Source of the DNA: Meridianimarinicoccus roseus
Lineage (GTDB): Bacteria; Pseudomonadota; Alphaproteobacteria; Rhodobacterales; Rhodobacteraceae
Direction of reading: 5' to 3'
Assembly: GCF_003172915.1 (NCBI RefSeq)
Contig: NZ_QGKU01000032.1
Span: forward strand, 124,001 to 188,000
DNA length: 64,000 nucleotides
In this document: positions 1-64,000 of the stretch, piece by piece
Layout of the letters: the number at the start of each line of letters is the position of its first letter
Numbering within the stretch: the stretch's first letter is position 1
Translations under genes and position numbers: made by a program
The notes under the pieces: model-generated
Seen by the model: only the letters and a program-made list of their open reading frames with translations
Told to the model about the DNA's origin: nothing
Databases searched by the model: none

Positions 1-412
1 GCACTCGGTCTCCGGGCCGGTCCGGCGCGACCGGCGCATCATCGGGCGCGGCGATGAAGGACGCACGCATCGCGGCAAGGTGATCCAGCGCGGCCCCCAC
101 CTGCCCGCGCCGGGCGAAGTCGATGGGCGCGCCGATCTCGTGGCTGATGGCCTGCGCGAAGGATTCCGCCCGCGCGCCGATCGCCTCTACCAGCCGGTCC
201 AGCGCGGCGAGGCGGCGGTCGGGTGTGGACGCCTGCCAGCCCGATTGCTGGGCCGCCGCGACCGCACGGGCAACCTGTTCTGGCGATGCCGCGATCACCG
301 GCGGCCGGGACTCTTCCGTCGCCGGATCGCAGCGCGCCAGCGGCGCGCCTTGCGCGGTCTGCCACGCCCCGCCGATGAGCAGTCGATGTGGCACGGCGGG
401 ATCGTTCGGCAT
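1..412 (-). CDS. Aldehyde dehydrogenase family protein, N-terminal part (runs off left edge)
   Basis: Reading leftward from an ATG at 412 gives 137 codons that continue past the window edge. The N-terminus has the usual NAD(P)-dependent aldehyde dehydrogenase opening: LIGGAWQTA, then a DPATEE stretch, then ASPEQVARAVAAAQQSGWQ, RRLAALDRLVEAI and an EIGAPI segment, which matches the start of the NAD-binding Rossmann domain. The catalytic Cys and Glu lie outside the window. An AAAGGT ribosome-binding site sits before the ATG. It is divergent from serB with about 130 bp between them. The family oxidises aldehydes to acids in the cytoplasm; the substrate cannot be told from this fragment. Confidence 0.8.
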   Translation of the reverse strand, partial: MPNDPAVPHRLLIGGAWQTAQGAPLARCDPATEESRPPVIAASPEQVARAVAAAQQSGWQASTPDRRLAALDRLVEAIGARAESFAQAISHEIGAPIDFARRGQVGAALDHLAAMRASFIAAPDDAPVAPDRPGDRV

Positions 413-542
413 CGGGGACCTTTCTCACGGAAACCCACTTGTGAGGGCTTTGCGGGGCCGGGTCAATCGACCCACTGGCATAGCGCGGCGGGGCATGGTT
501 TACCGCGCGCGATAGCGAACAGGCCCAAGGACCAGACCCGAG

Positions 543-1418
543 ATGTATGCCGCGACCCTTCTGACCAGCCCCGCCGCGCCTGCCCTAGACCGCGAGACGG
601 TCGAAAGCCTGCGCAACGCCTGGGGCGGCGGAGAAGCGCAATGGCTGGCAGTTGGCGAAGCGGCGGAATTCGCGTTGCCCACGCGTCCCGGCAATTTCGA
701 GGATGTCTGGCAGTCGCTGCAGGAGCGTGGCATCGATCTGGCGCTGCAGCCCGCCGAAGGGCGCGCCAAGCGGATGCTGCTGGCCGACATGGACAGCACG
801 ATGATCCGGCAGGAATGCATCGACGAGCTGGCCGACGTGGCAGGCGTCGGTGCACATGTGAAGGCGATCACCGCCCGCGCCATGAACGGCGAGCTAGATT
901 TCGAGGCGGCACTGCGCGAACGCGTGGCGCTTCTGAAGGGGCTGGACGTGTCAGTGATCGACCACGTCCTGGAGGAACGGATCACCCACATGCCCGGCGG
1001 GCGCATTCTGATCGCCACGATGAAGGCGCATGGCGGGCACGCCGCGCTGGTGTCGGGCGGGTTCACCGCCTTTACCGCCGCCGTCGCCGCCGCGCTGGGG
1101 TTCGACGAGCACAGGGCCAACACGCTGCTGCATGAAAACGAGCGCCTGACCGGGGAGGTCGCCGACCCGATCCTCGGCCGCGAAGCAAAGGTCGCCGCAC
1201 TGCGCGAGATCACGGCCCGGCTTGGCATTGCACCCGCTGACGTGATCGCGGTGGGCGACGGGGCCAACGACCTTGGGATGCTCGCGCTGGCGGGTTCGGG
1301 TGTCGCGCTGCACGCAAAACCCTCGGTCGCGGCGCAGGTCGATCTGCGCATCAACCACGGCGATCTGACAGCGCTGTTGTATCTTCAGGGCTACGCGCGG
1401 GCTGATTTCGTGGATTGA
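543..1418 (+). CDS. serB: Phosphoserine phosphatase SerB
   Basis: This 291-residue HAD-superfamily enzyme carries out the last step of serine synthesis, phosphoserine to serine. The nucleophile motif DMDST is at residues 82-86, followed by IRQECIDELAD, a hallmark of SerB. The late HAD motif GDGANDLGML near residue 237 supplies the Mg-binding acidic pair, and SGGFTAF in the middle gives the phosphate-binding Ser. The first 75 residues form the degenerate regulatory N-terminal extension usual for alphaproteobacterial SerB. It is monocistronic by appearance, divergent from the aldehyde dehydrogenase. In many relatives serC lies in that divergent position; here it does not. Confidence 0.95.
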   Translation: MYAATLLTSPAAPALDRETVESLRNAWGGGEAQWLAVGEAAEFALPTRPGNFEDVWQSLQERGIDLALQPAEGRAKRMLLADMDSTMIRQECIDELADVAGVGAHVKAITARAMNGELDFEAALRERVALLKGLDVSVIDHVLEERITHMPGGRILIATMKAHGGHAALVSGGFTAFTAAVAAALGFDEHRANTLLHENERLTGEVADPILGREAKVAALREITARLGIAPADVIAVGDGANDLGMLALAGSGVALHAKPSVAAQVDLRINHGDLTALLYLQGYARADFVD

Positions 1419-1569
1419 GCGCGTTCACGATCCCGATTGCGCCCGGGTTTGCCCTTTCGCCGCCCTGCCGGTTTGCGATACAATGGAAGCGAGGTTTTCG
1501 TCATGTGCAACGGCCGGGACAACCGGCGCAGCATGACCCCAAGGCAGTTATCCGGAGGCTCGGCGCGAC

Positions 1570-2100
1570 ATGAAACGCACGCTCACCACAGGTATTCTTG
1601 CAGGTTTGGCATTCGCCTTCGCGGGCCTGTCCACGCAGGCGCAGGACACCGCGAACAGGGTCGCGGCCAACACGGACTGGAGCATCTTCGTCGAGGATTC
1701 TCCGAAGCAGTGCTGGGTCGTGTCCGCGCCGAAAAAAACCGTCAACACCCAAGATGGGCGCGTCGTGGCCGTACGCCGGGGCGACATTTACATGTTCGTG
1801 TCGTTCTGGCCTGAGAGCGAACAGCTGGGCGAGGTGTCCTTCATGGGCGGCTATCCCTTCGCCGACGGGTCCACTGTGTCGCTTACGGTGGGCGACAGCG
1901 ATTTCGAGCTGTTCACCGATGGCGAACTGGCCTGGGCCGCCTCCCCCGAGGATGACCGCCGCATCGCCACCGCCATGAAGCGCGGCGTGGAGGCGGTGGT
2001 CGTTGGCCGGTCGTCGCGCGGGACGACGACGACCGACACGTTTTCGCTGATGGGCTTCACAGCGGCCTACGAGGATGCGCAAAAGCGCTGCGGTGAGTGA
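1570..2100 (+). CDS. Invasion-associated locus B (IalB) family secreted protein
   Basis: A 176-residue protein with a clear Sec signal peptide (KR, hydrophobic core, cleavage around STQAQD). The mature part contains W-SIFVEDSPKQCWVVSAPK and a late VGRSSRGTTTTDTFSLMGFTAA segment, the layout of the IalB family, which also has conserved Cys residues (CW near residue 49 and C near the C-terminus). IalB proteins are periplasmic or envelope proteins named from Bartonella invasion; in free-living Rhodobacteraceae the role is unknown. A GGAGG ribosome-binding site lies 11 nt before the ATG, and a TACAAT hexamer at 1479-1484 could be a -10 box. It ends at a shared hairpin terminator. Confidence 0.75.
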   Translation: MKRTLTTGILAGLAFAFAGLSTQAQDTANRVAANTDWSIFVEDSPKQCWVVSAPKKTVNTQDGRVVAVRRGDIYMFVSFWPESEQLGEVSFMGGYPFADGSTVSLTVGDSDFELFTDGELAWAASPEDDRRIATAMKRGVEAVVVGRSSRGTTTTDTFSLMGFTAAYEDAQKRCGE

Positions 2101-2117
2101 CCTGACGCCATAGAAAA

Positions 2118-2138
2118 GGGGGCGGCCAAGCCGCCCCC
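2118..2138. terminator. Hairpin terminator between convergent genes
   Basis: Perfect 9-bp stem GGGGGCGGC / GCCGCCCCC with a 3-nt loop. Read leftward it is followed by TTTT, so it is a good intrinsic terminator for the VPLPA-CTERM gene on the minus strand. It also lies 18 bp past the stop of the IalB-like gene and probably serves both. Confidence 0.75.
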
Positions 2139-2161
2139 TGCATTGCCGATCACGGCGCGGA

Positions 2162-2833
2162 TCAAGCCTTGCGGCGCGCCCGGACGAGGCCGAGCAGACC
2201 CAGGCCAGCCGCAGCAAGCGGAAGGGCTGCCGGAACCGGAACCGGGGATGGGTCGAGCGAATTGACTGTCGTGTTGAAGTTGTCGAAGGCGATCCCGATT
2301 TGGCGCGTCCCGCCCGTGGTGGTTCCGGTGATCTCGATTTGCGAAATCAGCGCCGACAGCCCGCTGAAGCCGATCCGCGTGGCGACCGCATCGCCCGCGA
2401 GCGGGCTGTTGCCGTCAACCATCTGGGTTTCAAGCACGTTGCCGCTGGAATCCCGCGCGATGAAGGTGAATTCTTCCAGATTGGAACCCGACCCGTCGAT
2501 ATCGGCCACGTCGAACGACGCGGCGGAAGCGCCGACAGTGTAGTCGATGACAAGCGATGTGACCGTGCCGAAGTCGGAGGTCAGGAAATAGTCGCCGAAG
2601 ATTCCGTTCACTGCAGGCGTGTCGTTCGGAACGAAGCCGTCGACCGGTCCGCCCACATCGACGATGAAAAGGCCGTTGGCACTGCTGAAGGTGACGCCAA
2701 AGGCCGACTCGAACTCGGTGCCGGTAATCGCGGTATTGCTGCCGGTGAACCCGGTCTCGAAATCGAGAAGGGCCGCCTGCGCGCTGCCAACGCTGAATGC
2801 GAGCATCGCCGCTGTGGAAATGTATCTGATCAT
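2162..2833 (-). CDS. VPLPA-CTERM sorting-domain surface protein
   Basis: A 223-residue exported protein. Residues 1-20 form a signal peptide ending AQA. The body is acidic, rich in Gly, Ser, Thr and Asp, and reads as a beta-sandwich (DFETGFTGSNTAITGTEFES, repeated ITGT segments). The C-terminus has a PVPVPAALPLAAAG motif, a hydrophobic helix LGLLGLV and a terminal RARRKA cluster, the tripartite VPLPA variant of PEP-CTERM signals. In known systems an exosortase removes such a tail and delivers the protein to the cell surface or biofilm matrix. No exosortase gene is in the window. The ligand or function of the body is not recognised. A decayed relative lies at 10972-11691. Confidence 0.8.
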   Translation of the reverse strand: MIRYISTAAMLAFSVGSAQAALLDFETGFTGSNTAITGTEFESAFGVTFSSANGLFIVDVGGPVDGFVPNDTPAVNGIFGDYFLTSDFGTVTSLVIDYTVGASAASFDVADIDGSGSNLEEFTFIARDSSGNVLETQMVDGNSPLAGDAVATRIGFSGLSALISQIEITGTTTGGTRQIGIAFDNFNTTVNSLDPSPVPVPAALPLAAAGLGLLGLVRARRKA

Positions 2834-3026
2834 GAACTCGGTATCCTTAAGTTTGGTACATCAGCCTTGTTGATAGGTGCCCGATCCAAGCGCGCATTTC
2901 GACACATTCCCGAAGACGAAGTTAACGTCGTGGCCGCGCGAGACCGCCGAACACAGGGTGTTTTCACGCGGGCCGTGTTGCTGTATGCAGCGAGGCTTGA
3001 TGCCGACAGACAGATGCGAGTGCCCG

Positions 3027-4211
3027 ATGTCCGCGCCGACGCCCACCACGACACCGATCACGCAGGACGTTCTGACGTTCCCGCGCAAGCTGCCCGAAAC
3101 GGACCGGCTGAACCTTGTCGGCCTGACCCGCGCCGCACTGCGCGACGCACTGGTCGCGGCAGGCACGCCCGAGCGGCAGTCGAAGATGCGCACCGACCAG
3201 TTGTGGCAATGGATCTACCAGAAGGGCGTGCGCGAGTTCGACGCGATGACCAACCTTGCCAAGCCGTTCCGTGCGCTGCTGGCGGATCATTTCACCATTG
3301 AGCTTCCACAGGTCGTACGCCGCGAGGTCAGCAGCGATGGCACACGCAAGTACCTTGTGCGCATCGCGGGCGGGCACGAGGTCGAAACGGTCTACATTCC
3401 CGAGGAAGATCGCGGCACGCTGTGCATCTCCAGCCAGGTGGGCTGCACGCTGACCTGTTCGTTCTGCCACACCGGGACACAGCGGCTGGTGCGGAACCTG
3501 ACCCCCGGCGAGATTGTGGGCCAGATCATGCTGGCGCGCGACGATCTTGGCGAATGGCCCGCACCGGGTCGCAACCCGAAGGACGAAACCCGGCTGCTGT
3601 CGAACATCGTCCTTATGGGCATGGGCGAACCACTTTACAATTTCGACGCCGTGCGCGACGCGATGAAGATCGCGATGGACCCCGAAGGCATCAGCCTGTC
3701 GCGGCGGCGCATCACCTTGTCCACCAGCGGCGTGGTGCCCGAGATCGCGCGCACTGCCGAAGAGATCGGTTGCCTGCTGGCGGTGTCGTTTCATGCCACC
3801 ACGGACGAGGTGCGCGACCAACTTGTTCCGATCAACAAGAAGTGGAACATCGCAACCCTTCTGGACGCGCTGCGCAGTTACCCGAAGCTGAGCAATTCGG
3901 AACGCATCACCTTTGAATACGTGATGCTGCACGGTGTGAACGACAGCGACGACGATGCCCGGCGACTGGTCAGACTGATCGAGGGGATTCCGGCCAAGAT
4001 CAACCTGATCCCGTTCAACGAATGGCCCGGTGCGCCCTACCGCCGGTCCAGCAACAACCGCATCCGCGCCTTTGCCGACATCATCTACAAGGCCGGTTAC
4101 GCCAGCCCGATCCGCACCCCCCGCGGAGAGGATATCATGGCGGCTTGCGGGCAGCTGAAATCGGAAAGCGAACGCTCCCGCAACGCACGCCGGGCCCCTC
4201 CGGCGGAGTGA
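3027..4211 (+). CDS. rlmN: Dual-specificity 23S rRNA/tRNA adenine-C2 methyltransferase RlmN
   Basis: A radical-SAM enzyme of 394 residues that methylates A2503 of 23S rRNA and A37 of some tRNAs. The cluster-binding motif CTLTCSFC is at residues 140-147, preceded by [16 protein letters not shown] follows, and the C-terminal [15 protein letters not shown] holds the Cys that is methylated during the reaction. The chosen ATG gives an N-terminus (SAPTP... DVLTFPRK) of family length; an ATG at 3000 is in frame and possible. The upstream reading frame is open to 2877 but has no coding look. Its gene neighbours do not suggest an operon; the next gene starts 129 bp downstream. Confidence 0.94.
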
Positions 4212-4340
4212 TCGCGCGGAGCTCCACCGCGTCGCTCCGGTCATGGAAACCCCACTACCTGCTCAGCTATTGGGCGACTAGGCTTCGATCCAGCTCGCGC
4301 CGGGTGCGCGGTTTTCCTGCAATTGCAAGGGGGTGGGATC

Positions 4341-7313
4341 ATGCCGTCGCTGACCCAGACCGTCGAAGGTTTCTCGTTCACATCAATTGCCGCCGTGGGC
4401 GCGCAGTTCCGCGATGCGGGTCTCGGGCAGGCGGATATCGCACCCGCGCTTGGCGCCGCGCACGCGCTGTCGCCAACGCGCGGGCTGCGGCTGGCGAAGG
4501 GTTTGCTGGCCACGGCAAACACACGCGAACAGCTTCTGGAGGATGGCGATCGCATCATCGACTGGGCGCGCGGCGGCGATGCGGTGGCCAAGCGCAGCGC
4601 GGCCCAGGCCTTTCGCCAGCAGGCCGGGCGCGGCGGAGAATTGATCTTCGTGCACAAGATCGCAAGCCTGCCCCGCGCCGACGCCCGTGCTTTCATGCGC
4701 GAACATCTCGACAGCGGCGGCGATCTTGGGATCGTTCTGGACTGGCTTCAGATGGCCGGCGCAGAACTGCGCCGCCACCCCAAGAGGCACGACACGGCCG
4801 GGTTTCTTGGTGACGTGGTCGATTTCGTTGGCGACGCGTTCAGCACGGTCGGCGACGCCATCGTGAGTGTCGGAGAAGCCGTCGCAGAGGGCGTCAAGGG
4901 GGTCGTGGATGCCATTGTCGAGGCGGGCCGAACCATCGCCGAAATGGCCGGAGCCGTGCTGTCCTGGACTGTGGAGAAGGTTGCCGACCTGGTGGAGTCG
5001 CTGATCGAGGCGGGGGAAACCGTCGCCTCCATCCTTGCCGGCGCGCTGGAGGCCGGACTCGACGCGCTGCGCAAGTTCGCCCGCGCGATGATCGAGGCGG
5101 GCCGCACGCTGGCCGAACTTGCCGCATGGGCCTTGAGCCAAGCCGCGGGCGTGCTGGCCGACGTGTTCGACGCCGTCGTGTCCACCCTTGCCGACATCCG
5201 CGATCTCGTGGTCTGGGCCGCGACGCAGACCGCCGCCGCCGTGCGCAACGTGATCGAGGCGCTGATCGATATCGGGCAGTCGGTGTCGCGGGTGCTGACC
5301 GCCATGCTGTCGGCCGCTGCCGACGTTCTGGCCGCGGCGGTGCAAGCTCTGATCGAGATCGGCAGCACGGCGGGAGAATTGCTGATCGCGGTGATCACCC
5401 AGCCGGCCGGGGCAATGCGGTCGCTGATGCAGGCGCTGCGCCAGATCGGCCGCAGCCTCGTGTCGCTGCTGGACGCGGCCCGCGACGCGGCGGCCAGTGT
5501 TCTTGAAGCCGCGGTCGATGCCGCGCTCGCCATCGGCGAAACCGTTCTGGACCTCATGGCATGGGCCGCCACCCAGGTCGCCGAAGCCGCACGCCGCGTG
5601 CTGGACACTATGCTGCGCGCAGGGCTGCGGCTGATCGATGTTTTCGCATCGCTTGCGCAGGCCACGGTGTCGGTGATGCGCAAGGCGGTGCAGGCCGCGT
5701 TCGACCTTGGCCGCACTTTCGCCGGGCTGGTCGCGGAACTGTACGATCTTGCCACCGACGTGCTGGCAGACGTGATCCGCGCCGCGATCGCGCTTGGCCG
5801 AACGGTGGTGGAATTCATCGGCGCGGTGCTGGAATTCACCTATGCCGGGGCGGTCAAGCTGATGCGCGCGGCGATGGATGCCGGGATAGCGGTGGCCGAG
5901 CTTCTGGGGAATGTCGTGACCGAAGGGTATTTCGCGCTCCGCAAGATCGTGAACGGCATCCTCGATGCCGCCGGCCCGCTGGGCGACGTGCTGCAATGGG
6001 CGCTCGATGCGGCCGAGGACATGGTCAGCGAGGTCTGGCACGATACACTTCTGGCCATCCGCTACGCGCAGGAGAAGATCACCGGCGCGCTGGACTGGGC
6101 CGTCGAAAAGGGGCGCGAGGCGCTGGGGGCGCTTCTCTTCGCATGGGAAAGTATCGGCGAACGGCTGAGCGACGCCTACCGCCATCTTGCCGCGCTGGCG
6201 CGCCGGGTTGGCGACAGGGTGTGGGATTTCCTCGGCTGGGCTACCTTCGTGCTGGAAAACAGCGTGGACTACCTGCTGAATTTCCTCGAGAACGATTTCA
6301 TCGAAGGGATCGCCAAGGTCGCCGAAGGGCTGCTGCGCGCGGGGCATGCGCTGGCCGACCTGATGGTCAGCATCGCCGACGAGAGCGCGCAACTGGTGCT
6401 GGAAGTGGTGCGCGGCGCGCTGCGTGCGGGTGCGGTGATCGGCGATCTGCTGATAGAAACCCTGCGCCAGCCCGATGCGTTTCTCGACCACGTCGCGGCG
6501 GCGATCGAGGCGCTTGGTAACACGATCGGCGACATGTTCCGCGCTGTGCAGGCGCGCGGTGCGGCGATGATCGACGCTCTGACGCTTTCGCTGCGGCGGC
6601 TCGGCCGCTCCGCGCAACTGATCTTGCAAGGCGCGGCGGAGATCGGTGGCGGGCTTCTCGGCGCGGTGATCGCGGTGCTGCTGTCCACGCTGCCCAGCTT
6701 CCGACCGCTTGTGGCGGTGGAACGCGCCGACGCGGCGCTGGTGTTCGGCGACACGATCGACCTGGACCGGGTGTTCATTTCGGCCGAGGGGCCAGGCAAC
6801 GACGTGCTGTTCTGGGTCCAGGACACGCTGAACGGAAATCCGGACAGCCGGGCCTTCGTCGGCCTCAACCTGATCAACTTCGACATCGACGACGGGATCG
6901 AGATCGATGACGCGGGCACAATCGGGCTGGAACGATGGACCTTCATCCACGAAATGACCCATGTCTGGCAGGGCGTGACCGAAGGCCCGGTCTATATTGC
7001 GCACGCCATCGGGCTGATGCCGCAGGGCAATGCCGCCTACAACTACGGCTACGCGGACGGGGCCAACGTTACGCTGATATCGGATCACAAGACCCCAGCG
7101 ACGCAGCTGGTGTTCGCGAATGCTGACGGCACCCTTCTGGGCGCCGGCGCTGAAACGGCGCTGCAGAACGGCGGCGGCGACATCACGGCGTTCAACGTGG
7201 AACAACAAGGGCAGATCGTGATGCACTGGTTCGCCCGCGCACACCTCTCGGTGCCGCCGATGCCGACCGCCGACTGGGACCCGTATATCGACGCGGTGCG
7301 CAATGCAGCATGA
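4341..7313 (+). CDS. Giant 29-residue-repeat helical protein with C-terminal HExxH metallopeptidase-like domain
   Basis: A 990-residue protein I do not recognise as a named family. Residues 1-150 form a mixed alpha domain. Residues 159-775 are Ala-rich amphipathic helix in tandem units of 29 residues (consensus: two hydrophobics, x, A, hydrophobic, hydrophobic, acidic, A/I, G, R, T/S, then L/V, x, E, L), with 13 contiguous units from 188 to 564 and four more from 660. Residues 785-990 are a separate domain: LVFGDTIDLDRVFIS, then FIHEMTHVWQ with HExxH at 870-874, then FNVEQQGQIV with Glu 954 as a likely third zinc ligand. This resembles the DUF4157 / 'vgr-related' peptidase-like domains. No signal peptide or cysteine network is visible. 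ATG at 4341 is chosen because AAGGGGG precedes it; an in-frame TTG at 4323 has nothing before it. It overlaps the next gene by 11 bp. Confidence 0.85.
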   Translation: MPSLTQTVEGFSFTSIAAVGAQFRDAGLGQADIAPALGAAHALSPTRGLRLAKGLLATANTREQLLEDGDRIIDWARGGDAVAKRSAAQAFRQQAGRGGELIFVHKIASLPRADARAFMREHLDSGGDLGIVLDWLQMAGAELRRHPKRHDTAGFLGDVVDFVGDAFSTVGDAIVSVGEAVAEGVKGVVDAIVEAGRTIAEMAGAVLSWTVEKVADLVESLIEAGETVASILAGALEAGLDALRKFARAMIEAGRTLAELAAWALSQAAGVLADVFDAVVSTLADIRDLVVWAATQTAAAVRNVIEALIDIGQSVSRVLTAMLSAAADVLAAAVQALIEIGSTAGELLIAVITQPAGAMRSLMQALRQIGRSLVSLLDAARDAAASVLEAAVDAALAIGETVLDLMAWAATQVAEAARRVLDTMLRAGLRLIDVFASLAQATVSVMRKAVQAAFDLGRTFAGLVAELYDLATDVLADVIRAAIALGRTVVEFIGAVLEFTYAGAVKLMRAAMDAGIAVAELLGNVVTEGYFALRKIVNGILDAAGPLGDVLQWALDAAEDMVSEVWHDTLLAIRYAQEKITGALDWAVEKGREALGALLFAWESIGERLSDAYRHLAALARRVGDRVWDFLGWATFVLENSVDYLLNFLENDFIEGIAKVAEGLLRAGHALADLMVSIADESAQLVLEVVRGALRAGAVIGDLLIETLRQPDAFLDHVAAAIEALGNTIGDMFRAVQARGAAMIDALTLSLRRLGRSAQLILQGAAEIGGGLLGAVIAVLLSTLPSFRPLVAVERADAALVFGDTIDLDRVFISAEGPGNDVLFWVQDTLNGNPDSRAFVGLNLINFDIDDGIEIDDAGTIGLERWTFIHEMTHVWQGVTEGPVYIAHAIGLMPQGNAAYNYGYADGANVTLISDHKTPATQLVFANADGTLLGAGAETALQNGGGDITAFNVEQQGQIVMHWFARAHLSVPPMPTADWDPYIDAVRNAA
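4815..6665 (+). repeat. Tandem 87-bp coding repeats (29-residue helical units)
   Basis: About 17-20 units of 87 bp, each coding one 29-residue amphipathic helical repeat. Units are exactly in register with no insertions for 13 units between 4902 and 6032 (1131 bp = 13 x 87). Example unit starts are VVDAIVEAG, LVESLIEAG, FARAMIEAG, VIEALIDIG, LMQALRQIG, AVDAALAIG and VIRAAIALG. Three diverged units follow (6033-6293), then an 8-residue slip, then four clear units again (6318-6665). DNA identity between units is low, so the repeats are old and kept by selection on the protein. Confidence 0.85.
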
Positions 7314-7833
7314 CCGCCGCCCTGCGCGCGGCCGCGTTGTCGTCGCCGCGCAGTGGGATCCGGTCTTCATGGCGGAAGCCGCGCGATGGCGCGCCGCGCC
7401 CTGCCGCGCCACCTGCTTCGACGGGGCCGACACGGACCGCGCGGGCCTGTTCGCGGCGCTGCGGCCGGGCGATACGCTGGTCTATCTGGGCCACGCCACG
7501 CCGCGCGCTTGGCTGGGGTTTCGCGGCATCCGCGCCGATCATCTGCCGCCGCTGACCGCGCCGCTAGCCTGTGTGATCGCACTGACCTGCCACGGAACGG
7601 CACCGGACGGGGTGGGGGCAGCCTGGGTCGACAAGGGGTTGGCCCATGCCGCCACCGGACCGCGCGGACCAGTCGCCACGGACTTGCTGCTCAGGGTCGC
7701 CGCCGATCTGCGCGACCTTTTCGGCGCACGCAAGCCCGACACCGCCGGACGCACAGCCGCCGACGTGGCAGCCCGCGCTCAGCGCGCGGGAGCGGACTTC
7801 GGGCTGCTGTTCTCCGCACCCTGCCGGGTCTGA
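7303..7833 (+). CDS. Small caspase/CHAT-like (clan CD) predicted cysteine protease
   Basis: A 176-residue protein, start ATG inside the end of the repeat gene (11-bp overlap, so probably translationally coupled). The centre reads LVYLGHATPRAW (His 64 after a hydrophobic strand) and, 32 residues on, ACVIALTCHGTA (Cys 96 after a hydrophobic strand). A hydrophobic block ending in H-x and a second ending in C is the clan CD peptidase layout seen in CHAT, gingipain and caspase domains, and the following GLAHAATGPRGPVATDLLL fits a CHAT core. It is much shorter than most CHAT proteins and has no repeats. Its 3' end overlaps the oppositely oriented UbiB-like gene by 55 bp. Function is inference only; substrate might be its neighbour. 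Confidence 0.65.
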   Translation: MQHDRRPARGRVVVAAQWDPVFMAEAARWRAAPCRATCFDGADTDRAGLFAALRPGDTLVYLGHATPRAWLGFRGIRADHLPPLTAPLACVIALTCHGTAPDGVGAAWVDKGLAHAATGPRGPVATDLLLRVAADLRDLFGARKPDTAGRTAADVAARAQRAGADFGLLFSAPCRV

Positions 7834-9152
7834 AGATAGGGGCGGATCAGGTCCGACACCGGCACCCGCGCGCCCAGCCGCGTCGCAAGCAGAAACATCC
7901 CCGCCACCTTTCGCTGCAGATAGAGCGTGTCCATCGGCGGGATCGTCCAGAAATCGCGCCCCTCGCCCAGAGCCATTCCCTTGGCGCGAAGTCGCGCGGC
8001 AAGATCGGACGCTCCGAAATCGAACCGGCCGGGCGCGCGCAGCGGCACCATGACCATCTCGATCATCTCCATCAGGATCGCTTCCTGCGCGGACGTGGTG
8101 CGAGCGTCGATGACGCCGACCTCGCGGGCAGCGGCGGCGGTGGCCACCCGGTCCCCAGCGACCCCGGCGCACAGCAGCCGCCCGAACGCCGCAACCACGT
8201 CTGTTGGAAATTCCCGCGCCGCCCCGAAATCCAGCAGGATCACCCGGCCGGTGTCGCCGCACACACGGTAGTTGGCGAAATTCGGATCGGTTTGCATCAG
8301 GCGGAATTCGAACAACTCGCGCAGGACCAGCGCAACGAGCCGCGTCATCACGCGGTCCCGGTCGGCCTGCGGGGCTTGCGCCATGTCCTCCACCGGGCGA
8401 CCGGGCAGATAGGTCATGGCCAGGATGTCGGCGGTCACAAGCTCCGGCCGCAGCTCCGGCACAGCGAATTCGGGCGCATCGGCCAGGAGCCTCCCGAAGC
8501 GCGAAAGGTAGTCCGCCTCGCGCCGATAATCCGCCTCTTCGTGCAACTGCCGCTTCGCTTCGGCCAGCAGTGGCGAGATGTCGAGGTCGCGGGGCAGCAG
8601 GCCGGTCATCCGGATCAGCCCCGCCACGTTGTCCACGTCGCTGTCGATGCTGCGTCGCACGCCCGGATACTGCACTTTGATGGCAAGCTCCACGCCGTCC
8701 TTCGTGCGGGCGCGGTGGACCTGCCCGATGGAGGCCGCAGCAATGGGCCGCACGTCGAACCGCTCGAAACGACCGGTAAAATCAGCTCCCCAAGCCGCCG
8801 TCAAAACGCCGCGAAGCTGGCGCGGCGGCATGAAATCCGCCTGCGCGCGCAACCGCGACAGGATCTCGGCCAGTTCGGGTGGAAGAACGTCGCCGGCTTC
8901 CATCGACACAAGCTGCCCGACCTTCATCGCCGCGCCGCGCATCCGCGCAAGTTCGTCCGTGACCCGGCGCGCATTGGCTGGGGTCAGCAGAAGCTCCTGC
9001 AGGGTCGGGCGGCGGCCCTGCAGGGCCTGCCGCGCGCCCGCCATCGCCACGTTGCCCGCGACCCCACCCGCCAGACCGCCGAAGCGCGCAAAACGCGACA
9101 GCCGACCGCTGGGCACGGCAAGGCTGCGGGACTGGGTGGGACGATCGGTCAT
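7779..9152 (-). CDS. ABC1/AarF/UbiB (ADCK) family atypical kinase
   Basis: A 457-residue protein-kinase-like protein. The family's KxGQ motif is KVGQ at 77-80, the Ala-rich loop is AAASIGQVHRA at 138-148 in place of a Gly-rich loop, the nucleotide Lys is in AIKVQYPGV, and the metal-binding triplet appears as LLDFGAA. The usual DPHPGN catalytic segment is DPNFANY, a mild deviation. Family members act in ubiquinone biosynthesis or in lipid and stress metabolism as ATPases. Rhodobacteraceae usually carry a separate membrane-anchored UbiB; this copy lacks C-terminal transmembrane helices, so it is more likely a paralogue. It overlaps the CHAT-like gene tail to tail. Confidence 0.85.
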   Translation of the reverse strand: MTDRPTQSRSLAVPSGRLSRFARFGGLAGGVAGNVAMAGARQALQGRRPTLQELLLTPANARRVTDELARMRGAAMKVGQLVSMEAGDVLPPELAEILSRLRAQADFMPPRQLRGVLTAAWGADFTGRFERFDVRPIAAASIGQVHRARTKDGVELAIKVQYPGVRRSIDSDVDNVAGLIRMTGLLPRDLDISPLLAEAKRQLHEEADYRREADYLSRFGRLLADAPEFAVPELRPELVTADILAMTYLPGRPVEDMAQAPQADRDRVMTRLVALVLRELFEFRLMQTDPNFANYRVCGDTGRVILLDFGAAREFPTDVVAAFGRLLCAGVAGDRVATAAAAREVGVIDARTTSAQEAILMEMIEMVMVPLRAPGRFDFGASDLAARLRAKGMALGEGRDFWTIPPMDTLYLQRKVAGMFLLATRLGARVPVSDLIRPYLQTRQGAENSSPKSAPAR

Positions 9153-9207
9153 GGCGCTGCTCCGGACACGGGCAATTGAAGTAAGCCCCGTCCGCGTCGC
9201 GGCAAGG

Positions 9208-9810
9208 TCAGGGCCCCGTCAGCAAGGACTGAAGCGCGACCAGTTCCTCTTGCCGCAACTCGTGCCCGCCGGGATGGACAAGGTCCTGCACCGCTGCGCC
9301 CTGCGCCTTCAGATACGTGATCAGCGCGTTGGTCCGCGGCAGCGGGCAGATCGGATCGTGGGCACCGCCGGTCACCAGAATGCGCCGTCCGGCAAGGCCC
9401 GGCTGGGCATCGGGCTGCCACGGGATAAGCGGATGCAGCAACCCTGCCCGGTCGAACAGACCGGGATGCGACAGCATCACCGAGGCAAGGATGTTCGCCC
9501 CGTTGGAATAACCGAACCCCATCACCGAACGTCCCGGCATTGCCGCCTTGCGGTCCGCCACGAACCGCGCCATCGCCGCCGTCCGGGCGGTAAGGTCGGC
9601 CATGTCGTACACCCCTTCGCCGGTACGCCGGAAGAAACGTTGCGCACCGTGTTCCGACACGTCCCCCTCCGGCGCGACCACCGCCGCCCCAGGAAGGATT
9701 TCACGCGCGAGATCGAACACCTGCCGCGCCCGCCCGCCCGTGCCGTGGAACGCGAAAACCAGCGGGCCGTCACCGTCCTGTACCAGCGCGTCGTAGAAGG
9801 CGTCAGTCAC
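9208..9810 (-). CDS. Alpha/beta hydrolase, carboxylesterase/phospholipase family (MhqD-like)
   Basis: A 200-residue cytoplasmic alpha/beta hydrolase. FAFHGTGGRA near residue 20 forms the oxyanion loop, the nucleophile elbow is GYSNGAN near residue 100, the acid is in GGAHDPICPL, and the catalytic His is in HPGGHELRQEE close to the C-terminus. This is the short YpfH/MhqD carboxylesterase type. Its ATG lies 8 bp inside the end of the upstream dioxygenase gene, so the pair is an operon. In Bacillus the equivalent mhqD and mhqO genes answer to hydroquinones and quinone stress; here the same pairing suggests ring-cleavage or detoxification of quinoid compounds. Confidence 0.85.
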   Translation of the reverse strand: MTDAFYDALVQDGDGPLVFAFHGTGGRARQVFDLAREILPGAAVVAPEGDVSEHGAQRFFRRTGEGVYDMADLTARTAAMARFVADRKAAMPGRSVMGFGYSNGANILASVMLSHPGLFDRAGLLHPLIPWQPDAQPGLAGRRILVTGGAHDPICPLPRTNALITYLKAQGAAVQDLVHPGGHELRQEELVALQSLLTGP

Positions 9811-10738
9811 GGATCGGCTCCAGCAGTTGCTCCAGTCGTGCGCGAAGGTGTTCGTGCTGGCTAGGCAATTTCAGCTCTGCGCCAAGGTGGGCGGTGTCCT
9901 CGTCGCGGTCGAAGCCGGGCTCGTTGGTGGCGACCTCGAACAGTATGCCACCGGGCGTGCGGAAATAGATCGCCCAGAAGTAGTCCCGGTCGATCACCGG
10001 AGTCACCTGGTAGCCGGTGTCGGTCAACGCCTTGCGCACAGCCAGTTGCGCAGCGCGGTCCGGCACGGCGAAAGCGATGTGGTGCACCGACCCCGCGCCT
10101 TGCCGCGCGCGCCCTGCGGACGGCATGGATTCAAGGTCCAACACGTTGGCGCCATTTGCGTTTTCGCGCACCATGCGGGTCAGACCATCGGCGGTTTCGA
10201 CGGTTTCATAGCCCATGAAGCGCAATAGTTCGGCTTCGGGGCCGGTGTCACGCAGCCGCAACCGGGCGCCGGAAAACCCTTTGATGCCCACGTCTTCAGG
10301 TACGCCTCCGCCGGTCCACGGAGTGCGGACATCATCGCCGGATCGTTCGACCAGCGCGAAGCCGTCACCGTCGGGGCCGCGGAACTCGAGCCGCGACTCG
10401 CCGAAATTATCGTTCTTTTCCAGACTCTTGACGCCCTGCGACGCAAGCCGGTCCTGCCAATAGGGCAGAGCGTCGACAGGCACCGAGAATTCGGTCACAC
10501 CGACCTCACCTGCGCCTGCAACTCCTTGATTCATATCAGGAAACGGGAAGTAGGTCATGACGGAGCCGGGGGTTCCCACCTCGTCACCGTAGTAAAGGTG
10601 ATAGACGTCCGGTGCATCGAAATTCACCGTCTTCTTGACCCTGCGCAGTCCCAGCACCTTGGTGAAAAAGTCGTTGTTTTCCTGAGCGTTGGCCGCCATC
10701 GACGTGACGTGGTGCAACCCTTCGATCTGGGTGATCAT
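9803..10738 (-). CDS. Ring-cleaving dioxygenase, VOC family (MhqO/MhqA-like)
   Basis: A 311-residue vicinal-oxygen-chelate protein with two duplicated halves. The first begins IEGLHHVTSMAANAQENNDF, giving the metal His; the second has SVHHIAFAVPD and ends GILFEVATNEPGF, giving His and Glu ligands of the Fe/Mn site. The length and the opening match the putative ring-cleaving dioxygenases MhqO/MhqA that open hydroquinone rings. A strong GGAGG precedes the ATG. It is the first gene of an operon with the MhqD-like esterase. No MarR-type regulator is adjacent, unlike in some related loci. Confidence 0.87.
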   Translation of the reverse strand: MITQIEGLHHVTSMAANAQENNDFFTKVLGLRRVKKTVNFDAPDVYHLYYGDEVGTPGSVMTYFPFPDMNQGVAGAGEVGVTEFSVPVDALPYWQDRLASQGVKSLEKNDNFGESRLEFRGPDGDGFALVERSGDDVRTPWTGGGVPEDVGIKGFSGARLRLRDTGPEAELLRFMGYETVETADGLTRMVRENANGANVLDLESMPSAGRARQGAGSVHHIAFAVPDRAAQLAVRKALTDTGYQVTPVIDRDYFWAIYFRTPGGILFEVATNEPGFDRDEDTAHLGAELKLPSQHEHLRARLEQLLEPIRD

Positions 10739-10971
10739 TGTATCCTCCGTTCCGGCGCGGGGCCGGGAAATATGTGTCCGGGCGGCGCCGGGCAGGTGTG
10801 GTTTTCTGTAGGAGTCGTTTGCGCTTCTGGGATGGCAGATGGTCCGCGCACGCCCCCGTGAACAGGCCCGCCCGCGCGCAAGTTCTGTGTGAAATCGCGC
10901 AGAGCGACTGGCAGTAAGAAGGGGGCGGCCAACGGTGGACCACCCTTTTCTCGGCAGCCATTTAGGTCAGG

Positions 10972-11691
10972 TCAGGCGCAGAATGCGCACTTGCGCAAGA
11001 ACCCGAGCAGCGCCAAACCACCGGCCAGCAGCGGCAGCGCCGCCAGGCCCGGGGACGGCATTGTAGGCGGCTGCGTTGAGGCAACGAAGCGCACACCGTC
11101 AATCGCGATGCAGGCTGGGCCACTGTCTGCCGCGTCGCGGATCGTCTGAATCCGGACGATGCGCGCGGCGGCTGTGGCAACGAAGTTTGCCGTTTCCTCA
11201 AGACAGTCGGGGCCCGTTGCATGGATCTTCCGGTGCCGATGACGTTGCCCCTCAGAAAGGCGCTAATTGGACCTGCGGCGATGGCGAAGGCGCTGGAAAC
11301 CCGGGTCGCCCCGAAGTTGGCGGCTTACCAGCCCAGACTTTCGCTGTTCCCGACCACGAGGCCGGTGACGGTCTGCGAGATGGCCTCACTGAACGGCGGA
11401 AAGGTTGCGGTGATGCCCGGATCTTCCCTGGGGCGGACCCAGGTTCCGCTATTGAGCGAGGCCGCCGAAGAGGGCACGACGCACCTGACCCGCCGACATT
11501 TCCGGCAAGTCCGGAAGTGTCCGGTGTGTGTCAGGCGGCGGCCCAGCCGGTCGGAGAAATGACTCGTTCCACGACGGCACCGCACGAGAACGGTTCACGA
11601 ATTTCCCGGCCATGGCGGCGCTGGTGCCAGCCCCCGGAAGGGCAAGGGAAAGAAGAAGGTCTGTATCGAAAGGACCCTCCGGGAAATGCAT
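10972..11691 (-). pseudogene. Decayed VPLPA-CTERM surface-protein gene
   Basis: Reading leftward, one protein can be pieced together from two frames with breaks. A signal-peptide-like LLLSLALPGAGTSAAMAG lies near 11640, then AGQVRR; a frame change near 11475 leads to SSAASLNSGTW, ITATFPPFSEAISQTV and GLVVGNSESLGW, which meets an in-frame stop at 11325-11327; reading through gives AANFGATRVSSAFAIAAG and GNVIGTG; a second frame change near 11226 leads to HATGPDCLEETANFVATAA, RIVRIQTIRDAADSG, IAIDGVRFV and finally PSPGLAALPLLAGG, LALLGFLRK, the tail of a VPLPA-CTERM signal. Two frameshifts plus a stop indicate a dead gene. The upstream limit is approximate. Confidence 0.72.
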
Positions 11692-11764
11692 CGCGGCGGT
11701 GTTCGCGCTGAGTTTCGCAATTCCTCAGGGCAACGAGCTTCGGCAGGGGTGTTCGGCCTGACAT

Positions 11765-13102
11765 TCAGTCGGCTGTCAGCAGACCGGGCACCGACAACAG
11801 AATCAGTTCGTTGTTAGCGGCAGCGCCGAGCTTACGGCCCGAGGAGAAGGGCAGGTTGTTGTCGTTCGCCACGAGGATATGGCTGTCGTCCCACAAGATC
11901 ACATCCTCGATCGTGAAGAACGGAAAGGTGAATATGCCTGTCAGGTCGCGGGCAGCATCGGTTTCAAGCCGCGCCAGGCCGTCCGGGTCGGCGATGTTCA
12001 TCAGGTCGATATGACCGATCCGGCGCACGAGCCCGTTGGCATCCACGCTTTCGGTGTCGATCAGAACAACATTCTTGACACGGGCGGGGTTGGGAAAACA
12101 ATCCGGGGCACGGTCGCCCGAACAGGCCAGCGACGGGTCGCCTTCGCCGTTGTCGCGTTCGATCACCAGGGCGCGGGTGTCATCGATGAAGTTGAAATCG
12201 CCGATCGCCGTGGCGCCGTCGGCCAGCGGAAACCGAAACGCGTCGCCGGTCCAAACACCGGTGGCCGGATCGAAGGCCATCACGCGAAGGAACTGGCCTT
12301 CGGGCGTGCCATCCGGCGCGAGGATCGGTTTTTCCAGCATCGCCCACAGCAGCCCGCTTCCCGGCTGCAGCGCCATGCCTTCGTACCCGCCCGAGCGCGG
12401 CACCTGCCAGTCCGTGCCCGCCGCCGAAAGCGCGGACACTGCCGGGTGGTCGGGGCCGCGCAGTTCCGTTCCGCCAGAAATCGTCGGATGGACCGACAGA
12501 ACGCGTCCGTCCAGCGTGGCGCGGATCAGGTAGGGGCCGAATTCCTCGCCGATCCAGACATTTTCGCCGACGATCTGGATGCTTTCGGGATCGAAATCCG
12601 CCCCGGTCAGGTACCGCGCGTCGGTGCCCTCAAGGGCTATGCGGAACGGCACCCGGAAATCCGGGTCGCGCAGGAAGACGGTTTCGCGCACCTCAACGGT
12701 GCCGGTTTCAAAATCGGGCACTATGCGGTGGAAGAAGAGCAGTGCATCGGGGCTGTTCGCCTTGGAGCCGAAGCCGTTGTCGGTCAGTGCGTAGATCGAC
12801 CCGTCAGCAGCGTGCTGCATGGCGAAGCCCGACAGCCCCTGCAGCGGCTGGCCGATGAACGGGCGCGCGATACCGTAAGCGCCCGGCAGGCTCATCGGGG
12901 CGGTGACGCGCCGGGCGGGACCGTCGGGGCCGGTGAACTTGCCCGACACCCATGAGTCGCGCGGCGCGTCGGCGGGCGGAACGATCAGGCTGAGCGCGGG
13001 CAGCACGGCATGGGCGGCAAGCCGCGCGGGAAAGGCGGTGTCGGCGCAGGCCGGTGCAGCGGCCAGCAAGGCAAGGGCGGTCAGGAGGGATCGTGCGGTC
13101 AT
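11765..13102 (-). CDS. Secreted esterase-like protein of the phytase-like family
   Basis: A 445-residue protein with a signal peptide (MTARSLLTALALLAAAPACA). The mature protein has the layout of the 'esterase-like activity of phytase' domain (Pfam Phytase-like): GLSGFAMQHAADGSIYALTDNG, GADFDPESIQIVGENVWIGEE-FGPYL, GGYEGMALQPGSGLLWAMLE, DFNFIDDTRALVIERDNGEG and a closing FFTIEDVILWDDSHILVANDNN. These repeats form a beta-propeller. The enzyme is probably periplasmic or secreted; substrate is unproven and the family name should not be read as proof of phytase activity. GGAGA precedes the ATG. It stands alone, divergent from rnd. Confidence 0.85.
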   Translation of the reverse strand: MTARSLLTALALLAAAPACADTAFPARLAAHAVLPALSLIVPPADAPRDSWVSGKFTGPDGPARRVTAPMSLPGAYGIARPFIGQPLQGLSGFAMQHAADGSIYALTDNGFGSKANSPDALLFFHRIVPDFETGTVEVRETVFLRDPDFRVPFRIALEGTDARYLTGADFDPESIQIVGENVWIGEEFGPYLIRATLDGRVLSVHPTISGGTELRGPDHPAVSALSAAGTDWQVPRSGGYEGMALQPGSGLLWAMLEKPILAPDGTPEGQFLRVMAFDPATGVWTGDAFRFPLADGATAIGDFNFIDDTRALVIERDNGEGDPSLACSGDRAPDCFPNPARVKNVVLIDTESVDANGLVRRIGHIDLMNIADPDGLARLETDAARDLTGIFTFPFFTIEDVILWDDSHILVANDNNLPFSSGRKLGAAANNELILLSVPGLLTAD

Positions 13103-13203
13103 CGGGGTCTCCGAGGTTCGTGTGTGGTGTCAGCCTAACCGCGCCATGCGTCGGTTTCGCCACAGCGGCGTTTCGGAATTGTTACGGCGGCCCACAGCGC
13201 TGC

Positions 13204-13248
13204 CCTTTTGACACCGCTGCGGGACTGCACTACCGAAGCGTCAAAAGG
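13204..13248. repeat. Inverted repeat around a possible -35 box upstream of rnd
   Basis: CCTTTTGAC at 13204-13212 is repeated in reverse complement, GTCAAAAGG, at 13240-13248, separated by 27 bp. The left arm contains TTGACA (13208-13213), a full -35 consensus, and the right arm is 14 bp before the rnd start. This could be an operator or a 5' leader hairpin. Confidence 0.4.
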
Positions 13249-13262
13249 AAAGGGCCTCCTGC

Positions 13263-13874
13263 GTGACCAACCACCTTCATCAGCGTGACCTGCCCGACGG
13301 GCTTGACCTTGGCCCTGTGGTGGCCATCGATTGCGAGGCAATGGGCCTGAACCCGCACCGCGACCGGCTCTGCGTCGTGCAACTGTCCGGTGGCGACGGA
13401 CATGCCCATGTGGTGCAGATCGCGATCGGCCAGACCGAGGCGCCGAACCTGTGCCGCCTGCTGCGCGATCCCTCCGCGCTGAAGCTGTTCCATTTCGGGC
13501 GGTTCGACATCACCGCTATGCTGGCCGCCTTCGGGGCGCTGGCAGCGCCGGTGTATTGCACGAAGATCGCAAGCAAGCTGGTGCGGACCTATACCGACCG
13601 GCACGGGCTGAAGAACCTGACGCAGGAATTGCTGGGGGTGGACCTGTCCAAGCAGCAGCAGTCCAGCGACTGGGGCGCCGAGACGCTGACCGCGGCGCAG
13701 GTCGACTACGCGGCCTCCGACGTGCTGCACCTGCACAAGCTTCGCCTGGAACTGAACCGCCGGCTTGAGCGCGAGGGCCGGATGAAGCTGGCGCAGGCCT
13801 GTTTCGACTTCCTGCCCGCCCGCGCGCGGCTGGATCTTGAAGGCTGGCCGGACACCGATATCTTCAGCCACTGA
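13263..13874 (+). CDS. rnd: RNase D-type 3'-5' exonuclease
   Basis: A 203-residue DEDDy exonuclease without the HRDC domain of long RNase D, a short form common in alphaproteobacteria. Exo I is VVAIDCEAMGL (DxE), exo II is LKLFHFGRFDITAM, and exo III is VDYAASDVLHLHKL (Y-x(3)-D). It trims 3' ends of stable RNA. The start is a GTG with AAAGGAAAGGG upstream. It leads the kdsD-lptC-lptA-lptB run, 19 bp before kdsD, so may be cotranscribed with it. Confidence 0.87.
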   Translation: MTNHLHQRDLPDGLDLGPVVAIDCEAMGLNPHRDRLCVVQLSGGDGHAHVVQIAIGQTEAPNLCRLLRDPSALKLFHFGRFDITAMLAAFGALAAPVYCTKIASKLVRTYTDRHGLKNLTQELLGVDLSKQQQSSDWGAETLTAAQVDYAASDVLHLHKLRLELNRRLEREGRMKLAQACFDFLPARARLDLEGWPDTDIFSH

Positions 13875-13893
13875 CCGGGAAAGGGTCCGCACC

Positions 13894-14859
13894 ATGAGCC
13901 ATGAGCGCGACAAGTTCCTCGAGGCCGGGCGCCGCGTGATCGCCATCGAGGCGGCGGCGCTGACGGGGCTGGCCCATGCGCTGGACGACAGTTTCGCCGA
14001 GGCGGTGGCGCTGCTGCTGGATGCCGGGGGGCGCGTGATCGTGTCGGGGATGGGCAAGTCCGGGCATATCGCGCGCAAGATCGCGGCGACGCTGGCCTCC
14101 ACAGGCACACCGGCCCATTTCGTGCACCCGGCCGAGGCGAGCCACGGCGATCTCGGGATGCTCGCGCGGGGCGACGTGGTGATGATGCTGTCCAATTCCG
14201 GCGAGACGCCCGAACTGGCCGACATGATCGCGCATACCCGGCGCTTCGGGATCCCGCTGATCGGCGTGGCAAGCAAGCCGGGCAGCACGCTGTTGCGGCA
14301 GGCGGACGTCGCGCTGGTGCTGCCGCCCGCCGAGGAAGCCTGCGGCACGGGCGTGGTGCCCACGACCTCGACCACGATGACCCTTGCGCTGGGCGACGCG
14401 CTGGCCGTGGCGCTGATGGAGCATCGCGATTTCAGCCCGCAGGATTTCAGGCAGTTCCATCCCGGCGGCAAGCTGGGTGCGCAATTGTCGAAGGTGGCGG
14501 ACCTGATGCATGTGGGCGACGAGCTGCCGCTGGCGCGCCTTGGCGACCCGATGACCGATGTACTTGTCACCATGAGCCAGAAGGGCTTTGGCGTGGTCGG
14601 TGTGCTTGACGAAGACGGGCGGCTGTCGGGGATCATCACCGATGGCGACCTGCGGCGGAAGATGTCCGGCCTGCTGGAACGCAGCGCGGGCGACGTGATG
14701 ACCGCCGGGCCCAAGACCATCGCACCCGAGGCGCTGGCGCAGGAGGCAGTGGCCGTGATGGAAGCGCGCAAGATCACCTGCCTGTTCGCTGTCGACAGCG
14801 GCGGCGGACTGGCCGGGATCATCAACATCCACGACTGCCTGCGCGCGGGCGTGGTCTGA
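13894..14859 (+). CDS. kdsD: D-arabinose 5-phosphate isomerase (KpsF/GutQ family)
   Basis: A 321-residue enzyme converting ribulose 5-phosphate to arabinose 5-phosphate, the first step towards Kdo of lipopolysaccharide. A SIS domain occupies residues about 30-180 (VIVSGMGKSGHIARKIAATL, HPAEASHGDLGM, LSNSGETPEL), followed by two CBS domains (DLMHVGDELP and DVMTAGPKTIAPEALAQEA). The ATG was chosen because the shadow extension upstream overlaps rnd; AAAGGGTCC precedes it. Its place directly before lptC-lptA-lptB is a conserved Kdo/LPS export cluster. Confidence 0.93.
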   Translation: MSHERDKFLEAGRRVIAIEAAALTGLAHALDDSFAEAVALLLDAGGRVIVSGMGKSGHIARKIAATLASTGTPAHFVHPAEASHGDLGMLARGDVVMMLSNSGETPELADMIAHTRRFGIPLIGVASKPGSTLLRQADVALVLPPAEEACGTGVVPTTSTTMTLALGDALAVALMEHRDFSPQDFRQFHPGGKLGAQLSKVADLMHVGDELPLARLGDPMTDVLVTMSQKGFGVVGVLDEDGRLSGIITDGDLRRKMSGLLERSAGDVMTAGPKTIAPEALAQEAVAVMEARKITCLFAVDSGGGLAGIINIHDCLRAGVV

Positions 14860-14862
14860 CCG

Positions 14863-15462
14863 GTGGCGGCCGGGCGTCGCTATACGCGGGCCGTGACGGC
14901 TGCCAAGTTCGCGCTGCCACTCATTGCCCTCGGACTGCTGTCGGCCCTTGTCTTGCTGGCGCGCAACGCACCCGAAGGCGAACCGCTGCGCTTCGTGGAC
15001 AGAGACGTTGAGGAACTGGCCCGCACCCAGCGCCTCGGCACGCCTCGCTATGCCGCCGTGACCGATGATGGGGGCGAGTTGTCGATCACCGCGGACGTGT
15101 TCGTGCCCGACCCGGAGCGCGCCCATGTCACCCTCGGCGAGAACCTGACCGCCACGATGCGGATGCCCGACGGAGTGGTCTACGACGCGACCGCCGACAA
15201 CGGCGAGCTTGACGAGCCTGCGCTGAGGTCCACGCTGACCGACAACGTGGTCGTTGTCAGTTCGGACGGCGCTGTGCTGAGAACCGACGCGCTGCGGATG
15301 CGCAACGACCGCAGCTACATGGAAACGCTGGCACCGGTCCGGATAGACGGGCCGCAATGGTGGGTCGAAGCGGACCGAATGGAGGTTTTCACCGACCCCG
15401 AAGACGAGATGCGGACGCGAATGGTGTTCACCGGCGGTGTCCGGCTGCTATACACACCGTGA
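14863..15462 (+). CDS. lptC: LPS export system protein LptC
   Basis: A 199-residue bitopic inner-membrane protein: a short basic N-terminus, one transmembrane helix at about 15-33 (FALPLIALGLLSALVLLA) and a periplasmic beta-jellyroll of the OstA-like fold. It links the LptBFG transporter with LptA in the periplasmic bridge that carries LPS outward. Start is GTG, 3 bp after the kdsD stop. Sequence conservation of LptC is low, so the call rests on fold pattern, length and the position between kdsD and lptA. Confidence 0.87.
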   Translation: MAAGRRYTRAVTAAKFALPLIALGLLSALVLLARNAPEGEPLRFVDRDVEELARTQRLGTPRYAAVTDDGGELSITADVFVPDPERAHVTLGENLTATMRMPDGVVYDATADNGELDEPALRSTLTDNVVVVSSDGAVLRTDALRMRNDRSYMETLAPVRIDGPQWWVEADRMEVFTDPEDEMRTRMVFTGGVRLLYTP

Positions 15463-15479
15463 GACGGAAACAAGGGACG

Positions 15480-15989
15480 ATGGCGATGCGCGCAGTGGTG
15501 ACAGGTCTGGTGGCCGCGGCGGTCCTGTCATGGGGCGCCGCCGCGCAGGACACGGCGACCGGCGGGTTCCGCAATTCCGACCCCGACGCGCCTGTGGAGG
15601 TCACGTCCGACCGGCTGGACCTTGCCCGCGCCGAGGGCACCGCGCTGTTTACCGGAAACGTGCTGGCGATCCAGGGCGACATGCGGCTGACCGCACAATG
15701 GGTTCTGGTGGAATACGTTCTGAACCCCGACGGCACGCTGGGTGACGATATAGACACAATCACGGCCCGTGAGGACGTGCTTCTGGTCACCCCCGAGGAA
15801 GCCGCGGAGGGCGACGAGGCGATCTACACCCCACAGACCAACACGGTCGTCATGACCGGCAACGTGTTGCTGACCCAAGGCGGCAACACCGTCGCCGGCG
15901 ACCGGCTGGTGGTGGACATGGAAACCGGGCTGGGCGAGGTGCAGGGACGCGTGCGCACCGTTCTGCAACCGGCGACGGAAGACCAATGA
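15480..15989 (+). CDS. lptA: LPS transport periplasmic protein LptA
   Basis: A 169-residue periplasmic protein with a signal peptide ending GAAAQD. The mature part has the OstA/LptA repeats: PVEVTSDRLDLARAEGTALF-TGNV, then NTVVMTGNVLLTQGGNTVAGD and RLVVDMETGLGEVQGRVRTV. It forms the bridge for LPS between LptC and LptD. ATG at 15480 follows AAGGGACG; a second ATG two codons on is possible. The stop overlaps the lptB start (ATGA), showing tight coupling. Confidence 0.92.
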   Translation: MAMRAVVTGLVAAAVLSWGAAAQDTATGGFRNSDPDAPVEVTSDRLDLARAEGTALFTGNVLAIQGDMRLTAQWVLVEYVLNPDGTLGDDIDTITAREDVLLVTPEEAAEGDEAIYTPQTNTVVMTGNVLLTQGGNTVAGDRLVVDMETGLGEVQGRVRTVLQPATEDQ

Positions 15990-16738
15990 GCGCGCTGAAC
16001 GTCACGCCCGGCGATGCCGGTCTGCGGATCGTCGGCCTGCGCAAGAGCTATCGCAAGCGACCGGTGATCCGCGACGTGTCGCTGGACCTACATCGCGGCG
16101 AGGTCGTCGCGCTGCTGGGTCCGAACGGGTCGGGCAAGACGACCTGCTTCTACTCCATCGCCGGTCTGGTCACCCCCGAGGGCGGGCAGGTGATCCTTGA
16201 CGGGCGGGACGTCACGCTGCTGCCGATGTACCGGCGCGCCCGCATGGGGATCGGATACCTGCCACAGGAGGTGAGCATCTTCCGCGGGCTGAGCGTTGAG
16301 GACAACATCCTCGCCATCCTCGAGATCGCCACACCCGACCGCACCACGCGCAGCGAACGGCTGGAAGAGCTCTTGTCGGAATTCTCGATCGAGCATCTGC
16401 GGCGCGCGCGCGCGCTGTCGCTGTCAGGCGGCGAACGACGCCGGGTGGAGATCGCCCGCTGCCTTGCCGCCAACCCCCGCTACGTGCTGATGGACGAACC
16501 CTTCGCCGGGGTGGACCCGATCGCCGTGGGCGATATCCGCGCGCTTGTGTCGGACCTCAAGACGCGCGGAATCGGCGTGCTGATCACCGACCACAACGTG
16601 CGCGAGACGCTTGAGATCGTGGACCGCGCCTACATCCTGCATGACGGCAAGGTGCTGATGAGCGGCACAACGCAGGATGTCGTGCGCAACGAGAACGTCC
16701 GGCGGGTCTATCTCGGGCAGGGCTTCAAGATAGACTGA
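15986..16738 (+). CDS. lptB: LPS export ABC transporter ATPase LptB
   Basis: A 250-residue ABC ATPase that powers extraction of LPS from the inner membrane with LptF and LptG. Walker A is GPNGSGKTT, the Q-loop is in YLPQEVSIF, the signature is LSLSGGERRR, Walker B is YVLMDEPFAGVD and the H-loop is LITDHNVRETL. QEVSIFRGLSVEDNI is typical of LptB. lptF and lptG are not in the window, as usual. It ends the LPS run; a 240-bp gap follows before hpf. Confidence 0.95.
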   Translation: MSALNVTPGDAGLRIVGLRKSYRKRPVIRDVSLDLHRGEVVALLGPNGSGKTTCFYSIAGLVTPEGGQVILDGRDVTLLPMYRRARMGIGYLPQEVSIFRGLSVEDNILAILEIATPDRTTRSERLEELLSEFSIEHLRRARALSLSGGERRRVEIARCLAANPRYVLMDEPFAGVDPIAVGDIRALVSDLKTRGIGVLITDHNVRETLEIVDRAYILHDGKVLMSGTTQDVVRNENVRRVYLGQGFKID

Positions 16739-16978
16739 TGCGCCGCGCGACCCGGATTGACATGACGCAAGGTTTGGGAGCCAAATGAAGGGTATGCAGT
16801 CAGGACCGTATGCCAGCATGCCCACCCTTGTCCCTGCCCCTGCGGGCGACGGGAATGGCATTGCCGGAACAAAAGAAGGTCGTGCGCTTTCGCCACCACA
16901 ATTAACGGCGCCTTAACGTTCCGGGGCTCACACCCGGAGAACACCGGCGTCGGCACTTCAACGCGCACAGGAGGACAC

Positions 16979-17554
16979 ATGCGTTACCAGATCACCGGAA
17001 AACAAATCGACGTCGGCGAGGCCCTGCAGACCTATGTGCAGGACGAGTTGACCGTCGTGGTGCAGAAATACGCCGAACGTCCGACAGAGGCGGTGGTGAC
17101 CTTTTCCAAGTCCGGGGCCGAGCATGTCTGCGAAGCCACGGTGCACCTGTCTACCGGTCTGACCGTCAGCGCGAAGGGCCAGGCTTTCGAGATCTACCCC
17201 AGCTTCGATTCGGCCTGCGAGAAGATGGAAAAGCAGCTGCGCCGCTACAAGCGCCGGTTGAAGGATCACCACAAGGATCGCGCGCAGCCGGTTGAAGCTT
17301 TCGGCGCTTCGTCCTATGTGATCGCCACGAACGAAACGGACAGTGAAGACGAACCCGACAGCCTGACCCCGGTCATCATCGCGGAGATGCAGACCCGAAT
17401 CCCGTCGATCTCGGTCGGCGAGGCGGTGATGCAGATGGAATTGGCCGAAGCGCCGGTGCTGGTGTTCAGGAACGAGGGAACGGACGGCGTGAACGTCGTA
17501 TATCGGCGGGATGACGGAAACATCGGGTGGATCGAGCCCGAACGCACCACCTGA
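16979..17554 (+). CDS. hpf: Ribosome hibernation-promoting factor, long form
   Basis: A 191-residue long HPF. Residues 1-100 are the S30AE/YfiA domain (MRYQITGKQIDVGEALQTYV, with the basic RRYKRRLKDHHKD helix that enters the ribosome), then a linker, then the C-terminal dimerisation domain from about 130 (RIPSISVGEAVMQMELAEAP, VLVFRN, GVNVVYRRDDGNIGWIEP). The long form makes inactive 100S ribosome dimers in stationary phase. AGGAGGA precedes the ATG. The gene sits directly before ptsN as in the alphaproteobacterial rpoN-hpf-ptsN arrangement, but rpoN is not here. Confidence 0.95.
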   Translation: MRYQITGKQIDVGEALQTYVQDELTVVVQKYAERPTEAVVTFSKSGAEHVCEATVHLSTGLTVSAKGQAFEIYPSFDSACEKMEKQLRRYKRRLKDHHKDRAQPVEAFGASSYVIATNETDSEDEPDSLTPVIIAEMQTRIPSISVGEAVMQMELAEAPVLVFRNEGTDGVNVVYRRDDGNIGWIEPERTT

Positions 17555-17590
17555 CGGACAACGCCGTTCCTTGGCAGAAAGTAAGACAGC

Positions 17591-18055
17591 ATGACATTGG
17601 GTTCCCTTCTGAAGCCGGAAGCCGTGAAGGTTCTGGGCAACGTGACGAGCAAGAAGCGCCTCATGCGCGACCTGTGCGACATTGCTGCAGGCTGTTACGG
17701 CATCGACACGGAGGAGGCCCTGAGCGCGCTTCAGGATCGCGAAAGCATCGGCCCGACCGGGGTTGGCGGCGGTGTCGCGCTGCCCCATGCACGCATCCCC
17801 AGCCTGGAGAAAGTGGTGGGCGTGTTCGTTCGGCTTGAACGGCCCGTTCCGTTCGAAGCGGTGGACCGCCAGCCAGTGGACCTTGTGTTCGCGCTGTTCG
17901 CACCCGAGGACAGCGGCGTGCATCACCTCAAGGCGCTGGCTCTTGTGTCTCGGGCGCTACGCGGCGCGAAAGTGCAGGCCAAGTTGCGCGCGAACGAAGA
18001 TCCAGTGATCTTGCACACGATCCTTGTCGGTGCGGAGGAATCGCAAGCCGCCTGA
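17591..18055 (+). CDS. ptsN: Nitrogen-type PTS EIIA protein PtsN
   Basis: A 154-residue EIIA-Ntr. The phosphorylated His is His 66 in GGGVALPHARIPSL. The family core continues with VFVRLERPVPFEAVDRQPVDLVFALFAPED... and HLKALALVSRALR. In the nitrogen-type PTS it is a regulatory phosphoacceptor from PtsP and NPr, affecting potassium transport and stress responses rather than sugar import. It lies 36 bp after hpf and is followed by a strong terminator. Confidence 0.94.
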   Translation: MTLGSLLKPEAVKVLGNVTSKKRLMRDLCDIAAGCYGIDTEEALSALQDRESIGPTGVGGGVALPHARIPSLEKVVGVFVRLERPVPFEAVDRQPVDLVFALFAPEDSGVHHLKALALVSRALRGAKVQAKLRANEDPVILHTILVGAEESQAA

Positions 18056-18091
18056 CGGCTGCGGGACCTTTTGCCGGGCAGAAATTCGAAA

Positions 18092-18122
18092 GGGCACGGC
18101 CGGGATCGGCCGTGCCCTTTTT
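18092..18122 (+). terminator. Intrinsic terminator after ptsN
   Basis: A 10-bp GC-rich stem GGGCACGGCC / GGCCGTGCCC (18092-18101 and 18108-18117) with a 6-nt loop and five T after it. Flanking A and T extend the stem, so it may also stop galU transcripts from the other side. Confidence 0.88.
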
Positions 18123-18154
18123 CCGTGCCGCCGCGACGACGGGTGGGTAGTGGA

Positions 18155-19051
18155 TTATTCTGCGGCGGTCTGAACGCCCATGATGTCGCGCAGGAAGCTG
18201 CCGAATTCATCCCGCAGGTCGTCACGTCCCAATCCGAAGGCCACGGTGGCCTGCAGAAAGCCCGCCTTGGACCCGCAATCGAAGCGCTGGCCGCGGAAGC
18301 GATAGCCGTGAACTCCTTCAGCACCGCCGATTTCCTGTGCGATGGCGTCGGTCAACTGGATCTCGCCCCCGGCTCCGGCGCGCAGGCTGTTCAGGTTGTC
18401 GAGCACCTTAGGAGACAGGATATAGCGGCCGATGACGGCAAGGTTGGATGGCGCGTCTTCGGCCTTGGGTTTCTCCACCATGCCCTTGGCAGTCACGATC
18501 GGCCCGTTCTCCTCGGCAACGTCCAGCACTCCGTAGGCCGACACCTTGTCGTTGGGCACCTGCATCGCGGCGACCATGCAGCCGCCGGTTTCCTGATAAG
18601 CCTCGACCATCTGATGCAGGCAGGACTTGTCGTCGGCTGCGATCACGTCGTCGGGGAGCACGACGGCAAAGGGTTCGTCACCGATCAGGCGGCGCGCGCA
18701 CCACACCGCATGGCCCAAGCCCAGCGCCTCGCGCTGGCGCACATAGGCGATTGCGCCGCTGGGCATGTCGGTTTTCTTGAGGGCCTCAAGAAGCGCGGTC
18801 TTGTTCTTGGCCTTGAGCGTTTCTTCAAGCTGCGGCGCCGCGTCGAAGTAGTCTTCAAGCGCGGACTTGCCGCGTGACGTGACGAAGATGAATTCCTCGA
18901 TACCCGCATCGCGCGCCTCGTCGATGGCGTACTGGATGAGCGGCCTGTCTACGAGCGTCATGATTTCCTTGGGGATGGACTTCGTTGCCGGAAGGAAACG
19001 AGTTCCCAATCCCGCCACCGGAAAGACTGCCTTGGTAACCTTACGATTCAT
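18155..19051 (-). CDS. galU: UTP-glucose-1-phosphate uridylyltransferase
   Basis: A 298-residue nucleotidyltransferase making UDP-glucose for polysaccharides, LPS and glycolipids. The opening KAVFPVAGLGTRFLPATKS is the GalU signature, and VDRPLIQYAIDEA, VLPDDVI, MVEKPKAEDAPSNLAVIGRY and the late GQRFDCGSKAGFL are conserved. The ATG at 19051 (MNRKVTK) is preferred over in-frame ATGs at 19063 and 19108 because it gives the usual N-terminus and a GGACGGA precedes it. Confidence 0.93.
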   Translation of the reverse strand: MNRKVTKAVFPVAGLGTRFLPATKSIPKEIMTLVDRPLIQYAIDEARDAGIEEFIFVTSRGKSALEDYFDAAPQLEETLKAKNKTALLEALKKTDMPSGAIAYVRQREALGLGHAVWCARRLIGDEPFAVVLPDDVIAADDKSCLHQMVEAYQETGGCMVAAMQVPNDKVSAYGVLDVAEENGPIVTAKGMVEKPKAEDAPSNLAVIGRYILSPKVLDNLNSLRAGAGGEIQLTDAIAQEIGGAEGVHGYRFRGQRFDCGSKAGFLQATVAFGLGRDDLRDEFGSFLRDIMGVQTAAE

Positions 19052-19171
19052 TGTTCCGTCCATTTCATTACATAACATCAGCGAACCAAACGCGAAAATG
19101 GCCGTCACACCATATCACATCCACGTAACGCGGGAACCGCACAACGCACTCATGGCGTACGCTCCGTACCC

Positions 19172-19978
19172 TCACGCGTCCGGCACCCGACCTGCGAGCA
19201 CGCGTTCTATCCTTTCAACATCCTCTGGGTTGTTCAGTTCCCAGAAAACCCGGCCTCGTCCTTCGACTTCGACGCATTTTATCGTCAGCCCGTTTTCAAG
19301 GAACCTTAGTTGCTCAAGCCCCTCAAGGGCTTCCAGCGGCCCTTGCGTCAGTCCAGTGTAACGCGCAAGCGCGGCGGGCCGGTAGGCATATACGCCCACA
19401 TGGTGAAACACCGGCGTCGGCATATCGGGGTCGTAGTCGTGACCGGTGAACGGCAAGACTTCTTTTGAGAAATAGAGCGCACGGCCGGATTTGTCAAAAA
19501 CCGCCGTCGTGCCGCCAACCCGCCCGGCGCTGCGGTCCTGCCGGAAACCGGCGAGCGCGCGGCCATCGCAGCGCAGTACCGGCGTGGCGACATCGGCCCC
19601 ATCATCGGCGCGCAGACCGGCCACGAGGTCCTCCACGAACCAGGCCGGGGTCAGCGGCGCGTCGCCCTGAAGATTGACCACGATCGTCGGCGCGGGGCCG
19701 TCAAGACGGCCGATCGCATCGGCGCAGCGTTCCGTGCCGTTGGCACAGCTTTCGGCGGTCATCACCACCTCGGCGCCAAAGCTTTCCGCTGCATCCGAGA
19801 TCCGGGCGTCATCTGTGGCCACGACCACGCGGTCCACGCCGCGCACCGCCATCGCGGCCTCCCACGACCGCTGGATCAGCGTCTTGGACACTCCGTCCGC
19901 ATCGCGCAGCACCACCAGCGGCTTTCCCGGGTAGCGTGTGGAGGCATAGCGCGCCGGTATGACGATGAGCACCGACAC
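19172..19978 (-). CDS. kdsB: 3-deoxy-manno-octulosonate cytidylyltransferase
   Basis: A 268-residue CMP-Kdo synthetase that activates Kdo for lipid A attachment. IPARYASTRYPGKPLVVL is the family opening (substrate loop with Arg and Lys), followed by VATDDARI, NLQGDAPLTP and FHHVGVYAYR, then ENGLTIKCVEVEG. The NLQGDAPL form, rather than the Enterobacterial NVQGDEP, is usual for Rhodobacteraceae. It is 2 bp downstream of cysQ on the same strand, and functionally partners kdsD at 13.9 kb. Confidence 0.93.
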   Translation of the reverse strand: MSVLIVIPARYASTRYPGKPLVVLRDADGVSKTLIQRSWEAAMAVRGVDRVVVATDDARISDAAESFGAEVVMTAESCANGTERCADAIGRLDGPAPTIVVNLQGDAPLTPAWFVEDLVAGLRADDGADVATPVLRCDGRALAGFRQDRSAGRVGGTTAVFDKSGRALYFSKEVLPFTGHDYDPDMPTPVFHHVGVYAYRPAALARYTGLTQGPLEALEGLEQLRFLENGLTIKCVEVEGRGRVFWELNNPEDVERIERVLAGRVPDA

Positions 19979-19980
19979 GA

Positions 19981-20778
19981 TCAGGCAGACTTCAACTGGA
20001 CGCCCGGCGCATGGGCGATGAAGAACGGGTTTTCATACCCCGGCTTGCCGTAGGTCAGCGGGCTGTGATCGTCGAAACGCACCATCGCCCCGCCCGCGCC
20101 TGTAAGGACAGCCTGTCCCGCAGCGGTATCCCACTCCATCGTGCGCCCCAGGCGTGGATAAATGTCGGCCTCGCCGCTGGCGACGAGGCACAACTTCAAA
20201 GAGGAACCAGCGCTGGTCATGTCCTTGATGGCATACTTGCCGATATAGGCGTCGGTGGCCGCATCGCGGTGGTTCCTGGAGGCGACGACCATCAGCGCAT
20301 CGTTGTCGGGCGTGCCGACCTGCACCGGGGTGAGTGCGCCGGGCGCCGCCTTTTCAAAAGGCCCGACTTCTTCCACCGTGCGCCCGTCCGCGCGCGTGTA
20401 GAACAGACGGTCACGGGCCGGCGCGTAGACGACACCGCGCACCGGGACACCATTCTCGACATAGGCGATGTTGACCGTGAAATCGCCGCGGCGCTGCACG
20501 AATTCCTTGGTGCCGTCCAGCGGATCGACGATCAGGAAGTCCCGCGCGCTTTGGCTGTGTGATGCGGCCTGTTCCTCGGTCACGAGCAGTGTGTCGGGAA
20601 AGGCCGCGCGCAGGCCGGCGGAGATATGCGCATCAGCGGCTTCGTCGGCTTCTGTGACCGGGCTGTCGTCGCTTTTGGAGCGGACGTTGAAATCGTCGCG
20701 GGCGTAGATCGCCATGATTATGTCGCCCGCTTCCAGCGCGAGGCGCCGAAATTCGGATTCCAGCACGGAGTAGTCCAT
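19981..20778 (-). CDS. cysQ: 3'(2'),5'-bisphosphate nucleotidase CysQ
   Basis: A 265-residue inositol-monophosphatase-fold enzyme that hydrolyses PAP, the by-product of sulfate assimilation and sulfation. Metal ligands are in LLVTEEQAA, FLIVDPLDGTKEFV (DPLDGT motif) and the late EWDTAAGQAVL. KSDDSPVTEADEAAD is also typical. It precedes kdsB with a 2-bp gap and they form an operon; a pairing of cysQ with kdsB is common in this group. Confidence 0.92.
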   Translation of the reverse strand: MDYSVLESEFRRLALEAGDIIMAIYARDDFNVRSKSDDSPVTEADEAADAHISAGLRAAFPDTLLVTEEQAASHSQSARDFLIVDPLDGTKEFVQRRGDFTVNIAYVENGVPVRGVVYAPARDRLFYTRADGRTVEEVGPFEKAAPGALTPVQVGTPDNDALMVVASRNHRDAATDAYIGKYAIKDMTSAGSSLKLCLVASGEADIYPRLGRTMEWDTAAGQAVLTGAGGAMVRFDDHSPLTYGKPGYENPFFIAHAPGVQLKSA

Positions 20779-20875
20779 CGTGCCGACCCCCTTCGTCCAT
20801 CGTTACGAGTCGAGTTTTCGCAAACCCATGCCCTATGGGCAACCGCCCATTGCAGTGCAGCCCGGAACCACCCTG

Positions 20876-21490
20876 TCACGTCACGACCCGCAGCGTAAGG
20901 TTGATTCTGCCACCGTCGCGCAGGAGCGTGGACGAACCGAAACGGATCCGGTCCACCCCGTGAAAGGCAAGACGCGCGGGCCCTTCCAGCACGGCGGCAT
21001 CGCCCGATCGCAGCCAGCACGACCGCGTCGGGCCACCGCGCACGGTGCCGCCGACCCGGAACAGCCCGTCATCGCCCAGCGACAGTGATACAACCGGTTG
21101 CGTCAGGTCAGCCTCGTCCCGGTCCTGGTGCAGGCCCATGCGCGCGCCTTCGCCGTAGAAATTCACCAGGCAGCATTCCGGGGCGCGCGCGCCGGGCACC
21201 AGCAGCGCCCAGAGGTCCAGCAGTGGCTGCGGGATCGGCGGCCATTCGCGGCCGGACGGGTGGCGGTCTGCGTAGCGGTATCCCTTCCGGTCCGACACCC
21301 AGCCGAACCGCCCGGCCGCCGTCATCCGAACGCTGAGTGGCTTGCCTCGCGGCGTGCTGTGCGTCACCAGCGGGGCGGCCGCGACCAGTGCGCGCAATTC
21401 TTTCAGCAGCGCCGCCTGAGCTGTGGGGTCAAGCAGGCCAGGCACGATACGGACACCTTTCAGGTCAAGGGCGGCGGGCCCCTCCGTCAT
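20876..21490 (-). CDS. alkB: AlkB-type alpha-ketoglutarate-dependent DNA repair dioxygenase
   Basis: A 204-residue Fe(II)/2-oxoglutarate dioxygenase that removes methyl lesions such as 1-meA and 3-meC. Fe ligands are the H-x-D of MGLHQDRDEAD and the His of LAFHGVDRIRFG; the 2-oxoglutarate Arg is in GRINLTLRVVT. The substrate-lid NFYGEGARMGLHQD is typical. The ATG overlaps the stop of a short upstream reading frame as ATGA (see 21487-21684). The frame stays open further upstream but residues before the ATG are not AlkB-like. Confidence 0.9.
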   Translation of the reverse strand: MTEGPAALDLKGVRIVPGLLDPTAQAALLKELRALVAAAPLVTHSTPRGKPLSVRMTAAGRFGWVSDRKGYRYADRHPSGREWPPIPQPLLDLWALLVPGARAPECCLVNFYGEGARMGLHQDRDEADLTQPVVSLSLGDDGLFRVGGTVRGGPTRSCWLRSGDAAVLEGPARLAFHGVDRIRFGSSTLLRDGGRINLTLRVVT

Positions 21491-21684
21491 GAGGCGCAGG
21501 GCCCGGCCGGGCCGGGCCGCAAGCCCGAGCGTTGCCGCCAGCGCCACCAACGCTGCATGATCAACCGCGAAAGGTCCGATGACGTCTCCGGTCCCGGCGA
21601 AGATCGGCTTGTCGGCCAGGTTGCGCCGACACGGGTTGCGGGCGGCTCGGCATCGCCGTGGGCCGCCAGGAACTTCTTTGTCAT
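21487..21684 (-). CDS. Small uncertain gene coupled to alkB, possibly frameshifted
   Basis: A 65-codon frame with a strong GGAGG 7 nt before its ATG and an ATGA overlap with alkB, both signs of translation. Only the first 22 or so residues (MTKKFLAAHGDAEPPATRVG) look coding; the rest is Arg, Trp and Ser rich like an out-of-phase frame. In the alkB frame the same bases give NLADKPIFAGTGDVIGPF and VDHAALVALAATLGLAARPG, which look like real protein. A single frameshift near 21617 would join the two into one protein ending against alkB. No family recognised. Confidence 0.35.
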   Translation of the reverse strand: MTKKFLAAHGDAEPPATRVGATWPTSRSSPGPETSSDLSRLIMQRWWRWRQRSGLRPGPAGPCAS

Positions 21685-21918
21685 GAACAGTCCTCCGACA
21701 GGGCAAGGGTCCGGCGTCCGGTTCTGTCTTGCCCCACGCACGGCACGTTGACACGGGCATCCCATCCTGCAGGCGTCGCACGCTGTGCCCTCGATGTCCA
21801 ATGCAGCGTATCCACGCCCGGAAAACGGGCGCATCCGGGGCAGCCGCAAAGCCGGACCGGGCAGCGCGAACACCGCGGGTATCGCCGAAAAAACGCCTGA
21901 AACGATCTCAAAGGCGCG

Positions 21919-21947
21919 CTTGCAGCCCCTTGGTGCGGCCCTTATAT
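21919..21947 (+). promoter_or_regulatory. Heat-shock (RpoH)-type promoter of dnaK
   Basis: CTTG at 21919-21922, 18 bp, then CTTATAT at 21941-21947. This fits the alphaproteobacterial sigma-32 pattern (CTTG, 17-18 bp, CYTATNT). It lies about 105 bp before the dnaK ATG. The rest of 21685-22051 holds no gene I can support, only this promoter and the leader. Confidence 0.6.
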
Positions 21948-22051
21948 ACTCCGCAGTTCGCCGGGGATATCCCGGCACAGCCAAACCAAGGGATAGGGGA
22001 CGGCGCCGCAATCGGGCCCTCCCCGCAGATCGCCAGAAAGAAGGTACGACA

Positions 22052-23971
22052 ATGGCCAAAGTAATCGGTATCGACCTCGGCACGACCAACTCCTGCATCG
22101 CCATCATGGATGGGGCGCAGGGCCGCGTCATCGAAAACGCCGAAGGTGCCCGCACCACCCCGTCGATCGTCGCGTTCACGGAAAGCGAACGGCTTGTAGG
22201 TCAGCCCGCCAAGCGGCAGGCCGTGACCAACCCGGACAACACCATCTTCGCCGTCAAGCGTCTCATCGGCCGCCGGTTCGACGACACGGACATCGCGAAG
22301 GACAAGAAGAACCTGCCCTTCACCGTCGTGGACGGCGGAAATGGCGATGCGTGGGTCGAGGCACGCGGCGAGAAGTATTCGCCCAGCCAGATCAGCGCGT
22401 TCATCCTGGGCAAGATGAAGGAAACCGCCGAAAGCTATCTTGGCGAGGAAGTGACGCAGGCCGTCATCACCGTGCCCGCCTATTTCAACGACGCCCAGCG
22501 TCAGGCCACCAAGGACGCGGGCAAGATCGCGGGCCTTGAGGTACTGCGCATCATCAACGAACCGACGGCAGCTGCGCTGGCTTATGGTCTCGACAAGAAA
22601 GAGGCCAAGACGATCGCCGTCTATGACCTTGGCGGCGGCACGTTCGACGTCACGATCCTCGAGATCGATGATGGCCTGTTCGAAGTGAAATCGACCAACG
22701 GGGACACCTTCCTCGGCGGCGAGGATTTCGACATGCGGATCGTCAACTACCTTGCCGACGAGTTCAAGAAAGAGCACGGCGTGGACCTGACGCAGGACAA
22801 GATGGCCCTGCAGCGTCTGAAGGAAGCGGCTGAAAAGGCCAAGATCGAACTGTCATCGGCAAGCCAGACCGAGATCAACCAGCCGTTCATCTCGATGGGG
22901 AGCAACGGTCAGCCGCTGCACATGGTGATGAAGCTGACCCGCGCCAAGCTGGAAAGTCTTGTCAGCGACCTGATCAAGGCGTCGATCAAGCCGTGCCAAG
23001 CCGCGCTGAAGGATGCAGGCCTGTCGGTGGGCGACATCGACGAGGTGGTTCTGGTCGGCGGCATGACCCGAATGCCGAAGGTGCACGAGGAAGTCACCAA
23101 GTTCTTCGGCAAGGAACCGCACAAGGGCGTCAACCCCGACGAGGTGGTCGCGCTGGGTGCAGCCATTCAGGCCGGCGTGCTTCAGGGCGACGTCAAGGAC
23201 GTCGTGCTGCTTGATGTGACCCCTCTGAGCCTTGGCATCGAAACGCTGGGCGGCGTGTTCACCCGTCTTATCGACCGCAACACGACGATCCCGACAAAGA
23301 AGTCTCAGATCTTCTCCACCGCCGAGGACAACCAGTCGGCCGTGACGATCCGCGTGTTCCAGGGCGAGCGTGAAATGGCGTCCGACAACAAGATGCTGGC
23401 GCAGTTCAACCTTGAACAGATCCCGCCTGCCCCCCGCGGCATGCCGCAGATCGAGGTGACCTTCGACATCAACGCCGACGGCATCGTCGCCGTGAGCGCG
23501 AAGGACAAGGGCACCGGCAAGGAGCAGAAGATCACCATCCAGGCGTCTGGCGGTCTGACCGAGGACGAGATCGAGCAGATGGTCAAGGACGCCGAGGCGA
23601 ACGCTGAAGCGGACAAGGGTCGCAAGGAACTGGTCGAAGCGAAGAACCAGGCCGAAAGCCTGATCCATTCGACCAAGAAGTCGCTGGAAGAGCATGGCGA
23701 CAAAGTGGACCCGACCACTGTTGAAGCGATCGAGTTCGCCATCACGGCACTGGAAGAAGCGCTTGAGAAAGACGATGCCGCGAAGATCAAGTCGGGCATC
23801 CAGAACGTCATGGAAGCGTCCATGAAGCTGGGTGAGGCCATCTACAAGGCGCAGGCCGATGCCGGCGAGGATGACGGGGCCGCCGATGATGACGAGGACC
23901 GCGCATCCGGCGACGACGACATCGTGGATGCCGATTTCGAAGATCTGGGCGACAACAAGCGCGCGTCCTGA
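22052..23971 (+). CDS. dnaK: Chaperone DnaK (Hsp70)
   Basis: A 639-residue Hsp70. The ATPase domain opens [19 protein letters not shown] and contains [43 protein letters not shown] and [12 protein letters not shown]. The linker [16 protein letters not shown] leads to the peptide-binding domain ([20 protein letters not shown]), then the helical lid and an acidic tail ending [14 protein letters not shown]. The ATG is chosen by the invariant N-terminus; upstream in-frame codons are not conserved. It is controlled by a heat-shock-type promoter and followed by dnaJ, with the nucleotide-exchange factor grpE at 40.8 kb. Confidence 0.98.
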
Positions 23972-23987
23972 GCGCGGTGACATGCAC

Positions 23988-24020
23988 GAACCGGCCCTGA
24001 CGCAGCTTCGGGGCCGGTTC
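23988..24020 (+). terminator. Hairpin between dnaK and dnaJ
   Basis: A 10-bp stem GAACCGGCCC / GGGCCGGTTC (23988-23997 and 24011-24020) with a 13-nt loop. There is no long T-run, so partial termination or mRNA 3'-end protection is more likely than full termination; it would leave more dnaK than dnaJ message. Confidence 0.6.
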
Positions 24021-24045
24021 TGCGTTTCCAGGAGGTGACGCGCGA

Positions 24046-25197
24046 ATGGCGAAACGTGACTATTACGATGTTCTAGGGTTGGCGCGCGGCGCCTCCCCCG
24101 ACGAGATAAAGAAGGCCTATCGCCAGAAAGCCAAGGAATTTCACCCGGACCGCAACGCGGACAACCCGGATGCGGAATCGAAATTCAAGGAAGCCGGCGA
24201 GGCCTACGAAATTCTGAGCAACGCCGACAAGAAGGCGGCCTATGACCGGTTCGGCCATGCCGCGTTCGAAGGCGGCATGGGCGGCGGGGGAAGACCCGGC
24301 GCAGGCGGCGCAGGGCAGGCGGATTTCGCGTCGGCCTTCTCTGATGTTTTCGACGACCTGTTCGGCGATTTCATGGGCGGCCAGCGCGGTGGCGGCGGAC
24401 GGCAACGGGCCGCGCGTGGGTCTGACCTGCGCTACAACCTGCGCATTTCGCTGGAAGACGCCTATCGCGGCTTGCAGAAGACCATCAAGGTGCCCTCCGC
24501 AGTGTCCTGCGGAGCCTGCAACGGCACCGGCGCCGAAGGCGGGTCCGAACCCGTGACCTGCCCGACCTGCTCGGGCATGGGAAAGGTGCGCGCGCAGCAG
24601 GGCTTCTTCACGGTGGAACGGACCTGCCCGACGTGTTCGGGGCTAGGCCAGATCATCAAGAACCCCTGCACCACCTGCCGTGGCGCGGGCCGGGTCGAAA
24701 AGGAACGCACGCTTTCAGTCAACATCCCCGCGGGGGTGGAGACAGGCACGCGGATCCGTCTTGCCGGCGAGGGCGAGGCCGGGATGCGGGGCGGGCCGAC
24801 CGGCGATCTCTACATCTTCCTCGAGGTTGCCGACCACGCCCTGTTCCAGCGCGAGGCCACAAACCTTTTCTGCCGCGTTCCGGTGTCGATGACGACGGCG
24901 GCGCTTGGCGGGGATATCGAGGTGCCGACCATCGATGGGGGACGGTCCCGGGTCAAGGTGCCCGCGGGCAGCCAGTCGGGACGGCAGATGCGCCTGCGCG
25001 GCAAGGGCATGCCCGCACTGCGCGGCGGTGCACATGGCGACATGTTCATCGAGATGGCCGTAGAGACGCCGGTCAATCTGACCAGCAAGCAGAAGCAGCT
25101 TCTGCGCGAGTTCGAGGCCGACTCGGAAGACAACCACCCGGAGGGCGCCAACTTCTTCTCCAAGGTGAAGGGTTTCTGGGACAGTATGAAAAGCTGA
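24046..25197 (+). CDS. dnaJ: Chaperone DnaJ (Hsp40)
   Basis: A 383-residue class I J-protein that stimulates DnaK. The J domain has HPD in [11 protein letters not shown] at about 33-35. A Gly-rich linker ([15 protein letters not shown]) follows, then four zinc motifs: [24 protein letters not shown] and CTTCRGAG. The C-terminal substrate domain ends [28 protein letters not shown] precedes the ATG. Second gene of the dnaK operon, 75 bp downstream with a hairpin between. Confidence 0.97.
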
Positions 25198-25211
25198 TCC
25201 GCCGGATTTAA

Positions 25212-25225
25212 CTCTAAATTTAGAG
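25212..25225. promoter_or_regulatory. Perfect 14-bp palindrome before radC (possible operator)
   Basis: CTCTAAATTTAGAG is a perfect 14-bp palindrome in a short AT-rich island within GC-rich DNA, 21 bp before the radC ATG and 14 bp after the dnaJ stop. It could be an operator or part of the radC promoter. It does not match the GTTC-N7-GTTC LexA box of this group. Confidence 0.45.
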
Positions 25226-25245
25226 ACCTGTAGGAAGGTCTGGGC

Positions 25246-26016
25246 ATGTCCGGTCCCAGTTCCTTTCGCGAACCCCTCCTGCCCCTGTTCGAGGGGCAGG
25301 AGTTCATTGCGACGGACCCGAAGGGGCGAAAGCTTCCTTCCTATATCCGGGATCATCGCAAACGCCTGCGCGACCGGTTTCTGACTGGCGGCGCGGCGGC
25401 CATGCCCGACTACGAATTGCTGGAGCTGGTGCTGTTCCGCGCCCTGCCCCGCTGCGACGTCAAGCCGGTGGCGCGTCGCCTGCTGGAAACCTTCGGCGAC
25501 TTCGCCCGCGTCTGCGCCGCGCCGCGCGACCGGTTGATGAAGGTGCGCGGCGTCGGCGATGCCGTTGTGCTGGAATTGAAGATCATCGAAGCCGCGAGCC
25601 ACCGCCTTGCGCGGTCCAAGGTGATGCAGAAGCCCGTGATCTCAAGCTGGGACGCGGTGCTGGACTATTGCCACACCACGATGGCGCATCTCGAACACGA
25701 ACAGTTCCGTGTGCTGTTCCTCGACCGCAAGAACGTGCTGATCGCGGACGAGGAGCAGGCCAAGGGCACGGTGGATCACGTGCCGGTCTATCCGCGCGAG
25801 GTGGTCAAGCGCGCGCTGGAACTGAATGCTTCGGCGCTGATCCTCGTACACAACCACCCGTCGGGCGACCCGACCCCGTCAGAGGCCGACATCACCATGA
25901 CAGAGCGTATTCAAAACGCGGCGCAGGTGCTTGGCCTGACGCTGCATGATCATTTGATCATCGGCAAGTCGCAGGAACTCAGCTTCCGGTCGATGGGTTA
26001 CCTTGCCGATCTGTGA
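25246..26016 (+). CDS. radC: RadC/JAB family protein (UPF0758)
   Basis: A 256-residue protein with an N-terminal helix-hairpin-helix region (MKVRGVGDAVVLELKIIEA) and a C-terminal JAB1/MPN-like metal domain: EVVKRALELNASALILVHNH, then HPSGDPTPSEADITMT, giving the JAMM pattern E...H-x-H...S...D. It was once called a DNA repair protein, but that role is unproven. It ends 8 bp from the convergent lytic transglycosylase gene. Confidence 0.9.
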   Translation: MSGPSSFREPLLPLFEGQEFIATDPKGRKLPSYIRDHRKRLRDRFLTGGAAAMPDYELLELVLFRALPRCDVKPVARRLLETFGDFARVCAAPRDRLMKVRGVGDAVVLELKIIEAASHRLARSKVMQKPVISSWDAVLDYCHTTMAHLEHEQFRVLFLDRKNVLIADEEQAKGTVDHVPVYPREVVKRALELNASALILVHNHPSGDPTPSEADITMTERIQNAAQVLGLTLHDHLIIGKSQELSFRSMGYLADL

Positions 26017-26024
26017 GCGCCAGT

Positions 26025-27329
26025 TCAGCGCAAACGGGCCAGCAGCTCCGCCGAGGCATAGCCGTCCGCCACAAGGCCGACGGCCTGCTGGTAGCGCCGG
26101 ATCGCCGCGATCGTGTCCGGCCCGACGCGCCCGTCGATCCCGTTGGTCGAAAAGCCCTTCGCCGTCAGCCGTTGCTGAAGTTCCGTCTTTTCCGCCATGC
26201 TCAGCGCCCGGTCACCGCGTGGCCAGGGAGCAGTGAAGTCGGGCGCGCCGCCCATCCGCGCGCCAAGATGCCCGACAGCCATCGCGTAGCTGGTGGAGGC
26301 ATTGTAGCTTTTGATCACGTCGAAGTTGCGAAAGGTCAGAAAGGCAGGCCCACGCGCCCCGGCGGGTAGCAGCAGTTGCGCGCGGCCGTGATCGGGCACC
26401 TGCCGCCCGGCCATGTCCCGCACGCCAAGCCGCGTCCAGGCCGCGACGGTCTTTTCGCCGTCCCCCGCAAGCGCGTAGTCGAACCCCTGCGGCAGGCGCA
26501 CTTCGACGCCCCAAGGCTGGCCGGCGGTCCAACCGAAATCCTTCAGATAGGCGGCGGTTGAGGCCAGTGCATCAGACGGATCGTCCGACCAGATATCGCG
26601 CCGCCCGTCGCCGGTGAAGTCCACCGCGTGTTCCAGATACGAGGTCGGCATGAACTGGGTGTGGCCCATCGCGCCGGCCCAGCTTCCGCGCATGGCGCGC
26701 GGACCGATATCGCCGTCCTCGATGATCTTCAGCGCGGCGATCAGCTGTTCCTCGAAAAAGGCTCCGCGGCGGCCGTCGTAGGCAAGCGTAGCCAGCGCCG
26801 CGACCGTGTCTGTGTTGCCGCGGAATCCACCATAGGAGCTTTCCAGTCCCCAGATCGCGACGACAATCTCCCGATCCACGCCATAGCGCCGCTCGATCCG
26901 GTCCAGCGTGGCCGCATGGCGCGACAGCATTGCGCGGCCGGTGCCGATCCGGTTCGACGACACCGCGCTGTCGAGATATTCCCAAAGCTGTTTGCTGAAC
27001 TCCGCCTGGTTGCGGTCCAGCGCTACGATATCGGCATCGTAGCGGATGCCGGTCAGCGCGGCCTTCACCACCTCGAAGGAAATGCCCTGCCGCTGCGCGC
27101 GGCGGGCGAAATCCTGGACCCAGCCGTTGAACCCCGCCGGGCCAAGCGATGCCGTGGTGACGGTTTCGGTCCGAGCGGCTACGGCGGGCCGCAGCAGCGG
27201 GCGCGGCGAGGTCGCGGCGGCCTGTGTGACCGTCACCCGCGCGTCCGGCCGTGGTGTCGGGGCCTGTGCAAGGGCCGGGGCGGCCTGCGCCGCAAGGGCG
27301 ATGGTCAGGGCAGTGGCGATGGGGCGCAT
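26025..27329 (-). CDS. Lytic murein transglycosylase (MltB-like) with peptidoglycan-binding domain
   Basis: A 434-residue periplasmic enzyme that cleaves peptidoglycan glycan strands to 1,6-anhydro ends. Signal peptide ends QAAPALAQA. The catalytic domain has VAIWGLESSYGGFRGNTDTV (catalytic Glu in GLESSYG), SWAGAMGHTQFMPTSYLEHA and GDGRRDIWSDDPSDALASTAAYL, the SLT/MltB type 2 pattern. The C-terminus is a PG_binding_1 domain (LQQRLTAKGFSTNGIDGRVG). The ATG at 27329 gives the signal peptide and has AGGAG upstream, so the longer upstream frame is discarded. Confidence 0.92.
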   Translation of the reverse strand: MRPIATALTIALAAQAAPALAQAPTPRPDARVTVTQAAATSPRPLLRPAVAARTETVTTASLGPAGFNGWVQDFARRAQRQGISFEVVKAALTGIRYDADIVALDRNQAEFSKQLWEYLDSAVSSNRIGTGRAMLSRHAATLDRIERRYGVDREIVVAIWGLESSYGGFRGNTDTVAALATLAYDGRRGAFFEEQLIAALKIIEDGDIGPRAMRGSWAGAMGHTQFMPTSYLEHAVDFTGDGRRDIWSDDPSDALASTAAYLKDFGWTAGQPWGVEVRLPQGFDYALAGDGEKTVAAWTRLGVRDMAGRQVPDHGRAQLLLPAGARGPAFLTFRNFDVIKSYNASTSYAMAVGHLGARMGGAPDFTAPWPRGDRALSMAEKTELQQRLTAKGFSTNGIDGRVGPDTIAAIRRYQQAVGLVADGYASAELLARLR

Positions 27330-27415
27330 AGGGCGAACTCCTGCTCGGGTTGGCCGGGACCTTTGCGGCCCTCGTTTCCGACAGACTACCCGATGCCCGC
27401 GCCTCGGCAAAGGGG

Positions 27416-29695
27416 TCAGCGCCGGGTGCGTGCGACCTTTCGCTTGATCTTGGCCGCCTTCGCCTTGGCCTTGTCGGCCTTGCGCCGCGGCGGTTTCCCG
27501 GTTCGCGACGCGCGCGCACCCCGCGACGGACCGCGCGGCATGGTCGCGCCCTCGACCTCAAGCAGTTCCAGGATGACACCGCCGGTCACCGGCGCGGCCT
27601 CGGCCAGCTTGACGGTCACCACCTGCCCAAGGCCAAGCGTCAGCCCGGTGTCCGACCCCATCAGGGTCTGCGCCTGCGCGTCGTGGTGAAAGAACTCGGA
27701 CCCGAGGCTGCGGATCGGCACCAACCCGTCGGCGCCATTTTCGTCCAGCTTCACGAACAGACCGAAGCGGGTCACGCCCGAGATCCGCCCGGCCATCTCG
27801 TCCCCGATCCGTTCGGACAGGTAGGCGGCGAGATACCGGTCATTTGTATCGCGCTCGGCCAGCATCGACCGGCGTTCGGTATCCGAGATGTGCTTGGCCG
27901 TCGCCTCGATCCGCTCTTCCTCTTCCGCGCTCAGCCCGTCGCGGCCGTCGCCCCAGCCGTGCACCGAGATCAATGCGCGGTGCACCACGAGGTCGGCATA
28001 GCGCCGGATCGGCGAGGTGAAATGCGCGTACTGCCGCAACGCCAGCCCGAAATGACTGAAATTCTCGGGGCTGTAATAGGCCTGCGTCATCGACCGCAGC
28101 GTGCTGAGGTTGATCAACTCGGCCTCGGCGGTACCGGCCGCCTGTTCCAGAAGCCGGTTCAAGTGCCGGGTTTGCAGCACCTGCCCCTTGGCCAGCGTCA
28201 GTCCCGCCGCCTGAGCCGTCTCGCGCAGCGCATCCAGCTTTTCGACGCTGGGTTCCTCGTGCACGCGGTAGAGCAGCGGGCTGCGCTTTGAGGCCAGCGT
28301 TTCGGCGGCGCAGACATTGGCCAGCACCATGCATTCCTCGATCAGGCGGTGTGCGTCGAACCGCGACCGGAACGCGACCGAGGCGACGCGCCCGTCCTCA
28401 CCAAGTTCGATCCTCCGTTCTGGCAGGTCGAGTTCCAGCGGCTGACGACGAGCGCGGGCAGCCTTGAGGGCGCCATAAGCGGCATAAAGCGGGCGGATCA
28501 CCGGATCCAGAAGCGGACCCGCCCGGTCCGACGGCGACCCGTCCATTGCCCCTTGCGCTTCTTCATATGTCAGCGAAGCGGCGGACCGCATGATCCCACG
28601 CACGAAGCGATGGTCGATCTTCTCGCCCTCGGCGTCGATGCGGATGCGCACGGCGATGCAGGGGCGCGGCACACCTTCGTGCAACGAACACAGGTCGCCC
28701 GACAGCCGGTCCGGCAGCATGGGCACGACGCGGTCGGGGAAATAAGTGGAGTTGCCCCGCTTGCGCGCCTCGCGGTCCAGCGCCGATCCCGGCGTGACGT
28801 AATGGGCCACGTCGGCGATGGCGACCCAGATAACGTGGCCGCCGGGGTTTGCGGGGTCTTCGTCGGCATGGGCCAAAACGGCGTCGTCATGGTCGCGCGC
28901 ATCGGCGGGGTCGATGGTGACAAGCGGCAGATCTCGCAGATCCTCGCGCCCGGCAAGGCCCGCGGGTCTGGCGCTGTCGGCTTCCTGCAGCACGGCGTCG
29001 GGAAAACTGTCGGGGATGCCATGTTCGTGGATCGCAATCAACGATACGGCACGCGGTGCGGACGGATCGCCCAGCCGGGCCAGGATGCGCGCCTGCGGCA
29101 AACCCATGCGTGCGCGGGGTCCGGCCTGCTCGGCCTCCACCAGCTCGCCGTCCTGCGCGCCCTGCGTGGCACCGGGCTGCACGATCCACTCCCGGTCGGC
29201 CTTCTTGTCGATCGGCACGATGCGTCCGCCCTCGGCGCTCTTGCGGAATATCCCCAGCAGACGGCGCGGATTTGTGCCGATACGGCGGATCAGCCGCGCC
29301 TCGTAGGTGTAGTCGTCCAGCCCGACATGGGTCAGCCGCGCAAGGATGCGATCGCCCGCCCCAAGCGCGGGCTCCGCCGGGCGGGGAATGTAGAGTACGC
29401 GTGGCACGGCGTCCGCATCGCCGTGCCATTCGAGCGGCCTTGCGTAAAGATCGCCGTCGCCATCGGGCGCGAGCACCTCCAGCACCGATACCGGCGGCAG
29501 GCGGTCCGGGTCGCGGTAGGTCTTGCGCCGTTTCTCCAGCACGCCGTCCGCCTCCAGCCCGCGCAGCACGGATTTCAGCGGGATCCTGTCGGCGCCCTTG
29601 ATGCCGAAGGCCCGGGCGATGTCGCGCTTGGAGGTTTGGGTCGGGTTGTCGGAAATCCAGGCGAGGATTTCCTCCTTGGTGGGGATACGTGCCAT
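27416..29695 (-). CDS. rnr: Ribonuclease R
   Basis: A 759-residue RNase II/RNB-family 3'-5' exonuclease that degrades structured RNA. An N-terminal winged helix (EEILAWISDNPTQTSKRDIA) and cold-shock domains precede the RNB core with VTIDPADARDHDDAVLAH (catalytic Asp cluster) and the late LRQYAHFTSPIRRYADLVVH. An S1 domain (GRISGVTRFGLFVKLDENGA) follows, then a Lys/Arg-rich tail (KADKAKAKAAKIKRKVA). The ATG at 29695 is preferred to an in-frame GTG at 29704 because GGTGAAGGG lies before it. Confidence 0.95.
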   Translation of the reverse strand: MARIPTKEEILAWISDNPTQTSKRDIARAFGIKGADRIPLKSVLRGLEADGVLEKRRKTYRDPDRLPPVSVLEVLAPDGDGDLYARPLEWHGDADAVPRVLYIPRPAEPALGAGDRILARLTHVGLDDYTYEARLIRRIGTNPRRLLGIFRKSAEGGRIVPIDKKADREWIVQPGATQGAQDGELVEAEQAGPRARMGLPQARILARLGDPSAPRAVSLIAIHEHGIPDSFPDAVLQEADSARPAGLAGREDLRDLPLVTIDPADARDHDDAVLAHADEDPANPGGHVIWVAIADVAHYVTPGSALDREARKRGNSTYFPDRVVPMLPDRLSGDLCSLHEGVPRPCIAVRIRIDAEGEKIDHRFVRGIMRSAASLTYEEAQGAMDGSPSDRAGPLLDPVIRPLYAAYGALKAARARRQPLELDLPERRIELGEDGRVASVAFRSRFDAHRLIEECMVLANVCAAETLASKRSPLLYRVHEEPSVEKLDALRETAQAAGLTLAKGQVLQTRHLNRLLEQAAGTAEAELINLSTLRSMTQAYYSPENFSHFGLALRQYAHFTSPIRRYADLVVHRALISVHGWGDGRDGLSAEEEERIEATAKHISDTERRSMLAERDTNDRYLAAYLSERIGDEMAGRISGVTRFGLFVKLDENGADGLVPIRSLGSEFFHHDAQAQTLMGSDTGLTLGLGQVVTVKLAEAAPVTGGVILELLEVEGATMPRGPSRGARASRTGKPPRRKADKAKAKAAKIKRKVARTRR

Positions 29696-29795
29696 GCCCT
29701 TCACCTAGCACGGCGCAGGAGGAGCGTCATGCGCGAAAGCGGCAGCGGCGCGGCGCGAACGGTTGACGCCACCCCCCAGCCTCTTCGCGCCGGGT

Positions 29796-29817
29796 GCAGG
29801 CGGGTCAGCCCGCCTGC
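29796..29817. repeat. Strong hairpin between dapE and rnr
   Basis: GCAGGCGGG / CCCGCCTGC, a perfect 9-bp stem with a 4-nt loop, lies 66 bp past the dapE stop and about 100 bp before rnr. There is no T-run on either side, so it is at best a weak or Rho-assisted terminator. The surrounding 29696-29882 shows no gene. Confidence 0.5.
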
Positions 29818-29882
29818 CGCGCCGGGCGGAAAGAGACCTCGGCAGATGTCGAAGACGGACCGGAGCGCCTTAGCGACGAGTC

Positions 29883-31043
29883 CTACGCTGCGAAATAGGC
29901 GGCAAGCACACGGGCATAGACCGCCTTCAGCGCGTGGATCTGCGCCAGTTCGACCCTTTCGTCCACCTGGTGCATGGATTGCCCCACAAGCCCGAATTCC
30001 ACCACGGGGCAGTGGGTGCGCATGAACCGCGCGTCTGACGTGCCGCCCGAGGTAGACAGCACTGGCACCACCCCGGTCTCGGCCTGGACTGCCTTGGCCA
30101 CAAGGTCGCTCAGTGCCCCCGGTGGAGTGATGAAGCTTTCGCCCGAAACCTTGACGCTGACCTCGATCCCTATGCCGGTGTCCTGCGCGACCTGCGCCGC
30201 CTGTGCCTCCAGCCAAGCGATCAGAGTGTCCGACCGGTGCGTGTCGTTGAAGCGGATATTCACCGTCGCGGTCGCGCGCGCCGGGATCACGTTGTTTGCC
30301 GGATTGCCCACGTCGAAAGTGGTCACCGCCAGCGTCGAGGGGTCGAAATGGTCGGTGCCGCTGTCCAGTTCGGCGGCCGACAGGCGGTCCACAAGGCGGG
30401 CCAGCGCCGGAACCGGGTTCTTCGCCCGGTGGGGATAGGCCGAATGGCCCTGCACCCCGGTCGCGGCGAAATAGGCTGTCAGCGATCCGCGGCGGCCTAT
30501 CTTGATCATCTCGCCGAACCGCTCCGGACAGGTCGGCTCTCCCACAAGGCAGACCGACATGCGTTCGTCCGCGCGCACCATCCAGTCGAGGATCGCGGCG
30601 GTGCCGTCGATCCCGTCGCCCTCCTCGTCCCCGGTCACGGTGATGACCACCGCTCCGTCGGGTGGCGTGTCGCGCACGAAATCCACCGCCGCGGCGACAA
30701 AAGCCGCAACCCCGGATTTCATGTCGCAGGCTCCGCGCCCCATCAGCCAGCCATCGCGGATCTCGGCACCGAACGGGTCGCAGGACCACGCAGACACGTC
30801 GCCGACCGGCACCACATCGGTGTGCCCGTTGAAGCCGAAGCTGCGCGGGTGGTCTTTCGCACCCCAGCGCGCGTACAGGTTGGCGACCCCCCCACGATCA
30901 GTGCGCGTGCACTCGAACCCGGCCGCCGACAACAACTCTTCCAGAAGCGTCAGTGCGCCGCCCTCCTCGGGCGTGACGGAGGGGCAGCGCACCAGCCGCG
31001 CGGTCAGCTCGGCGGGGTCGATGGCTGGGGAAAGGGCGGGCAT
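29883..31043 (-). CDS. dapE: Succinyl-diaminopimelate desuccinylase
   Basis: A 386-residue M20-family zinc amidohydrolase of the succinylase branch of lysine/diaminopimelate synthesis. [15 protein letters not shown] is the DapE opening. Zinc ligands are in [21 protein letters not shown] and [13 protein letters not shown] (EEGD), with [12 protein letters not shown] and a late [10 protein letters not shown]. The ATG at 31043 has AAAGGACC upstream; an in-frame ATG at 31064 has none. It forms a cluster with dapD at 31.5 kb. Confidence 0.94.
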
Positions 31044-31120
31044 GGCGGTCTGGTCCTTTGTCATTGCGAAGGCCTAGCCCGCGGCGCGGAGCGGCGCAAC
31101 GCGGGTCTGGCGCGCCAGAC

Positions 31121-31462
31121 TCATGCCTCCGAAAAGAATGGCGTCAGCTGCGCGACAACGACTGCGTTCTCGTCCAGCGCGCGGGCCATCATGCCGCGCT
31201 CGTCCTCGTCGATGTCATGGCCCTGCGCGATCCGCTCTTCCAGCGTGCCGTAACCGGTTACGTCCAGCGGTGCGAGATCGGCCTGCTTCAGCACGGCCAC
31301 AGTCTCACGCACGGCCTCCGCCTCATCCACGCCCGAGGCGTAGACCATCAGCGCTGCGCCGGTCGCCCCCTCGGGCAGCCCGTCGCCCTGCTTGCGGCCG
31401 ACCTGAACCAGCAGTGTATAGACCTGCTGACGCGAGGCGGGTTTTCCGGGGCGGTCCGTCAT
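31121..31462 (-). CDS. Conserved hypothetical protein between dapE and dapD
   Basis: A 113-residue soluble protein with no signal peptide or membrane segment. It begins MTDRPGKPASRQQVYTLLVQ and reads as an alpha/beta fold (LMVYASGVDEAEAVRETVAV, LDVTGYGTLEERIAQ) with an acidic DIDEDERG loop and a hydrophobic C-terminus. AAGGGACAG lies before the ATG. I do not recognise the family. Same-strand position between dapE and dapD suggests cotranscription, not a lysine role in itself. Confidence 0.75.
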   Translation of the reverse strand: MTDRPGKPASRQQVYTLLVQVGRKQGDGLPEGATGAALMVYASGVDEAEAVRETVAVLKQADLAPLDVTGYGTLEERIAQGHDIDEDERGMMARALDENAVVVAQLTPFFSEA

Positions 31463-31547
31463 GGTCTGTCCCTTGTTTGCAGGCGGTCACGTCCGATTTG
31501 CGGGGCGAGCACCCCGGCAGCCATTCCCGGCACGGCGGCGGCGGGCG

Positions 31548-32375
31548 TCAGTCGCGCAGCAACTCGTTGATCGAGGTCTTGGACCGGGTCTGCGCGTCCA
31601 CGCGCTTCACGATCACCGCGCAATAAAGGTTCACGCCGTTCTTGCTGGGCATCGACCCTGCCACCACGACCGACCCGCTGGGCACTTCACCATACATCAC
31701 CGCGCCGGTTTCGCGGTCGACGATCTTTGTGGACTGGCCGATGAACACGCCCATGCCCAGCACCGACCCCTCGCGCACGATACAGCCTTCGACCACCTCG
31801 GACCGCGCACCGATGAAGCAGTTATCCTCGATGATGGTGGGGCCGGCCTGCATCGGCTCCAGTACGCCGCCGATCCCGACGCCGCCCGACAGGTGGACGT
31901 TCTTGCCGATCTGCGCGCAGGAGCCGACCGTCGCCCAGGTGTCCACCATCGTGCCGCTGTCGACATAGGCGCCGAGGTTCACGAATGACGGCATAAGCAC
32001 CACGCCGGGTGCGATATAGGCCGACTTGCGCACGACGCAGTTGGGCACGGCGCGAAAGCCGGCTTCCTTCCAGTCCTTCTTTTTCCAGTCGGCGAACTTG
32101 CTGTCCACCTTGTCCCACCAGCCGCCGCCCTGCGGCCCGCCGGCATGCTTTTCCATGTCCTTGATCCGGAAGCCCAGCAGCACCGCTTTCTTGGCCCACT
32201 GGTTCACCGTCCACACGCCATCCGCGCCGGGCTCGGCGACACGAAGCTCGCCACCGTCCAGCGCCTCGAGCGTCGCTTCGATCGCGTCGCGCGTCTCGCC
32301 GCGAGTTTCGGGCGTGATCGTGTCGCGCGACTCCCAGGCGGTTTCGATGGCGGTTTCAAGCGCGGCGTTGGACAT
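31548..32375 (-). CDS. dapD: Tetrahydrodipicolinate N-succinyltransferase
   Basis: A 275-residue trimeric left-handed beta-helix enzyme adding succinyl to tetrahydrodipicolinate. The N-terminal helical domain ([20 protein letters not shown]) is followed by hexapeptide repeats: [41 protein letters not shown] and [16 protein letters not shown], then [20 protein letters not shown]. Matches the standard DapD length. Paired with dapE in the same pathway. Confidence 0.96.
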
Positions 32376-32463
32376 GGGAGGTTTCCTCTGGTTTGCGGCT
32401 GCCGGAGGCTATAGTCCCAAGGGACACGCCACGCAATGCCGCCAACACCCGGAGGCCCCCCGC

Positions 32464-33291
32464 ATGACCGACCCGCGCAGACCCGCCGGCGCCCACCCGC
32501 TGCCCGAGGCGCGCGCCGACATGGAACGCGCGCGACACATCCCCGACACGCCGCAGACCCGGTCGCCGACCCACCGCCTGGCGTTCACGGACACCGACTT
32601 CCTGTCGCGCCAGGACATGCGCCCGGTGCGGCTGCAACTGGAACTGCTGAAGGCGCATCTGACGCTGGACGAGGCCGGCATCCGGTCCACTGTTGTCATG
32701 TTCGGCGGCGCGCGCATCCCGGCACCGGGCGCGGCAGCGGGCGCGCATCCGGGTCTGGCCGCGCTGACCGGCTACTACGACGAGGCGCGCGCCTTCGCGC
32801 GGCAAATCACCCTGCGCAGTATCGCTGGCGGTGGCGGCGAGAATGTCATCGTCACCGGCGGCGGGCCCGGCGTAATGGAGGCGGGCAACCGCGGCGCCGA
32901 GGACGCCGGCGGACGATCCATCGGGCTGAACATCGTTCTGCCGCACGAACAAGCCCCCAACCCGTTCGTCACGCCGGAATTATCCTTCAACTTCCATTAC
33001 TTCGCCGTCCGCAAGATGCACTTCCTGATGCGCGCGAGCGCAATCACCGTATTTCCCGGCGGGTTCGGCACGCTGGACGAGTTGTTCGAGGCGCTGACCC
33101 TGATCCAGACCGGCCGAATGTCACGCGTACCGATCCTTTTGTTCGGCGAAAGCTTCTGGCGCGGCATCATCAATTGGGAAGCGCTGGCGGACAGCGGCAC
33201 GATCCACGCAGAGGATCTTGGCCTTTTCCGCTTCGTCGAAACAGCCGACGAAGCGATGGCCGCGCTCGATGCGGACGGCTTCCCGTTCTGA
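32464..33291 (+). CDS. LOG family protein (cytokinin riboside 5'-monophosphate phosphoribohydrolase-like)
   Basis: A 275-residue Rossmann-type protein of the LOG/TIGR00730 group. The two diagnostic loops are VTGGGPGVMEAGNRGAEDAG and VFPGGFGTLDELFE (PGGxGTxxE). The N-terminal 90 residues are the longer extension of the bacterial LOG type that lies outside the core. Members hydrolyse nucleoside 5'-monophosphates such as cytokinin ribosides or AMP. It is divergent from dapD; ATG at 32464 is chosen by the lack of homology upstream. Confidence 0.85.
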   Translation: MTDPRRPAGAHPLPEARADMERARHIPDTPQTRSPTHRLAFTDTDFLSRQDMRPVRLQLELLKAHLTLDEAGIRSTVVMFGGARIPAPGAAAGAHPGLAALTGYYDEARAFARQITLRSIAGGGGENVIVTGGGPGVMEAGNRGAEDAGGRSIGLNIVLPHEQAPNPFVTPELSFNFHYFAVRKMHFLMRASAITVFPGGFGTLDELFEALTLIQTGRMSRVPILLFGESFWRGIINWEALADSGTIHAEDLGLFRFVETADEAMAALDADGFPF

Positions 33292-33316
33292 CACCGGGCC
33301 TGCGGCGCCGACCGGA

Positions 33317-33658
33317 TCAGGCGTAGACGTCAGCGCGGCCGAAATGAACGACCAGCAGGTAGTATAACACGGCGCGAAACTTGTTCCGTTCGCTGCGCCC
33401 GTAGGTGTCCAGCGCCGCTGCGATCCCCTCGTCCAGGTGCGGGCCATCCGCCAGCCCCAGTTTGCCGATCAGGAAGTTCTTGCGCACCGTTTCAAGTTCG
33501 GACGGGTCAGTACCCGCGACGGTGCTGCTGTCTGCGTTGTAGATCGTCGGCCCCAGTCCGATCGTGACCTTGGTCAAAAGGTCCATGTCCGGTTCCACCC
33601 CACACTTGTCCTTAAGGTCAGCGGCATATTGAGCGATCAGGTCGTCGCGCTTGCTCAT
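33317..33658 (-). CDS. DUF2853 family protein
   Basis: A 113-residue, mostly helical, acidic cytoplasmic protein. [40 protein letters not shown] and [17 protein letters not shown] match the DUF2853 pattern, and [14 protein letters not shown] closes it. Function unknown. It is convergent with the LOG gene (25 bp between stops) and stands alone. Confidence 0.75.
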
Positions 33659-33833
33659 GTTTCGGCTCCCTCACGTCATGGCGCCCCGCGCGCCTTCCCC
33701 AAGGTCAGCACGGCGCCGCGCCCAAGGCAACCGCAAAGGCGACGCTCACGCCCGCTCAATGCTTTGTGACACCGGCGGCCCGGCGATTGCGGGAACCACG
33801 CCACAGGCGCATGCTCGCACTGGAGGTACTGCC

Positions 33834-34502
33834 ATGATGGAACGTTTGTCCGCCCTGAAACCCCTGATGCTGGGGATCGCCATCGTCGCGGGCTTTGCGC
33901 TGCGCGCCGGACCTTTGCACGCCGCCGAGTCGGAACAGGCGCTTCTGGCGGGGGGGTGCTTCTGGTGCGTCGAGGCCGACTTCGAGAAGCTGCCCGGTGT
34001 GATCGAGGCTGTGTCGGGTTTCGCCGGCGGCAGCGTCGAGAACCCGACCTACAGGCAGGTCGTGCGCGGCGGCACCGGGCATATCGAAACAGTGCGCATC
34101 ACCTTCGACCCCGACAGGATCGGCTATGACGACATCCTGCATACCTTCCTGCGCAGCATCGACCCGTTCGACGACGGCGGGCAGTTCTGCGATCGGGGTC
34201 ATACCTACACACCCGCAATCTTCGCGCTGTCGGACCGCCAAAAGGTGCAGGCCGAGGCCGCGCTGGCGGAGGCGGCGGAGGATCTGGGCCGCAACACGCG
34301 CGTTTCACTGCGCGACACTGCCGTGTTCTATGCCGCCGACGCCTACCACCAGGATTACTACAAGTCGCAGGACCTGATCCTGACCCGCTTCGGCCCGCAG
34401 ACCAAGGCCGCCGCCTACGAGAAGTATCGCGCCGCCTGCGGCCGCGACGACCGGATCCGCCGGATCTGGGGAGCGCAGGCCGCGCCGTTCATCGGTGGCT
34501 GA
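33834..34502 (+). CDS. msrA: Peptide methionine (S)-S-oxide reductase MsrA, with signal peptide
   Basis: A 222-residue protein. Residues 1-30 form a signal peptide ending PLHAAE, so it acts in the periplasm. The catalytic motif is [11 protein letters not shown] with Cys 42; [31 protein letters not shown] and [11 protein letters not shown] are MsrA hallmarks, and Tyr/Asp residues of the site follow. GGAGG precedes the ATG. It repairs oxidised methionines of exported proteins. No MsrB is adjacent. Confidence 0.92.
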
Positions 34503-34633
34503 CTGCAGAAAAAGCGGCAATCTTTCGCCGAAATGGGCCACATTGCTTCGTGGTTAACCCTTGCGGTCGCGTTTTGGCCGAAGGCTTGCAGAAGCATTTC
34601 GAAACAGGCGCGTACCGATCTGAAAGGTTCTTT

Positions 34634-35737
34634 ATGCCGCAAGACCGCCGGGACGCACGGCCCGACACCACCACACGGACCGGCGGCGGCGCCGCTGATA
34701 CACATCCGGTCATCGACCAGGATGACTGGGATGCGCGTCTGGCCGATGCCCGCGCACGCCGGGCAGAGGTTCTGGCCCGGCGCATCGCCGAACAGCGCGG
34801 GCCCACTCCCGATCCCGCGGCCGAACCCGGGCCCGAGGCTGCGCTGAATTCCACGCCCGCAGAAGCCACCGCGCCGCACGCAGGTGTGCGCCAGACCTTT
34901 GGCGCGCGCAGAACATCGCCTCAGCCCGGGGCGCATTGGTTTGACGGGCCCCGACGCAAAGGCGCAGCGGGCGGGTTGGCCATGATGGGTGCGTTTTGCG
35001 TCGGGCTTGGATTCGCGTTGCCGTTCGCGCTGGTGCTGGCTCCGGCCTTCCAGTCGGACCGCGCCGCTGTATCCGCGCCGGTCACGCTGGCGGCACCTGC
35101 CATGCCTCGCGAGGTTTCCCTGAACGCACCAGCCAGTCCCGCACAGTCGGCACCCGCCACCCTGCCGGATGCCGTACCTGCGACGGATACTGCGCCCGCG
35201 CGCGGCCAGGCTGGGCCGGACGGCACGCCGAAGCTTGCGGCATCACCCGCGCCCGATGCGCCGCCGCCTGGCCCGCAAATGCAAACTGCAGATACGAACG
35301 ATCCGGGCGCAGGCGAAGCACCCCCGATTGACCCGCCAACACTGGCCCGCGCGAAGATCCATGTGAACGTGCCACGCTTCGCCAGCCAGAACCTTGTAGC
35401 CGACAAGATCGACGCTCTGCGTCAGGCCGGGTTCAGCGATCTGCCGCGCGCGGACACGCCCTATACGATCCGGACGGGGCAAGTTAGGTTCTACCACGCC
35501 GAGGACGCGCAGATCGCCGAACTGGTGGCCCGCCAGGCGGATGTGGAACTGCGCGACTTCACCAGCTACGCGCCCAAACCCCGCCCCGGAACGGTCGAAC
35601 TTTGGATGGCCGGGCGGTCCACAGGGGCACAGGTCACGCGGAGCAAGCCGGGCTTTTCGCTGTCCGGTGAGTTGCGCACGATGGGCGCTGCCTTCTCGGA
35701 CCTGGTGGAATCGTTCCCGCGCGGCAATGAACGCTGA
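34634..35737 (+). CDS. Membrane-anchored protein with LytR_C-like periplasmic domain
   Basis: A 367-residue protein of unknown function. Residues 1-110 are basic, Arg/Ala/Pro rich and probably cytoplasmic (DDWDARLADARARRAEVLAR). A transmembrane helix spans about 112-137. Then comes a long Ala/Pro linker to about 235, and a folded C-terminal domain: KIHVNVPRFASQNLVADKID, ALRQAGFSDLPRA, GQVRFYHAEDAQIAELVARQ, VELWMAG. That beta-alpha-beta order resembles LytR_C / SPOR-like cell-wall domains. AAAGG before the ATG. No operon partner is evident. Confidence 0.7.
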   Translation: MPQDRRDARPDTTTRTGGGAADTHPVIDQDDWDARLADARARRAEVLARRIAEQRGPTPDPAAEPGPEAALNSTPAEATAPHAGVRQTFGARRTSPQPGAHWFDGPRRKGAAGGLAMMGAFCVGLGFALPFALVLAPAFQSDRAAVSAPVTLAAPAMPREVSLNAPASPAQSAPATLPDAVPATDTAPARGQAGPDGTPKLAASPAPDAPPPGPQMQTADTNDPGAGEAPPIDPPTLARAKIHVNVPRFASQNLVADKIDALRQAGFSDLPRADTPYTIRTGQVRFYHAEDAQIAELVARQADVELRDFTSYAPKPRPGTVELWMAGRSTGAQVTRSKPGFSLSGELRTMGAAFSDLVESFPRGNER

Positions 35738-35777
35738 GCGCGGGGCGCGCGCTCGGCCCGGATCGCTTGCAGGCGGC

Positions 35778-38033
<2,256 letters not shown>

Positions 38034-38212
38034 CGGTGCTGGCTCCTCCCTCGCGGTTTGGCCGTCTTACGCGACCGGCTTCGCCGCCTCAACGGCAGGT
38101 TAGCGATACCAGTGCCGCAACCGTCCGCGCGCGGGCGACATTTTCAGGTTTTTCCCCCGCCCCCGGTGGATTACACCGCCGGGAGTGTCCGCAAACAGGG
38201 TCAGGGGCCGCC

Positions 38213-40837
38213 ATGACGCCGATGATGGCGCAGTATCTGGAAATCAAGGCCGCGCATCCGCACGCGCTTCTGTTCTACCGGATGGGCGACTTCTACGAGA
38301 TGTTCTTCGACGACGCGGTCGCGGCAGCGGCAGCGCTGGACATTGCGCTGACAAAGCGCGGCCAGCACGAAGGCGCGGACATCCCCATGTGCGGCGTGCC
38401 GGTGCATTCGGCCGAAAGCTATTTGCAGACATTGACGCGCAAGGGTTTCGTCGTCGCGATCTGCGAGCAGCTCGAAGACCCGGCCGAAGCGAAGAAGCGC
38501 GGCTCGAAATCCGTGGTCAAGCGCGGCGTTGTGCGGCTGGTCACGCCAGGCACCCTGACCGAGGACAGCCTGCTGGACGCGCGACGGCACAATTACCTTG
38601 CCGCGTGGTCGCTGATCCGGGACGAAGGCGCCCTGGCCTGGGCCGACATGTCCACCGGCGAGGTCGTGGTCGCGCCCTGCGCTCCCGTGGCGCTGGGTCC
38701 GCTGCTTGCCCGCCTGTCGCCTTCGGAACTCCTGTGCGTCGCGGCGCAAGAAGGCATGCTGCGTGAAATGACCGATGCGGCGGTGTCGGTTCTGGGCGCA
38801 GCGAGCTTCGACAGCACCAACGCCGATGCACGGCTTTGCGCACTTTATGGCGTGAAAACGCTGGATGCGTTCGGCGGTTTCACCCGCGCCGAGGTGTCGG
38901 CGCTTGGCGCGCTGGTGGACTACCTCGACCTGACACAGAAGGGAAACCTGCCGCTGCTGCGCCCGCCTGCCCGTGAAGCGGTGGGCGGCGCGATGCAGAT
39001 TGATGCCGCGACACGGCGAAATCTGGAAATCAGCCAGCGCCTTTCGGGCGGGCGCGACGGGTCGCTGCTAGCCGTGATCGACCGGACCGTGACAGCGCCA
39101 GGCGCGCGGCTTCTGGACAGGCGGCTTGCCGCACCGTCCTGCGACCTGGCCGAAATCCGCAGCCGCCACGATGCGATCGAGGTGCTTCTGGGCGACGGGC
39201 GGCTGCGCGATGACCTGCGCGCCGCGCTGCGCCGGGTACCGGACATGGACCGCGCGCTGGGGCGGCTGTCGCTGGATCGGGGCGGTCCACGCGACCTGGC
39301 GGCGCTGCGCGACGGGCTGGCCGAGGCGGAACAGGTGGCGCGCCTGCTGGACCGGGACGGGATGCCCGACCGGCTGACCGAAGCCACCCGCGGGCTGACA
39401 GGACATGACCGGCTGCGCGGCCTTCTCGACGCCGCCCTCGTCGCCGAGCCGCCGCATCTTGCCCGCGACGGCGGTTTCATCGCGCCAGGCCATGATGCGG
39501 CGCTGGACGAGGCGCGCACCCTGCGCGACGAAGGCCGCGGCGTGATCGCCGGCCTGCAGGCCGAGTATGCTGAAACCGCCGGGATCGGCACGCTGAAGAT
39601 CAAGCACAACAACGTGCTGGGCTACTTCATCGAAACCACCGCCACCCATGCGGGCAAGATGATGGCGCCGCCGCTATCCGAGACGTTCATTCACCGGCAG
39701 ACCACGGCCAGCGCAGTGCGCTTCACAACCGTGGAACTGTCGGATCTCGAGCGGCGCATCCTGAACGCAGGCAGCCAGGCGCTGGAGATCGAAAAGCGTC
39801 ACTTCGCGGCGCTGCGTGAGGCAGCTGTCGCCGCGGGCGCCAGCATCGGAATTGCGGCACGCGCGCTGGCCGAGATCGACCTGACCGCTGGACTGGCGGA
39901 TCTGGCCGCAGGCGGCGACTGGTGCCGCCCCCAGATGGACGACAGCCGCAGCTTCGAGGTCGTCGCCGGCCGCCACCCCGTGGTGGAGGCGGCGCTGCGA
40001 CGGGAAGGCGGTCAAGGCTTCGTGGCCAATGATTGCACTTTGACGGCCGACGAGGACGCGGCGATCTGCCTGCTGACCGGACCGAACATGGCCGGCAAAT
40101 CCACGTGGCTGCGGCAGAATGCACTGATTGCCCTTCTGGCTCAGGCCGGCGCGTTCGTGCCGGCTCGCTCGGCGCGGCTGGGTCTTGTCTCGCAGTTGTT
40201 CAGTCGGGTCGGTGCAGCCGACGATCTTGCGCGCGGTCGGTCCACCTTCATGGTCGAGATGGTTGAAACCGCCGCGATCCTGAACCAGGCAGACGCGCGG
40301 GCACTCGTGATCCTTGACGAAATCGGGCGCGGCACCGCGACCTATGACGGGCTTTCGATCGCCTGGGCCACGCTGGAACACCTGCACGACACGAACCGCT
40401 GCCGCGCGCTTTTCGCCACCCACTACCACGAACTGACCGCACTGGCCGACAAACTGCCAGGCGCGGCCAATGCCACGGTGTCGGTCAAGGAATGGGAGGG
40501 CGACGTGATCTTCCTGCACGAAGTGCGACCCGGCGCGGCGGACCGCAGTTACGGCGTGCAAGTGGCGCGGCTTGCGGGCCTTCCGCCCGCTGTGGTCCAA
40601 CGGGCGCGCGCAGTTCTCGACACGTTGGAGCGCAACGACCAGGAAACCGGCGGGCGAAGGCCTGTCATCGACGATCTGCCGCTGTTCGCTGCCCCGGCAC
40701 CGCCCCCCGCGCCAACGACCCTTCCAAGGGAGGACCCGCTGCGTCGCCGGGTGGACGATATCCAGCCGGACCAGATGACACCGCTTGAAGCGCTGTCGAT
40801 CCTGTACGAATTGAAGGGGTTGGCGAAGCCCGGCTAG
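38213..40837 (+). CDS. mutS: DNA mismatch repair protein MutS
   Basis: An 874-residue MutS. The mismatch-binding F-x-E motif is in [13 protein letters not shown] near residue 26. Domains II-IV follow, with [19 protein letters not shown] in the clamp. The ATPase has Walker [15 protein letters not shown] at about 622-632, then [15 protein letters not shown], Walker [16 protein letters not shown] and [12 protein letters not shown]. The C-terminal tetramerisation tail is present ([13 protein letters not shown]). ATG at 38213 gives the family N-terminus [12 protein letters not shown]. It converges with grpE. Confidence 0.97.
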
Positions 40838-40838
40838 A

Positions 40839-41441
40839 TCAGCCGGGGTTCGATGACACGCCGACCTGCGCGGGTCGCAGCAGCCGGTCATGGAGCAGGA
40901 AGCCAAACGCCATCACCTCGATGATCTCGCCCTGCTTTGTGCCGGGCAGCGGCGCTTCGAACATCGCCTGGTGCAATTGCGGGTCGAACTTGTCGCCCTT
41001 CTGCGGCGCGACCTGCGTGATGCCATGCTTGCCGAAGATGTTGGTCAGCTCCCGCAGGGTCAGCTCCACCCCTTCCAGCAAGGCCTTGTCCTGTTCGCGC
41101 TGTTCGGGCGTCGCCGCGGCCAGCGCACGCGACAGGTTGTCGAACACCGGCAGCAGATCGCGCGCCAGCTTGGAGCCGCCATAGTTCTCGGCCTCGCGGC
41201 GGTCCTTGTCGCTGCGCTTGCGCGCGTTCTCCGCATCGGCCAGCGCCCGCATGAACCGGTCGCGCAATTCGTCGCGCTCGGCTTTAAGCGCGTCGATTTC
41301 ACCGCGAATGGCGTCATCCTGCGCGGCATCGAAGTCGGCCGCGCCTTCGGCAAGGGCGTCGATATCGACGGGCGGTTCGTCACCTGCCGCGGACAGGATG
41401 TCCTCGAGGTCGGTGATGTCCTTCTTTTTCGGGTCCGCCAT
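40839..41441 (-). CDS. grpE: Nucleotide exchange factor GrpE
   Basis: A 200-residue DnaK co-chaperone. A long coiled coil (AIRGEIDALKAERDELRDR, ALADAENARKRSDKDR) leads to the beta-domain with KHGITQVAPQKGDKFDPQLH, QAMFEAPLPGTKQGEI and VMAFGFLLHDRLLRPAQVGV. It releases ADP from DnaK. The ATG at 41441 has AAGGAG 7 nt upstream; an in-frame GTG two codons earlier is not needed. It lies 11 bp downstream of hrcA in one operon. Confidence 0.95.
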   Translation of the reverse strand: MADPKKKDITDLEDILSAAGDEPPVDIDALAEGAADFDAAQDDAIRGEIDALKAERDELRDRFMRALADAENARKRSDKDRREAENYGGSKLARDLLPVFDNLSRALAAATPEQREQDKALLEGVELTLRELTNIFGKHGITQVAPQKGDKFDPQLHQAMFEAPLPGTKQGEIIEVMAFGFLLHDRLLRPAQVGVSSNPG

Positions 41442-41452
41442 GTCCACTCCTT

Positions 41453-42523
41453 CTAACTGCGGTCGGAAATAAGCTTTCCGACAAGCTGGGCGGTGTAGTC
41501 CACGATCGGGACGATCCGGCCATAGTTCAGCCGGGTCGGACCGATGACACCCACCGCGCCGATGATCTTTCGATCTGCGTTCATATATGGGCTGACCACC
41601 AGAGAGGAACCCGAAAGTGAAAAAAGCTTGTTCTCGGAGCCGATAAAAATGCGCACACCTTCGCCCGCCTCGGTCAGTTCGAGAAACTCGGCGATGTCGC
41701 GCTTGCGCTCCAGGTCGTCAAACAGGCTGCGAATGCGCTCCAAGTCTTCCTGCGATTGGGAATCAAGCAGGTTGGACCGGCCGCGCACGATCAGCCGTTC
41801 GCTGCCCTCGGCCAGTTCGCTGCCGCTTTCCCATACGGCGAGCCCTGATTCGACCAGTTCCTTGGCAAGCCCGTCGATCTCGCGGCGGCGGCGGGTGATT
41901 TCGAGTTCGATCACGCCGCGCAACTCGCTCAGCGTACGGCCCTCGGCCAGTGCGTTGAGGAAGTTCGCCGCCTCCCGCATGGAAGATGGCGTCTGCCCTG
42001 GTGGTGGCGTGAACACCCGATTCTCGACATGACCATCGGCGAACACCAGCACCACCAGCGCACGGTCCGCAGCGAGGCTGACGAACTCGATATGCTTGAT
42101 CGGCGCTTCGTGCTTTGGGGTCAGAACCAGGCTCGCGCCATGCGTCACACCCGACAGCGCGGCACCGATATTGTCCAGCATCGCGCCAACATCGGACCCG
42201 TTCTTGCCCATTGTCGCGTCGATGCTCTCACGGTCCTGAAGCGTCAGGTCGTCGATTTCCAGGAACCCGTCCACGAACATGCGCAGGCCCTTCTCGGTCG
42301 GAATACGGCCCGCAGAAACGTGGGGCGAACCAAGCAGCCCCATGTATTCAAGGTCTTGCATCACATTTCGAATCGTCGCAGCGCTAACCTTCTCGCTCAT
42401 GGAGCGGGTCAGCGTGCGCGAACCCACCGGATCGCCGTTGTTCAGATAGCTTTCGACGACCCGCCGGAACACTTCGCGCGACCGATCATTCAGGTCCTGC
42501 AGCAGGGAAGCATCCTCACTCAT
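41453..42523 (-). CDS. hrcA: Heat-inducible transcription repressor HrcA
   Basis: A 356-residue repressor of the CIRCE regulon. Winged-helix N-terminus: LNDRSREVFRRVVESYLNNG, PVGSRTLTRSMSEKVSAATI, RNVMQDLEYMGLLGSPHVSA, GRIPTEKG. The C-terminal GAF-like domain includes VFADGHVENRVF and ends DRKIIGAVGVIGPTRLNYGR. ATG at 42523 is set by the conserved start of the winged helix. First gene of hrcA-grpE. No CIRCE inverted repeat (TTAGCACTC-N9-GAGTGCTAA) is visible upstream or before dnaK, so its targets (probably groESL) are outside the window. Confidence 0.95.
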   Translation of the reverse strand: MSEDASLLQDLNDRSREVFRRVVESYLNNGDPVGSRTLTRSMSEKVSAATIRNVMQDLEYMGLLGSPHVSAGRIPTEKGLRMFVDGFLEIDDLTLQDRESIDATMGKNGSDVGAMLDNIGAALSGVTHGASLVLTPKHEAPIKHIEFVSLAADRALVVLVFADGHVENRVFTPPPGQTPSSMREAANFLNALAEGRTLSELRGVIELEITRRRREIDGLAKELVESGLAVWESGSELAEGSERLIVRGRSNLLDSQSQEDLERIRSLFDDLERKRDIAEFLELTEAGEGVRIFIGSENKLFSLSGSSLVVSPYMNADRKIIGAVGVIGPTRLNYGRIVPIVDYTAQLVGKLISDRS

Positions 42524-42556
42524 TGTCACCGTCCTTGGTGGCGCGTTTCTCAAGGG

Positions 42557-42584
42557 TTGAACTACACCACCAGTGAAAGATAAG
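42557..42584 (+). promoter_or_regulatory. Possible housekeeping promoter of rph
   Basis: TTGAAC (42557-42562), 16 bp, GATAAG (42579-42584), 29 bp before the rph ATG. Both hexamers resemble sigma-70 boxes only loosely. Confidence 0.35.
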
Positions 42585-42613
42585 GGACCGCGACCCCAAC
42601 GCAAGGATTTGTC

Positions 42614-43327
42614 ATGCGCCCTTCCGGACGAAAGCTCAATGAACTTCGCCCCGTGACCATCGAGACAGGTGTGACACGGCACGCCGAAGGGTCCTGCCTG
42701 ATCCGCATGGGGGACACGCATGTGCTGTGCACCGCATCGCTTGAGGACCGTGTTCCGCCCTTCCTGAAAAACACGGGCCTTGGCTGGGTGACGGCGGAAT
42801 ACGGGATGCTGCCCCGCGCCACGCACAGCCGGATGCAGCGCGAGGCGAAGCGCGGACAATCGGGCCGCACGCAGGAAATCCAGCGCCTGATCGGCCGCAG
42901 CCTGCGCGCCGGCCTTGATCGCGTGGCCCTTGGTGAGCGGCAGATCACCATCGACTGTGACGTAATCCAGGCTGATGGCGGCACGCGCTGCGCGTCTATC
43001 ACCGGCGGCTGGGTCGCGCTGCGGTTGGCGGTGAACAAGCTGATGAAAGCGCGCGAGGTGCTGACTGACCCGCTGGTGGACCCGGTCGCTGCGGTCAGCT
43101 GCGGGATCTATGCCGGGCAGCCGGTTCTGGACCTCGACTATCCCGAGGACAGCGAGGCCGGCACCGACGGCAATTTCGTGATGACCGGGTCGGGCAAACT
43201 GATCGAGGTGCAGATGTCGGCCGAAGGCGCGACCTTCAGCCGGGACCAGATGGTCCAGCTTCTGGATCTTGCCGAAAGGGGCGTTGCCGGGCTGGTAGCC
43301 GCCCAGCATGAGGCCGTGGGCGCATGA
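42614..43327 (+). CDS. rph: Ribonuclease PH
   Basis: A 237-residue phosphorolytic 3'-5' exonuclease that trims tRNA 3' ends. [43 protein letters not shown]-like [20 protein letters not shown] and [20 protein letters not shown] are the standard RPH motifs (phosphate site Arg pair, catalytic Asp). Length matches the family. The stop overlaps the rdgB start (ATGA). hrcA lies divergent, a classic hrcA/rph arrangement in alphaproteobacteria. Confidence 0.97.
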
Positions 43328-43935
43328 CTGCGCTTGGCCCACGCATGGTCATCGCGTCCCACAACGCGGGAAAGATCCGCGAGATCCGGGCGCTGATGGA
43401 GCCCTACGGGATCGAGGTGCAGTCTGCGGCGGAACTTGGGTTCGAGGAACCCGAAGAGACGGAAGACACATTTGCGGGCAATGCCCGGATCAAGGCGCAC
43501 GCCGCCGCCCAAGCTTCTGGCCTGCCCGCACTGAGCGACGACAGCGGCATCACCGTTGACGCGCTGGATGGCGCGCCCGGCGTCTATACGGCGGATTGGG
43601 CGGAAACCCCGAACGGCCGCGATTTCCCGATGGCGATGAAAAAGGTCTGGGACCTTCTGGAAGACAGTTGTGCCCCCGAACCGCGGCTTGCACAGTTCCG
43701 CTGCACGCTTTGCGTGGCTTGGCCCGACGGGCGCGACATGCTGTTCGAAGGCATCGTCGGCGGGCGGCTGGTCTGGCCGATGCGCGGCGCGCAGGGCTTC
43801 GGCTTCGATCCGATCTTCCTCCCCGACGGCGAGACCGAAACGTTCGGCGAAATGGACCCGTCCCGCAAACACGAGATGAGCCACCGCGCCGACGCTTTCG
43901 CCAAGCTGAAGGCCGGGCTTCTTGACCGCGGCTGA
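43324..43935 (+). CDS. rdgB: dITP/XTP pyrophosphatase (RdgB/HAM1)
   Basis: A 203-residue pyrophosphatase removing ITP, dITP and XTP from nucleotide pools. [55 protein letters not shown] and [20 protein letters not shown] are the HAM1 motifs; [10 protein letters not shown] closes the site. It starts 4 bp inside rph and its end overlaps hemW, so rph-rdgB-hemW form one operon. Confidence 0.97.
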
Positions 43936-45085
43936 CTGGGAAGCGGGGGGCTTCGGCCTTTATATCCACTGGCCTTTCTGCGCCGCGAAATGCCCCTATT
44001 GCGACTTCAACAGCCACGTCACCGCGCGGGTGGACCACGCCCGATGGCGCGATGCATACCTGTCGGAGATCGACCGTAGCGCCGACCTGACCGGCGGGCG
44101 CGTCCTGCGCACCGTGTTCTTCGGTGGCGGCACGCCCAGCCTGATGGACCCTGCGGTCGTGGCCGAAATCATGGCCCGTGTGCGCAGTCGCTGGCCCGTC
44201 GCGAACGATCTGGAGGTCACTCTCGAAGCCAACCCAACGTCGGTCGAAGCCGCGAAATTCCGCGCCTTCCGCGATGCCGGGATCAACCGTGTGTCGATGG
44301 GGATACAGGCACTGAACGACGATGATCTTCGGCGGCTCGGACGGATGCACAGCAGCGCAGAGGCGATTGCCGCTTTCGATGTCGCGCGCAGCATCTTCAA
44401 CCGGGTAAGCTTCGATTTGATCTATGCCCGCCAGGGCCAGACGTTGGACAGCTGGCGGGACGAGCTGTCCCGCGCACTGGCACTCGCTGTCGATCACCTG
44501 TCGCTATACCAACTGACGATCGAGCCGGGCACGGCCTTCGGGGATCGCCACGCGCGCGGCACCTTGCGCGATTTGCCCGGGGATGATTCTGCCGCCGACA
44601 TGTTCGACCTGACGCAAGACCTTTGCGCGGCGCAGGGGATGCCAGCCTACGAAGTGTCCAACCATGCCCGCGACGGGGCCGAAAGTCGTCACAACCTGAT
44701 CTATTGGCGCTATGGCGATTATCTTGGCATCGGGCCTGGCGCACATGGCCGCGTCACCCAGCAGCCGGGCGGACGCATGGCGACGGAAACCCACCGCCAG
44801 CCCGGCGCATGGCTGGCATCGGTAGAGAGAAACGGCAACGGCTCGTCGCTGACGGAACCCTTACCCCTGCCCGACCAGGCCGCCGAATACCTGATGATGA
44901 GTTTGCGGCTTGACGAAGGCACCGATTTGACGAGGCTGCATGCACTCGGGCTGACACCCGCGCGCGATACACTGTCACATCTGGCGGACCTTGGCCTGAT
45001 CACCGCCGCGGACGATCGCCTTCGAACCACCTTGCAGGGCCGACGCGTGCTGAACGCGATCCTGCGAGAGCTTCTTGCGGAGTAG
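43922..45085 (+). CDS. hemW: Radical SAM heme chaperone HemW
   Basis: A 387-residue radical-SAM-type protein long misnamed coproporphyrinogen III oxidase. The cluster motif is CAAKCPYC at residues 20-27 with the HemW-type continuation [55 protein letters not shown] and [20 protein letters not shown] are family motifs; the extra Cys of true HemN is absent, as expected. HemW carries heme to target proteins. The start is a TTG overlapping rdgB by 14 bp; no better start is nearby upstream of [10 protein letters not shown]. Confidence 0.93.
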
Positions 45086-45087
45086 CC

Positions 45088-45441
45088 ATGCGCCTGTTCT
45101 GGACCTTTGCCGGACTGATCGCCGTGGCCATCGGTCTGGTGGGCATCGTCGTGCCCCTGCTGCCGACGGTCCCGCTGATGATCCTCGCGGCGTTCTGCTT
45201 CGGCAAATCCTCGCCCCGGCTGCACGACTGGCTCGTCGATCATCCGGTCTATGGCCCTCATATAAGGGACTGGCGGACGCACGGAGCAATCCGCGCCCCG
45301 GCAAAGCGGATCGCGACCGTTTCGATCTTCGTCGCATTCGGAATTTCGGTCATGCTGGCCGTTCGGCCCAGCATCCTAGCAATTCAAGCGGTCGTCCTGA
45401 TCGCCGTGCTGACGTTCATATGGTCCCGGCCGTCGGCGTAA
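45088..45441 (+). CDS. DUF454 (YbaN) family inner-membrane protein
   Basis: A 117-residue membrane protein. Two hydrophobic stretches near the start (LFWTFAGLIAVAIGLVGIVV, LPTVPLMILAAFCFGKSSPR) and one or two near the end match YbaN, with the conserved G-x-LPTTP-like GIVVPLLPTVP and CFGKSSPRLHDWL. Then YGPHIRDWRTHGAI. Function unknown. It follows hemW by 2 bp, and overlaps the 3' end of parB by 26 bp. Confidence 0.88.
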   Translation: MRLFWTFAGLIAVAIGLVGIVVPLLPTVPLMILAAFCFGKSSPRLHDWLVDHPVYGPHIRDWRTHGAIRAPAKRIATVSIFVAFGISVMLAVRPSILAIQAVVLIAVLTFIWSRPSA

Positions 45442-46312
45442 GGCTGAGAAGACGACACAGTTCGTCCAGCTGGTCCAGGGATTTATAAGCGATTGTTATT
45501 GTTCCATTTTCTTGACCTTCGCGGTGATTGACCGCGACCTTCATGCCAAGATTGGCACTCAGGTCCTGCTCCAGAGCGCGGGTGTCGGCGTCCTTGTCGC
45601 TGTCATTGCTGCGGCCGCCCTTGGCTTGCGCAGGTGCGGGCCCACTTTTAGCGAGTTTTTCGGTGTCGCGCACCGACAACCCTTTTTCTACCACGATCCG
45701 GGCCAACTTAAGCGGGTCATCGGTCGGAATAAGTGCGCGTGCGTGCCCCGCGCTGAGGCGCCCATCAATCATCAGCGACTGAACCTCGGGCGGAAGGTTG
45801 AGCAGACGCAACAAGTTGGCAATGTGGCTGCGGCTTTTACCAAGCGCCTCAGCCAACCGTTCCTGAGTATGACCGAAACGGTCCATCAATTGCCTATACC
45901 CGGCAGCTTCCTCGACCGGGTTGAGATCGGCCCTCTGAATATTCTCGATGATCGCAATTTCGAGGACTTCGGTATCGTCCAGGTCACGGACCAGAACCGG
46001 CAAGTCGTGCAACTGCGCCATCTGTGCGGCGCGCCAACGTCGTTCACCCGCGACGATCTGAAACTCATTGTCGCGCCCCGGTGACGGACGCACGATCAAC
46101 GGCTGGATCACACCCTTCTCACGAATCGAGTTCGCGAGATCCGTCAGATCGGCCTCCTGAAAGCGGCGACGCGGTTGGTCAGGGTTGGGCGAGATCTGTT
46201 CGATCGGAATTCGCCGCTCCGCCGCTCGAGGCGGGTTGCCCTGCTCGGGCACGGACACGTCGGCCATCAACGCGGACAGGCCCCGGCCCAGGCCTCTTTT
46301 TTCCCTGTTCAT
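45416..46312 (-). CDS. parB: Chromosome partitioning protein ParB
   Basis: A 298-residue ParB CTPase/DNA clamp. KRGLGRGLSALMADV opens it, then IPIEQISPNPDQPRRRFQEA, IVAGERRWRAAQMAQLHDLP (CTP-binding ParB/Srx fold) and ENIQRADLNPVEEAAGYRQL. The helix-turn-helix is LAEALGKSRSHIANLLRLLN. The C-terminal dimerisation part ends GTITIAYKSLDQLDELCRLL. ATG at 46312 has GGGGGAAAG before it; an ATG ten codons upstream lacks one. It binds parS (three sites at 47.4-49.6 kb) and with ParA segregates origins. Confidence 0.95.
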   Translation of the reverse strand: MNREKRGLGRGLSALMADVSVPEQGNPPRAAERRIPIEQISPNPDQPRRRFQEADLTDLANSIREKGVIQPLIVRPSPGRDNEFQIVAGERRWRAAQMAQLHDLPVLVRDLDDTEVLEIAIIENIQRADLNPVEEAAGYRQLMDRFGHTQERLAEALGKSRSHIANLLRLLNLPPEVQSLMIDGRLSAGHARALIPTDDPLKLARIVVEKGLSVRDTEKLAKSGPAPAQAKGGRSNDSDKDADTRALEQDLSANLGMKVAVNHREGQENGTITIAYKSLDQLDELCRLLSLTPTAGTI

Positions 46313-46322
46313 TCTTTCCCCC

Positions 46323-47123
46323 TCAAGCCGCAACAGATGCATGTCGCGCTAGTATTTCTTCCGCCAATGCAGTGTATGCCAGACTCCCTTTCGAAGCCGG
46401 ATCGTAGTCGAGAACCGGAATCGCATAGGACGGCGCCTCACTAACCCGGACGTTCCGCGGCACGATGGTTCTGAAAACCAACTCTCCCAACGTCTCCCGC
46501 GCATCAGCCTCGACCTGCTGCGCAAGACGGTTGCGCTGATCGTGCATCGTCAGAAGGACACCTTCAATCCGAAGCGCGGGATTGGCGGTCTGGCGAATCT
46601 CCCGGATCGTCAACATGAGTTGCGACAGGCCCTCGAGAGCGAAGAACTCGCTTTGCAGCGGGATCAGAATGGAATCCGCAGCGACCATGGCGTTGACGGT
46701 CAGAAGGTTCAGCGACGGCGGGCAGTCGATCAATACGAAATCCACGTCAAGCGCGGACAGTTGATCGCTCCGCAAGATATCACGCAACAGGAAGCTTCGC
46801 CGCTCATTCGCCACAAGTTCAATGTCTGCTGAACTCAGGTCCGTGGTCGCCGGCGCGATCACGACACCCGGAACGTTTGATTGCCGCACAACATCTGCCA
46901 GCAATGCGCCGTCGATCAACAAGTCGTAGGTTGTTGCAATACGATCTTCAATGTTGATGCCGATCCCGGTGGACGCGTTCCCCTGGGGGTCAAGATCAAC
47001 GATCAGGCATCTTGAGCCGCGCTTTTCAAGCGCAGCGGCAAGATTGATGGTCGTAGTTGTTTTTCCGACACCGCCCTTCTGGTTGGCGATTGCGATGATC
47101 CGGGCGGGAGACTCTTCAGGCAC
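46323..47123 (-). CDS. parA: Chromosome partitioning ATPase ParA
   Basis: A 266-residue Walker-type ATPase. The deviant Walker A is ANQKGGVGKTTTTINLAAAL, then LIVDLDPQGNASTGIGI, VLIDCPPSLNLLTVNAMVAA and PLQSEFFALEGLSQLM. Start taken as GTG at 47123 ([16 protein letters not shown]), overlapping rsmG by 8 bp. Upstream in-frame residues cover rsmG and are not real. It precedes parB by 10 bp in the same operon. Confidence 0.95.
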   Translation of the reverse strand: MPEESPARIIAIANQKGGVGKTTTTINLAAALEKRGSRCLIVDLDPQGNASTGIGINIEDRIATTYDLLIDGALLADVVRQSNVPGVVIAPATTDLSSADIELVANERRSFLLRDILRSDQLSALDVDFVLIDCPPSLNLLTVNAMVAADSILIPLQSEFFALEGLSQLMLTIREIRQTANPALRIEGVLLTMHDQRNRLAQQVEADARETLGELVFRTIVPRNVRVSEAPSYAIPVLDYDPASKGSLAYTALAEEILARHASVAA

Positions 47124-47730
47124 GGCGCAGTGCTCCGATCTTGTAAATGACAGCGTTGGGATCGGTACAACTGGTAATGACTTCGCGGTCAAATCGCCAG
47201 TTCTTTTCCGCCTCGGTACACTCTTTCTCGTGCTGCGCCCCCTTTTGGAACAGCATCGTTCCGCCCTCGGCCAAATGGCGGTCGGCAAATTCAAGCAGCT
47301 TGCTCAGCGGCGCAAGTGCACGCGCACTAAGAACATCCGCCTCAAGCGGCTGAGCGGACTCAATGCGATCCGTGAGAACTGTGAAGGGGACAGCTGTTTC
47401 ACGTGAAACAGCCCTCAGAAAGACCGCTTTGCGCTGATCACTTTCCACACAAGTGACCCTGAGCTGCGGCGCAGCCTCCGCTGCCAGAATGGCGATCACG
47501 GCGCCCGGCAGACCACCGCCAGACCCAAGATCCACCCAGTTCCTAGTCCCTTCAGGGCGCAGGTCAAAAATCTGGGCCGAATCGGCAATATGCCGTTCGT
47601 AAAGATTGGAAATGGTGCCCGGCGCAACAAGATTGATCTTGCGAGTCCACTTCTTCAGAAGCCCAGCGAAGATCTCAAGCCGCTCGGTTGTTTCACGTGA
47701 AACATCGCCGAGCCCCGCCGCATTATGCAT
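47116..47730 (-). CDS. rsmG: 16S rRNA (guanine527-N7)-methyltransferase RsmG
   Basis: A 204-residue SAM methyltransferase that modifies G527 in 16S rRNA. SAM site [17 protein letters not shown], upstream [20 protein letters not shown] and RHIADSAQ are RsmG motifs, with [13 protein letters not shown] later. The gene contains two parS sites, both read as V-S-R-E-T (residues about 10-14 and 107-111). It overlaps mnmG by 8 bp and parA by 8 bp in the conserved mnmE-mnmG-rsmG-parA-parB run. Confidence 0.95.
47395..47410. promoter_or_regulatory. parS centromere site (within rsmG)
   Basis: TGTTTCACGTGAAACA, an exact match to the universal bacterial parS consensus and a perfect 16-bp palindrome, bound by ParB. 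It lies within rsmG, where it codes V-S-R-E-T on the minus strand. Confidence 0.93.
47689..47704. promoter_or_regulatory. parS centromere site (5' part of rsmG)
   Basis: A second exact TGTTTCACGTGAAACA, 294 bp from the first, in the 5' part of rsmG and 26 bp inside the gene. It again codes V-S-R-E-T. Confidence 0.93.
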
Positions 47731-49594
47731 GTTTCAGCAGCGGTCGGATCCGCGACAGCAACAGCGCGAGCGCGGACGGCGTCATTCCCTCGATCTGCGC
47801 TGCCTGCGCCAGCGTAGCTGGACGGTGCACCTCAAGTTTCTGCCGAACTTCGTTGGAAAGACCGACTACCGCAGAAAAGTCGAACCCTCGGGGAATGACC
47901 ATCCCCTCTTCCCGCTTCAGTATGGCCACGTCGCGCTCTTGCCGCTCAAGATATTTCGAATACAGCGCGTCGCACCACAGTTGATGTTGGATCGCCTCGG
48001 GAATCGCCGCGTGCTCTGGATTCAACGCGATGATCTGCGCGAAGGAAACGTTCGGGAACGAAAGAAGATCGAGACTGGTACGGCGCCCACCATCGGCGCT
48101 TATCGGGATTCCCGCCGCCATTATATCACGTGGAAGCCACGTTTCCGCTTCAAGCACTGTCCGGTAGTGCGCCAGCAAGCCCATTTTCTCTTTGAAGTGT
48201 GTAGCACGCTCAACGGCAACGCAACCGAGGGTCATCGCACGCGGGGTCAGACGCTGGTCTGCGTTATCCGCCCGCAGTGCAAGACGGAACTCCGCCCGTG
48301 AAGTAAACATCCGGTAAGGTTCTGCAACCCCCCTGCTGGTAAGGTCATCGATCATAACCCCAATGTAGCTGTCGCTACGGCTGAACAGCTCCGGCGCCTC
48401 CCCTCGCGCACAGCGCACCGCGTTCAGGCCCGCGACAAGTCCCTGTGCGGCCGCCTCCTCGTATCCCGTGGTTCCGTTGATCTGGCCGGCGAGAAAAAGG
48501 CCGGGACGGGTCTTGAGCTGCAAATCAAGCCCGAGCGCGCGCGGATCGACATAGTCGTATTCGATCGCGTAGCCCGGCTGAAGGATTTCGGCCCTCTCCA
48601 AGCCCTTCATCGACCGGACATACGCCAACTGGACGTCGGCAGGCAACGAAGTCGATATGCCATTTGGATACACCGTGTGATCGTCAATGCCCTCAGGTTC
48701 CAAAAAGACCTGGTGGCTGTCCTTGTCTGCAAACCGGACGATCTTGTCTTCGATAGATGGGCAGTATCGCGGCCCGGTCCCCTCAATTCGTCCGCCATAC
48801 ATTGCCGATTTATCGAGGTTTTTCCGGATTATCTCGTGCGTTTCTGCGTTTGTGTAGGCAATCCCACACTCCACCTGCCGCGTCGATATCTTCTTTGTCA
48901 GGAAAGAAAAGAATGTCGGATCATCGTCTCCGGGCTGGGATTCCAAACAAGCCCAATCAATCGTTCGCCCATCAAGGCGCGGTGGCGTTCCCGTTTTCAG
49001 ACGCCCCATCGGAAGACCCATGTCTCGGAACCGCTTGGCTAATTGGTTCGACGGACTTTCGCCCATACGACCAGCCTGGAATGATTCGTCCCCGATGTGG
49101 ATAACGCCTCCAAGGAAGGTCCCGGTCGTCACCACAACGGTCGACCCATAGAGAGTGTGGCCAGAGGCAAGGACAACACCATTCAGGGCATCCCCCTCAA
49201 GCAGAAGGTCCGCGACCTCGCCCTCTAGCAGGTCCAGCCCTGGAAGAAGTCGGAGTTCCCGCTGCATCTCCTCGGCATAGATTTTTCGGTCGCTCTGCGC
49301 CCGCGGACCTCGCACTGCAGGTCCTTTTCTGCGATTCAGCAGCCGAAACTGAATCCCGGCCTTATCCGCCACACGCCCCATGACGCCGTCGAATGCGTCA
49401 ATTTCACGAACAAGGTGCCCCTTGCCCAGACCACCAATTGCTGGATTACAAGACATGACGCCGATTTTCGATATATCCAGAGTCACAAGCGCGGTTCGCG
49501 CCCCCATGCGCGCAGCAACGTGAGCTGCCTCGCATCCTGCATGGCCACCGCCAATCACTATGACGTCGTAGCGATCATGTTTCACGTGAAACAT
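47723..49594 (-). CDS. mnmG: tRNA uridine-5-carboxymethylaminomethyl modification enzyme MnmG (GidA)
   Basis: A 623-residue FAD enzyme that with MnmE modifies U34 of certain tRNAs. FAD site [20 protein letters not shown], then [40 protein letters not shown] and [12 protein letters not shown]; late [16 protein letters not shown]. Its first codons, M-F-H-V-K-H, are coded by a parS palindrome, so the start ATG is fixed by it. It lies 3 bp after mnmE. Confidence 0.96.
49577..49594. promoter_or_regulatory. parS centromere site overlapping the mnmG start
   Basis: ATGTTTCACGTGAAACAT, an 18-bp perfect palindrome containing the exact 16-bp parS (49578-49593). The mnmG ATG is its outer triplet. It is the parS nearest to oriC, about 3.4 kb away. 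Confidence 0.93.
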
Positions 49595-49597
49595 CCT

Positions 49598-50881
49598 TCA
49601 TTTGCCAAGGCAGAAGTTCTTAAAAATCGAATCGAGCAAGTCTTCTACATCAACCTTCCCGACCAATGCATCAAGAGCGGATACAGCCTGCCGGAGATCT
49701 TCGGCCAAAAGTTCTGTTTGCTCTGTTCCAATCTCGACCAGCATCAGCACGTGTTCAAGTCTCTCGTTCGCACGTTTCATCGCTATGCGGTGGCGCTCCT
49801 GGGTTGCGACGCCGGCTTGACTCGCTTTCTGCTGAAGTGTTGCCGTAATCTGTGCCAGCAGTTCGGAGACACCTTCTCCTGTCTTGCCGGATATCCCAGC
49901 CGACCCACCAGTCAGGTCCGACTTTCCACGCAGAACGATATCATCCGGTTCCGGCATAAAATGATCGGTGACGCGACCGTCCGTGAGGAAGACCCGAATA
50001 TCCGCTTGTTCGGCCCGCTTGAGTGCCCGCGCAATACCCAGCGTTTCAACATGATCGTTGGTATCCCGCAGCCCTGCCGTATCGAGGAACGTCACAGGCA
50101 GTCCACTAAGATCCATGCGAACTTCAATGACATCGCGTGTCGTTCCCGCAATATCCGAGATCAGCGCCGCGTCCCGACCCGCCAGAGCATTGAGCAGCGT
50201 CGACTTCCCGATGTTTGGGGGCCCGATTATGGCGACCTCAAACCCGTCCCGGACACGTTCCGCCGCAGAGATCCCAGTGAGTTCGACTTGAAGGTCTTCC
50301 TGAACGGAACGCATCAGCGTAGCGACCTCCGCCGTCACATCATCCGGCACATCCTCGTCCGAAAAATCAATCGTAACTGCCAGAAGCGCCATTGCATGAA
50401 CCAATTGCTCGCGCCACCGTGCGACCTTGGCGCCCAGTGCTCCTTCGAATACGCGGACGGCAAGACGCCGCTGCGCCTCAGTTTCCGCATCAATGAGATC
50501 GGCCAGGCCCTCAACCTCCGTGAGGTCCATGCAGCCGTTCTCAAGCGCGCGGCGGGTGAACTCTCCCGGTTCAGCCAATCTGAAGTCGTCCAAGTCCGCC
50601 AAGGCCTTCAGCACTGCGGCGACGATGGCGCGGCTACCGTGAAGATGGTATTCAACGCAATCTTCTCCGGTAAAACTGGCGCCCTTCTCGAACACCAGAA
50701 CCAGCGCGCAATCAATGAGATGATCGTTCGCATCGGTCAGCCGACAAAGGCTTGCGCGGCGGGGTGCCGGTACGCGGCCACACAAATGCAATGCGGACTT
50801 CCAAGCATCAGGCCCGGATACACGGACCACTGCAACGCCCGCTTTGCCCTGCGCTGTCGCTAAGGCATATATAGTATCCAT
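49598..50881 (-). CDS. mnmE: tRNA modification GTPase MnmE (TrmE)
   Basis: A 427-residue GTPase partner of MnmG. MDTIYALATAQGKAGVAVVR opens the tetrahydrofolate-binding domain. The G domain has G1 IGPPNIGKSTLLNAL, G2 AGTTRDVIE, G3 LDTAGLRDT. The C-terminal Cys motif FCLGK replaces the common FCIGK and carries the catalytic Cys. Slightly short for the family (about 450) but with all parts. A 19-bp gap separates it from rho. Confidence 0.95.
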   Translation of the reverse strand: MDTIYALATAQGKAGVAVVRVSGPDAWKSALHLCGRVPAPRRASLCRLTDANDHLIDCALVLVFEKGASFTGEDCVEYHLHGSRAIVAAVLKALADLDDFRLAEPGEFTRRALENGCMDLTEVEGLADLIDAETEAQRRLAVRVFEGALGAKVARWREQLVHAMALLAVTIDFSDEDVPDDVTAEVATLMRSVQEDLQVELTGISAAERVRDGFEVAIIGPPNIGKSTLLNALAGRDAALISDIAGTTRDVIEVRMDLSGLPVTFLDTAGLRDTNDHVETLGIARALKRAEQADIRVFLTDGRVTDHFMPEPDDIVLRGKSDLTGGSAGISGKTGEGVSELLAQITATLQQKASQAGVATQERHRIAMKRANERLEHVLMLVEIGTEQTELLAEDLRQAVSALDALVGKVDVEDLLDSIFKNFCLGK

Positions 50882-50900
50882 AACAAGACGCTCAACTACA

Positions 50901-52184
50901 TCAAGTATTCATTGAGTCAAAGAATTCCGAATTCGTCTTGGTTTGCTTCAACTTGGACAGGAGGAACTCGATGGCATCGGTAGTGCCCATCGGGTTCAGA
51001 ATACGCCGCAAAATGAACGTTTTCTGCAGGTTCATCTTGTCAATCAGCAGATCTTCCTTGCGGGTTCCCGACTTCATGATGTCGATGGCCGGATAGACCC
51101 GTTTGTCGGCAATCTTGCGGTCCAGAACGAGTTCGGAGTTACCGGTGCCTTTGAACTCCTCGAAGATCACTTCATCCATGCGGCTGCCCGTATCGATCAG
51201 CGCGGTCGCGATGATGGTCAGCGATCCCCCCTCTTCAATGTTCCGCGCGGCACCGAAGAAACGCTTGGGCCGCTGCAGGGCATTGGCATCGACACCGCCG
51301 GTCAGCACCTTGCCGGAACTTGGAACCGTCGTGTTGTAGGCGCGGCCAAGGCGCGTAATGCTATCCAGCAGGATCACCACATCGCGCTTGTGTTCCACAA
51401 GCCGCTTTGCCTTCTCGATCACCATCTCGGACACGCCGACATGCCGCGAAGCGGGTTCGTCGAAGGTGGAGCTGACGACCTCCCCCTTCACGGAACGCTG
51501 CATGTCGGTGACTTCCTCGGGGCGCTCATCGATCAGCAGAACGATCAGGTAGCATTCCGGGTGGTTCCGCTCGATCGACGCCGCGATGTTCTGGAGGATA
51601 ACCGTCTTGCCGGTACGCGGCGGGGCCACGATCAGCGACCGCTGACCCTTGCCGATGGGCGCGACAAGATCGATAACACGCGCCGTCTTGTCCTTGATCG
51701 TCGGATCCTCGATTTCCAGCTTCAGACGCTCGTTCGGATAAAGCGGCGTCAGGTTATCGAAGTTGATCTTGTGGCGCGCACGCTCCGGGTCTTCGAAATT
51801 GATCTTGGACACGCGGGTCAGGCAGAAATACCGTTCCGTGTCGCGGGGCGCCTGGATCACTCCCTCGATGGTGTCACCCGTCCGCATGGAAAACTGCCGG
51901 ATCATATCGGGCGACACGTAAATGTCGTCCGGACCGGGCAAATAGTTCGCTTCCGGTGACCTCAGGAAACCGAACCCGTCCTGAAGGACTTCAAGAACGC
52001 CATCGCCCGAAATTTCCCAACCCTCGTCCGCGCGTTCGCGCAGGATCTGGAACATCATCTCGCCCTTGCGCATGGTCGATGCGTTCTCGATGTCGAGCTC
52101 CTCGGCCATGGCGAGGAGATCCTTGGGGCTTTTCGCCTTCAGGTCGGACAGGTTGAGACGCTCTTGGGACACAGCGATGTTCAT
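50901..52184 (-). CDS. rho: Transcription termination factor Rho
   Basis: A 427-residue hexameric RNA helicase. [20 protein letters not shown] is the N-terminal helical part; [20 protein letters not shown] and [20 protein letters not shown] form the primary RNA site. P-loop: [20 protein letters not shown]; Walker [19 protein letters not shown] loops in [21 protein letters not shown]-terminal [19 protein letters not shown]. First gene of the leftward rho-mnmE-mnmG series close to oriC. Confidence 0.97.
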
Positions 52185-52320
52185 GGATCAGCCTTCACCG
52201 CGCAGTTTCACGCGGGCCTTCGGAAAATGGGGAGAGAGAACACGGACGGACGCCCGCGATATCGCGATAAGCTGTTTCCGCTGCCGAGTCAATCAGACCC
52301 CTCGCAGAGGTTTCAGTCCA

Positions 52321-52773
52321 TCAAAACGGCTTCACGATAACGGAAATGACGATAAGCACCATCAGAAGGGTCGGAACTTCGTTCATCAACCGGTAGTCGC
52401 GACCAGACCGAGTGTTTGATCCGCTCGTGAATTCCTTCCGGCGACGACCGCACCAATGGTGGAACCAGGTCATCCCCGCAATACCGACAAGCTTGGTGTA
52501 GGGCCACACCGAGGCCCAGTCGACGATGCCAGGTGTCACCACCATAAGCAAACCGAAGACGTAAGCTGCAATCATCGACGGGTTCATGATCAGCCGGTAC
52601 AGCTTGAGTTCCATCGTCTGGAACAGACTGTCGGTATCGCTTCCTACATCAACCCGCTCGACATGATAGACGAACAGCCGCGGCAGATAGAACAGGCCCG
52701 CCATCCAGGCAATTACCGCCATGACGTGAAACGACAGGATCCATGGATAGTAAGGGGAAAGAAGATCAAACAT
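52321..52773 (-). CDS. hemJ: Protoporphyrinogen oxidase HemJ
   Basis: A 150-residue membrane protein (four to five helices) of the HemJ/UPF0093 family, which oxidises protoporphyrinogen IX to protoporphyrin IX in haem synthesis. SFHVMAVIAWMAGLFYLPRL carries the conserved His and Arg, MELKLYRLIMNPSMIAAYVF and KEFTSGSNTRSGRDYRLMNE are diagnostic, and the C-terminus VPTLLMVLIVISVIVKPF is typical. It borders the origin and lies 136 bp upstream of rho. Confidence 0.9.
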   Translation of the reverse strand: MFDLLSPYYPWILSFHVMAVIAWMAGLFYLPRLFVYHVERVDVGSDTDSLFQTMELKLYRLIMNPSMIAAYVFGLLMVVTPGIVDWASVWPYTKLVGIAGMTWFHHWCGRRRKEFTSGSNTRSGRDYRLMNEVPTLLMVLIVISVIVKPF

Positions 52774-52854
52774 GAGGCGCTCCGGATGGCCCGACCAACT
52801 AACAATATAGAAGAATGAAAGAAAAGATGATGATGACAGTAGAGCGGTGGACTA

Positions 52855-52863
52855 TGTGGATTA
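52855..52863 (-). promoter_or_regulatory. Degenerate DnaA box
   Basis: TGTGGATTA, one mismatch from the reverse of TTATCCACA. Confidence 0.5.
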
Positions 52864-52888
52864 CCGGTCTGCTCACAGAGTCATCCCA

Positions 52889-52897
52889 TGTGGATTT
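52889..52897 (-). promoter_or_regulatory. Weak DnaA box
   Basis: TGTGGATTT, two mismatches from the reverse of TTATCCACA; same orientation as the box at 52855. Confidence 0.3.
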
Positions 52898-52984
52898 CAG
52901 TCGGGTGAGACACCAGCGCTTGAACTATGCATCAATTAAATTAAATGATATCAGATAGATAATTTTCGAACTTCATGTAAAGCC

Positions 52985-52993
52985 TGTGGATAA
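52985..52993 (-). promoter_or_regulatory. DnaA box, perfect
   Basis: TGTGGATAA, exact reverse complement of the TTATCCACA consensus, just right of the AT-rich segment. Confidence 0.8.
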
Positions 52994-53021
52994 CTTTGGG
53001 GAGAACGGGTTGCAAACTGTT

Positions 53022-53030
53022 TTATCCACA
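53022..53030 (+). promoter_or_regulatory. DnaA box, perfect
   Basis: TTATCCACA, exact consensus, facing the box at 52985-52993 with 28 bp between them. Confidence 0.8.
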
Positions 53031-53167
53031 GCGCACCAAAGATGTTGTGCACCTGTTGATCGTCGCCCCATTCTGACCGAAGAAGTGGGACGGTTTTCGC
53101 GGTCCTCGCGTTTTGCCCAAGTCCTGCACATCTTGCCCGCGCACCACCCCATGAGTCGCACACAAGG

Positions 53168-53176
53168 TTATCCCCA
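53168..53176 (+). promoter_or_regulatory. Degenerate DnaA box touching the maf start
   Basis: TTATCCCCA, one mismatch from consensus; its last base is the A of the maf ATG, so DnaA bound here could affect maf expression. Confidence 0.4.
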
Positions 53177-53775
53177 TGACTCTTCCTCTCGTCCTTGCAT
53201 CGGCGTCCGAAATCCGAAGGCAGATGCTTCTCAACGCGGGTGTTTCCGTGGAAGCGATCCCCGCTCGGGTCGATGAGGCGGCAATTCGGGCGTCGCTTTG
53301 TGCGGAAGGTGCACCGCCGCGCGACATTGCCGACGCCCTGGCAGAGGCGAAGGCCCGGAAGATCGGGGAAAGGCACCCCGAGCGCCTGGTTCTGGGCTGT
53401 GATCAGGTTCTTGCGTTCAAAGGCGAAGTATTTGGGAAACCGATCGATCTGGACGAAGCTCGTGCACAGATCCGCCGCTTGAGCGGTGACCGGCACACGC
53501 TTTTGTCCGCCGCGGTCCTTTACTGCGACGCCAAGCCGGTTTGGCGACACGTCGGTATCGTCCGGCTCACCATGCGGACGATCGGCGAAGCATATCTCGA
53601 CGATTACCTGGTTCGGAACTGGGACAGCATTCGCCATTCTGTCGGCGGCTACAAGTTGGAGCAGGAAGGCGCGCGGCTGTTCAGTCGGATCGAAGGTGAC
53701 TATTTTACCGTGCTCGGCCTTCCACTGCTGGAACTGCTGTCGTACCTCACGCTGCGGGGGGATATTCCGGGATGA
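53176..53775 (+). CDS. maf: Maf family nucleoside triphosphate pyrophosphatase
   Basis: A 199-residue house-cleaning enzyme. [18 protein letters not shown] is the family opening, with [21 protein letters not shown] and [20 protein letters not shown] following, and [20 protein letters not shown] (the R-form of the GGY-IQ loop) near residue 150. It hydrolyses modified or canonical dNTPs. First gene rightward of oriC; its stop overlaps aroE (ATGA). Confidence 0.93.
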
Positions 53776-54605
53776 GCAAGACAGTACCACTGGCCGGTGT
53801 CATCGGGCACCCGATCGCACATAGCAAGTCGCCGCGATTGCATGGTGGTTGGCTGACTGATCTGGGCCTTCGGGGCCACTATATTCCGATGGACGTCAAC
53901 CCGGACGATCTCGCGACGGTCCTGGCGGCGCTCCCGAAGGCGGGTTTCAAGGGTGTGAATGTCACCCTACCCTTGAAGGAAGCCGCGTTACGGCTGGCCA
54001 AACGGGCGACTGACCGTGCCGCGCGGATAGGGGCCGCGAATACCCTTACCTTCCTGCCCGAAGGCGGTTTTCTGGCCGATTGCACCGACGGTGTGGGTTT
54101 CGTCGAGAATCTTCGTTCGGGCTGTCCCGGCTGGTCCGCTGCATCTGGGCCGGCGGCCGTTTTCGGCGGGGGCGGTGCTGCGCGGGCGGTTCTTGAAGCG
54201 CTGATTGCCGATGGTGCGACTGAAATCCGGCTGACCAACAGGACACGCGCCCGAGCCGACGCGCTGGCGGACCTTTTCGGCGGAGTGGTGCGCGTGATCG
54301 ATTGGAAGGATGCGGCGCAGGCCGCGGAAGGCGCAGCGACGCTGGTAAACACTACTTCGCTGGGGATGGCGGGGCAGCCACCGTTCGACATTCCGTTGGA
54401 ACAGGCTGCAAGCGACGCCTTGGCCACCGACATCGTTTATACTCCGCTCGAAACACCATTTCTCAAGACGGCTTGTGCCGCGGGCTTTCGAACGGTTGAC
54501 GGGCTGGGAATGCTGATTCATCAAGCCATTCCCGGGTTCGAAGCTTGGTTTGGCGCGCGCCCCCAGATCACAGATGCCACCCGCGCGCGGCTTCTTGCAC
54601 CATGA
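53772..54605 (+). CDS. aroE: Shikimate dehydrogenase
   Basis: A 277-residue NADP enzyme of aromatic amino acid synthesis, dehydroshikimate to shikimate. [19 protein letters not shown] binds shikimate, [16 protein letters not shown] holds the catalytic Lys, [20 protein letters not shown] is the NADP loop and [18 protein letters not shown] the NADP-phosphate Arg region. [18 protein letters not shown] closes it. It overlaps maf and coaE by 4 bp each. Confidence 0.95.
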
Positions 54606-55195
54606 CTCGGCCGTTCCGGCTGGGATTGACCGGCTCCATCGGCATGGGAAAGTCCACGACAGCGCGCATGTTCGCGGAGGCGGGCTGCGCGGTCTGGGAT
54701 GCGGATGCGGCTGTTCATCGGCTCTACGGGCCACGCGGTGCAGCCGTTTCGGCCATTGCTGCGCTCCACCCGGCGGCGATCGTTGACGGGGCGGTGTCCC
54801 GTGATGTGCTGAAAGTGTGGATCCGCAACGATCCGGCCGCGCTGTCGCGTATTGAAGCAGTGGTTCATCCGCTGGTTGCAGCGGACCGGGCTGATTTCCT
54901 TGCCGCGACAGACGCCGACATTGCCGTGTTCGACATCCCCCTACTGTTCGAAGGCGGTTCGGAACGCGGCTTCGACGCCGTTGCCGTCGTCACGGCTCCA
55001 CCCGAGACACAGCGCGCCCGCGTCCTTGCCCGCCCCGGCATGACAGAGGAACAGTTCGAAAGCCTTCTTGCAAAGCAACTGCCGGATGCCGACAAACGGG
55101 CAAGGTCGGACTTTGTCATCGAAACCGACGACATGGCTTCGGCACAGATCGCCGTTAGCCGGATCGTGAAGACCATAAGGGCCGGACATGCGTGA
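54602..55195 (+). CDS. coaE: Dephospho-CoA kinase
   Basis: A 197-residue P-loop kinase for the last step of coenzyme A synthesis. P-loop GSIGMGKST at 11-19; then [37 protein letters not shown] and [20 protein letters not shown]. The ATG is set by the ATGA overlap with aroE. It overlaps dnaQ by 8 bp in the maf-aroE-coaE-dnaQ operon. Confidence 0.95.
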
Positions 55196-55898
55196 ACTGG
55201 TACTCGACACTGAAACAACCGGACTCGATCCGTTCGATGGGCATCGGCTGGTCGAAATCGGTGCGGTGGAACTTGTCAATCACATGCCGACCGGGCGGAC
55301 CTATCACCAATATATCAACCCAGACCGCGACATGCCGCAGGAAGCGTTCGACGTCCATGGCATCAGCGCCGAGTTCCTTGCGGACAAGCCGCGATTTCGC
55401 GAAGTCGCAGCTGACTTCATCGCCTTTTGCGCCGACGCCACGCTGGTGATCCATAACGCCAGCTTCGACATGAAATTCATCAACGCGGAACTGGGCTGGC
55501 TGAACATGCCCGCAATCCCGATGTCACAAGCGCTGGACACGCTGGCGATCGCGCGAAAACGGTTTCCCGGCTCACCGGCTTCGCTCGATGCGCTGTGCCG
55601 ACGCTTCGGTATCGATAACTCCGCGCGCGAAAAGCACGGCGCGCTTCTGGACAGTGAAATCCTGGCTGAAGTGTATCTGGAGCTTATCGGCGGGCGGCAG
55701 CCTGGCCTGGTACTGACCGGCGGTGAAAGGCACGGCGAAGGCGCGGCCAATTCCGAGGCTCCGCGCTGGAGGCCCCGGCCCCGACCCGCGCCGCTGGAGC
55801 CGCGACTAACTGAACAGGAAAAGGCCGCACATGCGGCCTTTGTCGGGTCGCTTGGGGACGGGGCGCTCTGGCACCGATACCCCGGCGCGGACGATTGA
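55188..55898 (+). CDS. dnaQ: DNA polymerase III epsilon subunit (proofreading exonuclease)
   Basis: A 236-residue DEDDh 3'-5' exonuclease. Exo [12 protein letters not shown], exo [20 protein letters not shown], exo [39 protein letters not shown] is typical of DnaQ. The C-terminal 50 residues ([20 protein letters not shown]) are a flexible segment that binds PolC/DnaE. A hairpin is embedded near the 3' end (55820-55841). It converges on secB with 21 bp between stops. Confidence 0.95.
55820..55841. terminator. Hairpin inside the 3' end of dnaQ, probable secB terminator
   Basis: AAAGGCCGC / GCGGCCTTT, a perfect 9-bp stem with a 4-nt loop. Read leftward (secB direction) it ends in TTTT. It lies 79 bp after the secB stop but within dnaQ codons E-K-A-A-H-A-A-F. 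Confidence 0.6.
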
Positions 55899-55919
55899 CC
55901 GCCCGCACCCGGCGCGTTG

Positions 55920-56420
55920 TCAGGCGTTGGTCGGCTGCGCCGCGCTGGATTCGCGCTGGCGGCGTTCGATCTCGTTGCGGTAGATCGTCATGAAGTCCAC
56001 CGTGTCGAGGTTCAGCGCCGGGAAGCCGCCGTCGCGCGTCATGTCCGAAACGATGCGGCGCACGAAGGGAAACAGCATGCGCGGGCATTCGATCATCAGG
56101 AAGGGATGAAGTTGCTGTTCCGGCACGCCCTCGATCAGGAACACCCCGCCATATTCCACTTCCATCGCGAACAGGACGTCGCCGGTTTCCTTGTTCTTGG
56201 ACGTGATGTTGTACTTGCTCAGGACTTCGTACTGGTTTTCCGCCGTGCGCTTCTTGGCGTCCAGGCCTACCTGAACCTGAACATCGGGCTTCACGTCGCC
56301 GCCGGTGCCTTTCTGCGCGACGATGTTCTCGAAGGACAGATCGCGGATATATTGCGCCAGCACCTGCATCTTTACCTGTGCGGGCTGTTGCGGGGTTGCG
56401 CCGTTCGGGGTGTCGGCCAT
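55920..56420 (-). CDS. secB: Protein-export chaperone SecB
   Basis: A 166-residue tetrameric chaperone keeping preproteins unfolded for SecA. QVLAQYIRDLSFENI, VEYGGVFLIEGVPEQQLHPF, LMIECPRMLFPFVRRIVSDM and TRDGGFPALNLDTVDFMTIY are the SecB motifs. A Gln/Ala-rich tail (ESSAAQPTNA) follows. Standard length. It starts 62 bp from the 3' end of fxsA, same strand. Confidence 0.96.
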   Translation of the reverse strand: MADTPNGATPQQPAQVKMQVLAQYIRDLSFENIVAQKGTGGDVKPDVQVQVGLDAKKRTAENQYEVLSKYNITSKNKETGDVLFAMEVEYGGVFLIEGVPEQQLHPFLMIECPRMLFPFVRRIVSDMTRDGGFPALNLDTVDFMTIYRNEIERRQRESSAAQPTNA

Positions 56421-56482
56421 CGGAATGCTCCATCATAAAAGAGGTCGCGAACCTGCTAGCAGATCACCCCCCCGCTCACAAG

Positions 56483-57013
56483 TTACCCCTCGCCGCGGGT
56501 CCAGCCCGAGGGCGTGTCGGTGCGACGTGGCGGCAGGCTGTCCGGGTCGATTTCGTGGAATTCACCGTCGATCACGCCCGGTCCGCCGCCGGGTGCCGAG
56601 CGGTCGCGCGCATAGCCGTGCCGGTGCTGCTGTGTCCCGTCGGCACCGCCCGCGCGCGCCTGCTGAACTGTGATCCGGCGGCGCAATGCGGCAAAGACAC
56701 GTTCCCGGACCGCAGGCACCAGCAGCGCGAAACCAAGCGCGTCCGTGAAGAAACCGGGTGTCAGCAGCAGAACGCCCGACACAAGTATCATCGCCCCGTG
56801 GGCCAGTGGTTCTGCCGGGTTGTCGAACCTGTCAAGCGCACCCTGGATGTTGGCAAGTGCCGCGATACCCTGCGAGCGAACCATCGCGGTCCCGATAATC
56901 GCCGTGACGACGACGATCAGCAGCGTCGGCCACAGGCCGATCAGTCCACCGACCTGAATGAAAAGCCCGATCTCGATCAGAGGGATGCCGATGAAGGCTG
57001 CAAGAAGCCACAT
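56483..57013 (-). CDS. fxsA: FxsA family membrane protein
   Basis: A 176-residue inner-membrane protein. Residues 1-30 and 75-110 are hydrophobic: LLAAFIGIPLIEIGLFIQVG, GLWPTLLIVVVTAIIGTAMV, HGAMILVSGVLLLTPGFFTD, LGFALLVPAVRE. LLLTPGFFTDALGF is the FxsA hallmark. The C-terminal third is polar and Arg/Gly rich. FxsA overproduction in E. coli relieves F exclusion of phage T7; its native role is unclear. ATG at 57013 has GAGG upstream and removes a polar extension that would not fit. Confidence 0.9.
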   Translation of the reverse strand: MWLLAAFIGIPLIEIGLFIQVGGLIGLWPTLLIVVVTAIIGTAMVRSQGIAALANIQGALDRFDNPAEPLAHGAMILVSGVLLLTPGFFTDALGFALLVPAVRERVFAALRRRITVQQARAGGADGTQQHRHGYARDRSAPGGGPGVIDGEFHEIDPDSLPPRRTDTPSGWTRGEG

Positions 57014-57120
57014 GAAAACCTCGCAAGTGTCTTGGTTCTGTCCGGTGGACTTGCGCCCCGGTGTCACCTACATAGGAGAGACACGACCAATACGCCATCC
57101 CAACCCCCCATGAGGCCGAA

Positions 57121-57789
57121 ATGAGCTCTGCCGTGATCCAGCTTCTTGTGCTTGCCGGTGTCGCAATCTTCTTGATCTTGCGCCTGAAAAGCGTGCTGGG
57201 CACACGCGAAGGGTTTGAAAAACCCGCGGTTCCCCAATCTGCCAAGACCGACCCGCGCGGCGACAACCGGCCCGAGTTCGAGGTCATCGAGGGCGGACCA
57301 GACCACGATATCATCGACAACGTACCCGCCGAAAGCCCGGCGGCGTCCGCGCTCGCGGCAATGAAGCGGGCCGACCCTGATTTCAACGTGACGGGCTTTC
57401 TTCAAGGGGCGCGCGGCGCTTACGAGATGATCCTGATGGGATTCAAGAAGGGCGATCTGTCGGATGTGGAAGGCTTCATCGCGCCGGACGTGCTCGACAG
57501 CTTCGGTGAGGCGGTGGCCGAACGCGAGCGTCAGGGCCTGTCCATTGACGCGACCTTTGTCGGCATCCGTGAACTCAAGTTGCTTCAGGCCGTATTCGAC
57601 GAAGATACGCGCGAGGCCGAATTGACCGTTCGCTTCGTCGGCGAAATGACATCCGTGGTTCGCAACCCCGCTGGCGAGATCGTGGAAGGTAACCCGCAGG
57701 ACATCGTGCGCCAGCGCGACACCTGGACATTTGCCCGCGACATGAACGCGGATGATCCCAACTGGCAACTGGTCGCCACGGGCGATTGA
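57121..57789 (+). CDS. Tim44/TimA family putative membrane adaptor
   Basis: A 222-residue protein with an N-terminal transmembrane helix (VIQLLVLAGVAIFLILRL), a polar linker and a C-terminal Tim44-like domain: DPDFNVTGFLQGARGAYEMI, LMGFKKGDLSDVEGFIAPDV, LDATFVGI-type SIDATFVGIRELKLLQAVFD and RDTWTFARDMNADDPNWQLV. The mitochondrial relative Tim44 links Hsp70 to the import channel; the bacterial role is not settled. It is divergent from fxsA and near secB. In many relatives a mltA-like gene follows; here smr follows directly. Confidence 0.87.
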   Translation: MSSAVIQLLVLAGVAIFLILRLKSVLGTREGFEKPAVPQSAKTDPRGDNRPEFEVIEGGPDHDIIDNVPAESPAASALAAMKRADPDFNVTGFLQGARGAYEMILMGFKKGDLSDVEGFIAPDVLDSFGEAVAERERQGLSIDATFVGIRELKLLQAVFDEDTREAELTVRFVGEMTSVVRNPAGEIVEGNPQDIVRQRDTWTFARDMNADDPNWQLVATGD

Positions 57790-57810
57790 TGCGCGGCGCC
57801 CCAGCCTGTC

Positions 57811-58446
57811 ATGTCGCGCAGACGCCACAAGCCGGGGCAATCGCCCGAAGATATTGACCTCTGGACCCGCGCCACCGAAACGGTGACACCGCTGGCGCGC
57901 GGGTCTCTCTCCAAAGGGGCGCTGATGGGAGGCACGACGGCCCATCAAGCGCCGCATCCCTCACCGCCATCAACGTCGGCTGCGCCGTCCCGCGAACCGC
58001 AGTCTCCGCAGAGTTTCCGTATCGGCAGCCGCAGCAAGACACCGCCGCCGCGCCATGATCTGCAGCCCGACATTTCCGCCGCCTTGCGCGCAGCGCCGCC
58101 GCGGGTGGACGGACGCACCCACCAGCGCCTGAAGGCCGGGAAACTACGGCCCGAAGGGCGAATTGACCTGCACGGCATGACGTTGGCACAGGCCCATCCG
58201 GTGCTTGTAAGGTTCCTGACCGCCGCCCACGTGGACCGCAAGCGGCTGGTTCTCGTGATCACTGGAAAGGGCAAAGATCGGGACGATGGCGGCGTGATGC
58301 CGCTCCGGCGGGGCGTTTTGCGCCACCAGGTGCCGCATTGGCTGCACACTCCACCCCTTTCGCAGATCGTATTGCAGATCACTCCTGCCCATTACCGGCA
58401 CGGCGGCGACGGCGCCTACTACGTGTATCTGCGCAAACCGCGCTAG
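57811..58446 (+). CDS. Smr/MutS2-type domain protein
   Basis: A 211-residue protein. The first 110 residues are Pro/Ser-rich and disordered. The Smr domain occupies about 120-211: GRIDLHGMTLAQAHPVLVRF, LVLVITGKGKDRDDGGVMPL, RRGVLRHQVPHWLHTPPL and HYRHGGDGAYYVYLRKPR. The LDLHG-like GRIDLHGM and TGKG motifs mark the nicking-nuclease fold. It begins 21 bp after the Tim44-like gene. Confidence 0.9.
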   Translation: MSRRRHKPGQSPEDIDLWTRATETVTPLARGSLSKGALMGGTTAHQAPHPSPPSTSAAPSREPQSPQSFRIGSRSKTPPPRHDLQPDISAALRAAPPRVDGRTHQRLKAGKLRPEGRIDLHGMTLAQAHPVLVRFLTAAHVDRKRLVLVITGKGKDRDDGGVMPLRRGVLRHQVPHWLHTPPLSQIVLQITPAHYRHGGDGAYYVYLRKPR

Positions 58447-58505
58447 GCGACCGTTGCAACTTTGCCCTCCATGCTTAGGTTCGTCGGGCCACAGGAAAGA
58501 GACCC

Positions 58506-59807
58506 ATGACAACGCTGACCCCGCGCGAAATCGTTTCCGAACTCGACCGGTTCATCATTGGCCAGGCGGATGCAAAGCGCGCGGTCGCCGTCGCGCTGCG
58601 CAATCGCTGGCGGCGCAAGCAGTTGGGTGACGATCTGCGCAACGAGGTCTATCCCAAGAACATCCTGATGATCGGGCCCACCGGCGTCGGCAAGACCGAG
58701 ATCAGCCGCCGCCTCGCACGGCTGGCCCGTGCTCCCTTCGTCAAGGTGGAAGCGACCAAGTTCACGGAAGTCGGCTATGTCGGGCGGGACGTTGAGCAGA
58801 TCGTGCGTGATCTGGTCGATGTCGCCATTGCCGACACCCGCGACTACATGCGCGAGGACGTAAAGGCCCGCGCCGAAGCCAACGCCGAAACCCGGGTCAT
58901 CGAAGCGATCGCCGGGGCTGATGCCCGCGAAGGAACGCGGGAGCGGTTTCGCGAAAAGTTGCGCGCCGGTGAACTGGATGGCCACGAGATTGATATCGAG
59001 GTGACGGACAGTTCCAGCCCCCTGCCCCAGATGGACATTCCCGGTCAGCCGGGCATGGGCATGATGAATCTCGGCGATCTGTTCGGAAAGGCGTTCGGCG
59101 GACGTAAGGTGAAGAAGCGGATGACCGTCGCCGACAGCTACGAAGTGCTCGTGGCTGAAGAAGCGGACAAACTGCTCGACGACGAGGCGGTGACGCGCAC
59201 CGCACTTGATGCTGTTCAGGAAAGTGGCATCGTGTTCCTGGACGAGATCGACAAGGTCTGCGCCCGGGCCGAGGCGCGGGGGGGCGACGTGAGCCGCGAA
59301 GGCGTGCAGCGTGACTTGCTGCCCCTGATCGAAGGCACGACCGTCAGCACGAAGCATGGGCCGGTCAAAACCGACCACATCCTGTTCATTGCGTCCGGCG
59401 CGTTCCACATCGCCAAGCCATCGGACCTGCTGCCGGAATTACAGGGCCGACTGCCCATCCGGGTTGAACTGCGCGCACTGACCGAAGAAGACTTTGTGCG
59501 CATCTTGACCGAAACCGACAATGCGCTGACGCGGCAGTATACTGCTTTGATGGCCACCGAAGAAGTGACGGTCAGTTTCACCGAAGACGGGATCACCGCT
59601 TTGGCCGGCATCGCTGCCGAGGTAAACCGCAGCGTCGAGAATATCGGTGCGCGGCGGCTGTATACCGTGCTCGAACGGGTGTTCGAGGATCTCAGTTACA
59701 CCGCGCCAGACCGGGCCGGCGAAACCGTGACGGTCGACGCTGCCTTCGTGGACAAGCATCTTGGCGATCTGGTGAAATCGACGGACATCAGCCGCTATGT
59801 CCTTTGA
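58506..59807 (+). CDS. hslU: ATP-dependent protease ATPase subunit HslU
   Basis: A 433-residue AAA+ unfoldase partner of Hsl[21 protein letters not shown] opens it; Walker [18 protein letters not shown] at 56-72; then the intermediate domain; Walker [18 protein letters not shown] and [15 protein letters not shown]. It ends [13 protein letters not shown], the conserved C-terminus that docks into HslV. Here it is not adjacent to hslV, which lies 1.6 kb away on the other strand. Confidence 0.96.
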
Positions 59808-59931
59808 GAGCGTCCAGAACAGAGTGAACGAACGACACATGACCGGGCGGTGCGTTTGGGCAGGGACGGTGGCGGCGCCGACATCTGCCCGGCCCACCAT
59901 CGCCTTTTCGGGTTTGGGCTGACAGCCCTTA

Positions 59932-60099
59932 TCATGCGGTCTTTTTGCTGCGGTTCGGAGCGTCCTTTGCCAGCGTCGATTTCGGCACAGACGGGTCCTT
60001 TCTTCTCTGTTCAACCTTTGCCTTGCTTAGCAGCGCGAAAATGCACACGGCTGTGAGTGTCACCAGTGCAAGGGCGGGGAGCAATACGACGATGTCCAT
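59932..60099 (-). CDS. Small single-pass membrane protein
   Basis: A 55-residue protein: MDIVVLLPALALVTLTAVCI then FALLSKAKVEQRRKDPSVPK, one N-terminal transmembrane helix and a Lys/Arg-rich tail ending NRSKKTA. GGAG lies before the ATG at 60099. A TTG six codons upstream is in frame but unlikely. No family recognised. Its position convergent to hslU and divergent from the MFS gene gives no hint of function. Confidence 0.6.
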   Translation of the reverse strand: MDIVVLLPALALVTLTAVCIFALLSKAKVEQRRKDPSVPKSTLAKDAPNRSKKTA

Positions 60100-60216
60100 T
60101 CTTCTCTCCTCTCTCAATTATTCGGGTCCGCGATACGCGGCAGGGTACATTGCACCCTGAAGCGCAGTGACCTAAGGCTCGAAGCAACGCTGCCAACCCC
60201 CTGAACGAGTCTCTGC

Positions 60217-61446
60217 ATGATTGCCTTCTCGCCCGCGTTTCTGCGCGAAAATGCCCCGTGGCTGACGGCGGGGCTGCTGCTCGCTTTCTCGTCGAGCTAT
60301 GGACAGACCTATTTCATCTCGCTGTTCGCGGGCGAGATCATGGAAACGTTCGGGCTGACCCACGGCCAGTGGGGCAGCATTTACGGCGCCGGAACGCTCC
60401 TGTCGGCGGGCCTGATGATCTTCGTCGGCGGTGTCACCGACAGGTTTCGCGTGCGCGCCCTAGGCGCCGTGATCCTGACCTGTCTCGCCGGTGCCTGCCT
60501 TTCGATGTCAGCGGTCAGCGCCGTCTGGATGCTGGTGCCGGTGATCTTCGCGCTGCGGTTCTTCGGGCAGGGCATGTCCTCGCATCTGTCGTCTGTGGCG
60601 ATGGCGCGCTGGTTCGTCGCCAATCGCGGCAAGGCACTGGCCGTGGCCACGATCGGCTTTGCGCTTGGCGAGTCTGTTCTTCCCATCACCTTTGTCAGTC
60701 TTCTGGGCGTGGTGGACTGGCGGCTTCTGTGGGTCGTGGCCGCCGGCCTCGCGCTGATGGCGATCCCCGCGTTGGCACTTCTGCTGCAACGCGAACGCAC
60801 GCCGCAAAGCATGGGCGACCACGAACAATCCCCCGGCATGGAAGGTCGGCACTGGACCCGCGCACAGGTCGTGCGCCACCCGCTGTTCTGGTGCGCCGTA
60901 CCGCTGGTCATCGGACCGGCCGCCTTCATCACTGCAACGTTCTTCCACCAGGTCCACCTGTCGGGCGAGAAAGGCTGGCAACACATTCAATTCGTATCGC
61001 TTTTCCCGGTCTACACGGTGGCGACGATCGCTGGAATGATCGGGTCCGGCCTTCTGATCGACCGGTTTGGCACCGGCCGCTTGATGCAACTCTATCAGAT
61101 GCCGCTGATTGCCGCTTTCGTTCTGATGGGTCTGTCGGACGGACTGCTCTGGGGGGGTGCGGCGATGGCGCTGCTGGGGCTCGGGCATGGTGTCGGGACG
61201 ACCCTGCCCACAGCGTTCTGGGCGGATTACTTCGGCACCCGGCACCTTGGCGCGATCCGCGCGCTGGCGACGGCCGTGATGGTGCTGGGCACCGCGCTGG
61301 GGCCGGTGGCCACAGGCTGGGTGATCGACGCGGGCATCGGCTTCGACCGGCAGATGCCGGTGATTGCGATCTACTTCCTTGCTACGTCGCTGCTGATCGG
61401 CGTCGGACTACGCAGCGCCGGCCCGCTGGCGCGCTACGCGCCTTAG
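60217..61446 (+). CDS. MFS transporter
   Basis: A 409-residue major facilitator with twelve predicted helices. [20 protein letters not shown] begins the first half; [15 protein letters not shown] is the loop 2-3 motif A (G-x-x-x-D-R/K-x-G-R); the central loop is [18 protein letters not shown]; the second half repeats motif A as [17 protein letters not shown]. The group is near the oxalate/monocarboxylate-type or unknown MFS families; substrate not predictable. Its stop overlaps the hslV stop tail to tail by 4 bp. Confidence 0.87.
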
Positions 61447-62003
61447 GCGTCGATGCTTTCCACGGTCAGGTTGCCGTTGGTGTAGACGCAGATATCCGCC
61501 GCAATGGCCATCGCTTCGCGGGCGATCTGCTCGGCGCCGATATCGGTATTCGACATCAGCCCACGCGCTGCGGCCAGCGCGAAATTCCCCCCCGAGCCGA
61601 TGGCGGCGACATCGTGTTCAGGCTCCAGCACATCGCCTGCGCCGGTGATGACGAACAGGTCGCGTCCGTCGGTCACGATCAACATCGCCTCCAGCTTCTG
61701 CAAGTACTTGTCGGTGCGCCAGTCCTTAGCCAGTTCCACGCTGGCACGAGCCAGCTGGCCCGGCGTCGCCTCCAGCTTTGCCTCGAGTCTTTCGAGAAGA
61801 GTGAAAGCATCGGCGGTGGAGCCCGCGAAGCCCGCCACGACCTCGGCTCCGCCGGGGCTGAGACGGCGTACCTTGCGTGCGCTGCCCTTGATGACGGTCT
61901 GGCCAAGGCTCACCTGACCGTCGCCCGCTACGACAACCTTTCCGGCGCGACGCACCGCGATGATGGTGGTTCCGTGCCAGCCGGGGAATGTCTTTTCTGC
62001 CAT
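61443..62003 (-). CDS. hslV: ATP-dependent protease proteolytic subunit HslV
   Basis: A 186-residue Thr peptidase of the HslVU complex. The catalytic Thr is Thr 12 in [20 protein letters not shown], exposed by removal of an 11-residue propeptide. [20 protein letters not shown] and [20 protein letters not shown] follow; [17 protein letters not shown] is the late motif. It assembles a double hexamer with HslU caps. hslU is 1.6 kb away on the opposite strand. Confidence 0.96.
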
Positions 62004-62067
62004 GGGGCCTCCGCTTCTTTTGGGGCCTATATGGCGGCGCGCGCGCGCTGCGGCAACCGGCCCGGTC

Positions 62068-62682
62068 CTAGAACAGGCCGGCTTCCTTCGCGATCATCGC
62101 GGCATGGGTCCGGTTCTTCGCTTCCAGCTTGTTGCACAGAGTCTTGACGTGCAGCTTGATGGTTACTTCCTGAAGTTCCAGTTCGCGGGCGATTTCCTTG
62201 TTGGCAAGGCCGCGGCACAGACCGCCCAGAACCTGCATCTCGCGGGAGGACAGTTTCTCGGCGATCGGGTTGATATCTTCGTCCTCCTCGGTGGTCATGA
62301 ACTTCACCGGGACATAGGTTTCACCCGCCGCCATGAATCTTACGGCATTGACAAGCGATTTGGCGGGCAGGGTCTTGGGCAGGAAGCCGACAGCGCCGGC
62401 ATCCAGCGCGTCTTGCGCGATGGTCCGGGGCGCGGTGCCGGACATGATGGCGACCGGATTTCCACCGTTCAGGTCCAGAGCGCGACGCAGACCTTCCAGC
62501 CCGTGCATGCCGGGCATCGTGTAGTCCAGCAGAACCAGGTCGAAACCTCCGGTCTCCTCCATCCGGCGGCAAGCGGCGTCAAGGTCTTCCACCGTTTCCA
62601 CGGCAATCTCGCCCTCGGCGCTCAAAAACGCCGCAAGCGTGTCGCGGACCAGATCGTGATCGTCTGCAATGAGTACGTTCAT
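62068..62682 (-). CDS. LuxR/NarL-family two-component response regulator
   Basis: A 204-residue regulator. The receiver domain has acidic ADDHD near residue 7-10 and phospho-Asp 53 in [13 protein letters not shown], with [15 protein letters not shown] giving the Lys. The C-terminal helix-turn-helix is [40 protein letters not shown]. It lies 110 bp downstream of the hybrid kinase gene on the same strand, and these probably form a phosphorelay. Confidence 0.92.
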
Positions 62683-62792
62683 GCGCTGTCTCCAGACCGG
62701 ACTACCGGGGTGGTGTCACAGTAGTTGCCGAAAGCCAGCGACTGCAATCTAAATTTCCTGATAAACTCAGATAGATGGCAGGAGTGTGCTTT

Positions 62793-64000
62793 TTAGCCGC
62801 TCGCCGCGATCCGGGCCGCCCTTCGCGGGGCGAGCGAGTCGATGCATTCATAGGCGGCGACGGTGTCCGCCCAGATGGGTGAAATCTCCGGCAGCCGGGC
62901 GCAGGCCTGATCGAGCTGACCCAGCTTGGCCATGTTATCGAGTTCCGACAGATGGGCGTGCAGGCTGCGCGCGCCGAAGACGGCAGCCGACCCTGCCAGC
63001 TTGTGCACAGCCGCCAGCGCTTCCGCGGCCGGGACGCCGTGTGCCGGTGCATCGGAAAGCCAGGCGACAGTCGCGTCCGCTTCGCTGCGAAAAAGTCCGA
63101 ACATCTGCTCAAGTCGGGCCTGGCCGATTTCGCCGCGTAGTTCGTCAAGTTGTGCAAGGTTCACAGGGCCGGACCCGTCCTTGGGGCGATGCGCAGCAGG
63201 TGCGCCGCCGCGCCCCGTCGCAAGGTCCAAGGCGCGTTGCAGCGACTTGCGCGAGATTGGCTTGGTAACGGTGTCGTTCATGCCCGCAGCACGGAAATTC
63301 GCGGCCTCGTGGGGCAGGGCGTTGGCAGTCAGCGCGACGATCGGCGCGCTGCAGGATGCGCCGCCGCCGGATCGGATCCGGCGCGTGGCCTCAACCCCGT
63401 CCAGACGCGGCATGCTGATATCCATCAGCACCAGATCATATCGACGTGCCGCGGCTGCCTGTACGCCGTCGATGCCATCCACCGCTTCCGTCACGGAATG
63501 GCCGATCGTTTCAAGCATCTCGCGCACCACGAGGCGATTGATCTCGTTGTCCTCGACCACGAGTATGCGGAGCGGTTCGGATGTGACGATCCGCACGGGC
63601 GGCGTCGCGGGTGCGGCGGGTGCCACGCGGGCGGCGGCGGGCTCTGCCGCGGACGGCAACGGAAGCCGCACCCGGAACAGGCTTCCCTCGCCCAGTTTGC
63701 TGTCGAGCGTGATCTCACCGCCCAGTTTGCGCACCAGCCGCTGCACGATTCCTAGGCCGAGCCCGGTCCCGGAAGTGGACCGCCCGTAAGACGCATCAAG
63801 CGACACGAAATCGTCGAAGATGCGCGCACAGTCCTCGGGCGCGATGCCGAGACCGGTATCCTTGATGCGGAATTCCACCATGTCCGAAGACCCCAGCCTG
63901 TCGGCGGACACTTCGATGCGTCCGTTCTGGGTGAATTTCACTGCGTTGCCGACCAGGTTTGCAAAGATGCGGCGCAGTGCTGCCGGATCGCCCCTGACGG
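62793..64000 (-). CDS. Hybrid sensor histidine kinase, C-terminal part (HATPase-REC-Hpt), runs off right edge
   Basis: 402 codons continue beyond the right edge. The visible N-box NLVGNAVKFTQNG begins the HATPase, then G1 IKDTGLGIAPED and G2 STSGTGLGLGIVQRLVRKLG. A receiver domain follows: LRILVVEDNEINRLVVREML, phospho-Asp in LVLMDISMPRLDG, then ALTANALPHE. A C-terminal Hpt domain has AVHKLAGSAAVFGARS with the phospho-His. The sensor and HisKA domain lie outside. HATPase-REC-Hpt order is an intramolecular phosphorelay; the adjacent NarL-type regulator is its likely target. Confidence 0.9.
   Translation of the reverse strand, partial: VRGDPAALRRIFANLVGNAVKFTQNGRIEVSADRLGSSDMVEFRIKDTGLGIAPEDCARIFDDFVSLDASYGRSTSGTGLGLGIVQRLVRKLGGEITLDSKLGEGSLFRVRLPLPSAAEPAAARVAPAAPATPPVRIVTSEPLRILVVEDNEINRLVVREMLETIGHSVTEAVDGIDGVQAAAARRYDLVLMDISMPRLDGVEATRRIRSGGGASCSAPIVALTANALPHEAANFRAAGMNDTVTKPISRKSLQRALDLATGRGGAPAAHRPKDGSGPVNLAQLDELRGEIGQARLEQMFGLFRSEADATVAWLSDAPAHGVPAAEALAAVHKLAGSAAVFGARSLHAHLSELDNMAKLGQLDQACARLPEISPIWADTVAAYECIDSLAPRRAARIAASG

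What the first reader, a model, noticed from the sequence alone, without database searches (positions are those of the whole stretch)
4341..7833. Two-gene module: giant 29-residue-repeat helical metallopeptidase-like protein overlapped by a caspase/CHAT-like protein
Seen: a 990-residue protein (repeats plus HExxH domain) and a 176-residue protein with a clan CD-like His-Cys dyad, overlapping by 11 bp in a core gene context. Inference: the small protease may process or be controlled by the large protein. A protease paired with a membrane-active or surface-coating amphipathic protein recalls gasdermin-caspase pairs and eCIS cargo (DUF4157) proteins, but no known system I can name has this composition. 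It could be a defence, cell-death, envelope-coating or secretion device.
Basis: partly seen in the sequence, partly recalled or inferred. Interest (0 to 1): 0.86.

Follow-up and report, generated by a model that had tools for sequence, protein, structure and literature searches.

The report
Rod-borne metalloprotease paired with caspase-like protease
Two overlapping bacterial genes encode a ~1000-residue protein that carries a toxin-type zinc protease at the end of a very long helical rod, and a small caspase-like protease that always travels with it across distant bacteria, which looks like an undescribed protease-controls-effector device.

Summary
Gene 1 (4341-7313, 990 aa) has an N-terminal helical domain, a ~627-residue rod of 29-residue repeats, and a C-terminal zinc metallopeptidase domain. 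That domain belongs to the VgrG2b/Tpe toxin family (profile E 8.9e-8 to PDB 6h56; structural Z 12.4; HExxH plus the distal Glu ligand). Gene 2 (7303-7833, 176 aa) overlaps it by 11 bp. Its model has a clan CD (gingipain/separase/caspase) fold, with invariant H64 and C96.

The pair is a real but rare module. Twelve loci in Bacteroidota, Betaproteobacteria and this Rhodobacterales-like genus encode the large protein, and all encode the small one next to it. No solitary small gene was found in the sampled genomes. Pairwise identities of the two proteins correlate (r = 0.98). In nine loci an acyl-carrier-protein gene and a ketosynthase gene follow; the window copy lacks them. Rod length is nearly constant across phyla at ~35% identity. 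In a sister species the same site holds a caspase-EACC1-type gene, a known conflict-system family.

Tape-measure and phasin resemblances are largely compositional. Best reading: a protease-controlled metallopeptidase effector, probably a conflict or self-killing device. Anatomy and pairing are shown; mechanism is inferred.

The parts
4327..4337 (+). probable ribosome-binding site of the large gene (AAGGGGGTGGG)
   Evidence: sequence
4341..7313 (+). large gene, 990 aa: helical domain, 29-residue-repeat rod, VgrG2b-type metallopeptidase domain
4341..4775 (+). N-terminal helical domain, residues 1-145 (pLDDT mostly 67-88)
   Evidence: family-specific, conserved in all relatives
4806..6686 (+). 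rod, residues 156-782: about 21 repeats of 29 residues, modelled as near-continuous helix (low confidence, pLDDT 30-70)
6693..7310 (+). C-terminal metallopeptidase domain, residues 785-990, VgrG2b C-ter/Tpe family
6948..6962 (+). HEMTH zinc-binding/catalytic motif, residues 870-874
   Evidence: invariant in 11 homologues; aligns with HEMTH of 6h56
7200..7202 (+). E954, predicted third zinc ligand (NVEQQGQI aligns with NIEQQGDI of VgrG2b, whose ligand is E983)
7303..7833 (+). small gene, 176 aa: clan CD (C25-like) cysteine protease domain; lacks the ~115-aa N-terminal region and the IGDP motif of its 316-340-aa homologues
7303..7313 (.). 11-bp overlap of the two genes (same 11 bp in G006)
7492..7494 (+). 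H64, predicted catalytic His (LGHAT; GHG in relatives)
   Evidence: invariant in 12 homologues
7588..7590 (+). C96, predicted nucleophile
   Evidence: invariant in 12 homologues

Best explanation
A two-component proteolytic effector device. The large protein holds a VgrG2b/Tpe-type zinc endopeptidase at the end of a fixed-length rod of amphipathic helix (about 620 residues; ~93 nm if it were one straight helix), which probably self-assembles or lies on a membrane. The small clan CD protease, whose gene overlaps it and is probably translationally coupled, is its dedicated regulator: on a signal it cleaves the large protein, freeing or activating the metallopeptidase and/or the rod, which then damages the producing cell (abortive defence) or a target. 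Shown: domain anatomy, conserved catalytic residues, obligate pairing and co-divergence, purifying selection, sporadic distribution, and replacement at the same site by a caspase gene of the EACC1-associated type in a sister species. Inferred: that the small protein cleaves the large one, the trigger, the target and the biological role.
For: Metallopeptidase domain is in a toxin family: profile match to the VgrG2b effector domain E 8.9e-8, VIA Z 12.4 over 152 residues at 27% identity, all four catalytic/zinc positions invariant. Small protein: AlphaFold2 pLDDT 76, pTM 0.78; all 50 rows shown are clan CD proteins (RgpB 11.5, separase 11.4, SAVED-CHAT 10.6, caspase-7 9.1, Craspase CHAT 8.9); homologues pass Pfam Peptidase_C25. 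Pairing 12/12, with no solitary small gene in the family, class, order and phylum samples; identity matrices correlate at 0.98. dN/dS 0.15 and 0.17. Rare and scattered over phyla. Same rlmN/ubiB-like interval in G002 carries an EACC1-associated caspase above the NCBIfam cut-off, a known conflict-system family (PMC7159879). Precedent: proteases, including caspases, that activate partner effectors (PMC12799240).
Against: No PADLOC defence hit for the small protein; the only hit of the large one is a weak coiled-coil match to ZorA. No defence genes were seen beside the distant homologues, whose neighbours look housekeeping. Nine of ten distant loci add ACP and ketosynthase, which suggests lipid or metabolite chemistry. 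The site swap rests on one sister genome. In known Tpe modules the downstream gene is an immunity protein, so the small protein could be an inhibitor. No cleavage data exist.
Confidence: 0.38

Rival explanations
1. A lipid- or granule-associated scaffold: the amphipathic rod coats a membrane or lipid body or organises an acyl-ACP/ketosynthase pathway, and the two peptidases mature or remodel it. The two-gene form in this genus has lost the biosynthetic part or uses host enzymes.
For: ACP, ketosynthase with the Cys-His-His set and a short Cys-less KS-like protein follow the pair. Rod passes the Phasin_2 cut-off in several relatives (50.7 bits in L006). Wide hydrophobic stripe.
Against: Register-preserving shuffles of the L006 rod also pass the phasin cut-off at 28.8-31.0 bits, so much of the match is composition. 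The KS-like partner is absent from the genomes of the window, G006 and L014. The metallopeptidase is kin to a toxin.
Confidence: 0.27
2. A type VI (or other contractile) secretion cargo: the rod and N-domain load the metallopeptidase for delivery into rivals, and the small protein is its immunity or processing factor.
For: Same domain is fused to VgrG in L060 and L039 and is a T6SS toxin in P. aeruginosa. The window genome and G006 have a T6SS sheath gene.
Against: VipB found in only 4 of 11 module-bearing genomes (some are incomplete MAGs and divergent T6SS types may be missed). No VgrG or PAAR gene seen beside the pair. A ~1000-residue protein with a long rod is an unusual cargo. The small protein looks cytoplasmic and is a protease, unlike the periplasmic immunity protein PA0261.
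Confidence: 0.17
3. The small gene is a decaying remnant of the C25-like protein and the large protein acts alone in this genus.
For: It lacks the N-terminal ~115 aa and the IGDP motif of its homologues and is diverged (21-28% identity).
Against: His and Cys invariant, intact in two species, dN/dS about 0.17 over 135 codons, confident complete clan CD core.
Confidence: 0.08

Closest known systems
VgrG2b C-terminal / Tpe1 metallopeptidase effectors (PDB 6h56; PMC6899460)
   Same: C-terminal domain fold, HExxH plus distal Glu, profile match E 8.9e-8
   Different: carried on a 29-residue-repeat rod instead of VgrG/PAAR; downstream gene is a clan CD protease, not a periplasmic immunity protein; present in genomes without a detected T6SS sheath gene
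Peptidase C25 (gingipain) and other clan CD proteases (separase, CHAT, caspase)
   Same: fold, His-Cys dyad, Pfam C25 cut-off passed by the 316-340-aa homologues tested
   Different: short protein with no secretion signal seen, lacks the rest of gingipain; window copy itself has no Pfam match
caspase-EACC1 two-gene conflict system (PMC7159879; NF047832)
   Same: two-gene layout with a clan CD protease; occupies the same genomic interval in sister genome G002
   Different: different protease family (C14) and different partner; the partner gene in G002 was not identified as EACC1 by profile
protease-activated effector pairs (bacterial gasdermin-protease, Craspase-Csx30, canu caspase-nuclease; PMC12799240)
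   Same: protease gene next to a candidate effector, co-divergence of the pair
   Different: effector here is itself a protease on a long rod; no cleavage shown; no gasdermin fold
FabF/AmcF-type ketosynthase with ACP (type II FAS/PKS-like)
   Same: tail genes in most homologous loci match these families
   Different: below equivalog cut-offs; linked to two peptidases; absent in the window locus

Membership tests
VgrG2b/Tpe metallopeptidase family | sequence and fold similarity to the VgrG2b effector domain | tested here: met
VgrG2b/Tpe metallopeptidase family | HExxH plus distal Glu zinc ligand | tested here: met
   H870, E871, H874, E954 invariant in 11 homologues
VgrG2b/Tpe metallopeptidase family | adjacent periplasmic/envelope-targeted immunity gene | tested here: not met
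   adjacent gene is a clan CD protease domain with no N-terminal signal apparent in its sequence
VgrG2b/Tpe metallopeptidase family | delivery by T6SS (VgrG/PAAR fusion or T6SS locus) | tested here: inconclusive
   no fusion; sheath gene in 4 of 11 genomes
VgrG2b/Tpe metallopeptidase family | toxicity in the bacterial periplasm | not testable with these tools
   needs expression assay
Clan CD cysteine peptidases | caspase-haemoglobinase fold | tested here: met
Clan CD cysteine peptidases | His then Cys catalytic dyad at the ends of adjacent strands | tested here: met
   H64 after strand 58-63, C96 after strand 90-95, invariant in 12
Peptidase family C25 | Pfam PF01364 above gathering score | tested here: inconclusive
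   met by the three homologues tested, L006, L010, L014; window protein has no hit
CHAT (PF12770) | profile match | tested here: not met
   no hit at E up to 1, although the fold is related
phage tape measure protein | homology beyond periodic composition, phage context | tested here: not met
   register-preserving shuffles give similar hits; no phage or viral full-length relative
Phasin_2 (PF09361) | profile match beyond composition | tested here: inconclusive
   real L006 50.7 bits, shuffled rods 28.8-31.0 bits, cut-off 24.9; one shuffled window rod gave no hit
eCIS core / DUF4157 (PF13699) | profile match above cut-off | tested here: not met
   L006 only 13.4 bits against cut-off 22; window no hit
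bacterial gasdermin-protease pair | gasdermin pore-forming fold in the partner | tested here: not met
   partner is helical domain, rod and zincin; no gasdermin in the Pfam results and no such fold in the model

The most novel reading that the evidence does not exclude
A previously undescribed immunity or cell-death device in which a clan CD protease licenses a toxin-type metalloprotease mounted on a fixed-length helical rod, with a lipid-modifying (ACP-ketosynthase) arm in most lineages: two proteases in series plus an acyl-chain enzyme, unlike any known defence system.
Probability: 0.3. Interest if true: 0.85.

Novelty: new variant of a known kind. Interest (0 to 1): 0.64.

Why it matters
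It places a toxin-type metallopeptidase family, known mainly as T6SS cargo, in a new intracellular-looking architecture next to a caspase-like protease that may control it. This bears on the noted puzzle that VgrG2b-like domains occur in bacteria that rarely have a T6SS (PMC6899460). The rod keeps its number of repeats across phyla at ~35% identity, which suggests length matters. Both active sites are predicted, so the mechanism is directly testable with point mutants.

Tried and rejected
Phage tape measure: hits to several tape-measure families (best E 2.2e-12) are largely reproduced by shuffles that keep only the 29-residue register (best 6.8e-11 and 1.6e-7), so rejected. Phasin granule protein: largely composition, not proven. 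ZorA hit in PADLOC (7.9e-7): same rod region, regarded as coiled-coil similarity; not shuffled as a control. General defence hot spot after rlmN: 30 relatives read; only G002, besides G000 and G006, has a clan CD gene recognised there, others have unrelated-looking genes judged by eye, so the idea is limited to this genus. Multi-core peptide precursor: repeats of different index are only 15-17% identical while same-index repeats are 34%, so no repeated cleavage unit is evident. Viral, phage and plasmid origins: no full-length relative. Pfam search of the N-domain and of the metallopeptidase domain alone: no hits. Literature searches for a protease-ketosynthase operon of this kind found nothing relevant.
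Full report
OBSERVATION. The window contains the two ORFs described: large, 4341-7313 (+), 990 aa; small, 7303-7833 (+), 176 aa, overlapping by 11 bp. The ATG at 4341 has a good ribosome-binding site and is the start conserved in the sister genome G006, so it is preferred over the upstream TTG at 4323. The neighbours are rlmN upstream and, tail-to-tail, a UbiB/ABC1-kinase-like gene (7779-9152, -).

REPEATS. Residues 156-782 repeat with period 29: identity at lags 29, 58, 87 and 116 is 0.19-0.21, against 0.10 on average and at most 0.149 in 500 shuffles; the hydrophobic period is 3.63 residues in all 11 homologues. The rod spans 612-613 residues in the ten distant homologues and 627 in the window, with an almost gapless alignment. 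Same-index repeats across species are 34% identical, different repeats 15-17%. So repeat number and order are old and kept, not turning over. AlphaFold2 with 11 sequences draws a nearly continuous helix there, but at pLDDT 30-70, so hairpins or a multi-helix assembly remain possible.

C-TERMINAL DOMAIN. A profile of the 11 large proteins matches the effector domain of P. aeruginosa VgrG2b (6h56) at E 8.9e-8. The model aligns to it with Z 12.4, 152 residues, 3.9 A, 27% identity, the top row for this model, although the domain model is only moderately confident. HEMTHVWQ and the EQQ motif with E954 correspond to H935/E936/H939/E983 of VgrG2b. The domain also occurs alone in sphingomonads and at the end of VgrG proteins in L060 and L039. 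The VgrG2b authors noted that sphingomonad copies suggest a role beyond T6SS and that orthologues are annotated DUF4157 (PMC6899460).

SMALL PROTEIN. Relatives (316-340 aa) reach Pfam Peptidase_C25 above its cut-off (24.6-32.4 bits, cut-off 23) and match gingipain and PorU weakly by profile. The window protein has no Pfam C25 match, but its model (pLDDT 76, pTM 0.78) aligns to RgpB (Z 11.5), separase (11.4), SAVED-CHAT (10.6), caspases (up to 9.1) and Craspase CHAT (8.9); every row shown belongs to clan CD. Foldseek alone gave weaker E-values (best 2.7e-4, SAVED-CHAT). H64 and C96 are invariant in 12 proteins. The window and G006 versions lack the N-terminal ~115 residues and the IGDP motif of the longer relatives.

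THE MODULE. Together with the window and G006 this makes 12 loci, in Bacteroidota, Betaproteobacteria and this genus, and in all 12 the small-protein gene follows directly. The small protein occurs in 2 of 147 relatives, 1 of 345 genomes of the class of L006, 2 of 349 of the order of L010, 1 of 385 of the window's class and 1 of 398 of its phylum; the hits in each sample are genomes that carry the whole pair. Identities of large and small proteins correlate at 0.98, which shared species history would partly produce anyway. In nine of the ten distant loci an ACP gene and a ketosynthase gene (cut by the contig end in L008) follow, and in eight a short KS-like gene lacking the active Cys. L014, G006 and the window have only the pair at the locus, and no KS-like partner elsewhere in those three genomes.

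SITE. In G006 the pair sits at the same place. In G002 the same rlmN/ubiB-like interval holds a 533-aa caspase that passes the NCBIfam model 'caspase, EACC1-associated type' (145.7 bits, cut-off 140) and a 133-aa protein without a Pfam hit. EACC1-caspase pairs are proposed conflict systems (PMC7159879). One clan CD module replacing another at one site is suggestive, but it is one case. Thirty further relatives show other genes after rlmN.

SELECTION. dN/dS between G000 and G006 is about 0.15 (large) and 0.17 (small, 135 codons), similar to the neighbouring ubiB-like gene at 0.13. dS is near saturation (1.3-1.7), so these are approximate. Both genes are maintained.

MECHANISM. The most economical reading is a dedicated protease-effector pair: the coupled clan CD protease cuts or licenses the rod-borne metallopeptidase. 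Known examples of proteases activating partner effectors make this plausible (PMC12799240), but nothing here shows cleavage, trigger or target. The ACP-ketosynthase tail keeps a lipid-scaffold reading alive. The T6SS reading is weakened because a sheath gene was found in only 4 of 11 module-bearing genomes.

CONTROLS. Tape-measure hits persist after shuffling within the 29-residue register, and phasin hits persist at lower score, so neither is used as evidence of kinship.

NOVELTY. The protease domains, ACP and KS are in known families; the N-terminal domain and rod are not assigned to one. The combination (rod, Tpe-type metallopeptidase, clan CD partner, optional ACP-KS arm) was not found in the papers searched; that library lacks most subscription journals.

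Noticed in passing
L093:7593-9595 (G002, between rlmN and ubiB-like gene): EACC1-associated-type caspase (533 aa) plus a 133-aa protein sit at the position where the window has its module; possible exchange of conflict modules at one site.
   Followed up: partly
window 7779-9152 (-): UbiB/ABC1-kinase-like gene overlaps the 3' end of the small gene tail-to-tail; among seven same-genus genomes a close homologue was found only in the three that carry a clan CD protease gene at this site (G000, G006, G002).
   Followed up: partly
L005-L013, genes downstream of the pair (e.g. L006:11942-13730): ACP, FabF/AmcF-like ketosynthase with intact Cys-His-His and a short Cys-less KS-like protein form a conserved tail; function unknown.
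   Followed up: partly
N-termini of large homologues L005-L013: Lys/Ala/Pro-rich tail of about 40-100 residues before the helical domain, absent from the window protein; resembles nucleic-acid-binding tails.
   Followed up: no
L039:5187-8534, L053, L060:5136-8519: VgrG proteins (Ralstonia, Pseudomonas) ending in the same metallopeptidase domain.
   Followed up: partly
window 2162-2833 (-): secreted-looking protein with a PEP-CTERM/VPLPA-type C-terminal sorting signal, just below the Pfam cut-off.
   Followed up: no
window 1570-2100 (+): IalB-family protein (PF06776) above cut-off.
   Followed up: no
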